Assembly (NCBI GenBank): GCA_020719045.1
Contig: DYQY01000004.1
Location: forward strand, 1-64,000
DNA: 64,000 nt
Reading direction: 5' to 3'
DNA from: Candidatus Termititenax sp.
Lineage (GTDB): Bacteria > Margulisbacteria > Riflemargulisbacteria > GWF2-35-9 > DYQY01
Of the stretch, positions 1-64,000 are shown in pieces (positions within the stretch are counted from its first letter, which is position 1; each line of letters opens with the position of its first letter). The notes under the pieces were generated by a model. That model was not told the DNA's origin. It saw only the letters and a program-made list of their open reading frames with translations, and made no database searches. The position numbers and the translations under genes are program-made.

Positions 1-3
1 TGC

Positions 4-17
4 CACTAACAAAAAAA
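4..17. repeat. 14-base direct repeat, left copy
   Basis: The sequence CACTAACAAAAAAA occurs here and again at 596-609, one copy on each side of the toxin-antitoxin pair. This is seen directly. The A-run lowers its significance, but the CACTAAC part is not simple sequence. It may mark the edges of an inserted cassette. Confidence 0.5.
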
Positions 18-21
18 ATAA

Positions 22-30
22 TGTTATAAT
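22..30 (+). promoter_or_regulatory. Extended -10 promoter of the toxin-antitoxin pair
   Basis: A perfect TATAAT at 25-30 is preceded by TG plus one base, the extended -10 form. The antitoxin ATG follows at 55 with a GAGGTG ribosome site at 45-50. A -35 box would fall at the extreme left of the window and none is convincing. Type II toxin-antitoxin promoters are usually repressed by their own products. No clear operator palindrome is visible here. Confidence 0.5.
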
Positions 31-54
31 AATTAAAAAATAATGAGGTGAAAA

Positions 55-234
55 ATGAAATCATTAAAAGAAGATTTAATTGGTGCGGTATCAAGTTTAC
101 CTGAAACTGCAAACGTCGATGACATTATGTATAGGCTATATGTAATTGATAAAATAAGAAGAGGACAGAACGCAATTATCGAAAACCAAGTGCTTTCTGT
201 TGATGAATTAAAAAAGGAAATGCAGAGTTGGTAA
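55..234 (+). CDS. Antitoxin of a ParE/RelE-type toxin-antitoxin pair
   Basis: This 59-residue protein starts at an ATG preceded by GAGGTG. It begins MKSLKEDLIGAVSSLPE and ends in the charged stretch LKKEMQSW. It is small and charged, and directly precedes a ParE/RelE-type toxin gene whose start it overlaps by 7 bases, the usual order for an antitoxin. The expected role is to bind and neutralise the toxin and repress the shared promoter. The C-terminal part, with VDELKKEM, resembles the toxin-binding tail of short antitoxins. No DNA-binding fold can be named with confidence, so the call rests on position and size. Confidence 0.65.
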   Translation: MKSLKEDLIGAVSSLPETANVDDIMYRLYVIDKIRRGQNAIIENQVLSVDELKKEMQSW

Positions 235-518
235 TTTGGACAGAGCCTGCAAAAAATGACTTAAAAAATATATTTAACTATATAGCTTATGATTCAACAT
301 TTTACGCAAAAAAAGTAACAAGTGATATTGTGGAAAAAACTGAATACCTAACAGATAACCCATTCTTAGGAACAATGGTTCAAGAATTAAAAAATAAGTC
401 AATAAGACAGCTAATTAGCTATGATTATAGGATTATTTATAAAAATATTGATAATAATGCTTATATCTTAACGATTATTCGCTCTAAACAAAATTTAAAA
501 ACCAAACTCACAAAATAA
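228..518 (+). CDS. Type II toxin, ParE/RelE superfamily
   Basis: This 96-residue protein begins at a TTG that overlaps the antitoxin end. It shows the ParE/RelE pattern: an N-terminal strand MVIWTEPAKNDLKNIFNYIA followed by a helix, a middle NPFLGTMVQEL, and the C-terminal sheet with RQLISYDYRIIYKN and ILTIIRSKQNL. Family members either poison DNA gyrase (ParE) or cleave mRNA at the ribosome (RelE). The helical hairpin with the DYRIIYK strand looks more like ParE, but the target cannot be settled from sequence. The overlap means translation is coupled to the antitoxin. Confidence 0.8.
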   Translation: MVIWTEPAKNDLKNIFNYIAYDSTFYAKKVTSDIVEKTEYLTDNPFLGTMVQELKNKSIRQLISYDYRIIYKNIDNNAYILTIIRSKQNLKTKLTK

Positions 519-591
519 CCTGGTCATTCTCGCTTACACTTTGGCAAGCTCAGTGACCGCTCGACTCAATATCTTTTAACCAGCCTCGTTA
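516..591. repeat. Imperfect hairpin after the toxin gene
   Basis: This stretch can fold on itself. GGTCA at 522-526 pairs with TGACC at 554-558, GCTT at 532-535 with AAGC at 546-549, and the outer TAAC at 516-519 with GTTA at 588-591. The outer arms ending in AAC and GTT recall integron attC sites, but the full RYYYAAC and GTTRRRY consensus is not met. It could equally be a terminator without a T-run or part of a repeat element. Confidence 0.35.
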
Positions 592-595
592 GTCT

Positions 596-609
596 CACTA
601 ACAAAAAAA
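596..609. repeat. 14-base direct repeat, right copy
   Basis: Second copy of CACTAACAAAAAAA, matching 4-17. It follows the hairpin downstream of the toxin gene, so the two copies bracket the module at a distance of 592 bases. Confidence 0.5.
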
Positions 610-642
610 TTGTAATTAAAAATAATTTCTTTATTAATAATT

Positions 643-695
643 AATCCTTCCCTTTTTAAGGGAAGGTGTCTCAGCAATGCTGAGACGGAAGGGTT
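643..695. repeat. REP/MITE-like double hairpin element
   Basis: Two perfect hairpins lie side by side: a 9-base stem at 646-654 and 658-666 with loop TTT, and an 8-base stem GTCTCAGC at 668-675 and 679-686 with loop AAT. The outer ends, AATCCTTCC and GGAAGGGTT, are inverted repeats of each other with a single G-U mismatch. The layout is that of a REP or miniature transposable element. Only one copy is visible in this window, and it sits just upstream of the hpf promoter. It has no T-run, so it is not a standard terminator. Confidence 0.6.
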
Positions 696-700
696 GTCGG

Positions 701-729
701 TTGCAAATCCACTCATTTCATCAGATAAT
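701..729 (+). promoter_or_regulatory. Promoter of hpf
   Basis: TTGCAA at 701-706 is followed after 17 bases by GATAAT at 724-729. Transcription would begin near 736, leaving a leader of about 24 bases that contains the GGGAGG ribosome site at 747-752. The hpf-secA-prfB run has no other obvious promoter in front of it. Confidence 0.55.
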
Positions 730-759
730 ATATAAACAAACACATTGGGAGGAAATCAG

Positions 760-1314
760 ATGCAAATAATTGTTTCAGGACATAATATATCAATGACTAG
801 TGCTTTACAGGATTATTCACAAAAGAAGATAGGAAAGCTAGACACTTTTTTTCACGAAGCGCTTGAAAAAGGAAAAGTAGAACTTGAGCATCACGAAACC
901 AAATCACCAGACAAACAAAATGAGGCTAAAGTAACAGTTCATGTACATGGCGCTATTCTTTCTGCTAAAGAAGAACACTCAGACATGTATGCTGCTATTG
1001 ACTTAATATTCGAAAAACTTGAAAAACAATTAAAAAAATACAAAAATAAAATGAAGGATAAAAGACGTGATAAGACATCAGTACTTATTAATGAAATTAT
1101 TCAACAAACAGAAAACCCTACAGATGAAGACCACGCTAATCCTGTTGTATACAGAATGACTACACCTCTAAAGCCAATGTTTGAAGAAGAGGCTGTACTT
1201 CAATTACAAATTAGCAATATGGAATTCCTAGCATATTTGAATGCAGAAACTAACAAAATGAATGTAATCTACAAAAGGAACGACGGTGACTTTGGATTAA
1301 TTCAACCTGTATAG
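760..1314 (+). CDS. hpf: Ribosome hibernation promoting factor, long form
   Basis: HPF binds the 30S decoding centre and holds ribosomes in inactive 100S dimers in stationary phase or stress. The protein has 184 residues, the long-form size. An N-terminal HPF/RaiA domain (about 1-105, starting MQIIVSGHNISMTSAL) is joined by a charged linker to a C-terminal dimerisation domain (about 125-184) with NPVVYRMTTPLKPM and the closing GDFGLIQP. The ATG at 760 is chosen because GGGAGG lies 7 bases upstream; an in-frame TTG at 745 precedes that site and is rejected. The order hpf-secA-prfB is the one known from Bacillus (yvyD-secA-prfB), which supports the call. Confidence 0.93.
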   Translation: MQIIVSGHNISMTSALQDYSQKKIGKLDTFFHEALEKGKVELEHHETKSPDKQNEAKVTVHVHGAILSAKEEHSDMYAAIDLIFEKLEKQLKKYKNKMKDKRRDKTSVLINEIIQQTENPTDEDHANPVVYRMTTPLKPMFEEEAVLQLQISNMEFLAYLNAETNKMNVIYKRNDGDFGLIQPV

Positions 1315-1334
1315 TTCAAAGGGAAAAAGTATAA

Positions 1335-3866
1335 ATGCTTAATCTGTTTAGAAGGTTATTTTTTGGTAAAACACTGAATGATCAACTTAAAAAATATGAT
1401 AGTGTAGTAGCACATATCAACGAGCTTGAGCCTAAATTTCAAGCTATGTCTGATGAGGAACTAAAGAACCAAACCAATCTATTCATTGCTAGACTAAATA
1501 AGGGTGAAACACTAGAAAGTATTCTTCCAGAAGCATTTGCTGTAGTTAGAGAGGCATCTGTAAGAACCCTAAATATGAGACACTTCAATGTTCAGCTTAT
1601 TGGTGGACTTACTCTGCATGAAGGCAAAATAGCAGAAATGAAAACTGGAGAAGGTAAAACATTAGTATCTACTTTACCTGCTTACCTTAACGCGCTCACT
1701 AAAAAAGGTGTATTTGTTGTTACAGTTAACGATTATCTAGCTAAAAGAGACAGCGAATGGATGGGAGCTATTCATAAATTCTTAGGATTAACGGTTGGAC
1801 TTATTCAAGCTGGAATGAATCCTGACCAAAAGAAGCTTGCTTACGAAGCAGATATTGTATATGGAACTAACAATGAATTTGGCTTTGATTACCTCAGGGA
1901 TAATATGGCAACCGAGCTTTCTCATTGCGTACAAAGAAACCTACATTATGCAATAATCGACGAAGTTGATAGCATCCTTATTGATGAAGCTAGAACTCCA
2001 CTGATAATTTCTGGTGTAATAGAAGAAGATACTGAAAAGTATCGAAAAACAGCTCAAATTGCCAAAAAGCTTAAGCCTGATGTACATTTTACAATAGAAG
2101 AAAAACATAAAAACATTATTCTTAACGAAGAAGGTATTGCAGAGACAGAAAAACTACTTAATATTGAATACCTCTATGATATTGAAAATATGGACAAAGC
2201 ACATATGCTTATTCAATCACTAAAAGCATTACATTTATTCAAAAGAGATACAGATTATGTTATTCAAAACGATGAAATTATTATCGTTGATGAATTCACT
2301 GGTCGACTTATGATAGGAAGAAGATATAGCGATGGTCTTCACCAAGCCATAGAAGCTGTTGAAGGGTTGCCTATCCAACAAGAAAGCCAAACCTTAGCTT
2401 CAATTACTTTCCAGAACTACTTTCGTATGTTTACAAAACTATCTGGTATGACAGGTACTGCTTTGACAGAGGCTACAGAGTTTGAAAAAATCTATGGCTT
2501 AGAAACATTAGAGATCCCTACAAATAGATCTCTAACCAGAAAAGATGCTCCTGACGCTGTATATAAATCTAGAAACGGTAAATTTAATGCAGTTGTTAAA
2601 GAAATTATCGAGCATCATGAAAACAAAAGACCTGTGCTTGTTGGTACTATCTCTATTTCCACTTCAGAACTAATCAGTTCACTTCTTAAGGAAAAAGGAA
2701 TAAAGCATAGTGTACTTAACGCAAAGTTCCATGAACAAGAAGCAGAAATCATAGCAAATGCTGGCCAACCAGGAAGCATAACTATTGCCACCAACATGGC
2801 AGGACGAGGAACTGACATCGTTTTAGGTGAAGGAATAAAGGAAAAGGGTGGACTAGTAGTATACGGAACTGAAAGACATGAAAGCAGAAGAATAGACAAC
2901 CAGTTAAGGGGCCGTTGCGGTAGACAAGGAGACCCTGGTTACACTAAATTCTTTGTTAGTATGGAAGATGACTTAATGAGGCTATTTGGCTCAGATAAGA
3001 TTATTGGCATTATGGAAAAGCTAGGCTTTGATGATGAAACATCTATTGAACACAGCATGATTTCTGGCTCAATAGAAAGAGCACAGAAGAAGGTTGAGCT
3101 CTACCATTTTAATATCAGAAAACAACTACTCGAGTACGATGATGTAATGAATAAACAGAGAGAAATCATCTATAAACAAAGAAGGTTAATACTTGAGCAA
3201 ACTAAGCTTATTAGCAAATGCTTTGAAATTATTGAATATCACATTAAAGCTATAGTTAGCAATTTCTTCCCTGAAAACTCAAGCATGAAAGATGTACAAT
3301 GGGATGAACTTAAGAAAGAACTATCTATCCTTCTGCCATTTACATTTAGTAACTTAGAACAAAAGAACCAACAAGAAACAATCAGCAATTTAATAAACCA
3401 ATCTAAAAAATATTATGATGATTTTGTTTCACAAATTAACAAAGACGATCTTTTATCAATCATGAAGATTATCTACATTCATGCACTTGACCTTAAATGG
3501 ATAGAACATCTCAAAAACATGGACTACCTTCGTGAAGGTATTGGGCTTAGAGCTTATGCTCAAAAAGATCCTTTACTTGAATACAAAAAAGAAGGCTATG
3601 AAATGTTTCAACTTATGATGGACAGCATTGAACAAGAAGTAATTACAAATCTGTTCAAAGTTAAAATCATTTCAGAAGAAGAAATGGAACACTTAATGGA
3701 AGAAGAACAGAAGAAAATAAAAATAACTTCCTACGATAGAGATACAACCAACCAAAAGAAGATTAATAAACCTGTAACAAATAAAGAAAACAAAACTGGC
3801 AGAAACGAAGCTTGTCCTTGTGGATCAGGTAAAAAATACAAGGTGTGCTGCGGAAAACAAATTTAG
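1335..3866 (+). CDS. secA: Protein translocase ATPase SecA
   Basis: SecA is the motor that drives preproteins through SecYEG. The 843-residue protein has the full layout. Walker A, MKTGEGKTLVST, is near residue 100 and the Walker B-type DEVDSILIDEARTPL near 210. The preprotein cross-linking region follows the first nucleotide fold, and the second fold carries TNMAGRGTDIVLGEG and QLRGRCGRQGDPG. The helical scaffold is present. The extreme C-terminus is a zinc-binding SEC-C tail, CPCGSGKKYKVCCG, which contacts SecB or ribosomes. Length is normal. It starts 20 bases after hpf and ends 2 bases before prfB, so the three are probably co-transcribed. Confidence 0.98.
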   Translation: MLNLFRRLFFGKTLNDQLKKYDSVVAHINELEPKFQAMSDEELKNQTNLFIARLNKGETLESILPEAFAVVREASVRTLNMRHFNVQLIGGLTLHEGKIAEMKTGEGKTLVSTLPAYLNALTKKGVFVVTVNDYLAKRDSEWMGAIHKFLGLTVGLIQAGMNPDQKKLAYEADIVYGTNNEFGFDYLRDNMATELSHCVQRNLHYAIIDEVDSILIDEARTPLIISGVIEEDTEKYRKTAQIAKKLKPDVHFTIEEKHKNIILNEEGIAETEKLLNIEYLYDIENMDKAHMLIQSLKALHLFKRDTDYVIQNDEIIIVDEFTGRLMIGRRYSDGLHQAIEAVEGLPIQQESQTLASITFQNYFRMFTKLSGMTGTALTEATEFEKIYGLETLEIPTNRSLTRKDAPDAVYKSRNGKFNAVVKEIIEHHENKRPVLVGTISISTSELISSLLKEKGIKHSVLNAKFHEQEAEIIANAGQPGSITIATNMAGRGTDIVLGEGIKEKGGLVVYGTERHESRRIDNQLRGRCGRQGDPGYTKFFVSMEDDLMRLFGSDKIIGIMEKLGFDDETSIEHSMISGSIERAQKKVELYHFNIRKQLLEYDDVMNKQREIIYKQRRLILEQTKLISKCFEIIEYHIKAIVSNFFPENSSMKDVQWDELKKELSILLPFTFSNLEQKNQQETISNLINQSKKYYDDFVSQINKDDLLSIMKIIYIHALDLKWIEHLKNMDYLREGIGLRAYAQKDPLLEYKKEGYEMFQLMMDSIEQEVITNLFKVKIISEEEMEHLMEEEQKKIKITSYDRDTTNQKKINKPVTNKENKTGRNEACPCGSGKKYKVCCGKQI

Positions 3867-3868
3867 TC

Positions 3869-4954
3869 ATGATAGAAGACTATGTATCCCGAATCGAAGA
3901 ATTTAAGAATAAAGAAACATTACTCGAAGGTTACCTTCAGATAAATAAGCTATTAAACGATAAAGCCCTTTTAGAACGACAGCTTCAAGAAAAAGATATC
4001 TGGAACGACCATGACAAAGCCAGCAACATCTCCAAAGAAATTAAAATAATTGAAAACAAACTCAAAGAATTCTATGAGTTTAAAGAAAACCTTAGCTACA
4101 TCAAAGACTTAATTACTTTAAACGACCAATCCCTTGAAGAAGAAATAAAGTCATTCCTTAATGAGATTACAATAAAATATAACAAACTTGAGCTAAAAAC
4201 ACTTTTGAATAGTCCTTATGACCAGAACAATGTCATCTTCACTATAAATGCTGGTGTTGGCGGAACTGATGCGCAAGACTGGGCAGAAATGCTTCTAAGA
4301 ATGTATAAACGATGGATTGAAAATAAAAATTTTAGTTACGAAATAATAGACATCTCAGAAGGTGACGAAGCAGGCATTAAAAGCGCAACGCTTACTATTG
4401 AAGGTGAGTATGCTTATGGAATGATGAAATCAGAGCATGGTATCCATCGTCTAGTAAGGTTATCGCCATTTAATGCAAACAATAAGAGACAAACCTCGTT
4501 TGCTTCTGTTGATGTTCTTCCACAGTTAGACCTATCAAAAGAAATTAACATTAGACCTGAAGACATCAGGGTAGACACTTATCGTTCAAGTGGGGCAGGT
4601 GGTCAACATATTAACAAAACAGACTCAGCAGTCAGAATAACGCACTTAAGTTCTGGGATTGTTGTTCAGTGCCAAAGTGGCAGATCTCAAACACAAAACA
4701 AAGAAAAAGCCATGCAGGTTCTTATTTCAAAACTAAAAACCTACAACCAACAAATCGAGGATAAAGAAAAAAAGAACATTGCTGATACTAACAAAGAAAT
4801 AAGCTGGGGAAACCAAATTCGTTCATACGTTTTTCATCCATATACAATGGTAAAAGACCTACGTACTGACCATGAAACAGGAAATGTTCAGGCCGTGATG
4901 GACGGAGAAATAGATTGCTTCATAGAGGCTTATTTACATTTAAGAAAAGACTAG
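3869..4954 (+). CDS. prfB: Peptide chain release factor 2
   Basis: RF2 reads UGA and UAA stop codons and triggers peptide release. The 361-residue protein has the RF2 codon-recognition tripeptide SPF (in RLVRLSPFNANNKR) and the catalytic GGQ loop (SSGAGGQHINKTDSAVR). The ATG at 3869 is preferred to an upstream in-frame GTG inside the secA end. Many prfB genes carry an in-frame UGA and a +1 frameshift near codon 26. Here the matching stretch reads GGT TAC CTT CAG with no stop, so the frame is continuous and this autoregulation is absent. No Shine-Dalgarno is visible; translation is probably coupled to secA. Confidence 0.96.
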   Translation: MIEDYVSRIEEFKNKETLLEGYLQINKLLNDKALLERQLQEKDIWNDHDKASNISKEIKIIENKLKEFYEFKENLSYIKDLITLNDQSLEEEIKSFLNEITIKYNKLELKTLLNSPYDQNNVIFTINAGVGGTDAQDWAEMLLRMYKRWIENKNFSYEIIDISEGDEAGIKSATLTIEGEYAYGMMKSEHGIHRLVRLSPFNANNKRQTSFASVDVLPQLDLSKEINIRPEDIRVDTYRSSGAGGQHINKTDSAVRITHLSSGIVVQCQSGRSQTQNKEKAMQVLISKLKTYNQQIEDKEKKNIADTNKEISWGNQIRSYVFHPYTMVKDLRTDHETGNVQAVMDGEIDCFIEAYLHLRKD

Positions 4955-4975
4955 TTAAGATAGGACGTATTAATA

Positions 4976-6976
4976 ATGGAAATACTTAAACGACTTGCAA
5001 AAAATAAACTATCCATTCTTCTTATTATTTGTGTTATAGCTTGCTTATACCCAATATATAATAAAATAATATACGAACAAAAAAACACCAATATAGAAAT
5101 AGCTGTAGATTTCGATACTATTAAAAACATTTACTTAAGTTCAGGTATTCACTACAACAACAGTCTTACTAGCTATAAAGAAGCGGGTGTTACTTCAATA
5201 ATCTTAAAAGAAGATAGTATTCGTAACCTAGTAAATGATGGAAAAGCAACACTTATCACTGGAAAAGAAATTATTAACATTAATAGAATTAGTAAAGGAC
5301 AATACAGTTCTATATACTCCAGACTTCCAAGTGGATATTCGATTCAACCAGAACTTAACTACCTTATAATTGATGAAACAAACCTTTATGAATACGCTAG
5401 AGCTAATTTAGAGATCAAACTTGGTAGCAATAGAGTTAAGAACTTAGGAAGCATTATTGAAGTTGTTGCAGACACTGAAGATTTACTAAATACTTCCATA
5501 GACATTAATCCAAACACTGTTTCTCTAATCTATAAACATGGACTATCTGTAATCCCAGAAATCAGCAACTTTGAAGGATTTAATGAAGAACAAATATCTT
5601 CTAAAATTTCCAACCTTGCAGAAGGTGAGATAAAGATTCTTAAGTTCAAAGACAATGAAGCTCTTGGTTACAAAAAATTTATTCATACTACAGCACTAAA
5701 GATAAACACCTACGACAACTTCTTTGCTTTTACTGAGTTTATTCAACCTAAAGGACTAGGAAACCTTGCTCTAAGTGCACAGAATAAAGCTTTAAAGATT
5801 CATTATATTCCTGTTGGTAAAGATAACGAAAACTACGTTAACCGAGCATTAAGAGCAATTAAAGAAAGAAATGCATCAATTATTCAAATTGATATTGAAA
5901 CAGATAAAAACAACTTCTCAGAAAATAAAGAAAAAATATATATAGAAACACTTTCTTTAATTAAGAACCTGAAAAATCAGATAAATAATAGTGGTTATAA
6001 AACAAGTGTAATTGACTTCATTAAAAAACCACAAACAACTAATATCTTCATATTTCAGATAATTGCCTACATTACAGTCATTGTTCTAATGTTAATGTTT
6101 ATTAGGATTTTTGCTTCTACTTTAACAACTATACATTCGCTATCAGTTATTTCAATTACCTCTATACTTGGAATAGCAGCATATTTTACAGATAACATTA
6201 AGTTTTTTAATGAAATCATGGCATTAATAGCAAGCTGCGTTACGCCTGTGATGGTTTTCATAATAATTAAGGAAATATTAGATAAAGATCCAACAAAAAC
6301 AAGAAAATACATACCAATACTTTTATTAATATTTATTTCTACAGTTTTTACAGGAGTAATTATTAACGTACTATTGTTCCACTACAATTACTTTGTAGCT
6401 ATCTGGACCTTTAGAGGCGTAAAACTAGCAAGCACAATACCTATACTTCTTTTGGCTATCTATTTCTTCGTAAGACCAAAAAGAGTCAAATACCTGTATT
6501 ATGTTCTTCGCAGGTACATTTCAGGTGTTGTCACGTTTAAATACCTTTTTGTTGCATTACTAGTTGCAGTATTTCTAATCTTTTATGTTATGAGAACTGG
6601 TAACTACGGAATACTAATTTTGGGAAAAGTAGAAATTATTTTCAGAGAGCTATTAGAAACTATTTTCATTGTAAGACCAAGATCAAAGGAAATATTATTT
6701 GCTGTACCTCTTCTTATGATTGCAATTCATTACTGGAACAACCCTAAAATAGATAAAACGCTTAAGTCTCTTTTATTATTATTTTCTTCAATAGTTTCAA
6801 TATCTCAGATTAACACTTTTTGTCACCTACACGCCCCATTCATCACTAGTTTATATAGATCCTTCCTTGGTCTAATAATTGGATATATCGTTGGCCGAAT
6901 TATTATTTTTGCTTTTGATAAATTTGCCAGTATTGCTAACAAAATAGCTCTTAAGTTTGATTCATGGGAAAATTAA
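4976..6976 (+). CDS. DUF5693-family polytopic membrane protein
   Basis: This 666-residue membrane protein has unknown biochemical function. It has one N-terminal membrane helix (about 12-30, LSILLIICVIACLYPIY), then an extracytoplasmic region of some 310 residues that recalls a TIM-barrel-like or polysaccharide-deacetylase-like fold (FDTIKNIYLSSG, AGVTSIILKEDSI). About eight to ten more helices fill residues 355-655. This layout fits DUF5693 proteins, as I recall them from Firmicutes and some candidate phyla. The last 13 bases overlap murA, so it is translationally linked to peptidoglycan synthesis. A role in envelope assembly or polymer export is inference from that neighbour only. Confidence 0.7.
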   Translation: MEILKRLAKNKLSILLIICVIACLYPIYNKIIYEQKNTNIEIAVDFDTIKNIYLSSGIHYNNSLTSYKEAGVTSIILKEDSIRNLVNDGKATLITGKEIININRISKGQYSSIYSRLPSGYSIQPELNYLIIDETNLYEYARANLEIKLGSNRVKNLGSIIEVVADTEDLLNTSIDINPNTVSLIYKHGLSVIPEISNFEGFNEEQISSKISNLAEGEIKILKFKDNEALGYKKFIHTTALKINTYDNFFAFTEFIQPKGLGNLALSAQNKALKIHYIPVGKDNENYVNRALRAIKERNASIIQIDIETDKNNFSENKEKIYIETLSLIKNLKNQINNSGYKTSVIDFIKKPQTTNIFIFQIIAYITVIVLMLMFIRIFASTLTTIHSLSVISITSILGIAAYFTDNIKFFNEIMALIASCVTPVMVFIIIKEILDKDPTKTRKYIPILLLIFISTVFTGVIINVLLFHYNYFVAIWTFRGVKLASTIPILLLAIYFFVRPKRVKYLYYVLRRYISGVVTFKYLFVALLVAVFLIFYVMRTGNYGILILGKVEIIFRELLETIFIVRPRSKEILFAVPLLMIAIHYWNNPKIDKTLKSLLLLFSSIVSISQINTFCHLHAPFITSLYRSFLGLIIGYIVGRIIIFAFDKFASIANKIALKFDSWEN

Positions 6977-8226
6977 AAGTAACAGGACCTACAAAACTAT
7001 CAGGAGAAGTTATAATTAGTGGCTCAAAAAACGCTGCACTTCCAATACTTGTTTCAACTGTTTTATTTAAAAAAGATGTTACACTAACAAACGTACCTGA
7101 ACTTACTGATATCATTACTGGTATTAGGTTACTAAATAGCCTTGGTATGCGGGCGGAATTTTCAAATAACGAAGTAAGAATACAAGGAACTGATGACTTA
7201 AGACACATAGCTCCTTATGAGCTAATTACAAAAATGAGAGCATCTTTTTTTGTTTCAGGAGCTATTGTTGCCAGAGTGGGGATGGCTAAAATTCCGTATC
7301 CAGGAGGGTGTCTAATTGGTTCAAGACCAGTAAATATCCATTTAAGAGGACTTGAAGCATTTGGAATTGAAACAAGTGTTGAGCATGGGTTCGTTATCTT
7401 GAAGACAAAAGGTCCATTAACTCCAGCCAATTTTAGGCTAGATTTCCCAAGTGTTGGTGCTACTGAAAATCTTATGATGACAGCTAGCTTAGTGGAAGGA
7501 AAAACTGTGCTTAAAAATGTAGCTAGAGAACCAGAGATTATTGCATTAGCAGATTTTCTTAACAAAGGTGGTGCCAAAATTAAAGGAGCTGGTTCTCCAA
7601 CAATCACAATTACAGGAGTAAAAGAACTTAACTCTGTAAAATACAGTATTATTCCTGACAGAATTGAAACAGCTACTTTTGTAATGGCTGCAGCAACTAC
7701 AAGAAGCGATATCACACTTAAAAACATAGATAAGACACAAATTCCTGACTTAATCGAAGTTATGGAAAAAACTAAGATTAAGCATGAGTTTCCACAGAAC
7801 GATATTCTTAAGATTTATGCTAGCAAATCTCAACCAGTACCAATAACTATAAAAACTGGTCCGTATCCAGCTTTCTCAACTGACATGCAACCTTTACTTA
7901 TGAGTTTTCTAACAACCGTACCAGTAAAAAGCGTAATTACTGAAACAATCTTTGAAAACCGCTTCATGCATGTAATGGAATTAAATAGAATGGATGCAAA
8001 TATTGATATTGAGGGTAATAAGGCTATTGTAAATGGATCGAACAAAAAACTATCAGGTGCTGAAGTAAAATCAACAGACCTCCGAGGCGGTGCTGCTCTT
8101 ATCATTGCAGCCTTGTCAGCTGAAGGAACTTCTGTAATAGCTGGTATGCAACATGTAAATAGAGGATACGAGAATATTGTTAAGAAGTTCAAGAAGCTTG
8201 GAGCAAAAATTGAACATCACGAGTAA
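6964..8226 (+). CDS. murA: UDP-N-acetylglucosamine 1-carboxyvinyltransferase
   Basis: MurA transfers enolpyruvate from PEP to UDP-GlcNAc, the first committed step of peptidoglycan synthesis, in the cytoplasm. The 420-residue length is typical. The substrate-binding SGSKNAALPIL is at about 19-29. The PEP-binding catalytic cysteine, Cys116, lies in YPGGCLIGSRPVNIH, so the enzyme is of the fosfomycin-sensitive Cys type by sequence. The C-terminal TDLRGGAALIIAAL completes the inside-out alpha/beta barrel. The start overlaps the DUF5693 gene by 13 bases and the end overlaps pgpH, so the three form a tight operon. Confidence 0.97.
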   Translation: MGKLKVTGPTKLSGEVIISGSKNAALPILVSTVLFKKDVTLTNVPELTDIITGIRLLNSLGMRAEFSNNEVRIQGTDDLRHIAPYELITKMRASFFVSGAIVARVGMAKIPYPGGCLIGSRPVNIHLRGLEAFGIETSVEHGFVILKTKGPLTPANFRLDFPSVGATENLMMTASLVEGKTVLKNVAREPEIIALADFLNKGGAKIKGAGSPTITITGVKELNSVKYSIIPDRIETATFVMAAATTRSDITLKNIDKTQIPDLIEVMEKTKIKHEFPQNDILKIYASKSQPVPITIKTGPYPAFSTDMQPLLMSFLTTVPVKSVITETIFENRFMHVMELNRMDANIDIEGNKAIVNGSNKKLSGAEVKSTDLRGGAALIIAALSAEGTSVIAGMQHVNRGYENIVKKFKKLGAKIEHHE

Positions 8227-10252
8227 TAACAATTACTTAAAAAGCATAGTTTACATCTCTCTTGGCCTATTAATGGTTATTCTTATCTCGATAGCTTACT
8301 TGCCAAAGAATCAGCACCTTATTGTAGGAACAACCAGCCCAGAGAATATAGTTAGTCCAAAACAGTTCATTATTGAAACATCTTCAGACCTAGAATTATC
8401 CAAAAAATTGTTAGAAAATAAAATTAAGGAAAATGAACCAATCTATAAAAGAGATTTTGAAAAAGAGAACCAAACAAAAAAAGATATTATTACCATTTTT
8501 TTTACACTAAATGATATAAAAGAAAAAAAATATAGTACTAACTCTATTGCATCTAGTAACCCAATACTTAAACTTTCACCTAGGACGGTATCTCAGATGT
8601 CTAGGATGGATTATGATTCCCTTCGTTTTCTAGAGCTACTATCACAACAAATAGCAACCAATATCTATTCTGAAGGAATTAAATCAGATGAAAACATGCA
8701 AGAAAAACTAAGTAAACACTTAAACCCATACAACAGCGTTCAAACCAGAAACAACTATGGCCCACTGATAAATAGCATCCTCGGTTCACTTGTTTCTGTT
8801 AACATGGTCTATAACGAAAAAGCAACTTCTGAAAAAATTCAGGAAATTAAAAGGAATTTTATCCCACAAACTACAACCATCAAAAAGGGACAACCTATTA
8901 TTTATAAAGGAGATATTTTACAACCAATTAATTTGGAGATATTAAAGAAAACTGGTCTATACCGTAACGGCATTAACTTCAAAGAATTATTACCACTTCT
9001 TCTTGGGGTAATTGCTCTTATTTTCATGCTTGAAAAAATGATTACTAGACATGTTAAACCAACAACCAAGCAACTACTGCTACTTATTTCATTACAATCT
9101 CTGTACTTTACTTCAATCTATTTTGTTAACAGTTTTGAAAAGTTTCCACAATTCTTTGAGCCAGGGCTACTTCTTCCCGTAAGCTTATTTTCTATCCTTA
9201 TTTGTATGCTAATTTCCGAAAAGGTGGCCTATATAATTACCTATTTTAATATACTTACAATTCTGCTCCTGTTTGATTTTAATACCCTATCAATACTATA
9301 CATTATGGTATCCAACACACTTACCACTGTACTTGTAAGAAACTTCAAAAATAGACGTTCAATTCCACTTACAGGGCTTATTGTTGGAGCTATGTCCTTA
9401 GTAGTCATGTCAGTTGTTCTTCTAAATAGTTCTCATTCATCTCTGCAATTTACATTAATTCATTTAACAATAATTTTTATCAACCCAATCTTCTGTTACA
9501 TTATTGCAATCGGAACAATACCTTATATCGAAGAAATCTTTGGAATTACGACTAACCTCAAACTACTAGACTATAGTGATATGAACAATGATCTAATGAA
9601 AAGATTACTAAATGAAGCTCCTGGAACCTACTATCACAGCCTAATGGTTGCAAACCTTGCAGAATCAGCAGCAGAAAACATTAATGCTAATAGTATTCTA
9701 GCTAGAGTTGCTGCTTATTATCATGATATTGGTAAACTCAAAAAACCAGAATACTTCATCGAGAATCAAAACCAAGCTCAAAATCCACACGAATACACCA
9801 TGCCATCTTTAAGTGCACTAACTATTCTTGGTCATCCAAAAGACGGTGTAGAAATTGCGAAGAAATATGGTCTGCCAGTAGAAATACAAACCATTATTCA
9901 TGAACACCATGGTAGCAGCTTACTTGTATATTTTTACTATAAAATGCTTAAATCCAGCATAAACGAAATAGTTGAAGAAGAACAATTTAGATACACAACA
10001 CCTAAACCATCTACCAAGGAAAGTGCTGTAATAATGCTAGCAGATGGTGTAGAAGCTGCCATCAGATCACTTGACAACCCTACGCCTGTTAAGATTCAAT
10101 CAATCGTTAATAAAATCATTAAAGATAAACTAGATGATAACCAATTAAGCGATTCAGACATAACACTCGTTGACCTAGAAAAAATCAAAAAAACTTTTAT
10201 TAATGTAATAACAAACCAGTATCACTCCAGAATTAAATATCCTGATAAATAA
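8210..10252 (+). CDS. pgpH: 7TM-HD family cyclic-di-AMP phosphodiesterase (PgpH-like)
   Basis: The architecture is that of PgpH/YqfF, which hydrolyses c-di-AMP: an N-terminal helix, an extracytoplasmic 7TMR-HDED domain (about 40-260), seven membrane helices (about 265-455) and a cytoplasmic HD domain. The metal ligands are visible as TYYHSLMVAN near residue 475, YYHDIGKLKKPEYF near 504 and EHHGSSLLVYFYYK. The TTG at 8210 is chosen because GGAG lies 6 bases upstream; a TTG at 8177 in the same frame has no such site. The gene overlaps murA by 17 bases and is followed by ybeY. No diadenylate cyclase gene is visible in this window, although a YbbR-like fragment occurs at 17647. Confidence 0.88.
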   Translation: MNITSNNNYLKSIVYISLGLLMVILISIAYLPKNQHLIVGTTSPENIVSPKQFIIETSSDLELSKKLLENKIKENEPIYKRDFEKENQTKKDIITIFFTLNDIKEKKYSTNSIASSNPILKLSPRTVSQMSRMDYDSLRFLELLSQQIATNIYSEGIKSDENMQEKLSKHLNPYNSVQTRNNYGPLINSILGSLVSVNMVYNEKATSEKIQEIKRNFIPQTTTIKKGQPIIYKGDILQPINLEILKKTGLYRNGINFKELLPLLLGVIALIFMLEKMITRHVKPTTKQLLLLISLQSLYFTSIYFVNSFEKFPQFFEPGLLLPVSLFSILICMLISEKVAYIITYFNILTILLLFDFNTLSILYIMVSNTLTTVLVRNFKNRRSIPLTGLIVGAMSLVVMSVVLLNSSHSSLQFTLIHLTIIFINPIFCYIIAIGTIPYIEEIFGITTNLKLLDYSDMNNDLMKRLLNEAPGTYYHSLMVANLAESAAENINANSILARVAAYYHDIGKLKKPEYFIENQNQAQNPHEYTMPSLSALTILGHPKDGVEIAKKYGLPVEIQTIIHEHHGSSLLVYFYYKMLKSSINEIVEEEQFRYTTPKPSTKESAVIMLADGVEAAIRSLDNPTPVKIQSIVNKIIKDKLDDNQLSDSDITLVDLEKIKKTFINVITNQYHSRIKYPDK

Positions 10253-10254
10253 GC

Positions 10255-10671
10255 ATGAATTTACAGATAAACCTTAACGACCCTGAAAGTATTCAGTATG
10301 AAGAACTTATTAAAAGTCTTACTGAGCACATTCAAAATAGAGTATTATTTCCAGATGGTGAGCTTTCAATTAGCTTTATCGACTCAAAAGAAATGAAAGA
10401 ACTCAATAATCAATATCGAAGCAAGGATAAAGCAACTGATGTGCTAACTTTTCCTATTTTTGATGATGATATTCTTGGCGATATCTATATTTGCCTTGAA
10501 GAAGTATACAAAAAAGCTACTGACTATAATTTAGAGAAGAAAGATCAATTAATAATGACCATCGCTCATTCTTACGCTCATCTAACTGGATATGATCATA
10601 ATGATGATAATGAAAGAGAGATAATGGAAGACTATGAGGACTTCCTACTTAAGAAGTATAAGCAATTTTAA
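10255..10671 (+). CDS. ybeY: rRNA maturation endoribonuclease YbeY
   Basis: YbeY is a zinc-dependent RNase needed for 16S rRNA 3' end maturation and ribosome quality control. This 138-residue protein carries the zinc signature near residue 104 as HSYAHLTGYDHNDDNEREIM, matching HxxxHxxGxDH, and the upstream ATDVLTFPI strand is typical. The second residue of the family's usual HGxLHLxGYDH is S rather than G, a mild change. It starts 2 bases after pgpH and has no Shine-Dalgarno, so it is probably translated by coupling. Confidence 0.95.
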   Translation: MNLQINLNDPESIQYEELIKSLTEHIQNRVLFPDGELSISFIDSKEMKELNNQYRSKDKATDVLTFPIFDDDILGDIYICLEEVYKKATDYNLEKKDQLIMTIAHSYAHLTGYDHNDDNEREIMEDYEDFLLKKYKQF

Positions 10672-10685
10672 CATGCATCTGACAA

Positions 10686-10714
10686 TTGTATTTGATTTGT
10701 TCCTATCTTATAAT
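10686..10714 (+). promoter_or_regulatory. Possible promoter before the CNNM/CBS gene
   Basis: A perfect TATAAT at 10709-10714 lies 17 bases after a weak -35, TTGTAT, at 10686-10691. It falls in the 79-base gap between ybeY and the next gene, the longest gap in this part of the plus-strand run. Confidence 0.5.
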
Positions 10715-10750
10715 AAAGTAATAAAAAAGGCTAAGAGGATAAAATAATTA

Positions 10751-13661
<2,911 letters not shown>

Positions 13662-13662
13662 A

Positions 13663-15399
13663 ATGGGTAAAATTAGGCTACTTGATGAAAATACAATCAA
13701 CAAAATAGCCGCCGGTGAAGTAGTAAACAGGCCAGCTTCTGTAGTTAAAGAACTAGTAGAAAACTCCATAGACGCTGGTGCTACAAATATTCGAATTGAA
13801 ATACAAAACGGCGGGAAATCTCTCATCAAGATTACAGATAATGGCTCTGGCATGGATAAAGAAGATGCCAAGATGTCTCTTGTAAGACACGCTACTTCTA
13901 AATTATCCTCCGTAGAAGACCTGTTATTTTTAGACACCATGGGATTTCGTGGAGAAGCTATCCCAAGTATTGCTTCTGTTTCTAGATTTACAATTCAAAC
14001 AAACACGTCAGATACTGAAAAAGGAACAGAGCTAATTACAGAGTCAGGCAAAATCATCTCTGAGACATCTGTTCATCTACCCAAAGGGACTACTATAATC
14101 GCCAAAGACCTATTTTTCAATATACCTGCAAGACAAAAGTACTTAAAATCCGAAAACACAGAATTTGGACACATGCTAAAGATTACACAAGGTCTTGCAA
14201 TAGTTCATCCAGAAATCGCATTTACTCTGCTTCATGATAATAAAAAAATATTCTCTACCACTGGCAACAATCAAATAGAAGAAGTTATTTCTGATATTCA
14301 TTCCTTTAAGGTATTTAAAAACATGATTGAGATTAACTATGCAGACTTAGGCATTAAAATTAACGGATTTATCTCAACACCTCAAGAAACTAGAGCAAAT
14401 AAAGAAAAGCAACTTTTTGTGGTGAATAAGCGTCTTGTAAACAACAATACTTTTCATGCTGCGGTTACTCAATCAACAAAATTTATTTTTCCTGCAAATA
14501 TGCACCCATACTTATATTTAAATATTGAAACAGACCCTTCAGAAATAGATGTTAATGTCCATCCTTCTAAAACTGAGGTTAAACTCTATAAAGAAACCTT
14601 TATTTTTGATTCAATATTTAAAGCAATAAAAAAAACTTTTGAAACAAGACAAAGTACTTCAATTAATAATCATGATTCTATTAATGTGGCAGAAACAATT
14701 GATTACCATAAACCAGCTGTTTCTTTTCAAAATAAGATTACATATAAACCAAACGAGCTATTTGAAAGTAAACAACAGGTTGCAGCATATAAAGAGATTA
14801 TACAGACACCAATAAAAGCTTCATCAGTAGTTCAAAATAATGATTTAGTACAAAATATTTTCCAATTTAATAATATGTACTTAGTTTTTTACTTTGAAGA
14901 CAAACTAAGAATTATAGACCAACACGCAGCTCATGAAAGAATCCTTTTTGAGAAGCTAAAAAATCAATCAATTAATAGAAACAGCCAAGAACTTCTGTTT
15001 CCTGAAAACATTTTTTTAGATAAGCAAGATGTTCTTATCTACGAAGAAATTATGAATATTCTCAGTAACTTAGGCTATGTTATAGATAATTTTGGTGATG
15101 ATAGTTTGATTCTAAGATCAGTACCAACAGACTTACCAGCAAAAACAGACCATAAAGAGCTTATTAAGGAAATTATTTCAGACAACAAAAAAGACGGCAA
15201 GGATAAAATTACTAAAACTTATACGACTATTGCTTGTAAGGCAGCAATTAAAGCTGGTGATACACTTCAAGAAAGAGAAAAAATAGCCTTAGTAAATGAT
15301 TGGATAAACTGCAATAATAACCTTAGTTGCCCTCACGGAAGACCGATAGAGAAGAGCTTTGATGAAAAAGAAATTGATAAATGGTTCCATAGAGGTTAA
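13663..15399 (+). CDS. mutL: DNA mismatch repair protein MutL with endonuclease motif
   Basis: MutL links mismatch recognition by MutS to strand incision. The 578-residue protein has the N-terminal GHKL ATPase: NKIAAGEVVNRPASVVKELVE, DNGSGM and FRGEAIPSI. The C-terminal domain has the metal-binding endonuclease motif DQHA(X)2E(X)4E as DQHAAHERILFE, together with ACKAAIKAGD and CPHGRPIE. It is therefore a nicking MutL of the kind found where MutH is absent. It begins one base after pyrG stops and has no clear ribosome site, so translation is likely coupled. Confidence 0.97.
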   Translation: MGKIRLLDENTINKIAAGEVVNRPASVVKELVENSIDAGATNIRIEIQNGGKSLIKITDNGSGMDKEDAKMSLVRHATSKLSSVEDLLFLDTMGFRGEAIPSIASVSRFTIQTNTSDTEKGTELITESGKIISETSVHLPKGTTIIAKDLFFNIPARQKYLKSENTEFGHMLKITQGLAIVHPEIAFTLLHDNKKIFSTTGNNQIEEVISDIHSFKVFKNMIEINYADLGIKINGFISTPQETRANKEKQLFVVNKRLVNNNTFHAAVTQSTKFIFPANMHPYLYLNIETDPSEIDVNVHPSKTEVKLYKETFIFDSIFKAIKKTFETRQSTSINNHDSINVAETIDYHKPAVSFQNKITYKPNELFESKQQVAAYKEIIQTPIKASSVVQNNDLVQNIFQFNNMYLVFYFEDKLRIIDQHAAHERILFEKLKNQSINRNSQELLFPENIFLDKQDVLIYEEIMNILSNLGYVIDNFGDDSLILRSVPTDLPAKTDHKELIKEIISDNKKDGKDKITKTYTTIACKAAIKAGDTLQEREKIALVNDWINCNNNLSCPHGRPIEKSFDEKEIDKWFHRG

Positions 15400-15433
15400 A
15401 ATCTTTCCGATGTTACTAAGGAGTAAATTATAA

Positions 15434-17650
15434 ATGGTTAAAAATCTTGTAATAGTTGAGTCACCAGCAAAAGCTAAAACAATCACAAAATATTTGGGCA
15501 AAGACTATATTGTCAAAGCATCAATGGGTCATGTAATTGATTTACCAACCAAAGAACTTGGAGTAGATATTGAAAATAACTTTACTCCTACTTATCAGGT
15601 CTCTAAAGAGAAGAAAAAAGTAGTTACTGAACTTAAAGAGTTAGCAAAAAATGCTGAAAAGATTTGGCTAGCAACCGACGAAGATAGAGAAGGGGAAGCT
15701 ATTTCATGGCACATTCAAACTGCGCTTAAAATTAAAGATGAAGACTATCAACGAATCGTTTTTCACGAGATTACTAAGACAGCTATCCTTAAAGCCATTG
15801 ATAATCCAAGGAAAATTGACCTAAACCTAGTAAATGCTCAGCAAGCAAGAAGAGTTATCGACAGATTAGTAGGATACAAGCTATCACCTTTATTATGGAA
15901 AAAGATTAGAAAAGGTCTAAGTGCAGGGCGTGTTCAATCCGTTGCTGTTAGATTTGTTGTGGAAAGAGAAGAAGAAATCCAAAAATTTAGCTCTAAAGAA
16001 CAATGGAAAGTTAAAGGAATAGGGGAGCATTCAAAAAAGAACATCCCTATTACACTCAGTACTATTAACAATAAAAAAGCTGAAATAACTGATTTAGATC
16101 AAGTTAAATCTATTATTTCAGAAGCGTTCAATAACCCTCAGATACAAGAAAAAGTTAATGAGAAAACCAATAATAAAGAAATAGAAATAACAATACCAAA
16201 AGACTATTTACTTAAAGTTTTAGATGTTAAGAAAACAATTAGTAAAAGAAGTCCATCAGTTCCATTTACAACTTCAACACTTCAACAAGAAGCACATAGA
16301 AAGTTTGGACTACCTGTTGCTATCACGATGAAACTAGCACAACAGCTATATGAAGGTATTGACATGGATAACGATAGAATAGCTTTAATAACCTATATGA
16401 GAACAGATTCATTAAACATCTCTAAAGAATCTCTTGATCAGATTAGTGGCTACATTAGAAAGAATATGGGTGATGATTACGCCTTATCAAAACACAGAGA
16501 ATTTAAAACTAAATCAAAAGGCGCACAAGAAGCTCACGAAGCAATAAGACCTATTAATATTGAGCTAACACCAGATTCATTAGCAGATAAACTTGATCCT
16601 CAGCTCCTTAAGCTGTATACGCTTATCTGGAAACGAACAGTTGCAACACAGATGCCAGAAGCTATAATCGAGAATACTGTTATTAGTCTTTCACCTGAGA
16701 ACAACAATAAATATGGTTTTGAAACTATTGGTAAAATAATTAAGTTTGATGGTTTTATGAAGCTATATATTGAAGATACAGACGAAGAGACTGAGGAAGA
16801 TGATGATAGCATACTTCCAGATATTAAAGTAAATGATATGGTACCTATAAAATCTATGGATGCGCTACAATCGTTTACTAAGCCTCCAGCCAGATACACA
16901 GAAGCATCACTTGTTAAAAAGCTAGAAAGCGAAGGAATAGGCCGTCCATCAACTTATGCACCAACAATATCAACGATTATTACAAGAGGATATATTGAAA
17001 AAGAAAAAAAATACCTTTTGCCAACTGAAATAGCCTTTACTGTAACTAACTTTTTAAAAGAATACTTTCAAGAAATTATTAGTTATCAATTTACAGCTAA
17101 TATTGAAGAATCTTTTGACGATATTGCAATTGGTAAAACCGAATGGGTCTCAATGATTAAAGATTTCTATCTTCCATTTGAAAAACAATTAGATCATACC
17201 TATAAGACTGCAAAAAAGCATGTAGAAGAAACAGATAAAATCTGTCCAGAGTGCTCTAATCCACTGGTTATTAGAATAAGTAAATATGGAAAATTTCTTT
17301 CTTGCTCTAACTTTCCGGAATGTAAGTATACAGAACCTATCGAAGGCGAACAAGCACCTGAGATTCCAAAGGACGAAAACGAAAAAGTTTCTGAGGAAAA
17401 GTGCCCTAAATGTGGCAAAAACATGGTATACAAAAAAGGAAGATTTGGAGAATTCTTAGCTTGTTCTGATTATCCAGCTTGTAAATCAACAAAATCTGAA
17501 AAAAAAATAATCAGAGAAAAAGGTTGTCCAGATTGTAAAGGCGATATAGTTGAAAAGAAAACTAAAAAAGGTAAAATATTTTACGGCTGTGATTGTTTTC
17601 CGAAATGCAAATATGCTGTATGGAACTTAGAGGACCTAGATAAAAAATGA
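15434..17650 (+). CDS. topA: DNA topoisomerase I
   Basis: This type IA topoisomerase relaxes negative supercoils. The 738-residue enzyme has an N-terminal TOPRIM domain with VIVESPAKAKTITKYLG and LATDEDREGEAISWH. The active-site tyrosine is Tyr321 in ITYMRTDSLNIS. Three C-terminal tetracysteine zinc ribbons follow after about residue 595, starting CPECSNPL, CPKCGKNM and CPDCKGDI. The third is altered toward its end (GCDCFPKC). An AAGGAG precedes the ATG. The stop overlaps the next tiny ORF as ATGA. Confidence 0.98.
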   Translation: MVKNLVIVESPAKAKTITKYLGKDYIVKASMGHVIDLPTKELGVDIENNFTPTYQVSKEKKKVVTELKELAKNAEKIWLATDEDREGEAISWHIQTALKIKDEDYQRIVFHEITKTAILKAIDNPRKIDLNLVNAQQARRVIDRLVGYKLSPLLWKKIRKGLSAGRVQSVAVRFVVEREEEIQKFSSKEQWKVKGIGEHSKKNIPITLSTINNKKAEITDLDQVKSIISEAFNNPQIQEKVNEKTNNKEIEITIPKDYLLKVLDVKKTISKRSPSVPFTTSTLQQEAHRKFGLPVAITMKLAQQLYEGIDMDNDRIALITYMRTDSLNISKESLDQISGYIRKNMGDDYALSKHREFKTKSKGAQEAHEAIRPINIELTPDSLADKLDPQLLKLYTLIWKRTVATQMPEAIIENTVISLSPENNNKYGFETIGKIIKFDGFMKLYIEDTDEETEEDDDSILPDIKVNDMVPIKSMDALQSFTKPPARYTEASLVKKLESEGIGRPSTYAPTISTIITRGYIEKEKKYLLPTEIAFTVTNFLKEYFQEIISYQFTANIEESFDDIAIGKTEWVSMIKDFYLPFEKQLDHTYKTAKKHVEETDKICPECSNPLVIRISKYGKFLSCSNFPECKYTEPIEGEQAPEIPKDENEKVSEEKCPKCGKNMVYKKGRFGEFLACSDYPACKSTKSEKKIIREKGCPDCKGDIVEKKTKKGKIFYGCDCFPKCKYAVWNLEDLDKK

Positions 17651-17754
17651 ACTTCTTAAAAAAAGTTAAATTTCTCATAACCAACAACATTAAACTTAAA
17701 ATATTTGCTATTATTCTTGCTATCCTACTTTGGATAGTAGCTAGGACAAACTAG
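17647..17754 (+). CDS. 35-residue membrane microprotein resembling the start of YbbR/CdaR
   Basis: An ATGA overlap with the topA stop opens a 35-codon frame starting MNFLKKVKFLITNNIKL. One hydrophobic helix, IFAIILAILLWIVA, then ends at RTN and a stop. The basic start, the KLKIFAIILAILLW helix and the closing residues match the N-terminal anchor of YbbR/CdaR proteins, which in other bacteria regulate c-di-AMP synthesis. Those proteins continue into several extracytoplasmic YbbR domains; here the frame stops at once and panC follows. It may be a functional membrane peptide or the remnant of a lost ybbR gene. The clean overlap with topA favours real translation. Confidence 0.5.
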   Translation: MNFLKKVKFLITNNIKLKIFAIILAILLWIVARTN

Positions 17755-17758
17755 CCCA

Positions 17759-18610
17759 ATGATTATAATCAAGAGTACTCTTGATTACCTAAATACCTAT
17801 AACAAGCAATTAAACAGCAAAAAAATAGGCTTTGTGCCTACAATGGGATATCTTCACGAAGGTCATCTTAGCTTAGTTAAAGAATCTATCAAGAATAATG
17901 AAGTTACTATTGTAAGTATCTTTGTTAATCCAACTCAATTTGGAAAAGGTGAAGACTTTAATTCATACCCAAGAAATACCGAACGTGACCTTGCTTTACT
18001 TAAAGAAACAGGAACAGATATAGTGTTTATTCCAGAAGTAGAAGACATTTACCCTAACAACCACAAATCACTAGTAGAAATTGGCATTGATTCAGATTTC
18101 ACAAACAAGCTTTGTGGTAAATATAGACCAGGTCACTTTAATGGAGTTGCTCAGATAATAATTAAACTATTCTCCATCGTAAAAGCAAATAATACCTATT
18201 TTGGTCTTAAGGATTACCAGCAGTACATTCTTATTAAGAATCTAGCATCTACATTTTTCCCATATACCAAGGTAATAGGAGTCCCAACAATTAGAGAGAA
18301 CAGTGGTCTTGCAATGAGCTCTAGAAACACCTACTTAACTGAAGATGAACAATTACTAGCTTCTTCTATATATAAGAACCTAATAATGATAAGCAATATC
18401 ATCAAGGAAAATGTTACGATTAATCATTTATCACTAGCAAAACTCTTTAACGACACACTTCTTAAAAAATCATCACTTTTTACTCCACAGTATTTAGAGG
18501 TTTACGATACTAATCTAAACCAAATTAACACCTATATCCAGAACCAAACATTCATAGGAACTGCAGTATATTTAAATAAAGTAAGACTAATTGATAATAT
18601 AACTTTTTAA
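17759..18610 (+). CDS. panC: Pantothenate synthetase
   Basis: PanC joins pantoate and beta-alanine with ATP to make pantothenate, the precursor of coenzyme A. The 283-residue length is normal. The adenylate-forming signature is present as PTMGYLHEGHLSLV (the HxGH motif) near 29, with VNPTQFG, the GKYRPGHFNGV loop and the MSSRNTYL motif that matches KMSKS. The start lies 4 bases after the microprotein stop with no ribosome site. Other pathway genes (panB, panD) are not in the window. The stop overlaps the next gene as TAATG. Confidence 0.96.
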   Translation: MIIIKSTLDYLNTYNKQLNSKKIGFVPTMGYLHEGHLSLVKESIKNNEVTIVSIFVNPTQFGKGEDFNSYPRNTERDLALLKETGTDIVFIPEVEDIYPNNHKSLVEIGIDSDFTNKLCGKYRPGHFNGVAQIIIKLFSIVKANNTYFGLKDYQQYILIKNLASTFFPYTKVIGVPTIRENSGLAMSSRNTYLTEDEQLLASSIYKNLIMISNIIKENVTINHLSLAKLFNDTLLKKSSLFTPQYLEVYDTNLNQINTYIQNQTFIGTAVYLNKVRLIDNITF

Positions 18611-19863
18611 TGAAAATATACGACCTAGTTATTATCGGAGGTGGGGCAGCAGGCATGATGGCCTCTATTGCAGCTAAGACCTTTCACCCATCTGCCAAGG
18701 TAGTTATCCTTGAAAAAAACGATGCTTGTGGTAAAAAGCTGTTAATTACAGGCAAAGGAAGATGCAACATAACGACATCCAACACTAATATTCAAGAATT
18801 TATCGAGATTATAGGAAGAAACGGTCGATGGCTCAGAGATGCACTAAATATTCTGCCAATAGACAAAACCCTTGAATTCTTTACTTCTATTGGCGTTGCG
18901 ATACAAGAAGAAAGAGGTAACAGAATATTCCCTGACTCAGAAAACGCCTCATATGTAAGAGATAAAATAGTAAAAAAAATATCAGACCTTGGAATCGAGG
19001 TTGCGTATCAATCAAATGTAGCCGAAATACAGTATATTTGCGGTACCTTTGAGGTAAACACTAAAAATAACAAGCATTACCATAGCGCTAATCTAATTAT
19101 TGCTACCGGTGGATTATCCTATCCAAGCACAGGATCAACTGGTGATGGCTACGTCTTTGCAGAAAAACTAGGGCACACAATCATAAAACCTATCCCATCT
19201 CTTGTTGGATTAAAGAGCAAAGATAATTGGCCGAAGAAATTAGCAGGACTGACACTAAAGAATGTAAAAATAGAGGTATATCAAAATAATAAAAAGCATT
19301 ATGAGAAATTCGGAGATGCACTCTTTACGCATATCGGAATAAGCGGACCTATCATACTTGATTCAAGTAAGCATATTCATCACCTAATGAATTCATGTTT
19401 AGAAACAGTGTATCTTCACATGGATTTAAAACCAGCAGTAACTCATGAACAATTAGACCTAAGGCTTCAACGAATATGCCAGGAAGAAGGAAAGAAAAAC
19501 CTTAAAGGCCTTATAACTCAACTGCTTCCAGGTAAGCTAGTGGATATATTCATAGAAATTAATCACCTAAGTAGTGATAAAAAATTATCTGAAATCAAGA
19601 AAGAGGAACGATTAAGGATAATTAATTCTCTAAAGAAACTAATCATCACCCTAAGTGACGTTGAGGGTTTTGATAGGGCAATCATAACCGCCGGAGGAAT
19701 TACCTTAAAAGACGTTAATCCACAAAACATGCAATCAAAGAAAATAGAGAATCTATATTTTGCTGGCGAAGTCTTAGACTTAGATGGACCAACAGGTGGA
19801 TTTAACTTACAAATTGCCTGGTCAACAGGATATTTAGCTGGAAAAAGTATTACCTGTAGTTAG
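18610..19863 (+). CDS. HI0933-family NAD(P)/FAD-dependent oxidoreductase
   Basis: This 417-residue flavoprotein belongs to the HI0933/YhiN/BaiN-like family. The Rossmann FAD site at the N-terminus reads VIIGGGAAGMMASIAA, followed by KKLLITGKGRCNITT. The C-terminal FAD contact is NLYFAGEVLDLDGPTGGFNLQIAWSTG. Substrates of most members are unknown; one characterised relative acts on bile-acid enones. The start overlaps the panC stop by one base, so it ends the long plus-strand operon. The 3' end overlaps convergent yajQ by 14 bases. Confidence 0.9.
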   Translation: MKIYDLVIIGGGAAGMMASIAAKTFHPSAKVVILEKNDACGKKLLITGKGRCNITTSNTNIQEFIEIIGRNGRWLRDALNILPIDKTLEFFTSIGVAIQEERGNRIFPDSENASYVRDKIVKKISDLGIEVAYQSNVAEIQYICGTFEVNTKNNKHYHSANLIIATGGLSYPSTGSTGDGYVFAEKLGHTIIKPIPSLVGLKSKDNWPKKLAGLTLKNVKIEVYQNNKKHYEKFGDALFTHIGISGPIILDSSKHIHHLMNSCLETVYLHMDLKPAVTHEQLDLRLQRICQEEGKKNLKGLITQLLPGKLVDIFIEINHLSSDKKLSEIKKEERLRIINSLKKLIITLSDVEGFDRAIITAGGITLKDVNPQNMQSKKIENLYFAGEVLDLDGPTGGFNLQIAWSTGYLAGKSITCS

Positions 19864-20341
19864 TAAACTGTAGAACAACTCCAAAATCTTCATTTTTTAG
19901 AGATTGAATGACTTCTTGAAGCTCATCCTTCTTAGCAGCTGTAACTTTCAATTTATCGCCATTAATTTGAGACTTTACCTTAAACTTAGCATCTCGAATA
20001 AACTTACTAATTTCTTTTGATTTTTCAGTAGGTAGACCTTGCTTAATAAGAATAGTCTGCTTAACTTTTCCACCCAAAGACTCTACTATTCCTTGAGGAT
20101 CTAAAAATTTAATATGAATTTCTCTTTTAATCATCTTGTTTTCTAAGATATCTACTAAATTCTTCATTCTTGTTTCATCATCAGAAGAAAGTTCAAGTGT
20201 TGTATCTTTTCTTACAATGTCTGAACTACTGCCTTTAAAGTCAAAACGAGTAGCAACTTCTTTCATAGCCATATTAATAGCATTATCCATTTCGCTTAAA
20301 TCGACTTCAGAAACAATATCAAATGAAGAATCTTTACTCAT
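19850..20341 (-). CDS. yajQ: YajQ-family nucleotide-binding protein
   Basis: This 163-residue protein of the YajQ (DUF520) family starts MSKDSSFDIVSEVDLSEMD and contains ATRFDFKGSSSDI and ILIKQGLPTEKSKEISKFI. It has the usual length and the duplicated RRM-like fold of the family. Members bind nucleotides, and some bind cyclic-di-GMP as regulators. Which applies here is unknown. The -10 box sits only 7 bases before the ATG and there is no ribosome site, so the mRNA may be leaderless. Confidence 0.93.
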   Translation of the reverse strand: MSKDSSFDIVSEVDLSEMDNAINMAMKEVATRFDFKGSSSDIVRKDTTLELSSDDETRMKNLVDILENKMIKREIHIKFLDPQGIVESLGGKVKQTILIKQGLPTEKSKEISKFIRDAKFKVKSQINGDKLKVTAAKKDELQEVIQSLKNEDFGVVLQFTNYR

Positions 20342-20348
20342 GCTTACT

Positions 20349-20376
20349 ATTATAATAAGTGATTATAAAATTGCAA
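20349..20376 (-). promoter_or_regulatory. Promoter of yajQ, probably leaderless
   Basis: Reading on the minus strand, TTGCAA (20376-20371) is followed after 16 bases by a perfect TATAAT (20354-20349). Only 7 bases separate the -10 box from the yajQ ATG at 20341, so transcription would begin at or next to the start codon. Confidence 0.6.
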
Positions 20377-20394
20377 TGCGCTATTCTTAGTGAT

Positions 20395-20423
20395 TTTACA
20401 AATTACTGTATACATAATACAAT
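20395..20423 (+). promoter_or_regulatory. Promoter of prfC, probably leaderless
   Basis: TTTACA at 20395-20400 is followed after 17 bases by TACAAT at 20418-20423. The prfC ATG is at 20433, 9 bases after the -10 box, and no Shine-Dalgarno precedes it. The mRNA would have a leader of only a few bases. Confidence 0.55.
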
Positions 20424-20432
20424 TCGATAGCT

Positions 20433-22028
20433 ATGACAAAACTAGAAGAAGAAATTAAACGCAGAAGAACTTTTGCGATTATCAGCCACCCAGATGCTGG
20501 TAAAACTACAATTACAGAAAAACTTCTACTGTTTGGTGGAGCTATTCAACAGGCAGGGGCAGTAAAAGCAAAAAAAACTGCCAAATATACAACATCTGAC
20601 TGGATGGAGCTTGAAAAGGAAAGAGGAGTATCTGTTTCAACCTCTGTTATGTGTTTTGAATATAATAACCACATTATCAATCTACTTGATACTCCAGGAC
20701 ATGCAGACTTTAGTGAAGACACATATAGAACATTATCAGCAGTTGACTCTGTTTTAATGATGATTGACTCTGTAAAAGGAGTTGAATCCAGAACTAGAAA
20801 GCTAATGGAAGTTTGTAAACAAAGAGATATTCCGGTTATCACCTTTATCAATAAACTTGACAGAGAAGGAATGAACCCATTTGACCTAATTGACAACATT
20901 GAAAAAGAACTTGATATACAAGCAACTCCTATGACTTGGCCAATAAGTATGGGCAAAACATTTAAGGGCATATACAACATTTATAATAAGCAATATTTGA
21001 GATTCAACACAACCGACAAATCCTTTACACCTATTGATGTAAACAACATTAACTCACCAGAATTCATTAATTTAATAAGCGAAAATGATCATAAAAAACT
21101 TATAGAAGATTTGGACATGATTAATGGTGCAGTAGACAAGTTCTATTATCCACTATACAAAGATGGACTTCAAACTCCTGTATACTTTGGTAGTGCCATT
21201 AATAATTTTGGAGTATTAGATTTACTTGATGCAATGATTAAGATTGCACCAGAGCCACAACCAGCTCCAGCAATCGAGAGAATTGTTGCTCCAGATGAAA
21301 ACAAAGTAACAGGGTTGGTATTTAAAATACATGCCAACATGGACCCTAAACATAGAGACAGAATAGCCTTCATGCGAATTAACTCAGGAGTGTTTACACG
21401 AGGAATGAAGCTGTTTAGCCATAGGTTAAACAGAGAAATAAAAATAGCAAATCCGCTTACTTTTATGGCTCAAGACAGAAGCATTACCGAGGAGGCCTAC
21501 CCAGGCGATATTGTTGGTATACACGATACAGGACTTATTAAAATTGGCGACTCGTTTACCGAGGGAGAACTACTAAACTTCACGGGTATACCAAACTTTT
21601 CCCCTGAACTATTTAAAAAAGTAATTGTTAAAAATGCACTTAAAAGCAAGCAACTTACAAAAGGGCTAAATCAGTTATTGGAAGAGGGCGCCATTCAGCT
21701 TTTTAAACAAGTGTTAGATAATCAGCTCGTTTTAGGAGCAGTTGGTGAGCTCCAATTTGATGTTGTAAAGTTTAGACTGCAAAACGAATATGGCGCAGAT
21801 TGTAACTATCTACCGTATAGCATTGCTTTTGCCTATTGGATAAAAGCAGATGAACAAGCCACAATTGATAAATTTATCTATGAAAATAAACAATATTTAG
21901 CAATGGATCATATGGATAACCCTGTTTACTTCTTTAGAGGTAACTGGGAAGTAGAGCACTTGAAAGAACTTTATCCAAAAATCAATTTTTATAAAACATC
22001 TGAATGCAAAGAAAAAGATAGAATTTAA
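20433..22028 (+). CDS. prfC: Peptide chain release factor 3
   Basis: RF3 is the GTPase that recycles RF1 and RF2 from the ribosome after termination. The 531-residue protein shows the translational GTPase motifs: SHPDAGKTTITEKLL (G1), the switch with KERGVSVSTSVM, DTPGHADFSEDTYR (G3) and NKLDREG (G4). The RF3 C-terminal domain carries AVGELQFDVVKFRLQNEYG. Length and order are typical. It is expressed alone, divergent from yajQ. Confidence 0.97.
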   Translation: MTKLEEEIKRRRTFAIISHPDAGKTTITEKLLLFGGAIQQAGAVKAKKTAKYTTSDWMELEKERGVSVSTSVMCFEYNNHIINLLDTPGHADFSEDTYRTLSAVDSVLMMIDSVKGVESRTRKLMEVCKQRDIPVITFINKLDREGMNPFDLIDNIEKELDIQATPMTWPISMGKTFKGIYNIYNKQYLRFNTTDKSFTPIDVNNINSPEFINLISENDHKKLIEDLDMINGAVDKFYYPLYKDGLQTPVYFGSAINNFGVLDLLDAMIKIAPEPQPAPAIERIVAPDENKVTGLVFKIHANMDPKHRDRIAFMRINSGVFTRGMKLFSHRLNREIKIANPLTFMAQDRSITEEAYPGDIVGIHDTGLIKIGDSFTEGELLNFTGIPNFSPELFKKVIVKNALKSKQLTKGLNQLLEEGAIQLFKQVLDNQLVLGAVGELQFDVVKFRLQNEYGADCNYLPYSIAFAYWIKADEQATIDKFIYENKQYLAMDHMDNPVYFFRGNWEVEHLKELYPKINFYKTSECKEKDRI

Positions 22029-22030
22029 TT

Positions 22031-22058
22031 TTGACTTTAATAAGAATCTAACTATATT
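22031..22058 (+). promoter_or_regulatory. Promoter of the 22067 membrane protein, probably leaderless
   Basis: TTGACT at 22031-22036 is followed after 16 bases by TATATT at 22053-22058. The ATG is at 22067, 8 bases past the -10 box, with no ribosome site. This repeats the arrangement seen at yajQ and prfC. Confidence 0.6.
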
Positions 22059-22066
22059 ATATAAAC

Positions 22067-22540
22067 ATGCAAATAATTGATTTCAAAGAACTCATCTCAT
22101 TTATTGAAAACTCGCCAGAAAAAAGTATTCCAAAATCTGTATTAATTACAGAAATTAATAACATGAAAAGGGATGCGGAGAGTCATGTTCATAAAGCTGG
22201 TAAAAGAATCAATATTGCAATAATTGCAACCATTCTTTACATTATTACAAAACTATCATTTATTCTTTTTGGATATTTTCTTAACTCTAAACCTGTTCTT
22301 CTTAATTTGTATATTATTGATGTAATAGTTCCCTCACTACTATGTATAGGACTTATATACAAAAACAAACATGCATCCTTAGCAATACTAATTTACTTTT
22401 TAATATCAAGTTATTTACATTTAGATGTGCAAGGAATAAACATTTTTAGATTCATAATTCTCTTTGTATACTCATACGTATACATTCAATCTTATATAGC
22501 GACAATTGCTTACCAAAAACATAAAATTCTTGGAAACTAA
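22067..22540 (+). CDS. Unknown four-helix membrane protein
   Basis: I do not recognise this 157-residue protein. A soluble N-terminal part of about 48 residues ends in a charged amphipathic stretch (NNMKRDAESHVHKAGKR). About four membrane helices follow, roughly 50-72, 78-98, 103-121 and 126-148, ending in QKHKILGN. It has its own promoter and appears monocistronic. The end overlaps the convergent LacI-type gene by 4 bases. No catalytic motif is visible. Confidence 0.7.
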   Translation: MQIIDFKELISFIENSPEKSIPKSVLITEINNMKRDAESHVHKAGKRINIAIIATILYIITKLSFILFGYFLNSKPVLLNLYIIDVIVPSLLCIGLIYKNKHASLAILIYFLISSYLHLDVQGINIFRFIILFVYSYVYIQSYIATIAYQKHKILGN

Positions 22541-23505
22541 ACTCTTCCTACAGAACCACCGATTAATAATGAGCTAGGTATTTTTATATATTGTTGATTA
22601 CCAAGCAAGTCTAGATATCTATCTTTTAATAGTTCCAAAGACTTCCTACCTAGTAGTTGCGTATCACCAAAGGCAGTAGTTAGCTTTGGAGTTGGAACAG
22701 TCACAAAATTTGGAAATCTTACTGAGTCAAATCCAGTGATTGAAATATCAGCCGGTATATTCAAATTATACCTTTCAGCAAACTTATAAAAATAGTATGC
22801 CAACAAATCATTACCACAAATAACCGCAGAAATATGCGGAGAATGAGACATTATTTGATTTACTACAATCTCAACAGTGTCATAGTTATCACAATTTGCT
22901 ACGTATACCATATCATCTTTAAAGTAAGGATTATTTCTAATTATTCCTCGCAAAAATTCAGTATTCATATATTCATTGGGATGATCACCTAACAAGACAG
23001 CAATGTTCTTGTGTCCACAACTAACTAAATAATTTGCTAACATTCCTGAAACTTCTTCTCTTTCAATGTATACAGAGGTTACAGGAATATCTTCGCTTGG
23101 TGGAGCTCCGCAAGAAACTAATGGAACTCGATACTTAATTAACTTTTCATAATACTCATCAGGCTGTTTGCCTAATAATATAAAACCTTGCAAATTGTGT
23201 ATACTGTAATAGTCCATATCTAAATTCGTAACAAATCTAGCTTGCAATCCAGAGTCAGATGCAGATGACATTATCCCTTGTACCACCTCACCATAATATT
23301 CATTTGAAAACACATGAGACATATCAGATACGAGTATTCCAAAATTCTGGATTTTATTGGTAAGTTTAGAGTAACCTTCTTTTTGAATAATTGTATATAT
23401 CTTGGATCTAACATTTTCAGAAATTTTATATGGTTTATTTAAAGCTAAGGAAACAGTACTTTCAGACACATCGCACATATTTGCAATCTCTTTTAGAGTT
23501 CTCAT
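22537..23505 (-). CDS. LacI-family transcriptional regulator
   Basis: This 322-residue regulator begins with a LacI helix-turn-helix (MRTLKEIANMCDVSESTVSL, then ALNKPYKISENVRSKI). A hinge and a periplasmic-binding-protein-like ligand domain follow (about 60-320), with VVNQIMSHSPHISAVICGNDLLAYYFYK and ISITGFDSVRFPNFVTVPTPKLTT. The ligand is likely a sugar or nucleoside, but no transport or catabolic genes lie beside it. AAGGAG sits 5 bases before the ATG. It is divergent from the unknown 23659 gene, and the 153-base gap between them holds repeated TTGAA boxes that could be its operators. Confidence 0.93.
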   Translation of the reverse strand: MRTLKEIANMCDVSESTVSLALNKPYKISENVRSKIYTIIQKEGYSKLTNKIQNFGILVSDMSHVFSNEYYGEVVQGIMSSASDSGLQARFVTNLDMDYYSIHNLQGFILLGKQPDEYYEKLIKYRVPLVSCGAPPSEDIPVTSVYIEREEVSGMLANYLVSCGHKNIAVLLGDHPNEYMNTEFLRGIIRNNPYFKDDMVYVANCDNYDTVEIVVNQIMSHSPHISAVICGNDLLAYYFYKFAERYNLNIPADISITGFDSVRFPNFVTVPTPKLTTAFGDTQLLGRKSLELLKDRYLDLLGNQQYIKIPSSLLIGGSVGRV

Positions 23506-23579
23506 AGGTTCTCCTTAGTATTATTTATATTAATATATCGTAAACAACTCCTGTCTATCCCAGCTATTTTAAAAAACAA

Positions 23580-23615
23580 TTCAATTTTTGAATAAACTTG
23601 AATGATATAATTGAA
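23580..23615. promoter_or_regulatory. Cluster of TTGAA/TTCAA boxes, possible operator
   Basis: In the gap between the LacI-type gene and the 23659 gene, TTCAA at 23580-23584 faces TTGAA at 23588-23592 as a 13-base palindrome. Two further TTGAA copies start at 23598 and 23611. The 10-base step between the first two TTGAA copies is one helical turn. The last copy overlaps the -35 of the 23659 promoter. AT-rich sequence can give such boxes by chance. Confidence 0.35.
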
Positions 23616-23641
23616 CAAATACGGGAAAAATATTATATAAT
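23611..23641 (+). promoter_or_regulatory. Possible promoter of the 23659 gene
   Basis: TTGAAC at 23611-23616 is followed by TATAAT at 23636-23641 after 19 bases, or by TTATAT at 23634-23639 after 17. An AAGGTGG ribosome site and the ATG at 23659 follow. Confidence 0.4.
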
Positions 23642-23658
23642 AAAATAAAGGTGGAAAA

Positions 23659-23982
23659 ATGGAAAACGTACTAATTAATAAACTAGACCAACACACAACA
23701 GTTCTTCCATATAAATATGCTAAATTAATTGAGCCATTTAATCAATTTATGTTTTTTGATGAAAACTTACAAAAAATATTAGCTAAATCCATGCTACTTG
23801 AAGATAAGAAGCATAGAATTAATATTGCATTAAATATGGCACCAAAAAAAACACTTAGTAATAATAAAATAAGCTTTAAAATTATAGAATCACCAATTAT
23901 TAATAGTGATGTCAACGTAAATATATCATTAAACGATGAAAGCTCTCTGAAATTTTATATTGAAGAGGGAATCAGCGTATAA
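23659..23982 (+). CDS. Unknown 107-residue protein
   Basis: I do not recognise this protein. It is soluble and has no signal peptide or cysteines. The first half is mixed and predicted helical (LPYKYAKLIEPFNQFMFFDENLQKIL). The second half is strand-like, with KISFKIIESPIINSDVNVNISLNDESSLKFYIEEG. The AAGGTGG before the ATG supports real translation. It lies between the divergent LacI-type regulator and gmhA. Confidence 0.65.
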   Translation: MENVLINKLDQHTTVLPYKYAKLIEPFNQFMFFDENLQKILAKSMLLEDKKHRINIALNMAPKKTLSNNKISFKIIESPIINSDVNVNISLNDESSLKFYIEEGISV

Positions 23983-23990
23983 CAAAAACC

Positions 23991-24019
23991 TTTAACCAAT
24001 AATCATACCGTTATATGAT
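23991..24019 (+). promoter_or_regulatory. Possible promoter of gmhA
   Basis: TATGAT at 24014-24019 lies 17 bases after a weak TTTAAC at 23991-23996. The -10 is one arm of an inverted repeat, ATCATA at 24002-24007 and TATGAT at 24014-24019, which could also bind a regulator. The gmhA ATG follows at 24051. Confidence 0.35.
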
Positions 24020-24050
24020 ATTAATATTCAAAACTTTGAAAGGATTACAC

Positions 24051-24626
24051 ATGAACAATATTATTCTTAAATCGTTTAAAGATTCAATTGCACTTAAAGA
24101 AAGCGTACTAAATAATAAAACTATTCTTAACGCAATAAGTGATACAACGAAGATTTGCATTAACGCACTTAAAAATGGAAACAAAATACTAATTGCAGGA
24201 AACGGCGGAAGTGCAGCTGACGCTCAGCATTTTGCAGCTGAGCTTGTCGGTAGATTCTATTTAAACAGAAAAGGACTAGCAGCAATAGCATTAACAACCG
24301 ACACCTCAATCATCACCGCAATAGGTAACGATTTCGGTTACGAACAAATATTCAAGAAGCAAGTAGAAGGTCTAGGAAAAGAAGGAGACATATTTTTTGG
24401 CATATCAACCAGCGGAAACTCAAACAACATAATGGAAGCAATTCATGAATGTAAGGATAAAAACATAAAGGTTATTGGGCTTACAGGCAAAGACGGAGGC
24501 AAAATGGCACCTCTATGCGATATTAATATCTGTATCCCAGGAATCATAACCCCACGAATACAAGAATGCCATAGTTTAATTATTCATATCATTTGCGAGA
24601 TTATTGAGAAAGAAATTTTCAGCTAA
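24051..24626 (+). CDS. gmhA: Sedoheptulose 7-phosphate isomerase
   Basis: GmhA converts sedoheptulose 7-phosphate to D-glycero-D-manno-heptose 7-phosphate, the first step toward ADP-heptose for the LPS core. The 191-residue protein has the SIS-fold signatures AGNGGSAADAQHFAAELVGRF and GISTSGNSNNIMEAI, with the C-terminal metal-site region RIQECHSLIIHIICEIIE. The ATG at 24051 has AAAGGA 6 bases upstream; an in-frame start at 24015 precedes that site and is rejected. hldE, the next two steps, lies 0.7 kb downstream on the other strand. Confidence 0.95.
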   Translation: MNNIILKSFKDSIALKESVLNNKTILNAISDTTKICINALKNGNKILIAGNGGSAADAQHFAAELVGRFYLNRKGLAAIALTTDTSIITAIGNDFGYEQIFKKQVEGLGKEGDIFFGISTSGNSNNIMEAIHECKDKNIKVIGLTGKDGGKMAPLCDINICIPGIITPRIQECHSLIIHIICEIIEKEIFS

Positions 24627-25074
24627 TATTTTTTCTTTTTGTTTCAAAAAATGAAGTTAAAATACTAGAACATTTTTCAGTTGGATAGTAATCATATTTT
24701 ACTTTGTGAATTAATTTATTATCATCAAAAAAACTATACTTACTTACAACACATCCTGCCTTAGGATCTATTGCCCCAAAAACCACTTTAGCAATTCTAG
24801 ATTGGATTATTGCACCAACACACATGATACAGGGTTCAAGTGTAACATATAGCTCACAACCATCTAATCTCCAGTTGTTTAGTGCCTTGCAAGCAGATTG
24901 AATAGCATCTACTTCTGCGTGAAGCAACGCATTATTATCTAAAACTCTTTTATTTCTACCTTTTGATATAATACAGCCATCTTTAACGATAATAGCTCCA
25001 ACTGGAACATCATCATGTTCTAAGCAGAGTAGGGCTTGTTCATAAGCAATATCCATATAGCATAGATTTTCCAT
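24619..25074 (-). CDS. tadA: tRNA-specific adenosine deaminase
   Basis: TadA deaminates A34 to inosine in tRNA-Arg(ACG). The 151-residue protein has the zinc cytidine-deaminase motif LHAEVDAIQSACKAL (His ligand and catalytic Glu) and LEPCIMCVGAII (two Cys ligands). The ATG at 25074 is chosen because AGGAG lies 7 bases before it; an ORF start at 25095 is possible but would sit just before a TATAAT at 25092-25087. The gene converges with gmhA, overlapping by 8 bases. Confidence 0.93.
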   Translation of the reverse strand: MENLCYMDIAYEQALLCLEHDDVPVGAIIVKDGCIISKGRNKRVLDNNALLHAEVDAIQSACKALNNWRLDGCELYVTLEPCIMCVGAIIQSRIAKVVFGAIDPKAGCVVSKYSFFDDNKLIHKVKYDYYPTEKCSSILTSFFETKRKNIS

Positions 25075-25097
25075 ATAAGTTCTCCTATTATACACCG

Positions 25098-25126
25098 TTG
25101 ACAGTGATTTTTTAGCATGGTATATT
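25098..25126 (+). promoter_or_regulatory. Strong promoter of the tRNA-Val/tRNA-Glu pair
   Basis: A perfect TTGACA at 25098-25103 is followed after exactly 17 bases by TATATT at 25121-25126, which also carries the extended TGG just before it. This is the best match to the vegetative consensus that I found in the window, as expected for stable RNA. Transcription would begin near 25133, 28 bases before tRNA-Val. Confidence 0.85.
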
Positions 25127-25160
25127 TTCTAAGCCTTTTAAAAAGGTGGTATTTTGTTTA

Positions 25161-25236
25161 GGGCGGTTAGCTCAGATGGGAGAGCATCTGGTTTACACCC
25201 AGAGGGTCGGCAGTTCGATCCTGTCACCGCCCACCA
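25161..25236 (+). tRNA. tRNA-Val (anticodon TAC)
   Basis: A 76-base tRNA folds cleanly. The acceptor stem GGGCGGT pairs with ACCGCCC, and the D arm contains GCTCAGATGGGAGAGC. The anticodon loop TTTACAC gives TAC, which reads GTN valine codons. The T arm carries GTTCGATC. CCA is encoded in the DNA. Confidence 0.97.
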
Positions 25237-25247
25237 TAAATATTAGT

Positions 25248-25322
25248 GGCCCCTTCGTCTAGTGGTTAGGACACCAGGTTTTCATCCTGTAAGCAGGAGT
25301 TCGATCCTCCTAGGGGCTGCCA
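25248..25322 (+). tRNA. tRNA-Glu (anticodon TTC)
   Basis: A 75-base tRNA begins 11 bases after tRNA-Val. The acceptor GGCCCCT pairs with AGGGGCT, including one G-U pair. The anticodon loop TTTTCAT gives TTC for GAA and GAG. The T loop reads GTTCGATC and the 3' CCA is encoded. It shares the upstream promoter with tRNA-Val. Confidence 0.97.
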
Positions 25323-25342
25323 TTTAAATATTCTTTTAAAGA

Positions 25343-26752
25343 TTAACGAGTAGGGCTCATTTTGCTAATAACATTAGTTGTTGAATAACCATCTACGAAT
25401 TGAATAATTTCTACTTTCCCAGAAAACTCTCTTCCAACCACATCTTCTGCCTTATAGTCTCCACCTTTAACTAAAATATCAGGCGAAATACTCTTAATTA
25501 GCTCATAAGGAGTATCCTCATCGAAGATAGTTATATAATCTATAAAATCCAAAAAAGATAGTACTTCTGCACGATCCTGCTCATTATTAATAGGCCTATC
25601 GAAACCTTTAAGTCGCTTCACTGACGCATCGCTATTTAGACCTAAAACTAGAATGTCACCTAATTTACTTGCTTCACGCAAATACGACAAATGACCTTTA
25701 TGCAAAATATCAAAACATCCATTAGTAAATACAATTTTTTTTGATTTTTTCTTTTCATTATCAATAATTCTTATTAATTCTTTTCTATTTAGTAGTTTTG
25801 TAGAAATATCATTCATTGCGGTAAGCAATTCATCTTTATATACTGGGGTAGTACCAAACTTGCTAACAACAATTCCTGCTGCAATATTAGCCATTTTAAC
25901 AGCATCTTCAATTTTCATACCTAACGCAATACCCAAAGAAACAGTTGCTATTACAGTATCACCAGCACCAGAAACATCATAAACTTCTTTTGCCTCTGTT
26001 GGAAAATTAATTGTATGTTCTCTGGATATTAAAATCATACCTTTTTCAGACCGCGTAACAAGTAAATACTCAATATTAAATTTATTAAGTAAAGGTAGGG
26101 CGTATTTTTTGATTTCTTCGTCAGAATTAATGATAGTGGTACCAGAAACCTGTTCTAACTCCTTTAAATTAGGGGTTATCATGTATGAACCATTATATTT
26201 ATTCCAGTCATTTCCTTTTGGGTCAACTATCACTGGAATGCTATTTTCTTTGCACTTTTTAATAATTAATTGGCAACTTTCAGTAGTACAAGATCCCTTT
26301 AAGTAATCCGATATAATAAAAACAGAAATATCGTTATTAACTAACTTGCTTAATTTTTCTTCCAATAAACCAAACAATGAAGTATCAATCTTTAATGATT
26401 CCTCAAAATCTAGCCTTGTTATTTGTTGATGACCACCTATAACCCTAATTTTAGTGATTGTAGGATTCGTCATAGTTAAACTCTCTAATTTAACTCCTTC
26501 ATTTTCCGTTAAAGATACTAAGTCCTTACCGTTCTTATCCTTTCCTATAAAACCAAGCAAAATCGGAGAATTTCCAAGCTTAGCTATATTATTAGCAACA
26601 TTTGCCGAGCCACCAAGTGTCATATGCTCATTATTAACTTTTACAATTGGAACAGGAGCTTCAGGCGATATACGGCTTACATTGCCAGTAAAATACTTAT
26701 CAAGCATAATATCGCCATAAATTAAAATCTTCTTATTAGCTTTTAAATCCAT
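25343..26752 (-). CDS. hldE: Bifunctional heptose 7-phosphate kinase / heptose 1-phosphate adenylyltransferase
   Basis: HldE makes ADP-heptose for the LPS core. The 469-residue protein is the two-domain form. An N-terminal ribokinase-like kinase (about 1-320) has ISPEAPVPIVKV, GGSANVANNIAKLG and the catalytic GAGDT. The C-terminal nucleotidyltransferase (about 335-469) has FTNGCFDILHKGHLSYL and LGLNSDASVKRLKG. AAGGAG lies 7 bases before the ATG, with a promoter just upstream. With gmhA this accounts for most of ADP-heptose synthesis; the GmhB phosphatase and the HldD epimerase are not in the window. Confidence 0.97.
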   Translation of the reverse strand: MDLKANKKILIYGDIMLDKYFTGNVSRISPEAPVPIVKVNNEHMTLGGSANVANNIAKLGNSPILLGFIGKDKNGKDLVSLTENEGVKLESLTMTNPTITKIRVIGGHQQITRLDFEESLKIDTSLFGLLEEKLSKLVNNDISVFIISDYLKGSCTTESCQLIIKKCKENSIPVIVDPKGNDWNKYNGSYMITPNLKELEQVSGTTIINSDEEIKKYALPLLNKFNIEYLLVTRSEKGMILISREHTINFPTEAKEVYDVSGAGDTVIATVSLGIALGMKIEDAVKMANIAAGIVVSKFGTTPVYKDELLTAMNDISTKLLNRKELIRIIDNEKKKSKKIVFTNGCFDILHKGHLSYLREASKLGDILVLGLNSDASVKRLKGFDRPINNEQDRAEVLSFLDFIDYITIFDEDTPYELIKSISPDILVKGGDYKAEDVVGREFSGKVEIIQFVDGYSTTNVISKMSPTR

Positions 26753-26779
26753 TAACTAACTCCTTATTCATTTAAAGAT

Positions 26780-26808
26780 ATTATGCTTATTCTACTAATA
26801 TTTTGCAA
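26780..26808 (-). promoter_or_regulatory. Promoter of hldE
   Basis: On the minus strand, TTGCAA (26808-26803) is followed after 17 bases by CATAAT (26785-26780). Transcription would begin near 26773, giving a leader of about 21 bases with the AAGGAG site. The same TTGCAA -35 form appears before hpf and yajQ. Confidence 0.6.
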
Positions 26809-27089
26809 GCGATGAGAGAGGCTCAATATCAACCAACCAAAAAGACAAGTAATTTACTAAATATTCAATGTCGCATAATATATATTATGTAAAATATCAA
26901 TATTATTCTTTTATAGCCAAAACCCTTCTTGTTATTGATTAGCATAAACTTATTCACAAAATTTTGCGTTATCCACATTCACTCCTCAGTATCGACATTG
27001 TTTTATAATGAGAAATTTTGCCTTTTCATCCACCCAGCGATAATCTACAATTACCAAAGATAAAAAACTTAAAATACAAGGGAGCTAAA
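26809..27089. other. Intergenic region between hldE and gpmI
   Basis: This divergent gap contains no gene I can support. It holds a 16-base perfect palindrome, CATAATATATATTATG, at 26874-26889 and a TATAAT at 27004-27009 that is the best candidate -10 for gpmI. No good -35 stands before that box. The remainder is AT-rich with scattered pyrimidine tracts. Confidence 0.5.
26874..26889. promoter_or_regulatory. 16-base perfect palindrome
   Basis: CATAATAT is followed directly by its exact complement ATATTATG. It lies between the divergent hldE and gpmI promoters, in a position suited to a shared operator. Its pure AT core also makes a chance origin possible. Confidence 0.35.
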
Positions 27090-28637
27090 ATGACAAAGTA
27101 TCGTCCAGCACTTATTGCAATATTAGATGGTTGGGGAATCGGGAGAAAAGATAACAGCAATGCCATCTATCTTGCTAAGACTCCAAATTTAACAAGTTTC
27201 TTAGAAAAGTATCCTATGGCATCCTTAAAGACCAATGGACTCGATGTTGGACTTCCTGATGGAGTAATGGGAAACTCGGAAGTTGGTCATCAAAATATTG
27301 GAGCAGGAAGAATTGTTTATCAATCATTAGCTAAAATTAATGTCGAAATAATGAATGGCAATTTTTTTAAAAATAAGGCAATTGATGACGCCTTTCAAAA
27401 TGCGATAAAAAATAATTCAGCAATTCACTTTATGGGACTATTATCAGATGGTGGCGTACACAGTGATATTTCCCACTTATTTACCCTACTCCTAAAATCA
27501 AAAATAATGAATATGTCTAAGGTTTACATTCACGCCCTAATGGACGGAAGAGACACCTCCCCTACCTCAGGTATTAATTACATGGAAAAACTTGAAAATA
27601 AGATAAATGAACTTGGTGTAGGTGCAATAGCAACAGTTACAGGAAGATACTACGCAATGGATAGAGACAATAATTACGATAGAAACATTTTGGCATACAA
27701 TGCAATTGTTAATGGAACTGGAGAAACCCATACTAATCCAGTCGCCTTACTTAAGGAAAAATATAGTGAGGGAAGAACCGATGAATTTATTATGCCTACA
27801 AACATACTAGATACAAACGGTAAGATTGTTAAAATTGAGAATAATGATTCTTTTGTATTTTTTAATTTTAGACCAGACAGAGCTAGACAAATTACAAAAA
27901 CTTTATTAAACAAGGTAAATGACGACCCAAAAAACTTATTCACTAATATTAAAACACCTAATATTTTCTTTGCAAGTTTCACGGAATATCAATCAGGATT
28001 AAATGAGAATGTTGCTTATCCTCCAGACTCTTTTAACAACACACTTGGGGAATTTCTCTCAAACAATAACATGACTCAACTTAGAATTGCTGAAACAGAA
28101 AAGTATGCTCATGTTACATTTTTCTTTAACGGTGGTTCTGAAAAAGTATTTCCTGGTGAGGACAGGATTCTAGTTCCTTCTCCAAAAGAAGTTGATGGCT
28201 ACTACGACAGAAAGCCTGAGATGTCAGCTCCTGAAGTAACAGAGAAACTACTTGAAGCTATAAAAAGCGATAAATACGATGTAATCATCCTTAACTATGC
28301 GAACATGGACATGGTTGGACACACAGGTGTTATTCCTGCCGCGATTAAGGCAGTTGAAACAGTTGATGATTGCATTGGAAAAGTAATTCAAGCCATACAA
28401 GCAAAAAATGGCATAGCTATTGTCACTGCTGACCATGGAAATGCTGACCACATGGCTGAAGCAGATGGTTCACCAATGACAGCTCATTCCATGAATCTTG
28501 TCCCAATGGTAATAATAACCAATGATAAGATTGAACTTAAAAAAGAAGGAAAACTGGCAGACATTGCTCCTACGCTATTAGACCTACTAGAAATCAAAAA
28601 ACCAGAAGAAATGACTGGCGAGTCACTGTTAATTTAA
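27090..28637 (+). CDS. gpmI: 2,3-bisphosphoglycerate-independent phosphoglycerate mutase
   Basis: This enzyme interconverts 3- and 2-phosphoglycerate in glycolysis using two Mn2+ ions and a phosphoserine. The 515-residue protein has the alkaline-phosphatase-type metal sites in ALIAILDGWGIG and VTADHGNADHM, and the catalytic serine in GVMGNSEVGHQNIGAGR. The ATG at 27090 follows GGGAG by 5 bases; an in-frame start at 27018 lies before that site and is rejected. The cofactor-dependent gpmA occurs 2.6 kb away on the other strand, so the cell carries two unrelated enzymes for one step. Confidence 0.97.
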   Translation: MTKYRPALIAILDGWGIGRKDNSNAIYLAKTPNLTSFLEKYPMASLKTNGLDVGLPDGVMGNSEVGHQNIGAGRIVYQSLAKINVEIMNGNFFKNKAIDDAFQNAIKNNSAIHFMGLLSDGGVHSDISHLFTLLLKSKIMNMSKVYIHALMDGRDTSPTSGINYMEKLENKINELGVGAIATVTGRYYAMDRDNNYDRNILAYNAIVNGTGETHTNPVALLKEKYSEGRTDEFIMPTNILDTNGKIVKIENNDSFVFFNFRPDRARQITKTLLNKVNDDPKNLFTNIKTPNIFFASFTEYQSGLNENVAYPPDSFNNTLGEFLSNNNMTQLRIAETEKYAHVTFFFNGGSEKVFPGEDRILVPSPKEVDGYYDRKPEMSAPEVTEKLLEAIKSDKYDVIILNYANMDMVGHTGVIPAAIKAVETVDDCIGKVIQAIQAKNGIAIVTADHGNADHMAEADGSPMTAHSMNLVPMVIITNDKIELKKEGKLADIAPTLLDLLEIKKPEEMTGESLLI

Positions 28638-29312
28638 TAGTAACTTATCTAGCAATTTAAACATAATCTCATTAGCAGAAGAAACATAATCTTTTGCTAA
28701 TGTTTTCATTGTTTGTGCATCCTGAATATACTTAGCCTCAACTAGCTCACTAGCACACGAATCGCAAAGAGAATTCACCGCGGCTTCATCGGTTTCAAGA
28801 TGAAACTGCAGCCCCACAACTTTTAAGTTGAATACAAAACCTTGGTTCTCGCATGCCTCACTTGTATACAATTTAGTAGCTCCTTCAGGTATACTAAACG
28901 TATCTCCATGCCAGTGAAAAACATTAGGACCTTCTTCAATAGGAAAAAATTTCTGAGAACCAAAATTACTAATAGGATACCAACCTATCTCTGTATACTT
29001 ATTTCTTGTAACGACTCCACCAAGAACGCAGGACAACAACTGTGCTCCCAAACAAATACCAAGGACAGCGATACCCTGATCAATTACGTTCTTTATAAAC
29101 ACTTTTTCCTCGACCAACCAAGAATACTTATCTTCCTCGTATACATTCATTGAACCACCAAGAATAATTAATAAATCAAAATCGATTATAACTGGCAGTC
29201 TTTGCCCGGAATACAACTCAGTACAAGTCACCTCAATATCATTTGAGTCTGTCCATTTACGTATACAAGCCAAGTCTTCAAATTTTTCGTGCTTCAAGTA
29301 ATGTATTTTCAT
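28629..29312 (-). CDS. Class I glutamine amidotransferase-like protein
   Basis: This 227-residue stand-alone GATase1 protein carries the nucleophile elbow VLGICLGAQLLSCVLGG (Cys near residue 91) and the His/Glu pair in VGLQFHLETDEAAVN. Such proteins resemble the glutaminase part of GMP synthase (YfeJ/GuaA-like), but their synthase partner is usually unknown. Some relatives are gamma-glutamyl peptide hydrolases. The ATG overlaps the rarA stop by one base, so it ends the minus-strand operon. It converges with gpmI, overlapping by 9 bases. Confidence 0.85.
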   Translation of the reverse strand: MKIHYLKHEKFEDLACIRKWTDSNDIEVTCTELYSGQRLPVIIDFDLLIILGGSMNVYEEDKYSWLVEEKVFIKNVIDQGIAVLGICLGAQLLSCVLGGVVTRNKYTEIGWYPISNFGSQKFFPIEEGPNVFHWHGDTFSIPEGATKLYTSEACENQGFVFNLKVVGLQFHLETDEAAVNSLCDSCASELVEAKYIQDAQTMKTLAKDYVSSANEIMFKLLDKLLLN

Positions 29313-30442
29313 TATATCTTCCAGTTCCTCAAGTGGCTTGGAACAGAGTCATTTGGTTTGTCCTTAACGCGTTGCATGATATCCTTAATCTTAGTATACG
29401 ACTCCCTGCTCTTCCCTGCCCTACTCAAATAACAACATGCATGAGCAAGATTAATCTCTACCTCTGGCATTCCGATTACTTCAGTCGCTGAGTATACAGC
29501 ATTAGCAACAAGCAAGGCAGAGTGGTCTGATAGACCAACATCTTCTGAAGCGAAAATAACCATTCTTCTAGCTACAAACCTAGGGTCTTCACCTGAAAGA
29601 AGCATTCTAGCCATATAATACAACGCATCATCTTCTTTTCCAGCACGCATTGATTTGATGAAGGCAGAAATAAGGTCGTAGTGTTCATTTTCATCATAGT
29701 GGACCATTTTGTGCAAAATAACTTGCTCAATATCTTCATTTGTAAGAATAATTTCCGAACCAAAGTCAGCCTTTTTTGCAAGAACCATTAGCTCTAAATT
29801 ATTCAATACCTGCCTAAGATCCCCATCAAAACTATAAATATACTTCTTCAAAACATCCTTATCTATTGTTATTGTCCAGTTCTTCAACAAAACATCCTTC
29901 TTAATTGCATTCTCAACAGCTTGTTTAATATCAAAAAAAGTTAGAGGCTTAAATTCAAACAGCTTACTTCTTGAAACCAATGCAGAATTCAAACTATACA
30001 AAGGGTTAGCAGTAGTAGCTCCAATAAACTGAATAATGCCACTCTCAAGATCCTTCAACAAAACATCTTGTTGGCTTTTATTGAAACGATGTATCTCATC
30101 AACAAATAAAATAGTTTTCTTTCTATAATAAGAAAAATCTTTCTTTGCCTCTTCAATAACGACTCGGACATCGGAGACTTTACTTTCTACTGCGTTTAAA
30201 TCAATAAACTTTGACTCAGTCCTGTTTGCAATAATTCTGGCTAAACTTGTTTTCCCAGTACCAGGAGGACCAAAAAATATTAATGAACCTATTCTATCAG
30301 CATCAATTAATTTTCTTAGCAACTTGCCCTCACCAACAATTTCACCTTGCCCAACAAAATCACTAAAAGATGTAGGAGCCATTCGATAAGCTAGTGGCTT
30401 TCTTGTGTCATTATCAATAGAAGAGGTAAAAAGGTCAGACAT
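29312..30442 (-). CDS. rarA: Replication-associated recombination protein A, AAA+ ATPase
   Basis: RarA (MgsA) acts at stalled replication forks. The 376-residue protein is related to clamp loaders. It begins with the family's PLAYRMAPTSFSDFVGQ. The Walker A is FFGPPGTGKTSLARIIA, Walker B is TILFVDEIHRFNKSQQD and sensor 1 is FIGATTANPLYSLNSALVSR. The C-terminal tetramerisation region has MRAGKEDDALYYMARML. It is slightly shorter than the 420-450 usual for the family at the C-terminal end. It overlaps the next gene by TAATG and follows xth. Confidence 0.95.
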   Translation of the reverse strand: MSDLFTSSIDNDTRKPLAYRMAPTSFSDFVGQGEIVGEGKLLRKLIDADRIGSLIFFGPPGTGKTSLARIIANRTESKFIDLNAVESKVSDVRVVIEEAKKDFSYYRKKTILFVDEIHRFNKSQQDVLLKDLESGIIQFIGATTANPLYSLNSALVSRSKLFEFKPLTFFDIKQAVENAIKKDVLLKNWTITIDKDVLKKYIYSFDGDLRQVLNNLELMVLAKKADFGSEIILTNEDIEQVILHKMVHYDENEHYDLISAFIKSMRAGKEDDALYYMARMLLSGEDPRFVARRMVIFASEDVGLSDHSALLVANAVYSATEVIGMPEVEINLAHACCYLSRAGKSRESYTKIKDIMQRVKDKPNDSVPSHLRNWKI

Positions 30443-31204
30443 TTATATTATTACTAACTCTACTGGACAATGATCAGAGCCATAGACATTCTTATGTATA
30501 CAGACATCAGTCACGCGATTAAACATTTGTTTACTTACTAAAAAATGATCAATTCTCCACCCTATATTCCTAGCTCTTGCGTTTGCCATGTAGCTCCACC
30601 AAGTATACTCTTTTGACTCAGGGTACAAACTCCTGTATGCATCAACAAAGCCTGAACTTAAATAATTTCTAAACCCATCCCTTTCCTCATCCGTAAAACC
30701 TGCATTCATTCTATTAGTTTTGGGATTAGTTAAATCAATCTCTTCAGGAGCAACATTTAAATCACCACAAACTATTACTGGCTTAATTTTATTTAAGCCT
30801 AAAAGAAAGCTCAAAAAATCTTTGTCCCATTCATTGTGACGATAATCTAAACGCAACAATTCTCTCTTAGAGTTTGGAGTGTATACATCCACCAAATAGA
30901 AATCAGGCAAGTCCAAGGTAATCACTCTACCCTCGTTATCATGCTTTTGTATACCAATGCCATAAATAACTTCATATGGTTCTATTTTAGATGCAATACA
31001 TGTACCAGAATAACCCTTTTTCTCAGCACTATTCCAGTATATAAACGGATACCCTAGCTCCGAAAAATCTATTTCTACCTGATCTTCAGTAGCTTTAGTT
31101 TCTTGTATACATAAGATATCGGGATTATACGTGCTTACATATTGAGAAAATCCTTTATTAAGTACAGCCCTTATACCATTAACATTCCAGGTGTGTATAC
31201 GCAT
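30443..31204 (-). CDS. xth: Exodeoxyribonuclease III / AP endonuclease
   Basis: This enzyme cuts DNA at abasic sites and trims 3' ends in base excision repair. The 253-residue protein begins with [19 protein letters not shown] and has the catalytic motifs ILCIQETKA (metal Glu), [22 protein letters not shown] (Asp/Asn) and [12 protein letters not shown] (Asp/His). The length matches ExoA of Gram-positive bacteria. It overlaps gpmA by one base at its start and is followed at once by rarA, so two repair genes travel with glycolytic genes. Confidence 0.96.
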
Positions 31205-31887
31205 TATAAATAGTACTTTCTAGTAGGATTTAAAAATTCATCTAGCTCGTATACTAAAGGCACACCAGTAGGAATATTTAAATCCATAACCTCATCGTTC
31301 GTCATATTATCAAGAATCATAACAAGCGCTCTCAAGCTATTACCATGACCAGAAATTATGACTCTTTTACCATTTTTAATCATTGGACAAATTTCATTTT
31401 GATAATACGGAACTACCCTATTAATAGTCATCTCTAAATTTTCACAAACAGGCAACTCTTTTTTTGAAATACCTGCATACAAAGAATCATTACCAGGATA
31501 TCTGTCATCATCTAACGTTACAGCTGGTGGTAATTCAGAGATACTTCTTCTCCACTTATGGACTTGTTCTTCACCATATTTCTCAGCAGTTTGCTTTTTA
31601 TTTAAACCTTGCAAAGCTCCATAATGTCTTTCATTGAGCTTATAGCTTTTAATAACTTCAAGTGAATCCAAATTAAGCTCTGAAAGTATAATTTCAAGAG
31701 TTTTCTGAGCTCTTAAAAGATAGGAAGTATAAGCAATATCAAAGCTGTAACCATTACTTAATAGCTTCTTGCCAGCTTCATGAGCTTCCTGTATACCTTT
31801 ATCCGACAAATCAACATCGGTCCAGCCAGTGAATCTATTTTCTAGATTCCAAATGCTCTCACCATGTCTAACTAAAACAAGCTTCAT
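31204..31887 (-). CDS. gpmA: 2,3-bisphosphoglycerate-dependent phosphoglycerate mutase
   Basis: This cofactor-dependent mutase interconverts 3- and 2-phosphoglycerate. The 227-residue protein has the phosphohistidine motif [20 protein letters not shown], the [13 protein letters not shown] region and the second catalytic histidine in [13 protein letters not shown]. It is typical of the 230-residue bacterial form. It starts 2 bases after pfkA and overlaps xth, in an operon with two glycolytic genes. Its presence alongside gpmI is redundant. Confidence 0.96.
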
Positions 31888-31889
31888 GT

Positions 31890-32873
31890 TTATGAGCTTA
31901 ATTTATTAAACATATCAATGGTTGTATCAGATATTGTTTTTTTCTTTTCCCATGTTTCAGCTAGTGGCACATAATTAACACACTCATTCATGCATGTATA
32001 CCCTACCATAATACCAGACATCCCTCTATCCATTGCCATAACAGCTTCGTAACCAAGCCTGCTAGCTACAACTCTATCCATAGCGCTTGGAGCACCACCA
32101 CGTTGAAGGTGACCTAAAATGGACACTCGAATATCCCAACTTTCACCCAAGTCTCTTTGCAGTAAGTCTTTAATAGCAAATCCACCACCAAGCTCGTCCC
32201 CCTCAGCTACGATAACAATAAAGCTTTTTTTGCCTTTTTTCTTACCTTCTTGTAACTTTTGAAGAATATAAGGATACTCATCTTTACTCTCTGGTATAAA
32301 AACACCTTCTGCACCTGAAGATATTCCTGTATACATAGCCAGATAGCCAGAATGTCTTCCCATTACTTCAATAATAAACAATCTATCATGTGAAGTTGCT
32401 GTATCTCTTATTTTATCTATACATTCTACTGCTGTATTAAGTGCTGTATCGTATCCAATTGTATACTCTGTCCCATACAAATCATTATCGATTGTTCCTG
32501 GCACCCCAATTCCTTGTATGCCATTCTCAAGAATAATATCATTCAGTCCTCTAAAAGACCCGTCTCCACCTATAACAATTAGCTTATTAATTCCTCTTGA
32601 AGCCATGTGCTCATAAGCAACTCTTCTGCCTTCTTCTGTTTTAAAACGTTTACTTCTTGCAGTTTGAATAAATGTACCACCTCTATTAAGAGTGTTTCCT
32701 ACTGAACGAATATCCAGCTCCTCAAACCAGCCATTAATTAAACCTTCATATCCTCTTCTTACCCCAATAATATCATACCCAATACCAATTGCTGTTCTTA
32801 CTACTGCTCTAACAGCCGCATTCATCCCAGGACCATCTCCTCCGCTCGTTAAAACTGCAATCGTATCTTTCAT
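31890..32873 (-). CDS. pfkA: ATP-dependent 6-phosphofructokinase
   Basis: PfkA phosphorylates fructose 6-phosphate in the committed step of glycolysis. The 327-residue protein has the ATP site [22 protein letters not shown] and the catalytic [20 protein letters not shown]. Glycine in GGDGS, rather than the aspartate of GGDDS, and PGTIDND rather than PKTIDND indicate ATP rather than pyrophosphate as phosphate donor. The substrate site MGRHSGYLA is present. It precedes gpmA by 2 bases and follows serC by 9. Confidence 0.97.
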
Positions 32874-32882
32874 GATATCCCC

Positions 32883-33962
32883 CTATTTGTTATTATTTTC
32901 AAATTTTTGCATAAAATCAACTAATTTCTGAACACCAGCAGTTGGCATAGCATTATAAATACTTGCTCTCATACCACCTACGCTTCTATGCCCTTTAAGA
33001 TTAACTAACCCTAAGATATCAGCTTCTGCCAAAAACTTACTATCCAACTCATCGCTACCAGTTAAAAATGGCACATTCATTAATGATCGATCACTTTTGT
33101 TTACTGGTGATTTAAATAACTTTGAGTTATCAATGAAGTCATACAAAATTTTTGCTTTTTCTTCATTTCTTTTCTGTGCAGCTTTAACTCCACCTTTAGC
33201 TAGTAAATCCTCAAAAACTAACCCTGCTAGATACACACCATAAGTTGGAGGTGTATTTAACATTGATTCTTCTTTATCCGTTGCACTATAACTATACAAT
33301 TTCGGGGTAATACTCATTTCCTTACCCATTAAAGATCTCTTAACAATTACTATACATAAACCGGCTGGACCTATATTTTTTTGAGCACCAGCAAAAATAC
33401 ATGCATAATCATTTACGTTAATTTCCTCAGATAGAATAGATGATGACATATCAGAAACTATTGGCACGTTTGTTTTAGGTAATTTATTATATTTTGTTCC
33501 ATAAATTGTATTGTTAGAAACAATATGTAAATAATCTACATTACTAGGTATTTGAAGTTTATCAACATCAGGGATAAAAGTGAAATTCTGTTCCTTTGAA
33601 GAAGCGATAACATCTACTTCCACAAATCTCTTTCCCTCTTCAATTGCCTTATCAGACCAAGCACCAGTATTAACGACAGCAATACGTTTATGATTGACTG
33701 CTAAATTCATTGGTACTGCAGCAAACTGTGCACTTGCTCCACCTTGCATAAACAGAACGGCATAGTCATCAGAAATATTCATTAGTTTCCTCAAATTTGC
33801 TTCTGTTGTTTTAATAATCTTATCATAAACTTTTGATCTATGAGACATCTCCATTACAGACATTCCAGTCCCTTTGTAATCAAGCATTTCTTTTTGGGCT
33901 ATTTCTAAAACCTCTTGTGGTAATATTGCTGGACCTGCGCTGAAATTATATACTCTTGTCAT
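32883..33962 (-). CDS. serC: Phosphoserine aminotransferase
   Basis: SerC makes 3-phosphoserine from phosphohydroxypyruvate with glutamate, in serine (and pyridoxal phosphate) synthesis. The 359-residue PLP enzyme begins MTRVYNFSAGPAILPQEVL. It has the cofactor lysine in IFAGAQKNIGPAGLCIVIV and the C-terminal GHRSVGGMRASIYNAMP. The ATG at 33962 is taken because AAGGAG lies 9 bases upstream; an in-frame TTG at 33971 is too close to that site. It drains the glycolytic intermediate handled by pfkA and gpmA in the same operon. Confidence 0.96.
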   Translation of the reverse strand: MTRVYNFSAGPAILPQEVLEIAQKEMLDYKGTGMSVMEMSHRSKVYDKIIKTTEANLRKLMNISDDYAVLFMQGGASAQFAAVPMNLAVNHKRIAVVNTGAWSDKAIEEGKRFVEVDVIASSKEQNFTFIPDVDKLQIPSNVDYLHIVSNNTIYGTKYNKLPKTNVPIVSDMSSSILSEEINVNDYACIFAGAQKNIGPAGLCIVIVKRSLMGKEMSITPKLYSYSATDKEESMLNTPPTYGVYLAGLVFEDLLAKGGVKAAQKRNEEKAKILYDFIDNSKLFKSPVNKSDRSLMNVPFLTGSDELDSKFLAEADILGLVNLKGHRSVGGMRASIYNAMPTAGVQKLVDFMQKFENNNK

Positions 33963-33993
33963 CTTAAACAACTCCTTAATTAATTATAATTAG

Positions 33994-33999
33994 ATTATA
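33994..33999 (-). promoter_or_regulatory. -10 box before serC
   Basis: A perfect TATAAT on the minus strand lies 31 bases before the serC start. The -35 region 17 bases upstream (TTTATT) is poor. It may provide a second start for serC and the genes after it, apart from read-through from tRNA-Arg. Confidence 0.4.
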
Positions 34000-34040
34000 G
34001 GACTTTTTAAAAAAACAATAAATGGGAAATAATAAAAAAA

Positions 34041-34117
34041 TGGCGTCCTCGGCGCGAATTGAACGCACGACCTTTCGCTTAGGAGGCGAACGCTCTATCC
34101 AACTGAGCTACGAGGAC
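34041..34117 (-). tRNA. tRNA-Arg (anticodon CCT)
   Basis: A 77-base tRNA on the minus strand. The acceptor GTCCTCG pairs with CGAGGAC, and the D arm holds GCTCAGTTGGATAGAGC. The anticodon loop CTCCTAA gives CCT, which reads AGG. The T arm has GTTCAATTC and CCA is encoded. Its first 10 bases are also the last 10 bases of purF, including the purF stop codon. No separate promoter is visible between purF and this gene, so it may be released from the purF transcript by RNase P. Confidence 0.95.
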
Positions 34118-35505
34118 TTAATATTGTCTAGACTAATCTTTGATCTCTGAATTGTATCAGGAACTTTTACAGGATAATCACCATTAAAACAAGCTAAACA
34201 CAAATGATCTTTCGGCAAATGAATAGCATTAACTAATCCTTTCATCGACAAATACCCTATAGAATCAACATCTAATATTCTCCCAATCTCATCGACTGAA
34301 TGATTAGCCGCTATAAGTTCTTTCTGTGACTCTGTATCTATCCCATAAAAACACGGCCATTTAACCTCTGGAGCGCTAATCCTCATATGAATTTCCTTTG
34401 CTCCAACCGATCTTAATAATTTAACAATCTTTTTGCTAGTTGTGCCTCTTACAATAGAATCATCTACAAGAACAATTCGTTTATTCTTAATGGCTGAAAT
34501 AATAGGATTAAGCTTGAGCCTTACACCAACCTCTCTAAGTAACTGATCAGGTTGAATAAACGTTCGTCCAATATATCTATTCTTAATTAGTCCTTCAGCA
34601 AAAGGTATACCACTTTCCCTTGAAAAACCAATTGCTGCGGGAGTTCCTGAATCCGGAACACTTATAACAGAATCAGCATCGACTGGATGCTCTCTATATA
34701 AATTTCTGCCCATTCTAACTCTTGCTTCATATAAATTTTTACCACTTATGGAAGAATCTGGTCTTGCGAAATATAAAAACTCAAAAGCACAATTTGCAAG
34801 TCTATCCTGATGTTCAAAACCTCTATTTGTAGTTGTACCATTTTTTGTTATAACAACCATCTCTCCTGGCATTATTTCTCTCATATATTGAGCACCAACA
34901 ACACCTAAAGCACAATCTTCACTTGCTATAGCATAACCGCCAGGTATCTCACCAAGAACCATCGGCCTAATCCCAAAAGGGTCTCGTAATCCAACAATCT
35001 TATCAGGCGCCAATACAATAAAACTATAAGCACCATGTAGTCTCTTTGCTACCTCACCAATAGCCTCTTCGATAGTATCTTTTTCTGACAATGTAATCAT
35101 TGCAGTTATAAGTTCAGTGTCAGATGAACTATTAAAACGAAAACCTTTAGATAAACACCAGTCTCTTAATTCTTGAATATTAACTAGGTTACCGTTATGA
35201 GCCAAAGACATATACGTTCCTTTAAACATAAAAGCAAACGGATGTGCATTTTCAACTGTACATGAACCAGTTGTAGAGTATCTTACATGACCGATAGCCA
35301 TCTCACCTTTTGGCAAGGAATCCATATCTTCTTTAGTGAATGCCTGAGAAATAAGTCCTAGTTTTTTTACAGTATGAACCTGTTCCCCATTGGAAACAGA
35401 AATACCAGCACTCTCTTGGCCCCGATGTTGTAAAGCAAATAAACTAAAATACGTAGACTCAATAACGTTTAACTTATTAGAGTATATACCAAAGATTCCA
35501 CACAT
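34108..35505 (-). CDS. purF: Amidophosphoribosyltransferase
   Basis: PurF makes phosphoribosylamine from PRPP and glutamine, the first step of purine synthesis. The 465-residue protein has the N-terminal nucleophile cysteine directly after Met ([10 protein letters not shown]), so no propeptide of the Bacillus kind is needed. The PRPP loop is IVLVDDSIVRGTTSKK. The four cysteines of the Bacillus-type [4Fe-4S] cluster appear present in NCAFEFLYFARPD, WPCFYGID and LCLACFNGDYP. The start overlaps the purL stop by one base. The stop codon TAG lies inside tRNA-Arg. Confidence 0.96.
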   Translation of the reverse strand: MCGIFGIYSNKLNVIESTYFSLFALQHRGQESAGISVSNGEQVHTVKKLGLISQAFTKEDMDSLPKGEMAIGHVRYSTTGSCTVENAHPFAFMFKGTYMSLAHNGNLVNIQELRDWCLSKGFRFNSSSDTELITAMITLSEKDTIEEAIGEVAKRLHGAYSFIVLAPDKIVGLRDPFGIRPMVLGEIPGGYAIASEDCALGVVGAQYMREIMPGEMVVITKNGTTTNRGFEHQDRLANCAFEFLYFARPDSSISGKNLYEARVRMGRNLYREHPVDADSVISVPDSGTPAAIGFSRESGIPFAEGLIKNRYIGRTFIQPDQLLREVGVRLKLNPIISAIKNKRIVLVDDSIVRGTTSKKIVKLLRSVGAKEIHMRISAPEVKWPCFYGIDTESQKELIAANHSVDEIGRILDVDSIGYLSMKGLVNAIHLPKDHLCLACFNGDYPVKVPDTIQRSKISLDNIKSS

Positions 35506-37751
35506 TATTCTATTGTCATCACTTTTGAAATAGAATTATCATAAATATCTTTATACTCTTTTCCATCTATATCAATAAAAGTTTTACCATCAATTTTAAT
35601 ACTCAGAGAATCATTCTTCTGTGTTTTACCAACTAGTTCACAATCTTTCTCAAATATACCCTCAAAAGCATCTTTATTATTACCTGAAACAGTAACAACA
35701 TATCTGCTTTGAGTTTCCCCAAAAAGAATACTATCATTTCTAAGTCCATTAGATTTAAAGTTAACATCTGCACCAAGATTGTTCCCTTTCATACATTCAA
35801 GCATCGCAACAGCAATACCTCCATCAGAAACATCGTGAACTGAATTAACTAACTTTAACTTAATAGCTTTTAGAATTTTCGATTGCATTGCTACTTCATA
35901 ATCTAAATCCATACCAGGACAATCTCCAGTAATTAAATCATGAGCAACCTTTAAATACTCCGAACCACCTATTTCATCCTTGTTCTGTCCGACTAAGTAT
36001 ACAAGGTCAGAATCGTTTTTAAATGATATTGTCATTGGTTCAACATCTTTATCAAAAAGGCCTACAATCCCAACAACTGGAGTTGGATAAACCCTTCTAC
36101 TCTCTGATTCGTTATACAAAGACACATTACCGCTTATAACAGGTGTAGATAATTTTCTACATGCTTCTGCCATACCTTCAACTGACATATCTAGCTGAAA
36201 AAAAGAATCCTGCTTTTCAGGATTACCAAAATTTAAACAATTAGTCATCGCTAATGGTTTTGCTCCAGTACAAGCTACATTTCTTGCTGCCTCTGCTACT
36301 GCAATCTTGCCACCTACTAATGGATTCAAATAACAATATCGTCCATTTCCATCAGTTTTTACTGCTATTCTCTTATCGGTACCTTTGATATATATAACTG
36401 CAGCATCAGCTTCTCCAGGATTAACGAAAGTATTTGTTTGAACCATATGGTCATACTGCTCATATACCCATCTTTTAGAAGCGATGTTAGGAGCAGCTAC
36501 AAGCTTTTTGAGGATAATATTGCTATTAGCTTCTGTTACATCCGCAACATCAGTGTTCTTAAACTCTCTAGTTTTAAGCAAATAGTCTGGAACTTTTCCT
36601 TTTCTTTCATAAACAGGAGCATCATCAGCTAGTGACCTAGCCGGAACTTCAGCAACTACTTTTCCTTTTTCTAATATTCTGAACATTCCATCTTTAGTTA
36701 CTTTCCCAATAATAACGCCATGTAAGTCCCATTTTTTAATAATATTAAAAGCCTTCTCTTCTTTACCTTTTTCAACTATAACAACCATTCTTTCTTGGCT
36801 TTCTGAAAGCAATATCTCATAAGGAGTCATACCTGTTTCTCTTTGAGGAACCAGCGCTACATCAATCTCGATACCATGATTTCCTCTAGATGCCATTTCA
36901 CTTAGAGAGCTTGTTATCCCAGCAGCTCCCATGTCACCCATGCCGACCACGCAGTCAGTCTTAAGTAACTCCAAACATGCCTCAATTAACAACTTCTCTT
37001 GAAATGGATCACCTACTTGAACGGAACTCTTGTTCTCAGTACTCTCCTCAGTAAGCTCGACAGAAGCAAACGTAGCACCATGTATGCCATCTCTACCAGT
37101 AGAAGAACCAACATATAAAACATGATTTCCTTCGCCTTTTGCAACACCTTTAATCATTCTTCCGTATAAAGAATCTATCTCTTTATCACCTGACTGTACT
37201 ACTCCAACACACATAGCGTTAACTAAACAGTTATCAGAATATGCATCTTCAAAGCAAACTTCACCAGCAACAGTTGGCACACCCACACAATTACCATAAT
37301 TACCAATACCTTTTACAACATACTCAAAAAGGTGTCTACTATTACTATCTTTGGTAATATCACCAAATCTTAAAGAATCTAAGGCAGCGATTGGTCTAGC
37401 TCCCATAGCAAAAATATCTCTTATAATTCCACCAATACCTGTGGCAGCTCCTTGATAAGGCTCAATGGCACTAGGATGATTATGTGATTCAATTTTAAAA
37501 GAAAGACCTACGTCATCACCTAAATCAATTACACCAGAGTTCTCTCCAGGACCTAATAAGACATATTCACTTTTAGTTGGAAATTTTTTTAATACAAGTT
37601 TTGAGTTCTTATAACTGCAATGCTCTGACCAAAGTACTGAGTACATACCCAACTCATTAATATTTGGCTTTCTTCCTAATATTTCATTGATTCTTTCGTA
37701 TTCTTGCATGGAAAGACCATGCTCTTTCACAATTTCCGGTGTAATTTCCAA
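35505..37751 (-). CDS. purL: Phosphoribosylformylglycinamidine synthase subunit PurL
   Basis: PurL catalyses the fourth step of purine synthesis, FGAR to FGAM. At 748 residues it is the small form that works with separate PurS and PurQ subunits, neither of which is in this window. Signatures include the N-terminal [16 protein letters not shown], the ATP-site [30 protein letters not shown] and the second half with [11 protein letters not shown] and [17 protein letters not shown]. The start is TTG, supported by AGGAGGAG 6 bases upstream; no nearby ATG fits that site. Confidence 0.96.
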
Positions 37752-37776
37752 AGCAATCTCCTCCTGATAAAATCTA

Positions 37777-38448
37777 CTATTTATTCTTCTGGAGTATTAT
37801 TCTACCATTTAATTGTGGATTGCATAATAGCGTATCATCAGGAATATCAGAAAAAGTTTTCTGTTTTAAATAAATCTGATTGTTATCCATGTATTCAAGC
37901 ACCTGCCCAGGAACAAAAGAACCTATTTCCTCATTCATATACCTATAAATTTTAACCATTGTAGAAGAAATATTCATACCTTTCTGTTCAAGTTCAACAA
38001 TTTTAGCTTTTTTTAAAAAAGTTGTATTAATTTCTTTATAAACAACATCTTTAGGGAAATCTGGTCTATTAAAAATATAAAAAGTAACTAACTCCATAAG
38101 TTCTTCTATTTTGTGCCAATTCTTAAGGTCAAGAATAACATCATAACCAACCAACAATCCTACATCTTTATTACCATTTTGAATAAAATGTTTAACAGTA
38201 TCTATAGTATAAGAAATCCCTTTCTTAGCTATTTCAAAATCAGAAATCTCATACCGATTATTATCAGCAATTGCAAGTTTAACCATTTCTAACCTTTGTT
38301 CAGCACTTGCTTTAATGTTTTTTGCAAAAGCACTCTCGTAGCAAGGAATGAAAACTACTCTATCAGCAAACTCCAGTGCGTGCTTTGCTATATACAAATG
38401 TGCATTATGGATAGGGTCAAAGCTTCCACCAAATAATATTTTTTTCAC
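37777..38448 (-). CDS. nadD: Nicotinate-nucleotide adenylyltransferase
   Basis: NadD adenylylates nicotinate mononucleotide in NAD synthesis. The 223-residue protein starts [20 protein letters not shown] after a GTG start and shows the nucleotidyltransferase [11 protein letters not shown] motif and the C-terminal ISSTMVKIY (the ISSTxIR motif). The GTG at 38448 overlaps the rmlB stop as GTGA, with GGAG just upstream. An upstream start at 38514 in the same frame would give an odd Cys/Trp-rich extension and is rejected. The C-terminal 40 residues beyond the usual domain are unusual. Confidence 0.93.
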
Positions 38449-39515
38449 ACACCATCTCCATATTGCTTTGCATAATAGTCTGTATATGCACCAGAAGTAA
38501 CATTTTCTAGCCAAGCTTTATTCTCTAAATACCAAGCAACTGTTTCCCTTATGCCATCTTCAAATACATATTTTGGTGACCAGCCAAGTTCATTCTTTAT
38601 CTTTGAAGCATCAATAGCATATCTCATATCATGACCTAATCTGTCTTGAACAAATTTAATCAAACGCTTACTATTCTTTTCTCTGCCTAATGCATCATCA
38701 ACTAAATCACATAAAAGATTAACGATATCTATATTCTTCCACTCATTATTACCACCAATATTATAAACATCACCTAATTTACCATTCTCAAGCACTACAT
38801 CAATTGCCTCACAATGGTCCATCACATATAGCCAGTCCCTAACATTAATTCCTTTTCCATAAACTGGTAAATTTTCTTGCTTAACAATATTATTGATAAC
38901 TAAAGGAATAAGCTTCTCTGGAAACTGATAAGCCCCATAGTTATTAGAACAACGAGTAATAAGTAAAGGCATCTTGAAAGTTTCGTAATAGGCTCTAACT
39001 AGCAAATCACTAGAGGCCTTTGAAGCGGAATAAGGAGAATTAGGATTAATAGGTGTATCCTCTGTAAAATACCCTGTCTCACCTAAAGAACCATACACTT
39101 CATCTGTTGAAACATGTAAAAATCTCATATCAGAATCTTCTTTATTCCAGCTTTCCCTTAAAGCATCTAGCAGTATCTGAGTACCAACAATGTTTGTTTG
39201 AACAAATGGTGATGAATCTTTAATGCTTCTATCAACATGAGACTCAGCTGCAAAATGAACAATTCTATTAACTTTTTGACCGTTTGGAGAATAATCACCA
39301 CCTAATATTCTAAGAACTAAATCTTTATCTAGAATATCACCTTTAACAAAAACATATCTATTATCACTAACTACTTCATCAAGATTAGACAGATTTCCAG
39401 AATAAGTTAATTTATCTAAATTAATAACTACACATTCCTGATTTTTATTCAGATAATACCTTATAAAATTTGAACCAATAAACCCAGCACCACCAGTAAC
39501 CAATACAACCTTCAA
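38445..39515 (-). CDS. rmlB: dTDP-glucose 4,6-dehydratase
   Basis: RmlB converts dTDP-glucose to dTDP-4-keto-6-deoxyglucose, a precursor of rhamnose and other deoxysugars in surface glycans. The 356-residue protein has the NAD site VTGGAGFIGSNFIRYYL, the catalytic YSASKASSDLLVRAYYETF and RCSNNYGAYQFPEKLIPL. The start is probably TTG at 39515, 8 bases after AGGAGG; the ATG at 39521 is only 2 bases from that site. RmlA, RmlC and RmlD are not in the window. Confidence 0.94.
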   Translation of the reverse strand: MKVVLVTGGAGFIGSNFIRYYLNKNQECVVINLDKLTYSGNLSNLDEVVSDNRYVFVKGDILDKDLVLRILGGDYSPNGQKVNRIVHFAAESHVDRSIKDSSPFVQTNIVGTQILLDALRESWNKEDSDMRFLHVSTDEVYGSLGETGYFTEDTPINPNSPYSASKASSDLLVRAYYETFKMPLLITRCSNNYGAYQFPEKLIPLVINNIVKQENLPVYGKGINVRDWLYVMDHCEAIDVVLENGKLGDVYNIGGNNEWKNIDIVNLLCDLVDDALGREKNSKRLIKFVQDRLGHDMRYAIDASKIKNELGWSPKYVFEDGIRETVAWYLENKAWLENVTSGAYTDYYAKQYGDGV

Positions 39516-39563
39516 AATCATGACCTCCTAGATAAATTAAAAGACTATACCATTATATATATA

Positions 39564-40469
39564 TTATTCAGGTTTTAATATCTTTTTTAGTTTTTCTACT
39601 GAAGAACGATAAATCCTAGATACCTGAGACTCAGACAAATGCACCTTTTCTCCAATATCAACCAACGTTAAATCATTAACTGTCTTAAGAGTAACAATCC
39701 TTCGTTCAACATCAGTTAACTGCTCCATTGCGTGTTTTAAAGTTACCTTGCTTTCAATCCTACCTGAAAACTCTTCATAATGCTTGTTTATGCCAATATA
39801 CATATAAGCAGCATCGGATATCCATGTGTACAACCTGCTTGGATCAGCCTTAGTTAAGTACCTAATGTAGTCCCTCATAGCTCCATTGATTCTTGAGTAA
39901 GCAAAAGGCCACACTGCTGGATTATCAATTGGCTCCCAAACTCGAAGTGTCTGAAGAAACTCGACTCTTGCTATATTCATTAAATCATCTTTATCACTTG
40001 TTTTCATAAACCCAGGTAATTTTCGCAAATAGTTATTTACTAAGCTTCCAATTTTATAATCAAACTTCTCAAATAACATCTCGCTAAACCTACAAATAAG
40101 ATACTCTTTCAAGTCTATACCTAACTCTCTCAACATTTCTCTTGGTAACTCATCGGGGCAATCGCCTGACATCAAATCTGTAAGCTTCTTTAATGCTCTT
40201 TTCTCAAGTAGCTCATCAACCCTTACATCTTTAAGCACAGTATCTTCACGATACTGGTCATACTTCTTTTGAAGCAAAACCGCATCTTCAAGGTGTAGTC
40301 CTGTAAGAATAACGTTGATTATTTCTAATGCAGAATTCTTGTATAGTTTTTCAACTTTTGCATCAATTGTATTAGGTAGGTGTTTGAACTCAAATTTAGT
40401 ACTTGTTGTATCAGAACTGTCGCCCCACCCAGACATTTCTTTACGAGAAAATTCTGTTTTTTTTGACAT
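39564..40469 (-). CDS. FliA-like sigma factor of RNA polymerase
   Basis: This 301-residue sigma-70 family protein has region 2 (DLMNIARVEFLQTLRVWEPI through AYSRINGAMRDYIRYL), a short region 3, and region 4 (LTDVERRIVTLKTVNDLTLV, then ESQVSRIYRSSVEKLKKIL). The region order and the RINGAMRDYIR helix are those of FliA/SigD/WhiG. Its place beside flhA fits control of late flagellar genes. An N-terminal extension of about 130 residues is unusual and may hold a regulatory segment. The ATG at 40469 has no ribosome site; a TTG 2 codons earlier is the alternative. Confidence 0.82.
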   Translation of the reverse strand: MSKKTEFSRKEMSGWGDSSDTTSTKFEFKHLPNTIDAKVEKLYKNSALEIINVILTGLHLEDAVLLQKKYDQYREDTVLKDVRVDELLEKRALKKLTDLMSGDCPDELPREMLRELGIDLKEYLICRFSEMLFEKFDYKIGSLVNNYLRKLPGFMKTSDKDDLMNIARVEFLQTLRVWEPIDNPAVWPFAYSRINGAMRDYIRYLTKADPSRLYTWISDAAYMYIGINKHYEEFSGRIESKVTLKHAMEQLTDVERRIVTLKTVNDLTLVDIGEKVHLSESQVSRIYRSSVEKLKKILKPE

Positions 40470-40493
40470 AGTCAAATAATAACAAAAATACGG

Positions 40494-40859
40494 TTAATTT
40501 ATAAGTGTTTTGTCTAACTCTTTTTGTTTACAATGCCTATTAGCAAAAGACATCACTCTACTATTTAGATAATCGTCTGCCATAATAGCCTCACGAATGA
40601 CATCAACAACATGAGCTTCCTTAAGTAAATCTTCTCCGAATTCAACTAATAAAGCATTTTTTATAATATTTTCGGCAAGTTCTTCGTTAGACATGTTTTT
40701 TGCTGGAATAATTCCACACAACTTAACAAAATCTTCTACATGATGAGTTTTTTCCTCAACATTCTTAGATAAGAACTCATTATTTGCTACTAAAATTGAT
40801 AAAGGGCCCTCATTACTGTAATCCTTAACTTGATGAACTGTTTCATTAACGCTTAACAT
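40494..40859 (-). CDS. Unknown 121-residue protein of the flagellar cluster
   Basis: I do not recognise this protein. It is acidic and soluble and probably all-helical, with EELAENIIKNALLVEFGEDLLKEA and a C-terminal Cys/His patch, FANRHCKQKELDK. The ATG at 40859 has AGGAG 5 bases upstream. It lies between flhA and the sigma gene, where other bacteria have flhF, fleN or small regulators. An anti-sigma or chaperone role would fit the position but no motif supports it. Confidence 0.7.
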   Translation of the reverse strand: MLSVNETVHQVKDYSNEGPLSILVANNEFLSKNVEEKTHHVEDFVKLCGIIPAKNMSNEELAENIIKNALLVEFGEDLLKEAHVVDVIREAIMADDYLNSRVMSFANRHCKQKELDKTLIN

Positions 40860-40946
40860 ATTTTCTCCTATTGTATTCAAATCATAAAACTATCGTAAAT
40901 GTAATGTAACAATTTCACTATAATTCTATCGATATTTCTTAATCCA

Positions 40947-43046
40947 TTAATTATTAATAATCCCAATAGACTGAACCTTAATCTGCGGAACAATTTCATT
41001 ATACGAAAGCACTGCAAACATTGGGAAGTTTCTCTCAATGAATCTCTTGAAATGTGGTCTAAGTCTTGGCGAACATAATATAATTGAAGGCTTCTTAAGC
41101 TTATTAAAGTTCTTCAAGTGTTCCTTTATTTGTCCTAAGACACTTTCACCAAGCCCAGGATCCAATGCTAGGAACGAACCATACTCGCTTTGATGAATAG
41201 CACTTATCATGCTTTCTTCAAGTCTAGGATCAATAGTAACAACTGTTACAGTGTCTTCCTTATCTGCATATTGCCCACAAATCTGCCTTGCTAGTGACTG
41301 CCTAACATACTCAGCCAATAAGTTTGTATCTCTAGAAACATGAGCATAGTCAGCAAGACGTTCAAGGATTGTTGATAAGTCTCTTATGCTCACTCGTTCT
41401 CTTACCAAATTTTGTAATACTTTATGAACTTGTCCTAAAGAAAGCATGTCTGGAACCAACTCTCGAACAATGGCTGCATTTGTATTCTTAACTAGCTCTA
41501 ACAATGCTTGAACATTCTGCCTTGTCATTATCTCATCAGCATAACGCTTAATCGTTTCCGCAAAATGTTCAGAAACATAATCAACAATAGTTTTAGCAGG
41601 GACTCCAAGCTGTTGAAGCTTATCACCAAACTCTGCATTAACCCAAACAGACCGACTTCCATTAACTGGATCTGTTACTTCTTCACCATCAATACCTTTT
41701 TCTTTAAGTTCAGCCAAAGTCATACGCACATAGTAAGCATTGGTATAACCTTCACCCAATGCAACCTTTGTACCTCTAATCTCAACCTTATATTGATTAG
41801 GTGGTAAACTCAAATCATCCATAACTCGAACCCCAGGTATAACAAATCCAAGTTCTTGACCTATCTGATATCTAACAAGTGTTATTCTTTCTAATAGCGG
41901 TCCATTTTGTGAAGGGTCAATAAGTGGAACCAAGTTTCTACCAGTTTTAACAGAAATTGGATCCAATGCAAGTGTTCCAAGTAAGTTCTCTGGCTTCTTC
42001 ATAGCTTCTTTTGCGGCTTGCTCTTCCTGCGCAGAAACTGAATCTTCTTCAACAGCACTTGCTTTATTTAGTGTGTATCCTAATAAGCCTGACCCAATAG
42101 CAAGTGTTAAAAAAGGTATTGTAGGTAATCCAGGTACTATTCCAAAAAGAGCAAGAATTACACCAGTAAATAAAAAAACATCAGGCTTTTTAAAAAGTTG
42201 ACGAACAATATCTGTACCTAAACTATCTTCAGAAGCAGCTTTAGTAATAACTAGACCTGTTGATATTGACATAAGAAGCGCTGGAATCTGTCCAACTAAA
42301 CCATCACCAATGGTTAATGTAGCAAATGTTTCCAATGATAAAGCTAAATCCATATCTTGTTGAAAAATACCAATGATAATACCACCTATTAAATTAACCA
42401 AAACAATGATTATACCAGCAACAGAGTCTCCTCTAACAAATTTATTAGCACCGTCCATAGACCCAAAGAAAGTAGCTTCTTTTTGAATGTCTGATCGTTT
42501 AGCTTTTGCTTCATTTGCATCTATCAGACCAGAATTAAGGTCAGCATCAATCGACATCTGTTTACCAGGCATAGCGTCTAAAGTAAACCTGGCAGCAACT
42601 TCAGCCACACGCTCAGAACCTTTTGTAATTACCATAAACTGAACAATTGTTATAATTCCAAAAGCAACAGCTCCTACAACCATATTTCCAGACGTAACGA
42701 ACTTAGCAAACGCTAAAACGACTTTCCCATCAAAATCAGAACCTAAACTTAATATCATTCTTGTTGAAGATATGTTTAAGGCTAAACGAAATAATGTTGT
42801 TACCAACAATATAGAAGGGAAAGAAGCAAAATCCAAAGGTTTATGCAAAAAAATTGCTACTAATAATATTACTATTCCAATAGAAATATTTAATACCATA
42901 AGTAAGTCCAACATAAAAGTTGGCATTGGAATAATCATTATGGCAAGAACCATAACAAGTAATATTGCAACGCCTAAATCATTAATAGGGAATCTTTTAA
43001 AAAATTCTTGAAAGTTAAAATCGCTCGCAAATGGAATTGATACCAA
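40947..43046 (-). CDS. flhA: Flagellar export apparatus protein FlhA
   Basis: FlhA is the large integral-membrane part of the flagellar type III export gate. The 699-residue protein has about eight N-terminal membrane helices up to about residue 320. Between them lies the FHIPEP-type cytoplasmic loop with RFTLDAMPGKQMSIDADLNSG and GSMDGANKFVRGD. The C-terminal cytoplasmic domain docks export chaperones. The start is TTG, 4 bases after a run of six G. No other flagellar export gene is visible, so the rest of the machinery lies elsewhere. Confidence 0.97.
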   Translation of the reverse strand: MVSIPFASDFNFQEFFKRFPINDLGVAILLVMVLAIMIIPMPTFMLDLLMVLNISIGIVILLVAIFLHKPLDFASFPSILLVTTLFRLALNISSTRMILSLGSDFDGKVVLAFAKFVTSGNMVVGAVAFGIITIVQFMVITKGSERVAEVAARFTLDAMPGKQMSIDADLNSGLIDANEAKAKRSDIQKEATFFGSMDGANKFVRGDSVAGIIIVLVNLIGGIIIGIFQQDMDLALSLETFATLTIGDGLVGQIPALLMSISTGLVITKAASEDSLGTDIVRQLFKKPDVFLFTGVILALFGIVPGLPTIPFLTLAIGSGLLGYTLNKASAVEEDSVSAQEEQAAKEAMKKPENLLGTLALDPISVKTGRNLVPLIDPSQNGPLLERITLVRYQIGQELGFVIPGVRVMDDLSLPPNQYKVEIRGTKVALGEGYTNAYYVRMTLAELKEKGIDGEEVTDPVNGSRSVWVNAEFGDKLQQLGVPAKTIVDYVSEHFAETIKRYADEIMTRQNVQALLELVKNTNAAIVRELVPDMLSLGQVHKVLQNLVRERVSIRDLSTILERLADYAHVSRDTNLLAEYVRQSLARQICGQYADKEDTVTVVTIDPRLEESMISAIHQSEYGSFLALDPGLGESVLGQIKEHLKNFNKLKKPSIILCSPRLRPHFKRFIERNFPMFAVLSYNEIVPQIKVQSIGIINN

Positions 43047-43111
43047 AATACCCCCCTAATACATGGTTACTTATTGAATTATAGCCTGCAAGTTAAGCTT
43101 TTTTAAGATGT

Positions 43112-43369
43112 TTAGGAAAAAACTTCTATAATATCTTTATCAACAGAGGCAATTGCATTATTTACACTTATCTTTTCTAGTCTTGTCTCAACACCAGACT
43201 CTGACTCTTCAGATATAAATAACTCAACTTCTCCATCTACATGAGCTATCAAAGACATATGCTCAGGCAAAATCGTAGCATCACCTATAGTGGAAGGCAG
43301 AAATACTTTCTCCACCTTCTCATATACTTTTTGACTAAATAAACTATTTATACTTACTTTAAGCGACAT
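43112..43369 (-). CDS. atpC: ATP synthase epsilon subunit, short form
   Basis: Epsilon is part of the F1 central stalk. This one has only 85 residues, against about 130-140 in most bacteria. It covers the N-terminal beta-sandwich, with VFLPSTIGDATILPEHMSLIAHVDGEVELFI, and ends at SVDKDIIEVFS. The C-terminal helical hairpin that in many species extends along gamma and inhibits ATP hydrolysis is missing. The next stop is genuine and flhA follows. Epsilon-mediated latency is thus unlikely in this enzyme. Confidence 0.9.
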   Translation of the reverse strand: MSLKVSINSLFSQKVYEKVEKVFLPSTIGDATILPEHMSLIAHVDGEVELFISEESESGVETRLEKISVNNAIASVDKDIIEVFS

Positions 43370-43371
43370 AA

Positions 43372-44778
<1,407 letters not shown>

Positions 44779-45636
44779 TTATGACTTCATTCCTTCGGCA
44801 CCTGCGACTATTTCTGTTAATTCAGTAGTAATAGCGCTCTGACGTGCTCTGTTAAATAACAATGTTAATCTATAGATAAGGTCTCCAGCATTATCAGTAG
44901 CACTCTCCATCGCAGTCATTCTAGAACCTTGCTCAGCAGTACCACTTTCTAATAAATACCTTTGCACTTTTGAATATATATATTTTTTTGTAAGCTCATC
45001 AATAAGAGAGCTTTCAGATGGCTCAAATACAAACTCATCAACTTCCGTGACTTCAATGTGCTTAAAATCACTCATTTCAATAGGCAATAATTCCTCAGAC
45101 TTAATATTCTGAACTATAGCAGATTTAAACTCGTTATAAATAACAACAACCTTAGCATATCCACCTGTTACATAAAATTCTATAAGCTTATCAACTAATG
45201 GTTGAATTTCTTCTACTGATAATGCCTCTGAAACGCCTGTAAACGAACCGACTAAATTATACTTACTCTTCTTGAAATAATTTGCAGCCTTATTACCAAC
45301 AGCAAAAACATCTTCTCCAGCAGGAACAGTATCCATTACATTTCGAAATATGTTCTGATTAAAACCACCGCATAAACCTCTATCAGATGAAATTACAACA
45401 TAAATTAATTTACCATCTTTTGCATTAAAGAAATCACTGCTGATATCAAGAGTTCTTGCAATAATGTTAGCCATTAATATGCTCAAGCCTTCTGAATACT
45501 TTCTTAATTTGTAGATAAGTGCCTGATTCTTTTTAAACTTAGCAGCAGCTACAAGCTTAAGAGCAGCAGTAATCTTCTGTGTTTTCTTAACACTTACGAT
45601 TCTTCTTTTAATATCTCTGATGTTTCCTCCAGCCAT
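44779..45636 (-). CDS. atpG: ATP synthase gamma subunit
   Basis: This is the rotor shaft of F1. The 285-residue protein has the N-terminal coiled-coil helix starting NIRDIKRRIVSVKKTQKIT, the DRGLCGGFN segment in VVISSDRGLCGGFNQNIF, and the C-terminal helix with MTAMESATDNAGDLI and LFNRARQSAITTELTEIVAG. All are usual. It sits between atpA (3-base gap) and atpD (24-base gap). Confidence 0.97.
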   Translation of the reverse strand: MAGGNIRDIKRRIVSVKKTQKITAALKLVAAAKFKKNQALIYKLRKYSEGLSILMANIIARTLDISSDFFNAKDGKLIYVVISSDRGLCGGFNQNIFRNVMDTVPAGEDVFAVGNKAANYFKKSKYNLVGSFTGVSEALSVEEIQPLVDKLIEFYVTGGYAKVVVIYNEFKSAIVQNIKSEELLPIEMSDFKHIEVTEVDEFVFEPSESSLIDELTKKYIYSKVQRYLLESGTAEQGSRMTAMESATDNAGDLIYRLTLLFNRARQSAITTELTEIVAGAEGMKS

Positions 45637-45639
45637 AAA

Positions 45640-47148
45640 TTACCCCAAAAACTCCTGTTTAAATTTTTCTGTTATTTCTTTAATCTGAGCTTTCATCTCG
45701 TCATTCATCTCTTGCTTATTAGCGATATCCTCTAATATTTGTTTTGCATGAATTTCAATGTAAGAAAATAATTCCTTCTCAAAAACCTTCAATTTATCAA
45801 CACTCACGTCATCAAGTAATCCAGAAGAAGCTACCTGAAGAATAAGAACTTGTTTCTCAACAGACATAGGCACATATTGATCTTGCTTAAGTACTTCTAC
45901 TAGTCTTTTACCTCTTTCAAGCTGAGACATTGTAGCTTTATCTAAATCCGTACCAAACTGAGCAAAAGATTCCATTTCTCGATATTGAGCAAGGTCTAAT
46001 CTAAGTGAGCCAGTTACACTCTTCATGGCCTTGGTTTGAGCTGATCCTCCTACTCTGGATACAGAAATACCGACATTAACAGCTGGCCTTACTCCAGAAT
46101 TAAAAAGGTCTGACTCTAAATATATCTGTCCATCTGTAATTGAAATTACATTAGTTGGAATGTATGCAGAAACGTCACCTGCTTGAGTTTCTACAATTGG
46201 AAGAGCTGTTAAAGAACCAGCGCCCTTCTCGTTGCTGTATTTTAGTGCTCTTTCTAATAATCTTGAATGACAATAGAAAACATCACCAGGATATGCTTCA
46301 CGTCCTGGTGGTCTTCTTAATAATAGTGATAATTGTCGATACGCTTGTGCGTGCTTACTTAAGTCATCATATACAACCAAAACATGCTTTCCTTGGTCCA
46401 TAAAATACTCACCAATAGAGCATCCAGCATATGGAGCAATATATTGAAGCGTAGCAGAATCACTAGCTGTTGCAGATACTACTACTGTATATTCAGTTGC
46501 ACCAAAGTCTTGTAATTTCTGGTAAATCTGAGCAACTGTTGATCTCTTTTGACCAATCGCAACATAAATACAAATAACGTCTTTACCTTTTTGGTTAATG
46601 ATAGTATCAATTGCAATAGCAGTCTTTCCAGTTTTTCTATCGCCAATTATAAGCTCTCTTTGTCCTCTGCCAACTGGAATCATACTATCAATTGCTTTAA
46701 TGCCAGTCTGAAGTGGTTCTTTAACTGGTTGTCTATCACAAATACCTGGAGCAATTCTTTCTAGTGAACGCTGTTCTTCAAATTGAACATCACCTTTTCC
46801 ATCAAGTGGTTCACCTAATGGTGAAACAACACGTCCCATTAGTCCATAACCAACAGGAAGATTAACGATACGGTTAGTTCTTCTAACAATTTCGCCCTCT
46901 TTAACAAGTCTATCAGAACCTAAAATAACACAACCAATATTGTCTTCTTCTAAGTTAAGAGCCATACCATAAACACCACTTTGAAAATGTAACAGTTCAT
47001 TAGACATAACATTTTCTAAACCATATATTCTAGCTATATTGTCTCCAACTTGTATTACGTAGCCAACTTCCTTTACGTCAATTGAGTTTACATAACCCTG
47101 TAATTCTTCATTTAGTATTCTTCTTATTTCATCAGATTTAATATTCAA
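45640..47148 (-). CDS. atpA: ATP synthase alpha subunit
   Basis: This is the non-catalytic nucleotide-binding F1 subunit. The 502-residue protein has the P-loop [19 protein letters not shown], the SISDGQIYLE-type stretch [19 protein letters not shown], and the arginine finger region [21 protein letters not shown]. Length is normal. It lies between atpH and atpG. Confidence 0.98.
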
Positions 47149-47162
47149 CTCTATCCCCCCCT

Positions 47163-47705
47163 TTAGTTACTAACTTTTTCTAATAATGTAGACCTAATTT
47201 TACTTAATCTACCATTAACACTTAAATCAATCACAAAATCATCTTTCTTAATTATCACCCCTGCAATTAGTTCAGGGTTTAATTTCTCATTAATAGCAAT
47301 TTCTTGCTTAAATCTTTTTTTTAATGCTTGCTTTATCTCTGTTAATACAGAATCAGACAAAGGATATCTTGTTTCAACAGTTACATACCCTTTGTTGTAT
47401 GAGCGATTCATAAGTCTAATATATTCAAAATAAATACCATGGATTAAGTCAATTCTATTTCTTCTAACTAACACAACTAATAAATTCTTAATTTCTTTAG
47501 GAAAATTAACTTTAGAATCAACACTTTCAAGATACGCAATCTTTCTTTCTTCATCAACGATATCACTTATTAAAAACTTAGTAACATGGTCTTCAAAAGC
47601 ATCAGCTGCTAACTTTAAATCTTCAGCGACTTCAGAATATCTGTCTTTAGGTATATTCTGAATAAAAGCATCTGCATATCTCTCAATTAATTTAATACTT
47701 TTCAT
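47163..47705 (-). CDS. atpH: ATP synthase delta subunit
   Basis: Delta (OSCP) ties the peripheral stalk to the top of F1. The 180-residue protein begins with [18 protein letters not shown] and ends with the family's characteristic [28 protein letters not shown], in which [13 protein letters not shown] corresponds to the usual GxxVIDxSVRxxL motif. It overlaps atpF by one base. Confidence 0.94.
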
Positions 47706-48193
47706 TACTTAATCTCACTCAACTCATAAATATGATCTTTAATAATTCTTTCGTTATCATCCTGACTTATTTCTTTTTGAATTATTTTAGAAGCAATATC
47801 AACTGAAATATCAGCTATCTGATTTTTCAGCTCTTTTTTGGCTACTTTTATTTCATTTTCTAACGCTTGTTTACCAACCAATAACATATTTTTAACTTTG
47901 TTTTCAGTATCAGCCAACATTTTCTGCTTCTCATTTTGAGCACTAACAATAGTGTTCTCAATAAAAATTTTAGCTTCAACTTTAGCTTTCTCCATCTCAG
48001 CTTTTGCCAACTTTAACGCTTCTTCAGAGTCAGTCTTTAGTTTCTCAGCATTATCATATTCAGTCTGAATATCTTCAGCTCTTTTCTCTAAAAAATTCTT
48101 CAGTGGTTTATATAAGAACTTCTTCATAACAAAAAGCAATAAAGCAAAATTTGTAATCTGCATTAAAAGTTCCCATGGATTAATCTCAACCAT
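47705..48193 (-). CDS. atpF: ATP synthase b subunit
   Basis: This subunit forms the peripheral stalk. The 162-residue protein has one N-terminal membrane helix (NPWELLMQITNFALLLFVMK), then the KKFLYKPLKNFLEKRAEDIQ segment typical of b, and a long charged coiled coil to the end. There is a single b gene and no b', so the stalk is likely a homodimer. Confidence 0.95.
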   Translation of the reverse strand: MVEINPWELLMQITNFALLLFVMKKFLYKPLKNFLEKRAEDIQTEYDNAEKLKTDSEEALKLAKAEMEKAKVEAKIFIENTIVSAQNEKQKMLADTENKVKNMLLVGKQALENEIKVAKKELKNQIADISVDIASKIIQKEISQDDNERIIKDHIYELSEIK

Positions 48194-48218
48194 TTAAATT
48201 CCCCTTCTTTGCTTTTTA

Positions 48219-48476
<258 letters not shown>

Positions 48477-48496
48477 CTATTTATTTTTTTACTTCT

Positions 48497-49207
48497 TCAA
48501 AATATAAACATCAAAATCATTGCTACTACTAAAGAGTAAATAGCAGTTGATTGCGCTACTGATTGACCCAAAAGCATAGTGGTTGTTACCGCTTTGCTTG
48601 ACTTGGCATTAAATCCTATCGAACTTGTTGCCATCTCCGCAGTTAAACCACAACCAAGACCAGGACCTATTGCTCCAAACCCCATAGATAGTCCAGCACC
48701 CAAAATAGCTGCATTATGAAGTAAAGACTGAGTATGTGTTTGAAAAATCAATAACAACGTAACAACCAAAGCAAAAATAACAGAAGTCTGCGTAACCGCC
48801 TGCCCAATTAACATACAAATCATTAAACCTCCAGAATTCTCAGGTTTACGACCAATACCTTCACAAGTTGCCCCGACTGCTAACCCAGCACCTACTCCAG
48901 GCCCAAGAGCACCAACACCAATACATAACCCAGCAGAAACATAAGCAAACATAGCTGTCATAGAAGTATCTCCACCTTTAAATAATAAAATTAAAGATAC
49001 TAACAAAGCGAAGATACCTGAAGTTTCTGTAACCGCTTGTCCAATAAGCATTGTTCTTAACAAAGTACCGCTTTGGTCAGGTTGTCTATTCATGGCCTTA
49101 ATTGCCTTACCAGCGGCATATCCAACTCCAGCAGCTGTCCCAAGTGCACCTATTCCAACAGCAAGACCAGAACCAACATAAGCACCAATTAACCCATAAC
49201 TTAACAT
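48497..49207 (-). CDS. Triple-hairpin c-like proteolipid with a single ion-site glutamate
   Basis: This 236-residue protein is three fused c-type hairpins (about 1-77, 82-156, 163-236), giving six membrane helices. Each helix 2 keeps the frame of the normal subunit: GQAVTETSGIF, GQAVTQTSVIF and GQSVAQSTAIYS. Only the first has the ion-binding glutamate (Glu61); the others have Gln140 and Gln219. The helix-1 site residues are Val28, Ala107 and Cys186, none acidic. Polar loops are kept in hairpins 1 (NRQPDQ) and 2 (GRKPEN) but lost in hairpin 3 (GFNAKSS). It resembles V-type rotor subunits with multiple hairpins per ion site, yet lies inside an F-type operon between atpB and atpE. A mixed ring with atpE is likely, as in Acetobacterium woodii. 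Confidence 0.93.
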   Translation of the reverse strand: MLSYGLIGAYVGSGLAVGIGALGTAAGVGYAAGKAIKAMNRQPDQSGTLLRTMLIGQAVTETSGIFALLVSLILLFKGGDTSMTAMFAYVSAGLCIGVGALGPGVGAGLAVGATCEGIGRKPENSGGLMICMLIGQAVTQTSVIFALVVTLLLIFQTHTQSLLHNAAILGAGLSMGFGAIGPGLGCGLTAEMATSSIGFNAKSSKAVTTTMLLGQSVAQSTAIYSLVVAMILMFIF

Positions 49208-49212
49208 ATCAA

Positions 49213-50106
49213 CTACTCCTTAACCGCAACAGCAATATATGTTACTGCAAGCATTGTAAATACAAAGGCCTGAATCGTTCCAGCAAATAAACCAAAGAAA
49301 GCACCTAGAAAAGTAGTCATTACAATATAAATTAAAATAAAAATTCCAATTAAAATAGACATAAATGTACCAGAAATAATACCTACTGTTGAATAGTCGA
49401 CCACAGGAATCAGCGAATACAATAAATAACTTAATATAGTAATAATAATAGAACCACCTAATAAATTACCGAACAAACGAAAGGAATGTGAAACAACCTT
49501 AGCTAGCTCTCCAATAATATTTAAATAAAAGAATGGATTAAGCCAAAATAAAAACAACCAAATACCATCAGCTGGTAATGGATCCATGTAACCTTTAAAA
49601 TAAGAAACAATTCCTTTTATTCTAATAGCAGAAATATGAACAACAGCAGCACTAAGTAAACCTAACCCAAGCGTTGTACTTAAAAACTTTGTTGGTTCTT
49701 GAAAAACCGGCATATATAACATCCATTGATAAGCAACGTTTGGAATATAGGTATATTTATCAAGTATACTTAAAATTAAATAAAAGAAATGTAAAATTGG
49801 AGGTATTACTCCTAAGTAGTTGCAAAATAAAATAAAAATAAATAAAGTACAAATATAAGGAACATAAGGTTCACCAAGTTCTTTACCTAAAGTTGAATAA
49901 GTTAAATCTCTAAAGGTTTTGTAATACAATTCAAGAGCCATTTGAAGCTTTCTAGGTTTTTTTTGGAGCTTTCTTGTGCCAACAATGGCAATAGTTATAA
50001 TTAATACCATAACTATCCATGTCATAAGCAACATAACAGGACTATAAGAAATGGTTTGTCCGAATAATTCTATCTGCCATTTGAGTATTTTACCAATACT
50101 ATCCAT
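49213..50106 (-). CDS. atpB: ATP synthase a subunit
   Basis: This stator subunit holds the two ion half-channels. The 297-residue protein has about six membrane helices. It contains the essential arginine helix in GELAKVVSHSFRLFGNLLGGS, and the final helix pair ends in FAGTIQAFVFTMLAVTYIAVAV, which matches the usual channel helix. It is the first gene of the operon, with GGGGG just before the ATG. No atpI precedes it. Confidence 0.96.
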   Translation of the reverse strand: MDSIGKILKWQIELFGQTISYSPVMLLMTWIVMVLIITIAIVGTRKLQKKPRKLQMALELYYKTFRDLTYSTLGKELGEPYVPYICTLFIFILFCNYLGVIPPILHFFYLILSILDKYTYIPNVAYQWMLYMPVFQEPTKFLSTTLGLGLLSAAVVHISAIRIKGIVSYFKGYMDPLPADGIWLFLFWLNPFFYLNIIGELAKVVSHSFRLFGNLLGGSIIITILSYLLYSLIPVVDYSTVGIISGTFMSILIGIFILIYIVMTTFLGAFFGLFAGTIQAFVFTMLAVTYIAVAVKE

Positions 50107-50132
50107 TTTGACCCCCAGCTCTAGTACTGATT

Positions 50133-50161
50133 AAATTAACACAAAATAATTGCTTTGTTAA
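50133..50161 (-). promoter_or_regulatory. Possible promoter of the ATP synthase operon
   Basis: On the minus strand, TTAACA (50161-50156) is followed after 17 bases by TAATTT (50138-50133), with an extended TGT immediately before the -10. The atpB start is at 50106, 26 bases downstream of the -10. The -10 itself matches only half the consensus. Confidence 0.45.
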
Positions 50162-50242
50162 GGTTTTAAGAAAAAACTATTATTAAATAATTATTACGAT
50201 CAAATCTTCTATTCGTCCATTCCTCTATACCTCCAATACATA

Positions 50243-50271
50243 TTGTTATTCAAGGCTTTCTTTGCTAATAT
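50243..50271 (+). promoter_or_regulatory. Promoter of the pseudopilin gene, probably leaderless
   Basis: TTGTTA at 50243-50248 is followed after 17 bases by TAATAT at 50266-50271, with the extended TGC before it. The ATG at 50279 comes 7 bases later with no ribosome site, as at yajQ, prfC and 22067. Confidence 0.55.
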
Positions 50272-50278
50272 TTATAAC

Positions 50279-50725
50279 ATGAACAAGAAGAAAGCATTTA
50301 CCCTAATTGAGCTATTAATAGTTATGACCGTTATTGCTATATTAGCTGGCATATTGATACCTTCTTTTCGCGGTTATCAATCTGAAGCATGGATTATTAA
50401 GGCAGAAGGAGACGTAGGATCACTTCAGCTTGGTGTTGAATCTTTCTTTAGAAAGCATGCAAATGAATACCCAGACTCACTTGAAGATTTACTTGAGGAG
50501 AATCCAAGGTTCATAACTACAATGCCACAAGACCCATTCAAAACAGATGGTAAACTATATGGATATGAAATAGTTTACAAAAAACCTGGGAATGAACCAT
50601 TTTATATAATTTATTCTCATGGTCCAAATAGATACAAAAACTGGAACTGGAATGAAACAAGAGGATTTGTAGTAATGGAATCTAACAGTGACGACATTAT
50701 CTTCACTAATGCAAGACTTCAATAA
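50279..50725 (+). CDS. Type II secretion/type IV pilus-like pseudopilin (GspG-like)
   Basis: This 148-residue protein begins with a class III prepilin signal, MNKKKA, then FTLIELLIVMTVIAILAGIL. Cleavage is expected between A6 and F7, and Glu5 of the mature chain is present. The rest resembles GspG: a helix (KAEGDVGSLQLGVESFFRKH), LPxxLEDLL-like text and MPQDPFKTDGKLYGYEIVYK, with a late YIIYSHGPNR. The ATG at 50279 is chosen because it gives the proper short basic leader; an upstream start at 50243 would ruin it. No other secretion or pilus genes are near. Confidence 0.88.
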   Translation: MNKKKAFTLIELLIVMTVIAILAGILIPSFRGYQSEAWIIKAEGDVGSLQLGVESFFRKHANEYPDSLEDLLEENPRFITTMPQDPFKTDGKLYGYEIVYKKPGNEPFYIIYSHGPNRYKNWNWNETRGFVVMESNSDDIIFTNARLQ

Positions 50726-50798
50726 TTAAACTACCAACTTTAAAATATAAATCTTTTATGCAATAATACTTTAGTCAATATAAAATACGGAGGTCAAA

Positions 50799-51035
50799 AT
50801 GGCGGAAATACTTGAATGCAAGCACGGAATATTTAAACAAACATGTGTGCTTTGTCATGAACTATCTGATGAAGTTGTAATTAAAGAGAAACAAGAAGCA
50901 TTAACAATGAAGAATTGGCAGACATCTTCTTTTATGGGCAACTCTGCACATAACTCTGCGTTTATTGAACAAGAATATGACATAGACAATGCTTATGATA
51001 TTGAACCAATAGAAATCGATTCTGACGACGAATAA
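50799..51035 (+). CDS. Small Cys/His protein with an acidic tail, unknown function
   Basis: I do not recognise this 78-residue protein. The N-terminus carries a possible metal site, CKHGIFKQTCVLCHEL, with Cys7, His9, Cys16, Cys19 and His20. A central polar region follows, and then a strongly acidic tail ending IDSDDE. GGAGG lies 7 bases before the ATG and a terminator follows, which supports a real gene. The CxH...CxxCH pattern resembles small zinc ribbons that bind nucleic acid or proteins. Confidence 0.75.
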   Translation: MAEILECKHGIFKQTCVLCHELSDEVVIKEKQEALTMKNWQTSSFMGNSAHNSAFIEQEYDIDNAYDIEPIEIDSDDE

Positions 51036-51065
51036 TAAGACTTCACATTTAATTTAGAAACAAAA

Positions 51066-51090
51066 AAACCCTCATTACTGAGGGTTTTTT
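51066..51090. terminator. Bidirectional terminator
   Basis: The stem AACCCTC and GAGGGTT with loop ATTACT is followed by a T-run on the plus strand and, because an A-run precedes it, by a T-run on the minus strand too. It ends the 50799 gene on one side and the convergent 51116 gene on the other. Confidence 0.85.
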
Positions 51091-51115
51091 ATTATCATTA
51101 GTTACTAAATACTTT

Positions 51116-52906
51116 TTAGAAAGAATCCCAGTCAAATAAATCTTTAACTAATTTCTGTCCCATAGTTGTATTATAAATAATCTTTGCAAATTCTGCTCTA
51201 GTAATTGTTCTCTTTGGCTGGAATGTTCCGTCATTATAACCATTGATTAGACCATTATCTACAGCAACTTCAATATACTTAGTAGACCATCTACTAACAG
51301 AAACATCTTTAAATCTACTCTTTAATGCTTTATCAGGAATAGTTAATCCTTCTAAAATAACTAAAGCTGATACTAACTGTTCTCTAGTTAAACTCTCTTC
51401 AGGTGAAAACTCTGTCGCAGAAGTACCAAGCATCAGTCCTGTCTGTCCTACAAGCTGAATATAATCAACATATGGATGTTGTGCAATATCAGTAAACTTG
51501 TAGCCAGAAGATAAATTAATATCCTGAGTATTTAAGTTCTTTAAAGAACACAATACTTTAGCGTACTCTGCTCTAGTAACATTACCTTCAGGATTAAAGG
51601 TATCAGCTGTCTTTGGTCTTAATAACCCAAGAGTAGTTAATTCTTCAATATATTTTCTAGCCCAGTTATGCATATCAACATCAGCAAAAGACATTAAGTA
51701 AATGTTTCTTAACTTAAGCTTTTGAAGAACTTTACTATCTTTATCTAAAACCTCAATGGTTATAGCTTGCTTTCCATAGTCCTGGAACTTAATAGTAGAC
51801 ATGATTCTGCTATTCTTAATCTCTACATCTGTTCCATTAATCTTTACCTTAGCTACTTTTGGAACTACAGAACCAAGAACCTTGTGCATATTCTCATATG
51901 TTACAACTTTATCCTCTGGACTCTTTATCTGCATATACTCATCAGTATATACTTCCTCAGGTTTCATAAGGTCAAAAGCAATAGAAAAATAATGAGTGTT
52001 ATTTGCAGAAAAATCATTTGGATCTAGAGAATATGCATAATCAAATTTGATACCATCAAAATTGATTCCAACACCTAATGAAAAAATATTAACTGCTGAT
52101 ACATTATTAGTACCTGATGCCCACTTCTCATTACCATAACCAGCTCTAAAAGCTAGCATAGAGTTAGGTTGATACTCTGCACCAACTTTAATCATTGATT
52201 GTTGATCAACAATTCCATAATCCATAGAAAAGTCTAGTTTTTGATTCTTAGAGTATAAGAATGTACCAGCTTCTCTACCAATAAACCTGTAAGCGCCACC
52301 AAAGGTTAGCTTCTGTTGTAAATTATCTTCTCCACCACCATTTACTTTAATTTTTATAGGAAAAAAGTTTTGGTAAACTGCTGATAGTTTTAAAGCAGGA
52401 AACGCCTGATAAAGAATACCTAAATCAGCATTATAAACTGAATTATTAAAGCCATCTGCATTAGCGTATCTATACTTACCAGTTAATCCAAGAAATAATT
52501 TATCATCAACCTTAGCAGAAACACTACCTAAAAGTGAAATATCATTGTAACCAAGCATATTACTAAACACATATCTATCAGTATCCCAGGATGCTTGAGG
52601 TATATTAGTTCCAATATAGTAGAACCCTAACCCATAACTAATATCACCAGGGAAAACGACTGCACCATTAATAAGATTAACATCAGAAAATAAATTGCTT
52701 TGCATTAAGCCTACTTGAGCAATACTGTTTTGTCCCATTGCTGCAGGATTAACAAACACAGCAGAATAATCATCAACTAATGCTGAGTATGCATTACCTA
52801 CTCCAATACCTCTTGCGCTTGTATAACGATAAGATGGGTCAACAGAACCAGTCGCTAACAACAATCCAAACAAACTTACTACAAAACCAACCCTTAATGC
52901 TTTCAT
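51116..52906 (-). CDS. PorV/UPF0164-like outer-membrane barrel with C-terminal SLH domains
   Basis: This 596-residue exported protein has a signal peptide (MKALRVGFVVSLFGLLLATG). A FadL/PorV-like beta-barrel follows (about 25-315), starting RYTSARGIGVGNAYSALVDD and VNPAAM, with alternating strands. A short beta domain (about 320-400) leads to three SLH repeats from about 405 to the end: WARKYIEELTTLGLL, VDYIQLVGQTGLMLG and STKYIEVAVDNGLINGYNDG with TITRAEFAKII. SLH domains bind cell-wall polymers or peptidoglycan, so the protein may tether the outer membrane. In known SLH porins the SLH is at the N-terminus; here it is at the C-terminus. It follows the 52916 gene by 9 bases. Confidence 0.82.
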   Translation of the reverse strand: MKALRVGFVVSLFGLLLATGSVDPSYRYTSARGIGVGNAYSALVDDYSAVFVNPAAMGQNSIAQVGLMQSNLFSDVNLINGAVVFPGDISYGLGFYYIGTNIPQASWDTDRYVFSNMLGYNDISLLGSVSAKVDDKLFLGLTGKYRYANADGFNNSVYNADLGILYQAFPALKLSAVYQNFFPIKIKVNGGGEDNLQQKLTFGGAYRFIGREAGTFLYSKNQKLDFSMDYGIVDQQSMIKVGAEYQPNSMLAFRAGYGNEKWASGTNNVSAVNIFSLGVGINFDGIKFDYAYSLDPNDFSANNTHYFSIAFDLMKPEEVYTDEYMQIKSPEDKVVTYENMHKVLGSVVPKVAKVKINGTDVEIKNSRIMSTIKFQDYGKQAITIEVLDKDSKVLQKLKLRNIYLMSFADVDMHNWARKYIEELTTLGLLRPKTADTFNPEGNVTRAEYAKVLCSLKNLNTQDINLSSGYKFTDIAQHPYVDYIQLVGQTGLMLGTSATEFSPEESLTREQLVSALVILEGLTIPDKALKSRFKDVSVSRWSTKYIEVAVDNGLINGYNDGTFQPKRTITRAEFAKIIYNTTMGQKLVKDLFDWDSF

Positions 52907-52915
52907 GACTCCTCC

Positions 52916-55795
52916 TTATCTGGTTACCAGGAACTTGCTGGTACCTAACACAGACTTGCCGTGTACTATCTGAACAAAATATAAACCAATTGCTAACTTA
53001 TCATTGAAAGCATCAACACCATTGAAACTTATCTGATTATATCCAGTACTTCCACCAGTAAATCCTCTTGAATAGATGTTTCTCCATACTACTTGACCTA
53101 ATAGGTTGTAAACATAAACCTCAACATCACCTTGAGCAGTTAGCTCGTATGCAATATCCATATTACCGTTATTTGGGTTATATGGCATTGGGTAGCATAG
53201 TACCTTTGATCCTGGTTTTAAAGTTACGGTACCAGAGCTATCAGCTACCACCATTTTTTCAACTACATTTGACTTCATATCTGTAAAATCATCTCTTACA
53301 ACAAAAATATCTAACTCATTAATTCCTGAATCTAAAGTAACTGGAATTACAACCCTCTTAGAATAGTTAGTATTATCAGCTGGTACAGATATTGAGTTCT
53401 TTGTAACACCATTAGATTTAATATATAAAGTTACATTCCAAGTATTTGCATAACAATCAACAGAAACAGCTAAATCAACATTACCCTGTAAATAATCACC
53501 ATCTCTAACACTTCTTGTTACAGAACCTGCTTGGGAATATTGAACTGTGTTGTTAACTGTTAAGTATCCATTAATACTAAATAGTCCACCAAGTTGATAC
53601 AATGGTTTATCTGCAGCAGTTGCACTAGAATACATTCCTAAATTGTTTTCATTATAAGCAAACACTGAGTAGTAATAAACAGTACCATCAATCATAGGTT
53701 CTTGGAATGTTGTTCCAGAAGTAACTACGAAGCTTGTTCCTTCAGTTATACTTACTGGGAAGGTGCTTGTATTTGGATAACTTGTGACGTTTCTTACAAC
53801 CAAGTATGATGTTGCACCAATCGATTCTTCCCATGTTAATTTAGCAAATGGACCAAACACGGTTGCTTTTAAGTTCTGTACGTTTGCAGGTGTTCCATAG
53901 AAGAACTCTACATCATCAATATTAATCTGAGATTTGTCATTAGAACCATCTATCTTCAACTGAACAGCAACTGCATTCTTAAGTACATCGATTAAAGATA
54001 CCTTTGTTCCCCATGCACTATTCTGTGACATACTATTGAAATATATATAATAAGTATTCCATGTTGCAGTATTAGCGACTGAAACCATATTAGTATGTCT
54101 ATTGTAGTCAACATATACTGGAGAATCTATCTCTAAACCAATGTTAGCTGAACCATATGCTCTAAACTTAACACCACTGAAGCCAGAAATATTTTGAAGA
54201 TTAGTTGATACAGCATCTAATCCAAAGCCGATACCAACGAATGGTTTACTAAAAGCTGTATTCACATCATACGATACGAAAGCAACTTTATTAGAACCAT
54301 CAATAACAATACTCATTGTAACTTCAGAATTTCCATAGTTTGGAGAAGCCTTATCATTATAAACATAGTTATAGCCACCCCACTTATTCTGGTTACCGTT
54401 TTCGAAGTTTGTAATTACTCTTCCTTTTTCAAAAACTATTGAATTACCAGTACTTCCTGTACCCATATCACCAGAAACTAAGTATATCTCATCAACTTGG
54501 AACCATCCATTAGTGCCAGATACTTGAGGATAAGCCTTAAACTTAAGTGATAACATTCTTTGTAATGCTGTCTGTAGGCTAACCTGTGTTCCCCAGCTAT
54601 CCTGAGTAAAATGTGACAATGATATTACATATTCTTTCCAGTCATTAGTTAGTGTAACAACATTATAAAAATGATTGTAATCTGATATTACATCTGTTGT
54701 TGTTTCTAGCTCAACTGCAATACTTCCAGCACCTTTAGCAATAAATCTTATCGCACCAAAGGAAGCTATATTTCTTTCTGCTTTATTAGCTTTAAGATCA
54801 AGACCATATCCAGAGTAAATAGCACCTGCACCTTGAAGCACATAGTTTTGTCTATATGACTTTAAAGTACCAACTGCACCCTCTGACATAATCGAGTCCC
54901 CATATAAAGATTCATCATTTTTATATGAATAGTTATATCCACCAAGTTTATTAATTCTAAAAATTGAGCTACCTGCTTCAAAATCCTCAATTAACAATCC
55001 ATCAATAGTAGTTATATTTATTGTTGGATTAACTGTTGGAACAATTGGTCCTGTTGGAACAACTGGAGTAGTTGTAGGTGTACCCTCAAAAATAGTCAAA
55101 TTAGCTGTATTTAAATAAAGATCAATTACAGCAGGAACATAGTCTACCGTTAGTCTACTATCAAAACCAAATCCTTCTGACGAAGTCCAAGCCACTAACT
55201 CATAGCCATTTGGATTAGGAAAAACATTTCCTGATTCATCTCTAAATGAGTTCATATTGAAATATTGTCTGTAACCTAAAGAATAATCCCTACTAGTAGT
55301 ATAATCGTTTCTATAAAGAACAACCTGTGGAATGCTATATTCAAAAAGGTCATTAATAGCTCTAACAAAAACAAAAACATCATTACTTACTAGAATAGTA
55401 TTTGAGTCTAACATGTATACTTTATTAAGAACTAATTGACCACCTTGATCAATTGGATTCTCCGCGGTTCTTAAACTAAAATTTTGACCATTATTTAAAT
55501 ACTTACTTCCACCGCTATTAATCTGAAAAGTATAGTTTGTGCTTGCATCAAGAAACTTAACAACAATTATATGTATCTTATCAGAAACACTAGATCCTCT
55601 TAAATCATATGCTATGGTATTAGGTACTGTATTACCCCACTCAATGTATCCTTCTTCTGCTTGGTCTGTATACCAAACGACTGTGAAGCTTTTATCTGTT
55701 ACGTCAACTATCTGGATATTTTTTGGTGTTGATGCAAAGCTAAGTCCACTTATTACTAGAAGGAAAAAACTTAGTACTATTAATTTTAACTTCAT
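52916..55795 (-). CDS. Secreted FN3/jelly-roll protein with T9SS- or FlgD-like C-terminal domain
   Basis: This 959-residue exported protein has a signal peptide (MKLKLIVLSFFLLVISGLSFA). An FN3-like domain of the purple-acid-phosphatase type follows (VDVTDKSFTVVWYTDQAEEG). Two related jelly-roll modules resemble CBM11/CIA30 domains (about 265-440, IEDFEAGSSIF, and 460-630, ITNFENGNQNKWGG). Then comes another FN3 domain (about 635-730) and a C-terminal beta domain (about 865-959) with CYPMPYNPNNGNMDIAYEL and VYNLLGQVVW. That tail matches the pattern of type IX sorting or FlgD Ig-like domains. It is first in an operon with the PorV-like gene. Confidence 0.75.
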   Translation of the reverse strand: MKLKLIVLSFFLLVISGLSFASTPKNIQIVDVTDKSFTVVWYTDQAEEGYIEWGNTVPNTIAYDLRGSSVSDKIHIIVVKFLDASTNYTFQINSGGSKYLNNGQNFSLRTAENPIDQGGQLVLNKVYMLDSNTILVSNDVFVFVRAINDLFEYSIPQVVLYRNDYTTSRDYSLGYRQYFNMNSFRDESGNVFPNPNGYELVAWTSSEGFGFDSRLTVDYVPAVIDLYLNTANLTIFEGTPTTTPVVPTGPIVPTVNPTINITTIDGLLIEDFEAGSSIFRINKLGGYNYSYKNDESLYGDSIMSEGAVGTLKSYRQNYVLQGAGAIYSGYGLDLKANKAERNIASFGAIRFIAKGAGSIAVELETTTDVISDYNHFYNVVTLTNDWKEYVISLSHFTQDSWGTQVSLQTALQRMLSLKFKAYPQVSGTNGWFQVDEIYLVSGDMGTGSTGNSIVFEKGRVITNFENGNQNKWGGYNYVYNDKASPNYGNSEVTMSIVIDGSNKVAFVSYDVNTAFSKPFVGIGFGLDAVSTNLQNISGFSGVKFRAYGSANIGLEIDSPVYVDYNRHTNMVSVANTATWNTYYIYFNSMSQNSAWGTKVSLIDVLKNAVAVQLKIDGSNDKSQINIDDVEFFYGTPANVQNLKATVFGPFAKLTWEESIGATSYLVVRNVTSYPNTSTFPVSITEGTSFVVTSGTTFQEPMIDGTVYYYSVFAYNENNLGMYSSATAADKPLYQLGGLFSINGYLTVNNTVQYSQAGSVTRSVRDGDYLQGNVDLAVSVDCYANTWNVTLYIKSNGVTKNSISVPADNTNYSKRVVIPVTLDSGINELDIFVVRDDFTDMKSNVVEKMVVADSSGTVTLKPGSKVLCYPMPYNPNNGNMDIAYELTAQGDVEVYVYNLLGQVVWRNIYSRGFTGGSTGYNQISFNGVDAFNDKLAIGLYFVQIVHGKSVLGTSKFLVTR

Positions 55796-55889
55796 TATTA
55801 CACTCTCCTAAAGAATTCTTTCAATAATCTATCGAAAGAAAAAATCATAATTCCCATTTAATTATATTTATTTTTATGAATATATTTTC

Positions 55890-55918
55890 TATATAGATAG
55901 TATAAAGGATTGAATCAA
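55890..55918 (-). promoter_or_regulatory. Possible promoter of the surface-protein pair
   Basis: On the minus strand, TTGATT (55918-55913) is followed after 17 bases by TATATA (55895-55890). It would give a leader of about 90 bases before the 52916-55795 gene. The surrounding AT-rich sequence makes alternatives possible, for example a TATAAT nearer the gene. Confidence 0.4.
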
Positions 55919-55930
55919 AAAATCAACAAC

Positions 55931-55960
55931 AAAAGGGGGCACCAGATGGTGCCCCCTTTA
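55931..55960 (-). terminator. Terminator of the 2024-residue gene
   Basis: A 9-base perfect stem, GGGGGCACC and GGTGCCCCC with loop AGAT, lies 26 bases past the end of the 55986 gene. On the minus strand it is followed by TTTTGTTGTTG, a fair T-rich tail. It is the most GC-rich short stretch I noticed in the region. Confidence 0.8.
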
Positions 55961-55985
55961 ATTCTTAAAAATTAAAAAACTTAAA

Positions 55986-58900
55986 CTACATGTCTTTCTT
56001 TGGAGTCCAATTAAGATCTTCCTTTACCTTAATCATAAAACCATAAGACTTGTATGTAGCACCAACTGTAAAATCAGTACCAGTATTATCATATCTGTAA
56101 CGTAACCAACCAGTATAATAATAATTGTCATAAACCCTAATTTCTTCAGCTCTCAAAGGCAAATCTAAATCATCTATCTCTCCATCGAGATTACGATCAT
56201 TTAGCTCCTTTAATAGTTCACTAGCTTTGTAAGCCTTACCTGCTGGTTTTCCTAACAAATTCCAACCATTTTTAAAAAAATATGATTGAGGCATACTTGC
56301 AGTAACAGAAGCACTTATTGCTTTTCTAACAGAACTATCAATATAATAAGATTCACCATAAGCAACTGTGAAATCGTCACTCATATAAATAAACTTTCCA
56401 TCATCTCTATTCCAAATGGCTGCATTCTTAATGGTTCCGGCACCAAGCTTAGTTTCAAGATATGCTACAATCTGACTTATTTTCTGACCACCTTCATTTA
56501 CAACAGAAAAGAAGTTCCATCCCTTAAGAACATTTCTCAAATATCCCTGGTTTGGATTAGTTCCGGTCAAATACTCTTCTAGATCATTCATTCCATCTTG
56601 GTCTGTATCAGCAATATCGCCACTTGGATTAATGTTTGCAACATTTGAATCTAAGTCGTAGAAAATTTCCCACCAATCAGGTAATCCGTCACCATCTGTA
56701 TCATCAGATGTTGGTACTGCGGATAATGATATCTCATCTAACTTAACACTGATATTTCCAGTACTAAATGCAGAGATAAATGAATATCCTACAAATGTTA
56801 AGTTATTTAAATCTAACACACTGTTTCCACTAGAAATAGTATTCTTCTTTTTAAAGTTACTTAATACTAATGTGTACCATTTCTTATTAGAAGTTACTAA
56901 TACTTGAGTAAAGCTGAAGACATCTCCATCTTTATCTTGTAACTGCATCTCAATCTTATCTCCAACTTTTCCGTTGCTGTTATCTATATACATTGCTACT
57001 GACATCATTCCTGCTGGCATTGTGTTTAGTGGATTATAGATATATGAACCTAAAGATCCTCCAAAATAATTTACAGCAAGTCCATTAATTAATAATGAGG
57101 TTGTTGGATATCCAGCTTGTGTAGATCTTGTTGCTGTTATTCCTTCAGCTGTCCATGTGTATCCAACTCTTTCAAAATTATCAATTAGTGGGAACCTTGG
57201 TGTCCACTGGTTTGGATTTGTTCTTGCAACATACTCTGATAGATCACTCCATCCGTCACCATCTACATCTCCGGTGTTAACAACATTTGGATTGATTCCA
57301 TACATTGTCTCATACCAGTTTGGTAGTCCGTCTCCATCTGTATCATCAGATGTTGGTGTCTTTGCAACACTTAAGCTGTCGATGTACATGCTAACATTTC
57401 CTGTCGCTTTTACTGAAATAACTTCCAATCTAATAAAATTAGTCTTATTAAATTCTTTTATTCCATTTCCAGTTGAACCAGAAACTAACTCGAATCTATC
57501 TAACATCATTGTTAAATATGTCCATTTGTTAAGATCGCTTATGTATTGATTAAACGCCCATACATCTCCATCAGTTTCAACTATTTTCACAGCCACTTTG
57601 TCTCCAACTTGACCCGAAGATAGTAGTAACATCTTTAATGATAAGTAGTCAGAAGTCCAACCTGAAACATCAGATAATACATCCTTCTGTACTCCACTTA
57701 TATAATAACTTCCTGTAGCTGTTCCACTTAGCAACATCGACTTCTGATAATTCCAAGATACTGTTGTATCTGTAGATGCAGATGTTTTTACTAATGTTGT
57801 TCCAGCATCAACTACCCATAATGTTAATCCATCTTCAAAATTATCTATCTCTGGGAATAGATTCTTAATTGTTGGATTTAATCCTCTTAAATACTCATCC
57901 AAATCAGTTATATTATCACCATCAGTATCCTTAAGTGACTGATCAGGATTAATATTAGCTACATTTGGATTTAATCCATACTGTGTTTCCCACCAGTTTG
58001 GTAAACCGTCTCCATCTGTATCATCAGACGTTGGTACCATAGATAATGATATCTCATCTAACTTAACTTTGATTGTTCCATTCTGTGTTGCAGAAATAAA
58101 TGAGTATCCTACAAATGTTAAGTTATTTAAGTCTAATGCACTATTTCCACTTGCAACTGAATTCTTCTTGGTAAAATTACTTAATACAAACGTATACCAT
58201 TTCCAATCAGAAGTTACCAATACTTGCGTAAAGCTGTATGCATCTCCGTCTTTGTCTTGGAATTGCATTTCAATTTTGTCTCCAACCTTTCCTTCTTTGT
58301 TGTTAATTAGCATTGCTACTGACTTATATGCTGCAGGCATAGTGTTTAGTGGATTATAGATATATGAACCTACAAATCCTCCAAAATAATTCACTGCAAG
58401 TCCATTAACTAATAATGATGTTGTTGGATATCCAGCTTGTGTAGATCTTGTTGCAGTTATACCTTCAGCCGTCCATGTGTATCCAGCTCTTTCAAAATTA
58501 TCAATTAGTGGGAACCTTGGTGTCCACTGATTTGGATTTGTTCTAGCAACATACTCTGATAGATCACTCCATCCATCTCCATCTACATCTCCTGTGTTAA
58601 CAACATTTGGATCAATTCCATACATTGTCTCATACCAGTTTGGTAGTCCGTCTCCATCTGTATCATCAGATGTTGGCACAGTAGATATTGAAATGTTATC
58701 TAATCTAAAATACACATCGCCTGTTGGTGTAGAACTTAAAATATTAATAGCAAGCTTTGTAACACCATTATCAAAATCCATAACTCCATTATTGTTATAA
58801 AGTTTTATCTTAAATTTATCTAACAACAATGTGTAATATGTCCAAACACTCTTATCTCCAAATGTCTGTGTAAATGAAAACTCATCACCATCAGCATCAG

Positions 58901-61900
58901 TAATAACAAACTCTACTTTATCACCAATACTACCTAAATTTTTAGCAACATACTTAAGAGATTTATAGTCACTTGTCCAATAACCAGCAGGAATATTTAT
59001 ATTCTTATAAATAGTTCCTCCATAGTAATTAACTGCTGGAGATTCTTCCTTTGTTTCAACATATATTGAATACAAAAGATTCCAACTTACACTACTCTCA
59101 GTCACTTTCTCATAAAAAATATCTACACTAGTTGTCTTGCCCCAAGAACCATTTACAGGCACACCAGCAACTAGTTCGAAATTATCTATTTCTGGAAAAA
59201 ATACTTTTTTAGTTGGATCAGAACCATTAATGAACTCTTGTAAATCAGTTAAACCATCACCATCTGTATCCTTAAGTGACTGATCAGGATTAATATTAGC
59301 AACATTTGAAGATAATCCATACTGAATTTCCCACCAGTTTGGTAGTCCATCACCATCCGTATCATCAGATGTTGGCACTGTAGATAATGATATTTCATCC
59401 AACTTAGCCTTAATAACTCCATTCTGTGTTGCAGATATAAATGAATATCCTACATATGTTAAGTTATTTAAATCTAATAAGCCATTTCCACTAGCAACTG
59501 TGTTCTTCTTAGTAAAATTACTTAATACAAACGTATACCATTTCCAATCAGCAGTTACTAATATTTGAGTAAAACTGTATGCATCTCCGTCTTTGTCTTG
59601 GAATTGCATTTCAATTTTGTCGCCAATTTTTCCTTCTTTGTTGTTAATTAGCATTGCGACTGACTTATATGCTGCTGGCATTGTATTTAGTGGATTATAG
59701 ATATATGAACCTACAAATCCTCCAAAGTAATTTACTGCAAGACCATTAACTAATAATGATGTTGTTGGATATCCAGCTTGAGTTGGTCTTGTAGCAGAAA
59801 TCCCTTCAGCAACCCATGTGTATCCCATTCTTTCAAAATTATCAATAAGAGGAAAATGTGGAGTCCATTGTGTAGGATTGGTTCTAGCAGAATACTCTTC
59901 TAAATCACTCCATCCGTCACCATCAGTATCTCCAAGATTTGCAACTAGTACATTCAAATTATTAGAAACTTCATACCAATTAGGAATCCCGTCTCCATCA
60001 GTATCTCCTGATATATTAGAAGTAGATACATTAATATTATCAACATATACGCTTACATTTCCTGTAGCAGTAGCTGATAACAACTCAACTCTAATATATG
60101 CTGTTTGATTAAATTGTTTAATACCATTGCCTGTTGATCCAGGTTTAATAGTAAATCTATCAAGCAACATGCCTAAATATGTCCATGCTTGAATATCGCC
60201 AATATATTGTTCGAATTGCCATACATCACCATCTGTTTCAATAAGTTTTACTGCAACTCTATCACCAACATTTGAATTTGCTTTAATAAGCATATTCAAT
60301 GTTTTATAATCAGTTGTCCAATCAGAAACATCAGATAAAATATCTTTTTGAATACCACCAACATAATAGTCAGTAGCTTTTCCGCTAATTAACATAGAAT
60401 TCTGATAATTCCATGAAACTTTTGTATCAGTTGTATTTGCAACTGATGTTGTAATAGTAGTTCCAGCATCTGCTATCCACTTTGTTATGCCTTTTTCGAA
60501 ATTATCAATCTCAGGAAAAGAACTCATTCCATCAGCTACAAAAGGATTTGTACCATTTAATATTTCATTATAATTATCAATACCATCGCCATCAGGATCT
60601 GCTTTAGCATCTGATGCTAAGTTAGGATTTAATCCATTTGCTGTTTCATCTGCATTTGGAATACCATCCATATCAGTATCTGATTCAATAGCTGGAGAAT
60701 AAGGATTATTTCTTGTTGTTACTAGTTCAATATTCTCAATTATAATTTTACCAGAACGACCTGCTTTACCAGTAGAAACTGCAAAACCAATCATAGGAGA
60801 ACCAGGATAAATAAGATTATATCCTGCAAAAACATCAATCATTTGCAATGGATTAAATACACTATCGCCTCCAACGTTATTCTTACTTAATAAAACCTGA
60901 CTAAGAGGAATATAAATATCTCTCCATTGACCATCGTTTTTCATAAGTTTTAAGTTATATACCCACTCATTATCATCAGAAGAATTAAAAGAAAAATCTT
61001 TATTATCATTATCTTTAATGTCTAACTTAAGATCTACTGGACCATCTCCAACATTCTTAACTGAGAACTTAATATATCTGTATCTTCCCCAGTCATATGC
61101 CTTGTTTGTTTTAATATTGCTACCACCGTAAAGTGCTGGCTCATAAAAAGTTGTTGAAAAATCATAAAGAAAGTAACCATTATATCCATCTTGGTCAGCA
61201 TTATATGCTGTTACTTCAAGTGCTTTTTGATATTGAGCATTTGTTGTAAGAGCTAATGAAAGGTTTCCAGACTTTTGCCATCCCAAGGTATCAACACCAT
61301 CAAAGCTATCAATAACAGGTATTGGATTCTCAAACATAGTCACATCTGCTCTTGAAACATTTAATGGAATCCTAAGTTCGGCTACTCTTTTACTTCCAAT
61401 ATTATTATACCCACCAGTATAACCTCTAGAGAAGTTCATAAAACTTACAACAAGAACATCTTCATTATCATTTTTACTAAAAAGGTTGGTATTTGCTTGA
61501 TTAAGGAAAGGAGCATTTACTGTTTCCCATTCATGAATAAATCCAGTAGCATCTGTTGTTATTCCAGATAATCCACTTCTAACAGCAGACCTTGTACCGT
61601 TAGGCTTCTCAATATACATCTCATAATAAACATTTTGAATATTTTCAGCTTGATAATATCCTACCTTTTCTATATAAGTAGTATTATTAACCTTTCCAGC
61701 AATATTTAAACCGCTTCCTGCAGTACCAGTATAGGAAGCTGACTTTACTGAATAATTACCAGATACAGTTGTTCCAGATTTAATTTGAAAACTATAGGTA
61801 GTATTTGGGTCACAGTTTACGTCTACATAATGCAATTTGAATTTTTTATCAATAATACTTGGATAGTACTGTACTCTTTTGTCTATAAATGTACCCTCAC

Positions 61901-62060
61901 CTGGTACAATTACGCTCCCCTCCTCCGCTATATCGCTTATCCAACTTATTGAAAAACTGTCTCCCCTTACATTAGTTATCCTAACGTCAGAGATTGCTGA
62001 TGCAAAACCCATTGTCATTAATACTAAAAAAACTGCTCCTCTTACTAATATGTTCCTCAT
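55986..62060 (-). CDS. Giant surface protein with thrombospondin-3 calcium repeats and repeated jelly-roll modules
   Basis: This 2024-residue exported protein has a signal peptide (MRNILVRGAVFLVLMTMGFAS) and an FN3-like start (TNVRGDSFSISWISDIAEEG). A first jelly-roll lies at about 250-450. Six modules of about 220 residues follow, starting near 514, 735, 952, 1182, 1401 and 1622, each opening with FPEIDNFE or FPLIDNFER. They are separated by Ca2+-binding DTDGDGLPNWWE-type repeats. The C-terminal 185 residues have two KGWN/NGWN blocks (LKGWNFFSVVNEGG, FKNGWNLLGKPAG). The jelly-rolls resemble carbohydrate-binding domains. Unlike the 52916 protein it shows no T9SS-like tail. Likely an adhesin or matrix protein. 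Confidence 0.78.
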   Translation of the reverse strand: MRNILVRGAVFLVLMTMGFASAISDVRITNVRGDSFSISWISDIAEEGSVIVPGEGTFIDKRVQYYPSIIDKKFKLHYVDVNCDPNTTYSFQIKSGTTVSGNYSVKSASYTGTAGSGLNIAGKVNNTTYIEKVGYYQAENIQNVYYEMYIEKPNGTRSAVRSGLSGITTDATGFIHEWETVNAPFLNQANTNLFSKNDNEDVLVVSFMNFSRGYTGGYNNIGSKRVAELRIPLNVSRADVTMFENPIPVIDSFDGVDTLGWQKSGNLSLALTTNAQYQKALEVTAYNADQDGYNGYFLYDFSTTFYEPALYGGSNIKTNKAYDWGRYRYIKFSVKNVGDGPVDLKLDIKDNDNKDFSFNSSDDNEWVYNLKLMKNDGQWRDIYIPLSQVLLSKNNVGGDSVFNPLQMIDVFAGYNLIYPGSPMIGFAVSTGKAGRSGKIIIENIELVTTRNNPYSPAIESDTDMDGIPNADETANGLNPNLASDAKADPDGDGIDNYNEILNGTNPFVADGMSSFPEIDNFEKGITKWIADAGTTITTSVANTTDTKVSWNYQNSMLISGKATDYYVGGIQKDILSDVSDWTTDYKTLNMLIKANSNVGDRVAVKLIETDGDVWQFEQYIGDIQAWTYLGMLLDRFTIKPGSTGNGIKQFNQTAYIRVELLSATATGNVSVYVDNINVSTSNISGDTDGDGIPNWYEVSNNLNVLVANLGDTDGDGWSDLEEYSARTNPTQWTPHFPLIDNFERMGYTWVAEGISATRPTQAGYPTTSLLVNGLAVNYFGGFVGSYIYNPLNTMPAAYKSVAMLINNKEGKIGDKIEMQFQDKDGDAYSFTQILVTADWKWYTFVLSNFTKKNTVASGNGLLDLNNLTYVGYSFISATQNGVIKAKLDEISLSTVPTSDDTDGDGLPNWWEIQYGLSSNVANINPDQSLKDTDGDGLTDLQEFINGSDPTKKVFFPEIDNFELVAGVPVNGSWGKTTSVDIFYEKVTESSVSWNLLYSIYVETKEESPAVNYYGGTIYKNINIPAGYWTSDYKSLKYVAKNLGSIGDKVEFVITDADGDEFSFTQTFGDKSVWTYYTLLLDKFKIKLYNNNGVMDFDNGVTKLAINILSSTPTGDVYFRLDNISISTVPTSDDTDGDGLPNWYETMYGIDPNVVNTGDVDGDGWSDLSEYVARTNPNQWTPRFPLIDNFERAGYTWTAEGITATRSTQAGYPTTSLLVNGLAVNYFGGFVGSYIYNPLNTMPAAYKSVAMLINNKEGKVGDKIEMQFQDKDGDAYSFTQVLVTSDWKWYTFVLSNFTKKNSVASGNSALDLNNLTFVGYSFISATQNGTIKVKLDEISLSMVPTSDDTDGDGLPNWWETQYGLNPNVANINPDQSLKDTDGDNITDLDEYLRGLNPTIKNLFPEIDNFEDGLTLWVVDAGTTLVKTSASTDTTVSWNYQKSMLLSGTATGSYYISGVQKDVLSDVSGWTSDYLSLKMLLLSSGQVGDKVAVKIVETDGDVWAFNQYISDLNKWTYLTMMLDRFELVSGSTGNGIKEFNKTNFIRLEVISVKATGNVSMYIDSLSVAKTPTSDDTDGDGLPNWYETMYGINPNVVNTGDVDGDGWSDLSEYVARTNPNQWTPRFPLIDNFERVGYTWTAEGITATRSTQAGYPTTSLLINGLAVNYFGGSLGSYIYNPLNTMPAGMMSVAMYIDNSNGKVGDKIEMQLQDKDGDVFSFTQVLVTSNKKWYTLVLSNFKKKNTISSGNSVLDLNNLTFVGYSFISAFSTGNISVKLDEISLSAVPTSDDTDGDGLPDWWEIFYDLDSNVANINPSGDIADTDQDGMNDLEEYLTGTNPNQGYLRNVLKGWNFFSVVNEGGQKISQIVAYLETKLGAGTIKNAAIWNRDDGKFIYMSDDFTVAYGESYYIDSSVRKAISASVTASMPQSYFFKNGWNLLGKPAGKAYKASELLKELNDRNLDGEIDDLDLPLRAEEIRVYDNYYYTGWLRYRYDNTGTDFTVGATYKSYGFMIKVKEDLNWTPKKDM
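56690..57360 (-). repeat. Internal DNA repeat, copy 1 of the jelly-roll/TSP3 block
   Basis: This block encodes the sixth module and its preceding calcium repeat. It matches 58010-58675 over most of its length. The match is closest at 57175-57360 against 58495-58675, where only a handful of bases differ. The copies are about 1.32 kb apart, in phase with a two-module unit. Confidence 0.8.
58010..58675 (-). repeat. Internal DNA repeat, copy 2 of the jelly-roll/TSP3 block
   Basis: This block encodes the fourth module and its calcium repeat. It is near-identical to 56690-57360 on one side and to 59350-59850 on the other. Long shared runs include the stretch that encodes VNGLAVNYFGGFVGSYIY. Confidence 0.8.
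59350..59850 (-). repeat. Internal DNA repeat, copy 3 of the jelly-roll block
   Basis: This block encodes the second module. It shares long identical runs with 58010-58510 but diverges in the calcium-repeat part beyond 59850. It is the most diverged of the three copies at that edge. Confidence 0.75.
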
Positions 62061-62103
62061 CCCTTAACTCCCTTCGTTTATTAAAAATCCACTAATCAAA
62101 TCA

Positions 62104-62109
62104 TATATA
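62104..62109 (-). promoter_or_regulatory. Possible extended -10 of the 2024-residue gene
   Basis: TATATA on the minus strand is preceded by TGG, giving an extended -10. No good -35 is present. The ATG at 62060, with GGGAG upstream, follows 43 bases later. Confidence 0.35.
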
Positions 62110-62162
62110 CCACAACCACAACAAAATAATTCATCCAAATATATTAATGCATCCTAGCAAAA

Positions 62163-62969
62163 TTATGTATCATCACGCTTCTCTAATTTTGCATCCAATC
62201 CAAGATCTACAGATGCTCTAAAGAACATACTAGGTCCAACTGCAGGAACTTCAGCCTTATAAACTTTATTAGTTCCATCTTCTTCTTTTAGCATAGCACC
62301 AGCTGGAGTCCAAGTTTTTAAGTCAAAAGAACTCTGAATGCTAACACTATTCGAAGAATCCTGAGTTGCAGGCATCATTAAATTTACATTCAGGGGTGAT
62401 TTTGTAATTTGTATATTACCATTAATTACAGGCAATAAAGCATCAGTAAAATAATTATAATACTCTGCATCTGTCACAATCAATGCTTGCTGTTCAGCAG
62501 AAGGATTTATGCCGTATTTTGAATAATCAGCAGGATTAACCGTCTTTGTATCAGTAATATTAATTTTTGTGCCATTAAAGTCCCAAACAAACATTGCATT
62601 CCTAACAGAAGCAACAGGATTATCAACTATAAATAAAGGATCCTCATCAGTACTTTTAACATACTTCATGGCTGTATTCGTATATGGCTTAGAAGTATCG
62701 TCGGCAACTTCCATTTGTTGAAGTAAAGCAATATTGGCAGGTGTTATATCAAAACTATTAAATGGAGTAATAAAAGAGCTTAAAGCAGTTGCTAATACTT
62801 GTGTTCCTGGATCACTTAAATTTAAATTACTTAATTCAGTTTGCTCTATTTTTCCATTTTTAGCTACGACAGTGTTACTACCATCTAACAACGAAAGAGT
62901 AGAACTAATTCCTTCTGTCTGATACTTTCCGATTCTTGGGACTCCATTTATTAGTGTTATTCCTGCCAT
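62163..62969 (-). CDS. Unknown 268-residue protein next to the surface genes
   Basis: I do not recognise this protein. It has no signal peptide or membrane helix. The start MAGITLINGVPRIGKYQTEG looks structural. The middle contains QQALIVTDAEYYNYFTDALL, and the end has SIQSSFDLKTWTPAGAMLKE with VPAVGPSMFFRASVDLGLDA. That end resembles a short beta domain seen at the tail of some secreted proteins of Verrucomicrobia-like bacteria. AAGGAG precedes the ATG by 9 bases. It lies just upstream of the 2024-residue gene on the same strand, about 100 bases apart. Confidence 0.65.
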   Translation of the reverse strand: MAGITLINGVPRIGKYQTEGISSTLSLLDGSNTVVAKNGKIEQTELSNLNLSDPGTQVLATALSSFITPFNSFDITPANIALLQQMEVADDTSKPYTNTAMKYVKSTDEDPLFIVDNPVASVRNAMFVWDFNGTKINITDTKTVNPADYSKYGINPSAEQQALIVTDAEYYNYFTDALLPVINGNIQITKSPLNVNLMMPATQDSSNSVSIQSSFDLKTWTPAGAMLKEEDGTNKVYKAEVPAVGPSMFFRASVDLGLDAKLEKRDDT

Positions 62970-63068
62970 AATTTATCACTCCTTTTATAAGATTACTCGT
63001 CAAATTATCGTTATGACTTTCACATATTCCCATCAGAATTCAAAAAAAGCATCGAAAGATATTAATAT

Positions 63069-64000
63069 TTAAACAATAGTTGCTTCTCTATTACCATCTA
63101 TATAGCTTAAAATAATATTATCTCCTGAAGCTAGCTGACTAGCTGAGGATACAACTCTTCCAGATTTACGAACTATAGCAAACCCACGTTTAGAATAAGC
63201 TGAAGGATCAAGTGACTTAAGTTTAGTCGCTAAAAGCTCAACCTGTTGCTTTCTGAAAACAAAAATATTCTTAATCCTTTGTTCTATGGAAAAACTTAAG
63301 TCTGCTAAGTCCATCTTCTTATCCTGCACCTTATTTAAAAGTAACTGCTTATAACGTTCTTTAATATTAATAAGGCTCTGAAGGTACTCTTCTCTAGGCA
63401 AAGAAACCATAACCCCAGCAGCTGTTGGGGTTGCAGCCCTTGCATCAGCGACAAAGTCAGAGATAGTATAATCCACCTCATGTCCTATTGCACTGATAAT
63501 TGGTGTCTTACACGCAAAAATTGCTCTTGCAACTACTTCTTCATTAAATCCCCATAGTTCCTCAATACTTCCGCCACCTCTGGCAAGAATAATTACATCA
63601 GCATTACAAGAATCGTCAGTAATTCGTATATTCTTCGCGATACTTTCTCCGGCCTTCTCGCCTTGAACCACTGTCGGGACAATAACTATCTCGACTGCAC
63701 GATTCCTAGACCTAATCGTTGAGATAACATCATGAAGCGCCGCTCCACTAGGTGACGATAATACTGCAACTCTCTTAGGAAACCTGGGGATAGATTTCTT
63801 ATACTCAACCTGAAATAATCCTTCAGCTTCTAACTTGCGCTTAAGCTGTTCAAATGCGATAGCTAAAGCACCAATACCAGAAGGTTCAAGATATTTTATA
63901 TGTAAAGAATAAGTGCCTCTTTTATCATAAATTGCTACTTTTCCACGAGCAAGTACTTGCATATTCTCTTCAAGATTAAAATTGAGTATTGAAGTCTGAA
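63069..64000 (-). CDS. xseA: Exodeoxyribonuclease VII large subunit, 5' end outside the window
   Basis: XseA with XseB degrades single-stranded DNA. The visible 310 codons run open to the window edge; upstream of the internal ATG at 63962 the frame continues with QTSILNFNLEEN, the usual end of the OB-fold before MQVLARGKVAIYDKRGTYSL. The catalytic core has PKRVAVLSSPSGAALHDVI, ILARGGGSIEELWGFNEEVV, and the family's SAIGHEVDYTISDFVADARA and ATPTAAGVMVSLP. Family members have about 400 residues, so about 90 are missing on the right. The coiled C-terminus and the SYSKRGFAIV-like end are present. The xseB gene is not seen downstream. Confidence 0.95.
   Translation of the reverse strand, partial: QTSILNFNLEENMQVLARGKVAIYDKRGTYSLHIKYLEPSGIGALAIAFEQLKRKLEAEGLFQVEYKKSIPRFPKRVAVLSSPSGAALHDVISTIRSRNRAVEIVIVPTVVQGEKAGESIAKNIRITDDSCNADVIILARGGGSIEELWGFNEEVVARAIFACKTPIISAIGHEVDYTISDFVADARAATPTAAGVMVSLPREEYLQSLINIKERYKQLLLNKVQDKKMDLADLSFSIEQRIKNIFVFRKQQVELLATKLKSLDPSAYSKRGFAIVRKSGRVVSSASQLASGDNIILSYIDGNREATIV

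Follow-up and report, generated by a model that had tools for sequence, protein, structure and literature searches.

A Gene Pair Joining a Sorting-Tailed Secreted Protein to a PorV-Family Barrel with SLH Domains Points to a Probable Divergent Type IX-Like Export Route in Margulisbacteria

Results

The Gene Pair and Its Surroundings

In the window, namely, the whole 64,000-nucleotide stretch of DNA that was analyzed, two ORFs lie next to each other on the minus strand, one (52916-55795) encoding a 959-residue secreted protein and the other (51116-52906), 9 bases downstream, encoding a 596-residue barrel protein. This confirms the earlier note, which had described a tailed gene followed by a PorV-like gene at these positions. 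The features of the region are the following:

52916..55795, minus strand: tailed secreted protein of 959 residues, presumed cargo of the PorV-SLH barrel (ORF; TIGR04183 tail)
52925..53179, minus strand: C-terminal T9SS type A-like sorting tail (TIGR04183, 30 bits)
51116..52906, minus strand: PorV-SLH gene, 596 residues, with a signal-like N terminus (by eye), a PorV/PorQ-family barrel, a short linker domain and three SLH domains (NF033709, PF00395)
51968..52822, minus strand: PorV/PorQ-family barrel region, residues 29-313 (NF033709 match)
51725..51934, minus strand: linker domain, residues 325-394, with a weak Glucodextran_B-like match (PF09136, 19.4 bits, below the cut-off of 27)
51167..51709, minus strand: three SLH domains, about residues 400-580 (PF00395, three stretches; span from the NF033190 match)
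55932..55959, minus strand: terminator-like hairpin between the upstream 2,024-residue gene and the pair (12-pair stem, T-rich tail)
51063..51090, minus strand: terminator-like hairpin just past the PorV-SLH stop codon (RNA fold)
55879..55926, minus strand: a pair of overlapping promoter-like sites ahead of the tailed gene (9 of 12 for each in a consensus scan)
55986..62060, minus strand: neighboring 2,024-residue TSP3-repeat surface protein with no recognized tail (PF18884, 86.4 bits)

The tailed gene and the PorV-SLH gene are thus flanked on both sides by hairpins, at 55959-55932 (RNA fold -25.1 kcal/mol, z -5.6) and 51090-51063 (-15.5 kcal/mol, z -5.7), with 0 of 200 shuffles being as good in either case. 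Terminator-like sites in the region are no more numerous than by chance (3 vs. 3.6 in shuffles), and promoter-like sites are rarer than by chance (39 vs. 61.8).

The order TSP3 protein, tailed protein, PorV-SLH protein is the same in genome G028 and, with shorter relatives of the TSP3 protein (1075-1230 residues), in G029, G031, and G032; in G033, the contig ends within the tailed gene. The TSP3 protein contains long internal repeats, as judged by eye, and is similar to the tailed protein at its N terminus, with a relative in G028 matching both. Elsewhere in the window (48497-49207, minus strand), an F-type ATP synthase subunit c carries three ATP-synt_C stretches in a single 236-residue chain, an arrangement unusual for a bacterium. 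The ORF list, read by eye only and without a scan of every ORF with Por/Gld models, is consistent with the statement of the earlier note that the window holds no Por core genes.

The PorV-SLH Protein

Residues 29-313 of the 596-residue protein match NF033709 (PorV/PorQ family, NCBIfam) with 92.8 bits, just above the cut-off of 90, and profile A4, built from 29 members of the PorV-SLH family, retrieved solved PorV from the PDB (6h3i_F, E 7.5e-7), together with the SLH domains of the S-layer protein Sap. The designation "PorV-like" given earlier is hence upheld. What had been missed are three SLH (cell-wall-binding) stretches at the C terminus (PF00395, 120.2 bits). The specific PorV model NF033710 gave 25.9 of 250 bits on this protein, while Pfam PF19572 (PorV) had no match in the genome, a result that is uninformative given that no control matched either.

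When 29 of the 30 best-scoring PorV-SLH loci were aligned (L043 being left out), PorV_fam matched all 29 proteins at E <= 0.001. At the same threshold, a match to the PorV-SLH protein was found in 72 of 74 genomes of the phylum. Some of these matches cover just the barrel or just the SLH part, and a single genome may hold as many as 31. At E <= 0.01, PorV_fam finds seven loci in the window's genome, of which two are weak (25.5 and 16.3 bits); the 25.5-bit locus also matches TraF_2 over the Pfam cut-off. PorP/SprF (PF11751) has no match in this genome and exceeds its cut-off (22.3) in 10 of 28 genomes, with at most 38.6 bits and at least once on an ORF of PorV-SLH size.

OmpM consists of an N-terminal SLH domain followed by a trimeric porin barrel. 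The window's PorV-SLH protein fails this layout, its SLH domains being C-terminal and its barrel matching the PorV family, and it is moreover paired with a tailed protein. The two do share the presence of SLH and an outer-membrane barrel in one chain, and in diderm Terrabacteria the outer membrane is tethered by OmpM barrels with SLH (PMC10628300). One alternative is accordingly that the PorV-SLH protein acts mainly as an outer-membrane tether or pore that replaces OmpM, that its tailed neighbor binds it but is exported in some other manner, and that the SprA-like protein described below performs an unrelated job. The weak matches of two unpaired PorV-family proteins of the window's genome to Toluene_X, of the FadL family, would fit such a role. 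Yet in many genomes the protein has 10-31 matches, some of them partial, and its best-scoring copies are usually preceded by a tailed gene, which exceeds the requirements of a tether. Neither the preference of the tails for PorU and TIGR04183 nor the SprA-like fold found in the same phylum (both below) is in line with this proposal, which is considered unlikely though not negligible.

The C-Terminal Tail

The earlier note also held that the secreted protein ends in a domain like type IX sorting signals. Indeed, residues 873-956 of its 959 match TIGR04183 (T9SS type A tail) with 24.9 bits on the protein, over the cut-off of 23, and with 30 bits in the genome search. Pfam Por_Secre_tail reached 17.5 on the same protein (cut-off 27), and weak matches to fn3 (17.2, cut-off 25) and CIA30 (13.4, cut-off 24) were seen. 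The suggestion that other proteins with the same C-terminal domain be sought was likewise borne out, with five TIGR04183 matches over cut-off in the window's genome; across the phylum, the model exceeds its cut-off in 73 of 74 genomes.

A profile of 22 tails from paired genes (see below) retrieved PorU (6za2) first from the PDB, with E 6.8e-5, and FlgD next, with E 0.014. When the 22 tails were compared with NCBIfam at E <= 0.01, TIGR04183 matched 20 and the PorU model 19, with FlgD-type models also matching 7-9; the choice of these tails rested on a custom profile that had been iterated on its own matches, the doubtful L033 and L043 being left out. The possibility that the tail is merely a FlgD domain was rejected on account of the preference of the tail profile for PorU. 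Counter to this, FlgD_ig outscores the T9SS models in Pfam on three subtilase tails of Saganbacteria type, and one further tail of the window's genome, on contig C9, scores about equally to both.

No PorV gene adjoins three tailed proteins of the window's genome, the open frames of which have 2,623, 3,985, and 16,989 codons. At G000:C3:61346-112300 (L061-L063), an open frame of ~16,984 codons ends in a TIGR04183-type tail, and a 3,300-residue piece of it matches bacterial Ig-like domains. To our knowledge, this frame is one of the largest bacterial ORFs.

Recurrence of the Pairing

Tailed genes and PorV-SLH genes occur together across the phylum more often than expected by chance. A tail is carried by 22 of the 27 genes directly upstream of PorV-SLH genes, as compared to 1 of 54 other ORFs and none of 30 PorV genes. 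The profile used for this count was seeded with six tails of the window's genome, such that the window's own tail is both in the seed and among the 22; a seventh tail from this genome (contig 3) was left out of the seed. The 30 PorV-SLH loci are the best-scoring ones rather than a random sample, and 27 had a same-strand upstream gene in view. The common order is tailed gene then barrel gene, overlapping or separated by short gaps.

Within the window's genome, four of the seven PorV_fam loci lie directly downstream of a tailed gene, namely, those on C28 (the window), C22, C9, and C16, the last being the 16.3-bit match. The tails of C22 and C16 were matched by profile A5 (E 2e-13 and 1.8e-9, respectively), for which the best score among 1,095 shuffled ORFs was E 0.0057. 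The tail of C9, where the partner is an S8 subtilase, was matched by TIGR04183 and not by A5.

A SprA-Like Giant Outer-Membrane Protein

A search of the genome for SprA had been proposed in the earlier note. The curated SprA/Sov model TIGR04189 exceeded its cut-off (200) in none of 28 genomes, giving instead weak, short, partial matches in 27 of the 28, of at most 30.9 bits (24.4 bits at best in the window's genome). By hand count, about 50 of the 67 matches fall in frames of 1,331-1,821 codons and most others in frames of ~850-1,100 codons. In the window's genome, the segments lie in a single-copy protein of 1,692 residues ending in ...KLIF (G000:C17:83740-88815). Relatives of this protein were found in 64 of 69 genomes, including 34 of 34 of high quality. 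Family members occur in Candidatus Marinamargulisbacteria (Margulisbacteria), which are the order-level relatives of the window's organism, in Saganbacteria/WOR-1 and in other Margulisiibacteriota; as the taxonomic scan relied on one short peptide pattern, absence outside the phylum was not shown. In G054 and G061, an extra weak match to the protein lies in a frame of ~1,020 codons. Frames of ~850-1,080 codons in G064:C15, G063:C1:1378515, G069:C4, and others contain TIGR04189 segments whose strength equals that of the segments in the SprA-like protein, and possibly represent a second related family.

Neither the single protein nor profiles A1 and A2 retrieved SprA from the PDB at E <= 10. Because these sequence searches failed to find SprA, the case for homology rests on predicted fold and on the weak TIGR04189 segments. 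Two members of the family were modeled. Model 1 covers residues 25-1224 of a Saganbacteria member (L128; 33-sequence alignment, pLDDT 78.0, pTM 0.49), and model 2 covers 1200 residues of a Marinamargulisbacteria member of the same order as the window's organism (L096; pLDDT 77.2, pTM 0.53). With Foldseek, the four SprA chains 8gl6, 8gl8, 6h3i, and 6h3j took ranks 1-4 for both models, with E 4.8e-18 to 2.0e-11 for model 1 (next match, 9.6e-6) and 1.0e-15 to 4.2e-9 for model 2 (next match, 2.4e-6). The margin of the SprA chains over the next match is thus about three or more orders of magnitude in two distant members. VIA-align aligned model 2 with 6h3i_A at Z 19.2, over 635 residues at 6.9 A, and with 8gl6_A at Z 19.2 but at 18.4 A, the best non-SprA match being BtuB (Z 15.7 at 19.0 A). 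For model 1, SprA (8gl6_A; Z 18.6, 635 residues at 9.6 A) ranked only eleventh, behind ten TonB-dependent or other barrels with Z at least as high as that of SprA but covering just 351-421 residues at 13.5-15.0 A.

Nearly all alignment rows are common to the two models, which are therefore not fully independent. Cut at 1200 residues, they contain 31 and 32 strands, respectively, of at least 10 residues according to their element lists. The SprA barrel has 36 strands (PMC10994853), with which the predicted numbers are compatible, a single barrel not being established. The fold of the 1,692-residue protein itself was not predicted; it is homologous to the modeled members and aligns with those of the same order over its full length, with 41-46% identity over the conserved half. 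On the strength of these models, the giant protein is best read as a remote relative of SprA. The search proposed in the earlier note was therefore without success as regards the curated model and gave SprA as the best fold match in two family members.

The wide distribution of the SprA-like protein also bears on a second alternative, that the PorV-family barrel itself moves its neighbor across the outer membrane, the two forming a two-partner system without SprA. That the barrel gene commonly follows the tailed gene, either overlapping it or after a short gap, is what such a system could be expected to display. With a SprA-like protein in 64 of 69 genomes, however, and with PorV-type barrels serving as carriers and SprA as the pore in the known system (PMC10994853), this explanation is regarded as highly improbable.

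Sortase and Motor Components

No match to a C25 peptidase (PorU type) was detected in the window's genome, such that the search for PorU suggested in the earlier note was negative in this respect. The C25 model does match in 2 of the 28 genomes searched (G034:C19 and G030:C211; L129, L130, L149). In G034, the frame that contains the match is 3,856 codons long, also has a tail at its end and has a PorV-family gene as its neighbor.

Of the 33 loci of the SprA-like gene, 16 were classed as Saganbacteria-type on the basis of their short-type alignment. A tail-bearing gene convergent with and adjoining the SprA-like gene was found in 14 of these; in the remaining two (L116, L121), the contig stops after at most about 140 bases. 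Each of the three such neighbors checked is an S8 subtilase. No immediate tailed neighbor was seen in the other 17 loci, L096 having a tailed gene three genes away. By inference, the tail-bearing subtilase could be a replacement for the C25 sortase PorU.

As for the motor, GldM (PorM) was over cut-off in none of 28 genomes, with weak matches in two relatives, and GldL (PorL) had no match in the same 28; the search included no known positive genome for either. These results pertain to a third alternative, according to which Margulisbacteria possess the full canonical T9SS, with motor, ring and sortase having diverged beyond the reach of curated models. That SprA was missed by its own curated model and yet suggested by fold is a precedent for such divergence, and the weak GldM-like matches point the same way. 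Against this, the C25 model is able to find matches in 2 of 28 genomes and finds none in that of the window, and GldL is without a match in all 28, albeit without a positive control. Judged by sortase and motor alone, a full canonical system is held to be improbable.

Near the SprA-like gene, a few genes away, there is a run of FliG-like and tailed-protein genes (L053:4071-7956; L052, G000:C17:92204-103956; L134-L137, L149, L151-L153), comprising a FliG-like protein of ~500 residues with a membrane anchor (read by eye), a second FliG-like protein and a tailed protein of 2,522-2,623 residues. MotA and MotB genes lie inside the run in G000, G028, and G032 and a few kb away in G031 and G033; FliG-like, MotA, and MotB genes also occur together in G012, G025, and G026. 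Since the genome has a separate flagellar-type FliG (G000:C17:221672, 137 bits), the FliG-like genes of the run are extra copies. Downstream of a second MotA/MotB pair (L056; G000:C11:2163-10339), the same strand carries two CheY-like genes (by eye) and, further along, genes for a TPR protein and a 1,084-residue protein and a PorV-family gene.

A FliG/MotAB operon as the motor of the whole phylum was rejected, given that FliG_C is without a match in 15 of 28 genomes, every one of which possesses the SprA-like protein. There remains the speculation, itself doubtful, that Margulisbacteria hold an old, separate type IX branch with wall-anchor-fused carriers that is driven in Marinamargulisbacteria by a flagellum-derived FliG-like/MotA/MotB motor rather than by GldLM. 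Were this so, the motor might also drive gliding.

Discussion

The gene pair of the window is probably one cassette of an outer-membrane export route of divergent type IX-like character that occurs across Margulisbacteria. This reading draws on the two genes and their recurrent pairing as observed, and on family membership of barrel and tail, the SLH fusion, the predicted SprA-like fold and the wide presence of the SprA-like protein as computed. The tentative claim of the earlier note, a possible T9SS-like export path or relative thereof in this organism, is supported to the extent that PorV and a type A tail were recognized by sequence and a SprA-like protein by fold; the curated SprA model and C25 gave no such support. 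By its outer-membrane parts the system is a relative of T9SS, and it is not a demonstrated canonical T9SS.

In the proposed route, Sec would carry the tailed protein across the inner membrane. The Ig-like tail at its C terminus would then be recognized at the SprA-like giant barrel (G000:C17:83740-88815) by the docked cognate PorV-family barrel, after which carrier and cargo may leave the translocon together, the carrier remaining as a permanent surface anchor of its cargo. The SLH domains of the carrier, presumed periplasmic, would attach it to the cell wall. Export, docking, anchoring or wall binding and the side on which the SLH domains lie are all inferred, no experiment having been performed. 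In Flavobacterium, PorV docks at the lateral opening of SprA and its loops bind the cargo tail, with energy freeing the carrier-cargo complex (PMC10994853).

With the Bacteroidota T9SS, in which SprA-PorV handles cargo bearing a type A CTD (PMC10994853), the Margulisbacteria system shares a SprA-like giant barrel, PorV-family barrels and TIGR04183-type tails. It differs in that its SprA is detectable by fold only; in its several to many PorV-family copies, often beside a tailed gene and fused to SLH; in the lack of a C25 match in the window's genome and of detectable GldL and GldM (without a positive control); and in its occurrence in a phylum outside FCB. The gene order is reminiscent of type B cargo, whose gene is commonly followed directly by that of the cognate PorP/SprF carrier; this carrier is thought to remain with the cargo as its surface anchor, in some cases along with a wall-bound partner, PorE (PMC12618676 and PMC9143113). 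Here, by contrast, a PorV/PorQ-family barrel goes with a type A-like tail, the carrier itself bears the wall-binding part in the form of fused SLH domains, and PF11751 is without a match in the window's genome. Because type A-like tails pair with cognate PorV-type carriers fused to SLH, carrier and anchor are proposed to be united in one protein. The PorV-SLH protein is, accordingly, best read as a carrier dedicated to one cargo that doubles as a wall anchor, with both export and wall binding being inferred.

A 2024 paper describes T9SS genes as absent outside the FCB phyla (PMC11285876). No paper joining Margulisbacteria with T9SS or type IX secretion was found, nor one joining PorV, S-layer homology and type IX secretion, most subscription papers and all bioRxiv preprints lying outside the search. 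The main text of the Margulisbacteria genome paper (PMC6349859) does not contain the words secretion, outer membrane, S-layer, flagell-, motility, or gliding.

If the proposed reading is true, then a type IX-like machine extends, by way of an uncultured marine member of the Margulisbacteria, beyond the groups thought to confine it. If nearly all the Margulisbacteria genomes searched do encode a SprA-like translocon together with PorV carriers and type A tails, views of the origin or the spread of this machine would shift, curated models might be suspected of overlooking it in other groups, and a reduced natural version would be on hand in which to ask which parts are essential. Finally, the PorV-SLH fusion provides a testable proposal for how exported proteins may be retained at the cell surface, namely, by a carrier that is also the wall anchor.
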